NCBI GenBank assembly: GCA_900757695.1 | Contig: CAAEOU010000104.1 | Span: 1 to 7,216, forward strand | Length of the DNA: 7,216 nt | DNA from: an uncultured Oscillospiraceae bacterium | GTDB taxonomy: Bacteria; Bacillota_A; Clostridia; Oscillospirales; Oscillospiraceae | Direction of reading: 5' to 3' | Shown: piece after piece, positions 1 through 7,216 of the stretch | Position numbering within the stretch: the first letter of the stretch is position 1 | Layout: every line of letters begins with the position of its first letter | The notes under the pieces: model-generated | Databases searched by the model: none | What the model was told of the DNA's origin: nothing | Seen by the model: only the letters and a program-made list of their open reading frames with translations | Program-made: the position numbers and the translations under genes

Positions 1-555
1 AAAGTCTGCCGCTGCAATGGGATCAAGCTGACTGGTCGGTTCGTCCAGAATGAGCACACTGGGCTGCATCGCCATGATAGACGCCAAATTCAGGAGCTGC
101 TTCTGCCCGCCGGACAGCTCCGTGACGTTCTTGTAGAACCAGGTCTGAATGCCGAAAAAGGAGGCCATCTCAGCCACCCGGCGCCGGATGGTAGGCGTGT
201 CATACCCCAGGCTCTCCAGGCCAAAGGCGAGTTCGTGCCACACCTTGTCGGTGACAATCTGGTTTTCGGGGTCCTGCTGCACAAAGCCGATTCCGGCGCT
301 CTGCTCCCTCTGATCCAGTTCTTCCAAAGGGCGCCCCTCGAAACGGATGCTTCCCAGCCTTCGGCCGTGGGGCGCCAGCACCGTCTTGAGCTGTCGCAGA
401 AGCGTGGATTTCCCACACCCCGACGGGCCGCACAGCACCAGGAATTCCCCCTGCTCCACGGTCAGCGTCAGATCGTCCAACACTTTCTCTGTCCGCTCCG
501 GGTAATAAAAGGAAAAATGTTCAATTTCTATGTATGGTCTTTTCTGCTCAGACAC
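1..555 (-). CDS. ecfA: ECF transporter ATPase (EcfA), 3' end cut by window
   Basis: The 185 visible residues are an ABC ATPase of the energy-coupling-factor type, which powers vitamin or metal uptake together with EcfT and a substrate-binding S component at the membrane. Visible in order: Walker A GPSGCGKST (residues 43-51), Q-loop QQDPENQIV (93-101) with the DPENQ sequence typical of ECF ATPases, ABC signature LSGGQKQ (147-153), and Walker B VLILDEPTSQLDP (167-179). The H-loop and C-terminus lie beyond the left edge. The GTG start is chosen because GGAGG (564-568) precedes it by 8 bases and because residues from here match the usual short N-terminus. It overlaps the upstream gene by 8 bases, so coupling is likely. 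It could be a single A subunit or the first half of a fused A-A' protein. The family is certain; the substrate (corrinoid) is inferred from the neighbours only. Confidence 0.93.
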   Translation of the reverse strand, partial: MSEQKRPYIEIEHFSFYYPERTEKVLDDLTLTVEQGEFLVLCGPSGCGKSTLLRQLKTVLAPHGRRLGSIRFEGRPLEELDQREQSAGIGFVQQDPENQIVTDKVWHELAFGLESLGYDTPTIRRRVAEMASFFGIQTWFYKNVTELSGGQKQLLNLASIMAMQPSVLILDEPTSQLDPIAAADF

Positions 556-1534
556 CCATCTTTCCTCCCTGCTGAAATAGTCTTGCCTGTGCGGCCATGG
601 CCTCCGCCCGGGACATACGCCCGCGGGAGGACAGCTCATGGGTCAGGTAGCGCGGGCCAATCTGCTCCAGAACCGGAAGAATGGCGGGATCCGTCCAAGG
701 CCGGTGCTGGTCAATCTGAAGGATGTGCTGGTAGCTCACCCCGAAGCGCTCCCCATAATCCTCCGGCAACCCTGCCGGCAGTAAGCCGGTGCGGGCCTTC
801 ACATATGCCCCGCTCAGGGACTGGTGCAGATGAACGCCCCGCACCCACGTTGCCAGGCTGCCATGCCGATTCAGCATGCGCCGGATATAGTCCGCTCCCT
901 CTGCCTCACTCTTCAGCCCGGTGCAGGCATTCATCAGGTGTCCGGTATCCAGCAGGATCCCTTTCCCTGCAAAACGGATTCCCTCCAGCAGGCGGACGGT
1001 TTCCTCCGGCTCCGTAAACGTAAAGCCGGGCCACCACTGGTTTTCCACAAGGAATTCAAAGGGCCATGTTTCCGTGCCCAGAATGAGGTTTATCACCTCC
1101 ACCGCCGCATCAGTGACCTCTTGATTGGTGTGCAGCCAGTGGTAGGTATACCCTTCCTCAATTGAGACATCCGATACATGAAAGACCACATAGTGGGGAT
1201 TCAGCCCTGCCGCGCGCCGCAGATCCGCCCGGTACTGCTCCAGCAGTGTCTCCGGCCCTGGACCGCCGTAAAAGCGTGCCGCAGCATCCAGTGAACCGAA
1301 TTTTCGCTTCAGCGCCCTCCGGTCATCCCGGTAGAAGTCCAGCCAGTCCGGATAGAAGGTGAGGTGATAGCCGATAACCAGGTCTGCTGGCAAATCCTCA
1401 GGAAATTCCTCACCGCTCCAGATACCCTCCATGCCGTCGCATCCCAGAGCTGCCAGCTCCGCCCGCAGGTCGCCCCAGCCGTGGTATTCTTCAAAGCTCC
1501 CCGAATACAGCGGGAGGCTCATTGTTTGGTACAT
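548..1534 (-). CDS. Xylose-isomerase-like TIM-barrel hydrolase (AP endonuclease 2 superfamily), possible CbiR-type cobamide remodelling enzyme
   Basis: A 328-residue soluble protein without signal peptide. It has the metal-site pattern of the sugar-phosphate isomerase/AP-endonuclease-2 TIM barrels: FHVSDV (H119), FLVENQWW (E164), LLDTGH (D196, H199), GVHLHQ (H235, H237) and THE (H299, E300). These would bind one or more divalent metals at the barrel mouth. CbiR, described from Akkermansia muciniphila, belongs to this superfamily and cleaves the nucleotide loop of cobamides so the lower ligand can be exchanged. The riboswitch, transcobalamin-like proteins and ECF genes around this frame make that role attractive, but it is inference; a sugar or inositol isomerase, or an endonuclease, remains possible. 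The start at 1534 has GAGGTG (1540-1545) 5 bases upstream and overlaps ecfT by 16 bases. An alternative ATG at 1522 would give an ATGA overlap but lacks a well-placed ribosome binding site. The longer open frame up to 1747 is antisense-free but lies inside ecfT and is not needed. Confidence 0.85.
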   Translation of the reverse strand: MYQTMSLPLYSGSFEEYHGWGDLRAELAALGCDGMEGIWSGEEFPEDLPADLVIGYHLTFYPDWLDFYRDDRRALKRKFGSLDAAARFYGGPGPETLLEQYRADLRRAAGLNPHYVVFHVSDVSIEEGYTYHWLHTNQEVTDAAVEVINLILGTETWPFEFLVENQWWPGFTFTEPEETVRLLEGIRFAGKGILLDTGHLMNACTGLKSEAEGADYIRRMLNRHGSLATWVRGVHLHQSLSGAYVKARTGLLPAGLPEDYGERFGVSYQHILQIDQHRPWTDPAILPVLEQIGPRYLTHELSSRGRMSRAEAMAAQARLFQQGGKMGV

Positions 1535-2439
1535 GGCTGCACCTCGTTTTCTTTGCGCAGCACTCCCCACTCCCGGTCCGCGCGTATATTCAGGATAACC
1601 GGCATCAGGCACAAAGCCAGATACACTGCTTGAAGGCAGACGGTCATCGGTGTCAGCGGCACTCCTCTCGCCGTAGGATAATAACGCCAGTAAAAGCCCT
1701 TTGCCGCCGCGCCGCAGCAGAGGAAAAATCCGCAGTAGAGCAACCATGAAAGTGCCGATTGATCCCGGCTGTCAAACCGGTAGATGGAAAATGCTGTCCG
1801 TCCAGGCAGCCCATACCCACGGCTTTTCATGCTGTCCGCTGTTTCAATCGCACTCTCCAAGCTCCATGTCACCATAATGGAGAGGATCGTAATTGCATTG
1901 CGAAGCCGCCGGAGCACCCCACCATTAGAGACATCCCGGCCAATACACCGTTGGGCCTCTGATACGACCTGAAGCTGCGCTTGGAATTTTGGTACAAAGC
2001 GCAGTGTCATACTCAGGACGAGAGAGAGGGCCGGAATAACGCGCCCGAATAGGTACACGAACTTGTCCGAGGTCATGACCGCCGTATAGCAGGAAAACCA
2101 TGTGACAACCGCCGCCAGCATGGCCGCTGCCGCCGCTCCATACAGGATACTCTCCAGCGTCAGGGGATTCCCGGAGGGCAGATAGGTCAAAATCGTGGCT
2201 CCCTCGTGGTTGAACGCCGGGTTAACCAGGGCGGCAACCACCATCATGGGGAGCATATACAACAGACTGAAGCGCACTGCTCGCCGTCCGTTCAGGTATA
2301 CGGCATAGACCAAAGCGGAAGCCAGAGAAATCGCCAGCGAAACCGGGTGCATCAGAAACATGGTAAAAGCAATTACCAATCCAAAATACAAAAAGTTTAT
2401 AATAGGGTGATAGCTGGAAAATGTATCCCTGTATTGAAT
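1519..2439 (-). CDS. ecfT: ECF transporter transmembrane component EcfT, unusual start
   Basis: About 306 residues if begun at the ATT discussed below. EcfT is the membrane coupling subunit that transmits ATP hydrolysis by EcfA to the S component. The sequence shows an N-terminal RDTFSSYHPIINFLYF stretch typical of the family, several hydrophobic membrane segments, and the two cytoplasmic coupling-helix motifs: AQRCIGRD (about 162-169) and ADSMKSRGYG (about 201-210), the latter carrying the diagnostic Ala-x-x-x-x-x-Arg-Gly. A hydrophobic C-terminal pair of helices follows. No ATG, GTG or TTG lies in frame upstream of the conserved N-terminus; the first is a TTG at 2391, inside the first membrane helix. 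GGAAGGG (2447-2453) stands 7 bases before ATT 2437-2439, so ATT is the best-supported start on sequence grounds. An ATG at 2446 is in a different frame. The 3' end overlaps the TIM-barrel gene by 16 bases. Function is confident; the start is not. Confidence 0.87.
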   Translation of the reverse strand: MQYRDTFSSYHPIINFLYFGLVIAFTMFLMHPVSLAISLASALVYAVYLNGRRAVRFSLLYMLPMMVVAALVNPAFNHEGATILTYLPSGNPLTLESILYGAAAAAMLAAVVTWFSCYTAVMTSDKFVYLFGRVIPALSLVLSMTLRFVPKFQAQLQVVSEAQRCIGRDVSNGGVLRRLRNAITILSIMVTWSLESAIETADSMKSRGYGLPGRTAFSIYRFDSRDQSALSWLLYCGFFLCCGAAAKGFYWRYYPTARGVPLTPMTVCLQAVYLALCLMPVILNIRADREWGVLRKENEVQPCTKQ

Positions 2440-2446
2440 AAGGCAT

Positions 2447-2453
2447 CCCTTCC
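2447..2453 (-). promoter_or_regulatory. Ribosome binding site for ecfT pointing at ATT
   Basis: GGAAGGG on the minus strand lies 7 bases before an ATT codon (2437-2439) that opens the conserved EcfT N-terminus. It directly abuts an out-of-frame ATG (2444-2446), which leaves that ATG no usable spacing. Confidence 0.5.
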
Positions 2454-2455
2454 AG

Positions 2456-2507
2456 ACGTGGGGCGCGGTGAGGCGCCGCGCCCCACGTAAATTTTTTATT
2501 AGTTTTT
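2456..2507 (+). terminator. 13-bp hairpin with T-tract on the plus strand
   Basis: The arms ACGTGGGGCGCGG (2456-2468) and CCGCGCCCCACGT (2476-2488) are exact inverted repeats around a 7-base loop. On the plus strand they are followed by AAATTTTTTATT and a second T-run to 2507, the form of an intrinsic terminator. No plus-strand gene ends here, since every gene around it is on the minus strand. On the minus strand the hairpin sits between the DUF2284 frame and ecfT with no T-run after it. It may stop antisense transcription, or act in the sense transcript as a processing or stabilising hairpin. Confidence 0.7.
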
Positions 2508-2522
2508 CACGAAAATAGCGTG

Positions 2523-3044
2523 TCAGTTCACCAGAAGTCCGCCCATGAGAGTCAGGTACTCCGGCACTTCGCCGTTATGACTCCAAACTATGGGGCGTCC
2601 AAAATACAGCTCCATGGTTTTCCCGCTGTCTCCCCCAAGGACGTTGAAGGAATAGCGCGTCTCCTCCGGCCAGGGGCTCCCGCATGTCCTGATGCAGTTG
2701 TCTCACACAAGCTGCATCCGCCTGCGGAATGTGCCGACGTATGGGGAGACTTTTTCCCTGTTCAACAGCTCCGCCATCATCCCCGCCTTCTCTTCCCGCA
2801 TTCCCCGTATCAGCACCGGAAGCGTTTCATCCGGGGATGGGTGCAGTATACGCGCAAACAGCGTCAGATGGTTAAATTGATGTCAGAGCTGCAGCGGCTG
2901 AAAGGAAAAGGGCGGGCAGGACCACCGCGTGTTATAGCTGCTGCACTCCCTGCAAAATCCCAGAAACCGCTCTACATCTACACAGCGTTCGGTATACTCT
3001 TTTACAGAAACCTTCGCCTTTCCTGTTTCCACCACATATGGCAT
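2523..3044 (-). pseudogene. DUF2284-type cysteine-rich metal-binding protein with two in-frame TGA codons
   Basis: One continuous frame of 173 codons resembles DUF2284, a family of small proteins with clustered cysteines thought to bind metal, often found near corrinoid or redox genes. The N-terminal part has FLGFCRECSSYNTRWSCPPF (residues 28-47), the hallmark CxxC...WSCPPF pattern. TGA interrupts at codon 54 (2883-2885). The same frame then continues recognisably (HLTLFARILHP), meets a second TGA at codon 114 (2703-2705) just before DNC, and ends with the conserved RYSFNVLGGDSGKT and LPEYLTLMGGLL tail before a final TGA. The second cysteine cluster is eroded: GSPWPEETRYS stands where the family has a Gly-Lys-Pro-Cys-Arg type motif. 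The ATG at 3044 matches the family's N-terminus. A TTG at 3074 overlapping the upstream stop (TTGA) is an alternative start. Most likely a decayed gene; recoded TGA is less likely because neighbouring genes use TGA as stop and TGG for Trp. Confidence 0.75.
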
Positions 3045-3070
3045 AAAGTCAAGCTCGCTTCCGTCTGTAC

Positions 3071-4036
3071 TCAACCGCCGGTGGAATAGAAGCCGCCCAC
3101 ATCCACACCCAGGTCACAGGTGTAGACCCACTCTATCGTATCGCCCTCTTTGAGCTGATAGCGGGAACAGCCATAATTGGGGAACCAGCCGTTCACCTTA
3201 TACATCCAGCCGGACAGCTCTCCGCAGTCAAATTCATAGAGGTTGTTAATCCCCTCAATATAGGCGGAGTTGTACATCGGTGTATCCTCAAACTCCATGT
3301 GGATGCCGGCCTTCCGCATCTCACGTTGGAGCACATTGAACACACTTTCACCCTCGTAGAACGTAACGGTCGTCGCAGGGAATATGACTCCGTCTTCCGG
3401 CACCAGCTCCACTTTTTCCGGGTCCAGCCAGTCAATGTTGTCCAAAATAGTATTGCAGCGGACAGAGAGCGTACAGGTATGGGTCACATCGGAGAACTCT
3501 ACATCCTGCGGCTCCACCGGCAGGGGCTTTCCTTCCGGCACTGGATCCGTAAGATACTTGTCCTTTCCAGTCTCCGGATTGATCTCCATGCCGTTGGCCT
3601 CTGAGTATTCCTTGTCTCCCTTTTCCACACCGGCGGAGGAGCCGCCCGCAATGGCTTCTGCCGCCGCAATTTTTTCCTCCGCCGTCATTCCGCCTTCCAG
3701 CCCGCCGGGCCGGGATGCCAGCCCCTCCGGCGAAGGCGTTGGTGTCTCTGGAGCCGCAGACTCCGTGGGTGCAGGAGTTTCCGAGGGCTTCGGGGTTCCC
3801 GGAGACGCAGGGGTTTCCAAAGCCCCTGCCGTCTCCGTCGGCTCTGGGCTATTGCCATCTTTCCCTGTTTCCTCTGGTGTTTGGCTGGGCTGTATGCTCT
3901 CCAGCACCGGGCTGCTCTCGCGGACGCCTACTGTCCATCCCTGGAGTCCCGGTGCATTGCCACCATACCAAAAGGCCGCCGCCAGGATCACCAGGATAGC
4001 CAGCGCCCCGATTACCTTCCCCTTCGTCAGCTTCAT
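3071..4036 (-). CDS. Membrane-anchored DUF4430 / transcobalamin C-terminal-like domain protein
   Basis: 321 residues. A short cytoplasmic N-terminus (MKLTKGK) and one membrane helix (about residues 8-24, no lipobox) tether it facing outward. A Pro/Thr/Glu/Ser-rich linker spans roughly 40-115, long enough to cross the cell wall. The C-terminal 185-315 is a DUF4430 domain, the family that shares the beta-domain fold of intrinsic factor and transcobalamin: TCTLSVRCNTIL (187-198), GESVFNVLQRE (229-239), then SGWMYKVNGWFPNYGCSRY (275-293) and EGDTIEWVYTCDLG (297-310), the family's strongest signature. In animal B12 carriers this domain closes over the cobalamin. The start ATG shares an ATGA overlap with the preceding stop, so translation is coupled; GGAGG is 16 bases upstream. 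Proposed role: ligand-binding partner of the barrel protein encoded upstream. DUF4430 also occurs in non-B12 contexts, so the ligand is inferred. Confidence 0.88.
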   Translation of the reverse strand: MKLTKGKVIGALAILVILAAAFWYGGNAPGLQGWTVGVRESSPVLESIQPSQTPEETGKDGNSPEPTETAGALETPASPGTPKPSETPAPTESAAPETPTPSPEGLASRPGGLEGGMTAEEKIAAAEAIAGGSSAGVEKGDKEYSEANGMEINPETGKDKYLTDPVPEGKPLPVEPQDVEFSDVTHTCTLSVRCNTILDNIDWLDPEKVELVPEDGVIFPATTVTFYEGESVFNVLQREMRKAGIHMEFEDTPMYNSAYIEGINNLYEFDCGELSGWMYKVNGWFPNYGCSRYQLKEGDTIEWVYTCDLGVDVGGFYSTGG

Positions 4037-4344
4037 TTCTTTTCTTCACCGTCCTCCTGCGGCATATACAGGCAGTAAGCCGGACACAGTTCTCCCATAT
4101 AGATCCACACGTTTTCGCCCATATCAATAGGTTCAGAGAACGTCAGATTCGGAATCAGGAGCTTCAGTGTAGTCCGTTTGCGCCCACTTATGTTCACACC
4201 TTCCGCTGTGGGCGTCTTCTGGAATTCCTCCACTCGTTGGGACAAATCCGGAATTGCCAGCTCCCGTGCAAGTTTGGGCAGAACCTCTTCTTTCCGACAG
4301 CACACCACATTATTCTGGTTCCTGAACCAGCTCTGATTCAGCAT
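4033..4344 (-). CDS. Small cysteine-containing protein of unknown function
   Basis: 103 residues, no signal peptide and no membrane segment, so probably cytoplasmic. I do not recognise a family. It has a CC pair (15-16) followed by KEEVLPKLARELAIPDL, and near the C-terminus GELCPAYCLYMP with C87 and C91. The tail is acidic/lysine-rich (EDGEEKK). ATG 4344 is preferred because AGGAG (4356-4360) lies 11 bases before it. A GTG at 4356 in the same frame overlaps that site and has none of its own. It ends in an ATGA overlap with the DUF4430 gene and begins 28 bases after the SLH barrel gene stops. This places it firmly in the operon, between the two proposed extracellular binding proteins. Confidence 0.72.
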   Translation of the reverse strand: MLNQSWFRNQNNVVCCRKEEVLPKLARELAIPDLSQRVEEFQKTPTAEGVNISGRKRTTLKLLIPNLTFSEPIDMGENVWIYMGELCPAYCLYMPQEDGEEKK

Positions 4345-4371
4345 GGTTCTTTTCACTCCTATACAATAAAT

Positions 4372-6048
4372 TTACAGCAGATTGGCACTGCTTAAAAGGT
4401 TGAACAGCATCTGGGCCACTTCAGCCCGGGTTACAGCCTCCAGGGGCCTGATGTTCAGCTCAGCCTGGTCCAAAATTTTCTCCTGATAGCAGAATGCCAG
4501 TGGAGCGCGGGCCCATTCGGCGGTACCCATATAATCAGGGAACTGCGCCAGCATATTTCGGGTTGCTGCATTGTCCATTTCTGTCTCCAGTCCGCACAGC
4601 TTGGCTGCACGGGAAACCATTACCGCGGCCTCCTGGCGGGTGATCGTGCCGCTGGGGTTGAACCGGCCGTCTCCAACTCCGGTAATAATGCCGCAGGAAT
4701 AGGCTGTCCCCACATAGGGCGCATACCAGGCCTCTGCGGCAACGTCAGAAAAGCTGTTCTTCCCCTCCGGTGTGAGCCCGAGTGCCCGCACCACGATTGC
4801 AGCAAATTCGGCACGCGTCATGCTTCCCTCCGGGTCAAAGCTTCCATCGGACTTGCCGTCAATAATGCCGCGGGCGGCCAGCGCCTCAATGGCAGGCTGA
4901 TTTTTATGGGCATTGACCCCGGTAATGTCATCGAATGTTTTGCCCATCTGAGTGATAGGGCTGGAATGGACTGCCGGATCTTTCCCCTCCAATCCCGCTC
5001 CTTTGGCAGGACCTGTCGCCGGTCCGTCTGGGATGGTTCGGGCATCGCTCATCCGGTAGAGGCTGTTTCTGCCGTCCTGAAGCCGCTGGGCGGCAATAAG
5101 GCCATAGAACGCCTGCTCCGATGCCATCTGATTGGAGCCGGAGCCGTCTGCCGTGTGCAGGAACCCGTTTCCGGGCAGATAAAAGGTCATCAGATTGTCC
5201 AGGAGCGTGTTTCCGTTTTTGACAAAACGGGGGTCGTCCAGCGGAATTCCCAGCTCGCACAAAGCTACGATAATCTGGACACAGCTCTCGGAATTCTTAG
5301 TCCCCCAAGAGGAAAAACCGCCTTCGCTGTTCTGCTTCTTGGACATGCACGCCAGCGCTTCCTCCGTCGCCTTTGCCACTGCTGGCTGATCCTGATACTT
5401 GGCCAGCGCCTGCAGCGCCATCCCTGTGATGTCCGGGTCGGATACGCCGTCTCCGGAGGATGCCGCAGAGGTTCCTCCGAAAAGGCTCCACCCTCCGTCA
5501 GGCAGCTGGCACTCCAATATGCGGTCTATGTACATCTGCCGGGTCGCCTGTGTCTCTGCCCCTGGGTTTTCCGGCATGGGGTAATCTCTGGAGTCGAGCG
5601 CAATCAACGCCCAGATGGGGCCGTTAAGGCCCTGCCAGATGGTCTTGTCATAGTCGCCCAGCGGTTTAGTCAGGTCATATCCCCCCACATTTCTGGCGTC
5701 CTTCCCAATCGAGCTGAGGGCGACAATCACCCGGGAATACTCCGTATATTTCTTATCGTGCAGCTTGCCGTCGCAGGCCTTCACATATGCCTCCACAGTG
5801 GCATAGTAGTCCTGATAATAGCTGTCCGGTACATCGTACCCGCTCCGGGCCAGCCCCAGCACAGCCCATTCACCGCCGATAGACCCTACCTGCGGATCCT
5901 GTACGGTGCGGTACATATATTCTGCGGTATCCTGCACCGCATCGTTCAAGGTCTCTTTGGATACGGCCGCCTGTGCTCCCGTCAACAGGCCTGTGGTCAG
6001 GGACAGGGCAAGCACAAATGCGAATCCGCGCTGTTTCCATTTCTTCAT
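4372..6048 (-). CDS. Secreted alpha/alpha-barrel (prenyltransferase-repeat, transcobalamin alpha-domain-like) protein with three SLH repeats
   Basis: 558 residues from ATG 6048, which follows AAGGAG (6058-6063) by 9 bases and opens a clear signal peptide (KKWKQR, a hydrophobic core, cleavage near AQA/AV at 27/28). Residues about 30-330 form repeated helical hairpins of the squalene-cyclase/prenyltransferase-like fold: GGEWAVLGLARSGY (58-71), NGPIWALIALDSRDY (142-156), LPDGGWSLFGG with DPDITGMALQAL (182-215), SEGGFSSWG (241-249) and a last repeat around 295-323. The alpha domain of intrinsic factor and transcobalamin has this fold. A Gly/Pro/Ala linker (about 340-370) leads to three SLH repeats (about 371-425, 433-485, 503-553), each with a TRAE or TRQE motif near its end. 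SLH repeats bind pyruvylated wall polymers, so the barrel is displayed on the cell surface. It carries no terpene-cyclase acid motif that I can see, which favours binding over catalysis. Confidence 0.9.
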   Translation of the reverse strand: MKKWKQRGFAFVLALSLTTGLLTGAQAAVSKETLNDAVQDTAEYMYRTVQDPQVGSIGGEWAVLGLARSGYDVPDSYYQDYYATVEAYVKACDGKLHDKKYTEYSRVIVALSSIGKDARNVGGYDLTKPLGDYDKTIWQGLNGPIWALIALDSRDYPMPENPGAETQATRQMYIDRILECQLPDGGWSLFGGTSAASSGDGVSDPDITGMALQALAKYQDQPAVAKATEEALACMSKKQNSEGGFSSWGTKNSESCVQIIVALCELGIPLDDPRFVKNGNTLLDNLMTFYLPGNGFLHTADGSGSNQMASEQAFYGLIAAQRLQDGRNSLYRMSDARTIPDGPATGPAKGAGLEGKDPAVHSSPITQMGKTFDDITGVNAHKNQPAIEALAARGIIDGKSDGSFDPEGSMTRAEFAAIVVRALGLTPEGKNSFSDVAAEAWYAPYVGTAYSCGIITGVGDGRFNPSGTITRQEAAVMVSRAAKLCGLETEMDNAATRNMLAQFPDYMGTAEWARAPLAFCYQEKILDQAELNIRPLEAVTRAEVAQMLFNLLSSANLL

Positions 6049-6736
6049 ATGACGAGTCTCCTTCTGCTTTTTCTTCGGAAGGCCCTGCAGGTTTCCCCCA
6101 GGCACTGAGCCAATAGCTCCACAAATGCTTCATGGCCAGCTTGCTAAGGACAGGTATACCCATCAGCTCCATGGCCCTTTTATTGGTGCATCGCTTTTTT
6201 TGAAACAGCTTCTTGAGCTCCGGCGGGATTTCTTCTTCCTCCGGTGGGCGCCAGCTCTTTCTGACAAGCCCGCACATGCGTTCTGCCAGTTCTGCCTCCC
6301 GCTCCGTCAGGGGAGAACCAATCCGTTCACAATACGCCCTGAATCCGTCAGCGGATACCCGCTCCGGCCAGTCTGGCGGCCACCGCTTTTGCTCTTCCAG
6401 CCTCTTCCGAAATCCTCTGGCCGCCCAGCAGGCTTTATTGATGTTTCCAAACCGCTGCTTCAAATAAACCTGGCGAATGGGACTGAGCTGATATGTCCGA
6501 GGCTTATGCCCCGGATGGTCCATTGTCACCACCACAGCCTCCAAAAGCGCCTCATCCGTATAGCTCTCATAAATCTGCCGGCCAATATTCCCTTTGGGGT
6601 CAAAAATTCTCCACAGGTCCGGATCCATCGCCTGTCTGGAAGTTCCCTGCTCTCCCCGGCTTTCCTCGTCCAGCTCTGAGAGCCACTGGCGGTATCCCCG
6701 CAGCTCTTTTTCCGTCAGCTTTTGCTCTTTGAGCAT
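5870..6736 (-). CDS. Unrecognised protein with possible homing-endonuclease-associated repeat; 3' end overlaps the next gene
   Basis: First gene after the riboswitch. ATG 6736 follows GAGGTGAG (6744-6751) with good spacing; an upstream in-frame extension to 6823 would run through the expression-platform hairpin and is rejected. The frame gives 288 residues. It is rich in Glu, Lys and Arg and has no signal or membrane segment. Residues 61-108, including DEALLEAVVV, LSPIRQVYLKQRFGNINKA and CWAARGF, loosely resemble the small DNA-binding repeat found beside homing endonucleases, where a helix pair ends in an F-G-x-x-x-x-A pattern; this is a weak call. An acidic run PPEEEEIPPELKKLF follows at 164-178. 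The last 59 residues overlap the signal-peptide region of the SLH barrel gene in another frame and read like an antiphase shadow. In the third frame a TGA overlaps that gene's ATG (ATGA), so a small 3' frameshift may have removed the original stop. The true protein is probably about 210-230 residues. Confidence 0.68.
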   Translation of the reverse strand: MLKEQKLTEKELRGYRQWLSELDEESRGEQGTSRQAMDPDLWRIFDPKGNIGRQIYESYTDEALLEAVVVTMDHPGHKPRTYQLSPIRQVYLKQRFGNINKACWAARGFRKRLEEQKRWPPDWPERVSADGFRAYCERIGSPLTEREAELAERMCGLVRKSWRPPEEEEIPPELKKLFQKKRCTNKRAMELMGIPVLSKLAMKHLWSYWLSAWGKPAGPSEEKAEGDSSYEEMETARIRICACPVPDHRPVDGSTGGRIQRDLERCGAGYRRIYVPHRTGSAGRVYRR

Positions 6737-6759
6737 TATACCGCTCACCTCAACAAGTA

Positions 6760-6908
6760 AAGGCACGCTCTCCCATTGGGTGAACGTGCCTTGTATCGGT
6801 ACATCCCACCCATTTTTCCACAATCAGGTCTTGCCGACTGGACGGCGGGGGCAGGCCCGTACCGGTTTCCCGGAGTTTCACCCAACTGTGTTTTCTGTTT
6901 GATTGTGG
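6760..6908 (-). promoter_or_regulatory. Putative cobalamin-type riboswitch (compact) with hairpin expression platform
   Basis: A 9-bp closing helix pairs CCACAATCA (6900-6908) with TGATTGTGG (6818-6826). Inside are elements of the cobalamin aptamer: GGGTGAAACTCC (near 6871-6882; compare the GGTGAAA loop), a C-rich loop CTGCCCCCGCC closed by ACGG/CCGT (compare CCCGCC in L5), and AGTCGGCAAGACCTG (6825-6839), close to the B12 box. An extra CCGG-GAAA-CCGG tetraloop hairpin lies between the first two. The usual 5' GGTGCC partner is not evident, so it would be a short or variant class. Downstream, AAGGCACGTTC/GAGCGTGCCTT (6760-6792) forms an 11-bp hairpin followed by TACTTGTT. It sits just before the ribosome binding site (6744-6751) of the first gene, so it could act as a weak terminator or control access to that site. 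The corrinoid-linked genes downstream support the reading. Confidence 0.6.
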
Positions 6909-6911
6909 GCA

Positions 6912-7059
6912 GGGCCGCCCGGCAGGTCGAATTCGGTCTGCCGGGCTCCTGCTCGAGTAAGGAGGGGCTCCCTCTATCCTTACCGGGGGAGCCCCCATAC
7001 AGCCCGGCCTGGTTTTGCAGACCGGAGCCAAACGGGGCCTTTATGGTTCTTCCAGAGTC
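6912..7059 (-). other. Leader and intergenic region with strong hairpins, no gene seen
   Basis: Between the SLH gene stop and the aptamer three stable hairpins can be drawn. CCGGTCTG/CAGGCCGG around CAAAAC spans 7004-7025. GGGGCTCCC/GGGAGCCCC spans 6964-6995. GCCCGGCAG/CTGCCGGGC around a GAATTC-centred loop spans roughly 6917-6946. The middle hairpin may end the SLH transcript although its T-run is poor (TCCTTAC). The last one could belong to the riboswitch as a peripheral stem. I see no convincing promoter, although one for the operon is expected in or near this stretch. Confidence 0.5.
6964..6995 (-). terminator. Possible terminator hairpin of the upstream SLH gene
   Basis: A 9-bp GC-rich stem with a 14-base loop begins about 65 bases after the SLH stop codon. 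It is followed by TCCTTACTC rather than a clean T-run, so termination would be weak. An alternative fold uses GTAAG/CTTAC (6957-6983) plus GAGGG/CCCTC inside it and excludes the first. Confidence 0.4.
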
Positions 7060-7216
7060 TCAGGCCTTCTCCGCCTTGCTCTCCAGAAGCCGCATCAGAA
7101 TGGTGGCAACCTCAGCGCGGGTGGCCTGGCCCTGCGGGTCCAGACGATTTCCATCCTTTCCGGTAATCAGCTTCTCCGCATAGGCCCACTCCATAGCCCG
7201 GGTTGCCCAAGCGGAG
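7060..7216 (-). CDS. SLH-domain protein, C-terminal end only
   Basis: The last 51 residues before a TGA are visible: SAWATRAMEWAYAEKLITGK, then the NRLDPQGQATRAEVATILMR segment of a canonical SLH repeat, ending LLESKAEKA. The WAxxAxxWAxxxxLITG opening and the ATRAEVA motif are diagnostic. SLH repeats usually stand at the end of exported wall-anchored proteins, so this is the terminal repeat of a surface protein whose main domain lies outside the window. Whether it belongs to the same corrinoid system cannot be told from here. It is followed by hairpins that probably separate it from the riboswitch-led operon. Confidence 0.88.
   Translation of the reverse strand, partial: SAWATRAMEWAYAEKLITGKDGNRLDPQGQATRAEVATILMRLLESKAEKA

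Follow-up and report, generated by a model that had tools for sequence, protein, structure and literature searches.

The stretch of DNA analysed here, a window of 7,216 nucleotides, very probably belongs to an operon with which a monoderm gut bacterium captures and imports corrinoids of the B12 family, with a TIM-barrel hydrolase built in and control by riboswitches. An earlier note on this DNA had proposed corrinoid capture, import and remodelling. Capture and import are now strongly supported, because relatives carry B12 riboswitches and a CbrT-like S component and because the protein models resemble B12 carriers, whereas remodelling is plausible only. The computation shows which genes are present and in what order, how their products are predicted to fold, how riboswitches are linked to them and how the relatives' S component is related; from this we infer the following course of binding, hand-over, catalysis and repression. 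At the surface, proteins with alpha/alpha barrels and with beta-grasp domains of the transcobalamin type would bind corrinoid, SLH domains holding some of them on the wall and one being tethered to the membrane. They would hand the corrinoid to an ECF transporter dedicated to this task, whose S component is CbrT-like. Once imported, the cobamide would be attacked, most likely on the side of its lower ligand, by a metal-dependent hydrolase, the TIM barrel encoded in the same operon, and B12 riboswitches at the operon head would shut the operon down under ample B12.

The window represents a single minus-strand operon of a Flavonifractor relative, and its DNA is 98% identical in F. plautii ATCC 29863. 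The genes are arranged in the order SLH-anchored alpha/alpha barrel, 107-aa ORF, membrane-tethered DUF4430 protein, EcfT, TIM barrel and EcfA; every gene named in the earlier note was found, on the minus strand, as are the other features of the window described below. The secreted barrel protein (559 aa; positions 4372..6051, ATG at 6051) bears C-terminal SLH domains (107.4 bits). It is followed by the 107-aa ORF (4033..4356) and by the 321-aa DUF4430, or transcobalamin C-terminal-like, protein (3071..4036), which matches PF14478 with 67.7 bits (cut-off 23.8). The EcfT transmembrane protein (1519 to about 2442) scores 31.3 bits against the CbiQ model, above the cut-off of 25; the ORF list starts it at 2391, and homologues place the start nearer 2442, the frame being open upstream. 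The TIM-barrel protein (548..1534), a member of the AP endonuclease 2 superfamily, reaches 29.4 bits against PF01261 (cut-off 31.1), and the EcfA-type ATPase (1..555, start at about 555), truncated by the window edge, matches ABC_tran with 98.6 bits. NCBIfam left the TIM, EcfT and DUF4430 proteins and the 107-aa ORF without a name. The overlapping gene ends described previously were seen between the 107-aa ORF and the DUF4430 start (4 nt), between the EcfT and TIM genes (16 nt) and between the TIM and EcfA genes (about 8 nt), and not between the barrel gene and the 107-aa ORF, which have zero overlap. The right end of the window falls inside the operon, the head of which lies beyond it; the window holds no S component, and an Rfam search of it returned no riboswitch. 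A promoter and terminator scan, on which nothing here rests, picked out 6 promoter-like sites against 3.0 expected and 5 terminator-like ones against 7.5.

The missing head was examined in relatives. In the 98%-identical copy of F. plautii, a same-strand B12 riboswitch (RF00174, 40.1 bits) precedes the genes where the contig begins (L007:357-613), and the second copy has two. A survey of DUF4430 matches points the same way: among 60 relatives, 29 of the 63 DUF4430 matches have a same-strand B12 riboswitch within 15 kb upstream, about 0.56 being expected, and the controls for the same 63 matches gave 2 on the other strand upstream and 2 and 0 downstream. When only rows above both cut-offs were taken, a hand count gave 25 of 61. 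In 16 genomes found through the TIM search, a B12 riboswitch lies within 20 kb of 29 of the 43 DUF4430 matches, and in a sample of the phylum at least 36 of 85 matches are linked, across at least 16 of 37 genomes.

The window contributes EcfT and EcfA of an ECF module. The best model for EcfA is that of the ECF ATPase (TIGR04520, 154.5 bits), the score falling under its cut-off in a gene that the window cuts short. In relatives, the EcfA gene is longer and goes on to encode another ATPase domain and then an S component, giving EcfA-EcfA'-S fusions of about 880-940 aa in loci L022, L037, L041 and others; an S domain is present in 29 of the 80 related loci. The S component of L022 matches a single PDB chain at E <= 1, namely 6fnp (E 2.6e-5), the vitamin B12 transporter ECF-CbrT (PMC5997447). 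Like ECF-CbrT, the system has an ECF module, and in relatives the S component appears to be related to 6fnp. Unlike in ECF-CbrT, the ECF genes are dedicated ones, in an operon with dedicated surface proteins, and EcfA-EcfA'-S form one chain in close relatives and separate genes in more distant ones. The importer might instead serve cobalt, another metal or another vitamin, with riboswitches that mirror the cobalt supply and surface proteins that belong to an S-layer or bind glycans. B12 riboswitches do control cobalt importers as well, as stated for CbiMNQO of C. difficile in the part of PMC11477304 considered here, EcfT matches the CbiQ model, and riboflavin-type S models are also among the matches of the relatives' S component. 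Yet CbrT is the sole PDB match of that S component, and B12 carriers are the best structural matches of the surface DUF4430 domain, so that we regard cobalt or other import as highly improbable.

The surface proteins accord with corrinoid import. The DUF4430 protein, with a hydrophobic stretch at residues 8-26, combines the PF14478 family match with a predicted fold like the beta domain of B12 carriers: the top 17 Foldseek rows and the top 14 VIA-align rows of its model are all haptocorrin, transcobalamin or intrinsic factor. For the barrel protein, squalene-cyclase-type matches stayed under cut-off, and a signal peptide was seen by eye, with no stretch over the prediction threshold. Its model (mean pLDDT 90) finds transcobalamin chains in 8 of the 23 Foldseek rows at E <= 0.001; in VIA-align, terpene cyclases rank first, ahead of transcobalamin. 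When the DUF4430, barrel and TIM proteins were compared with the PDB by sequence and by profile, the B12 carriers were not reached.

In vertebrate intrinsic factor, transcobalamin and haptocorrin, an alpha/alpha barrel and a beta domain form one secreted chain, whereas the window has two genes; the predicted folds match, that of the barrel less clearly. Single-chain relatives occur in related operons: a barrel and a DUF4430 domain share a single frame in 10 of the 80 related loci and also in L135, where the frame lies behind an AdoCbl-II riboswitch (Rfam was run on 8 of the 20 loci of the further set to which L135 belongs). The two-part trap proposed earlier is consistent with these single-chain forms and with the conserved adjacency of the barrel and DUF4430 genes, joint corrinoid binding by the two products being putative. 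In its fullest form, a true split transcobalamin, the wall-bound barrel and the membrane-bound beta domain would each hold one face of the corrinoid, close across the gap between wall and membrane, and deliver to a CbrT-like importer that is co-expressed with a cobamide phosphodiesterase stripping foreign lower ligands; we consider this rather unlikely. If true, the split trap would be a prokaryotic counterpart, possibly of an ancestral type, of intrinsic factor.

Corrinoid uptake may also be real with the barrel and DUF4430 proteins acting independently, a reading to which we give somewhat less than an even chance. DUF4430 would then be the sole B12 binder, or each protein would partner giant proteins of barrel-DUF4430-SLH type, whose genes lie immediately before these, the barrel of the window having a wall or other role. 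In those giant proteins both domains are already joined, many small DUF4430 genes start about 300-560 bp behind a B12 riboswitch, and the ECF operons of L117, L118 and L128 have DUF4430 and no barrel match. Several observations nevertheless tie the barrel to the system: 17 of the 80 named loci have the full order barrel(-107-aa ORF)-DUF4430-EcfT-TIM-EcfA, with the barrel just ahead of DUF4430; 13 of the 16 ECF-bearing loci in the survey that includes L117, L118 and L128 have a barrel match; and in L123 one open frame holds the S component, the barrel and SLH domains.

Profile comparison by hhalign matched the TIM-barrel family to endonuclease IV of E. coli with a probability of 91.5. At five of the nine endonuclease IV positions which we take to be metal ligands, the aligned residues are invariant in 33 of 33 family rows; the other four do not align with invariant residues. 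CbiR of Akkermansia, a cobamide remodelling enzyme (PMC7733943), likewise belongs to the AP endonuclease 2 superfamily, has conserved His, Asp and Glu, and has some homologues near cobamide genes. The window protein shares the superfamily and the conserved metal-ligand His, Asp and Glu. Unlike cbiR, its gene sits in an importer operon, and the likeness is drawn from superfamily, residues and gene neighbourhood. In L030 a homologue (PF01261, 48.5 bits) shares its strand with neighbouring cobU and cobS, and a B12 riboswitch lies upstream of them; in L061 one adjoins cobT-cobU-cobS, and in L109 one is divergent from cobU and cobS. A CbiR-like role in lower-ligand remodelling, with putative cobamide hydrolysis, is plausible, since five endonuclease IV-type metal ligands are kept and cobamide genes adjoin a few of the homologues. 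CobS occurs in all 7 TIM-bearing genomes of the 60 compared with 22 of the 53 others, although 5 of the 7 are of one genus that has CobS in 19 of 20 genomes. The superfamily, however, takes in endonuclease IV, xylose isomerase and other sugar isomerases and epimerases (PMC7733943). CobU or CobS matches are among the nearest genes listed in only 2 of 34 hand-picked TIM loci, 33 of which lack a DUF4430 match, and a riboswitch search in 8 of the 34 found none. With four ligand positions also unmatched, a sugar-phosphate isomerase-like or other enzyme, rather than a cobamide hydrolase, is a serious possibility, if a little short of an even one.

Bacterial B12 scavenging by transcobalamin-like proteins is not a new idea: Burroughs et al. 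2007 (PMC1796856) predicted it for transcobalamin-like and toroid proteins with CbiO/CbiQ, and the evidence is now stronger. As in the part of that paper considered here, a surface beta-grasp domain has an alpha/alpha toroid partner in operons with a CbiO-like ATPase and a CbiQ-like protein, often with a second SLBB protein. In contrast to that account, the barrel and SLBB domain are here separate and differently anchored proteins, the relatives' ATPase shares one chain with a CbrT-like S component and the operon includes a TIM barrel; the same part of the paper says nothing of linkage to B12 riboswitches. Two features look new: the split into separate proteins, and the enzyme that the operon contains. 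Among the open-licence PMC papers searched, no experimental test came to light of B12 binding by a bacterial DUF4430 protein, or of how Gram-positive bacteria might capture B12-family molecules through transcobalamin-like surface proteins.

The earlier gene list omitted a decayed DUF2284-like stretch that precedes EcfT (2523..3074; PF10050 21.9 bits, cut-off 25) and contains two in-frame TGA codons. A selenocysteine reading of these codons was set aside; decay was judged likelier by eye because the second motif is degraded and the gene is missing from the nearest Intestinimonas locus (L037), which has no space for it. Homologues of the 107-aa ORF occur in 3 of the 80 loci, and one in L033 sits behind a B12 riboswitch; a match of this ORF to an 'Intracellular delivery domain' was under its cut-off and was discarded. 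Upstream of the barrel gene, a small ORF (about 6200..6823) weakly resembles HNH_repeat (E 0.053), and towards its 3' end its frame departs from that of the F. plautii copy.

The genes of the operon all lie on the (-) strand of the window. In order of transcription, a small upstream ORF (about 6823-6200; weak HNH_repeat match, E 0.053) is followed by the SLH-anchored alpha/alpha-barrel protein (6051-4372; SLH, 107.4 bits in Pfam), a 107-aa ORF (4356-4033), the membrane-tethered DUF4430 protein (4036-3071; DUF4430, 67.7 bits in Pfam), EcfT (about 2442-1519; CbiQ/EcfT, 31.3 bits in Pfam), the TIM-barrel protein (1534-548; 29.4 bits in Pfam versus a cut-off of 31.1) and EcfA, which starts at about 555 and is truncated at the window end (ABC ATPase, 98.6 bits in Pfam). 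The barrel-SLH, DUF4430, EcfT, TIM and EcfA genes recognized in the earlier note are all present, as are the overlapping gene ends it described: 4 nt between the 107-aa ORF and the DUF4430 gene, 16 nt between EcfT and TIM, and about 8 nt between TIM and EcfA. One element escaped that note: inside the operon, at 3074-2523 (-), lies the decayed remnant of a DUF2284-like gene, containing two in-frame TGA codons. The copies in Flavonifractor plautii show a gap of similar size at this position; the nearest Intestinimonas locus has no room for such a gene. A G+C-rich hairpin (2456-2488; 15 pairs, 12 of them GC, loop of 3) between the remnant and EcfT was scored as terminator-like on the + strand, i.e., opposite to the operon.

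The nearest genome, F. plautii ATCC 29863, carries two copies of the window, one of 7 kb at 98% identity (locus L007) and another at about 80% identity (L008/L034). Both break off at the same point inside EcfA, where the contigs end; the remainder of the operon was therefore read in relatives. In L022 and similar relatives, EcfA is the N-terminal portion of an 879-aa protein that comprises two ABC domains and an S component; for this S component the single PDB chain at E <= 1 was 6fnp (E 2.6e-5), the ECF-CbrT B12 transporter structure (PMC5997447). In L007 the barrel gene is preceded on its strand by three ORFs: one small and of HNH_repeat type, one of about 500 aa, and one for a 1772-aa SLH protein that includes a DUF4430 domain. 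A B12 riboswitch (RF00174; L007:357-613, 40.1 bits, gathering threshold 31.5) precedes all three; the second copy carries two such riboswitches, L034:103-296 (107.5 bits) and L034:855-1111 (39.2 bits). HNH_repeat (homing endonuclease associated repeat) proteins occur near B12 riboswitches at the operon head (L023:4721-5299, L007:1018-1308). The upstream ORF has 317 aa in the window (5870-6823) but is shorter in L007, at 219 aa; the reading frames diverge near the 3' end, which is either real or a sequencing error. Elsewhere in F. plautii, a B12 riboswitch is immediately followed by a homologue of the 107-aa ORF (L033:124-342 and 570-878).

The earlier note had proposed surveying co-occurrence with cobalamin riboswitches; run for DUF4430, the survey favours corrinoids. 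Among 60 relatives (63 DUF4430 matches in 38 genomes; 135 RF00174 matches), 29 of the 63 have a riboswitch on the same strand within 15 kb upstream, versus 0.56 expected from a simple density estimate. Among the control placements, those on the opposite strand gave 2 upstream and 0 downstream, and the same strand gave 2 downstream. By hand count the figure is 25/61 when four riboswitch and two DUF4430 matches below cut-off are excluded. Restricting the original count to genomes with any riboswitch match gives 29/42. F. plautii ATCC 29863 has the most RF00174 matches of the 60 (18, 17 of them over cut-off; the next genome has 10). For the 16 genomes that the TIM search led to, a riboswitch lies within 20 kb of 29 of 43 DUF4430 matches, below-cut-off matches included. 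Restricted to the DUF4430 gene that belongs to the TIM operon, the link holds in 11 of these 16; it is missing in G064, G073, G074, G075 and G068, the last of which has no riboswitch match anywhere. Of 119 genomes from the phylum, 37 contain DUF4430 (85 matches), and at least 36 of the matches, in at least 16 genomes, have a listed riboswitch no more than 15 kb upstream. Eight of 20 further loci, which we chose from relatives and the phylum, were searched with Rfam: five distant operons (L117, L118, L120, L121 and L122) have RF00174, L135 has an AdoCbl-II riboswitch, and L123 and L131 gave no B12 riboswitch. Several genomes that are distantly related to one another have a B12 riboswitch preceding the DUF4430 match of a small frame (about 140-210 aa) by some 300-560 bp (G030:C8, G043:C3, G048:C26, G050:C18, G054:C19, G056:C40 and others).

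What is directly in evidence here is a set of computed features, from which corrinoid capture and import is very probably the role of the operon. A surface layer of corrinoid-binding modules, made up of giant SLH proteins together with the SLH-barrel protein and the DUF4430 protein of the membrane, would hand ligand to the S component for import by the ECF module; the TIM enzyme would probably process the imported cobamides, and B12 riboswitches would repress the operon. Burroughs et al. 2007 (PMC1796856) described transcobalamin-like domains with toroids in operons of low-GC Gram-positives that also encode CbiO, CbiQ and often a second such protein; they predicted B12 scavenging and proposed transfer to animals. 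Bacterial transcobalamin-like scavenging was therefore already predicted. As far as our literature searches reach, novelty lies in the two-anchor split layout, the riboswitch linkage put into numbers, the fusion of a CbrT-like S component to the ATPases, and the TIM enzyme embedded in the operon.

In an alignment of 33 TIM sequences, His119, Glu164, Asp196, His199 and His235 are invariant and align with the ligands His109, Glu145, Asp179, His182 and His216 of endonuclease IV. The remaining four endonuclease IV ligand positions did not align with invariant TIM residues, and the invariant His57, Asp275, His277 and Glu300 are candidates for these ligands. In L030 a TIM homologue, cobU and cobS (both by Pfam) and, judged by eye, a CobC-like phosphatase lie on one strand downstream of a B12 riboswitch; in L061 the homologue comes after cobT-cobU-cobS, and in L109 it is divergent from cobU and cobS. 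CobS occurs in all seven TIM-bearing genomes of the 60 relatives versus 22 of the 53 others, but five of the seven belong to one genus in which 19 of 20 genomes have CobS. Counting against a cobamide role, 34 TIM loci of our choosing (33 without DUF4430) had CobU/CobS matches in L061 and L109 only, and the eight of them searched had no B12 riboswitch. According to PMC7733943, CbiR of Akkermansia opens cobamides so that the lower ligand can be exchanged, and cobamide genes adjoin 80% of its homologues; the TIM protein resembles CbiR in superfamily and in its conserved His/Asp/Glu residues. We rate a cobamide hydrolase as slightly more likely than not for the TIM enzyme.

Around TIM homologues we compared 80 named loci, mostly from Oscillospiraceae and kin and many truncated by contig ends. 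A DUF4430 match is present in 32 of them, a barrel in 26 and an S component in 29. The full order barrel-DUF4430-EcfT-TIM-EcfA, with or without the 107-aa ORF after the barrel, is found in 17. Barrel and DUF4430 share one open frame in 10, and in nine of these a DUF4430 comes after the barrel, the order seen in intrinsic factor. We give about an even chance that the separate halves jointly bind corrinoid. The 20 further loci gave no TIM match; 16 have ECF genes with an S component, and 13 of these 16 a barrel match. In L123 (9616-11832, (-)), an ECF S component shares a 739-aa open frame with a hydrophobic segment, an alpha/alpha barrel and SLH domains; this is one instance only, and two abutting genes could also account for it. 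In L135, the AdoCbl-II riboswitch (4067-4141; 38.7 bits against a cut-off of 36.5) is separated by 1.1 kb from a downstream frame of 578 aa (5256-6989) that encodes barrel and DUF4430 in a single chain and has ECF genes after it; this frame is the nearest thing in the survey to a bacterial one-chain transcobalamin.
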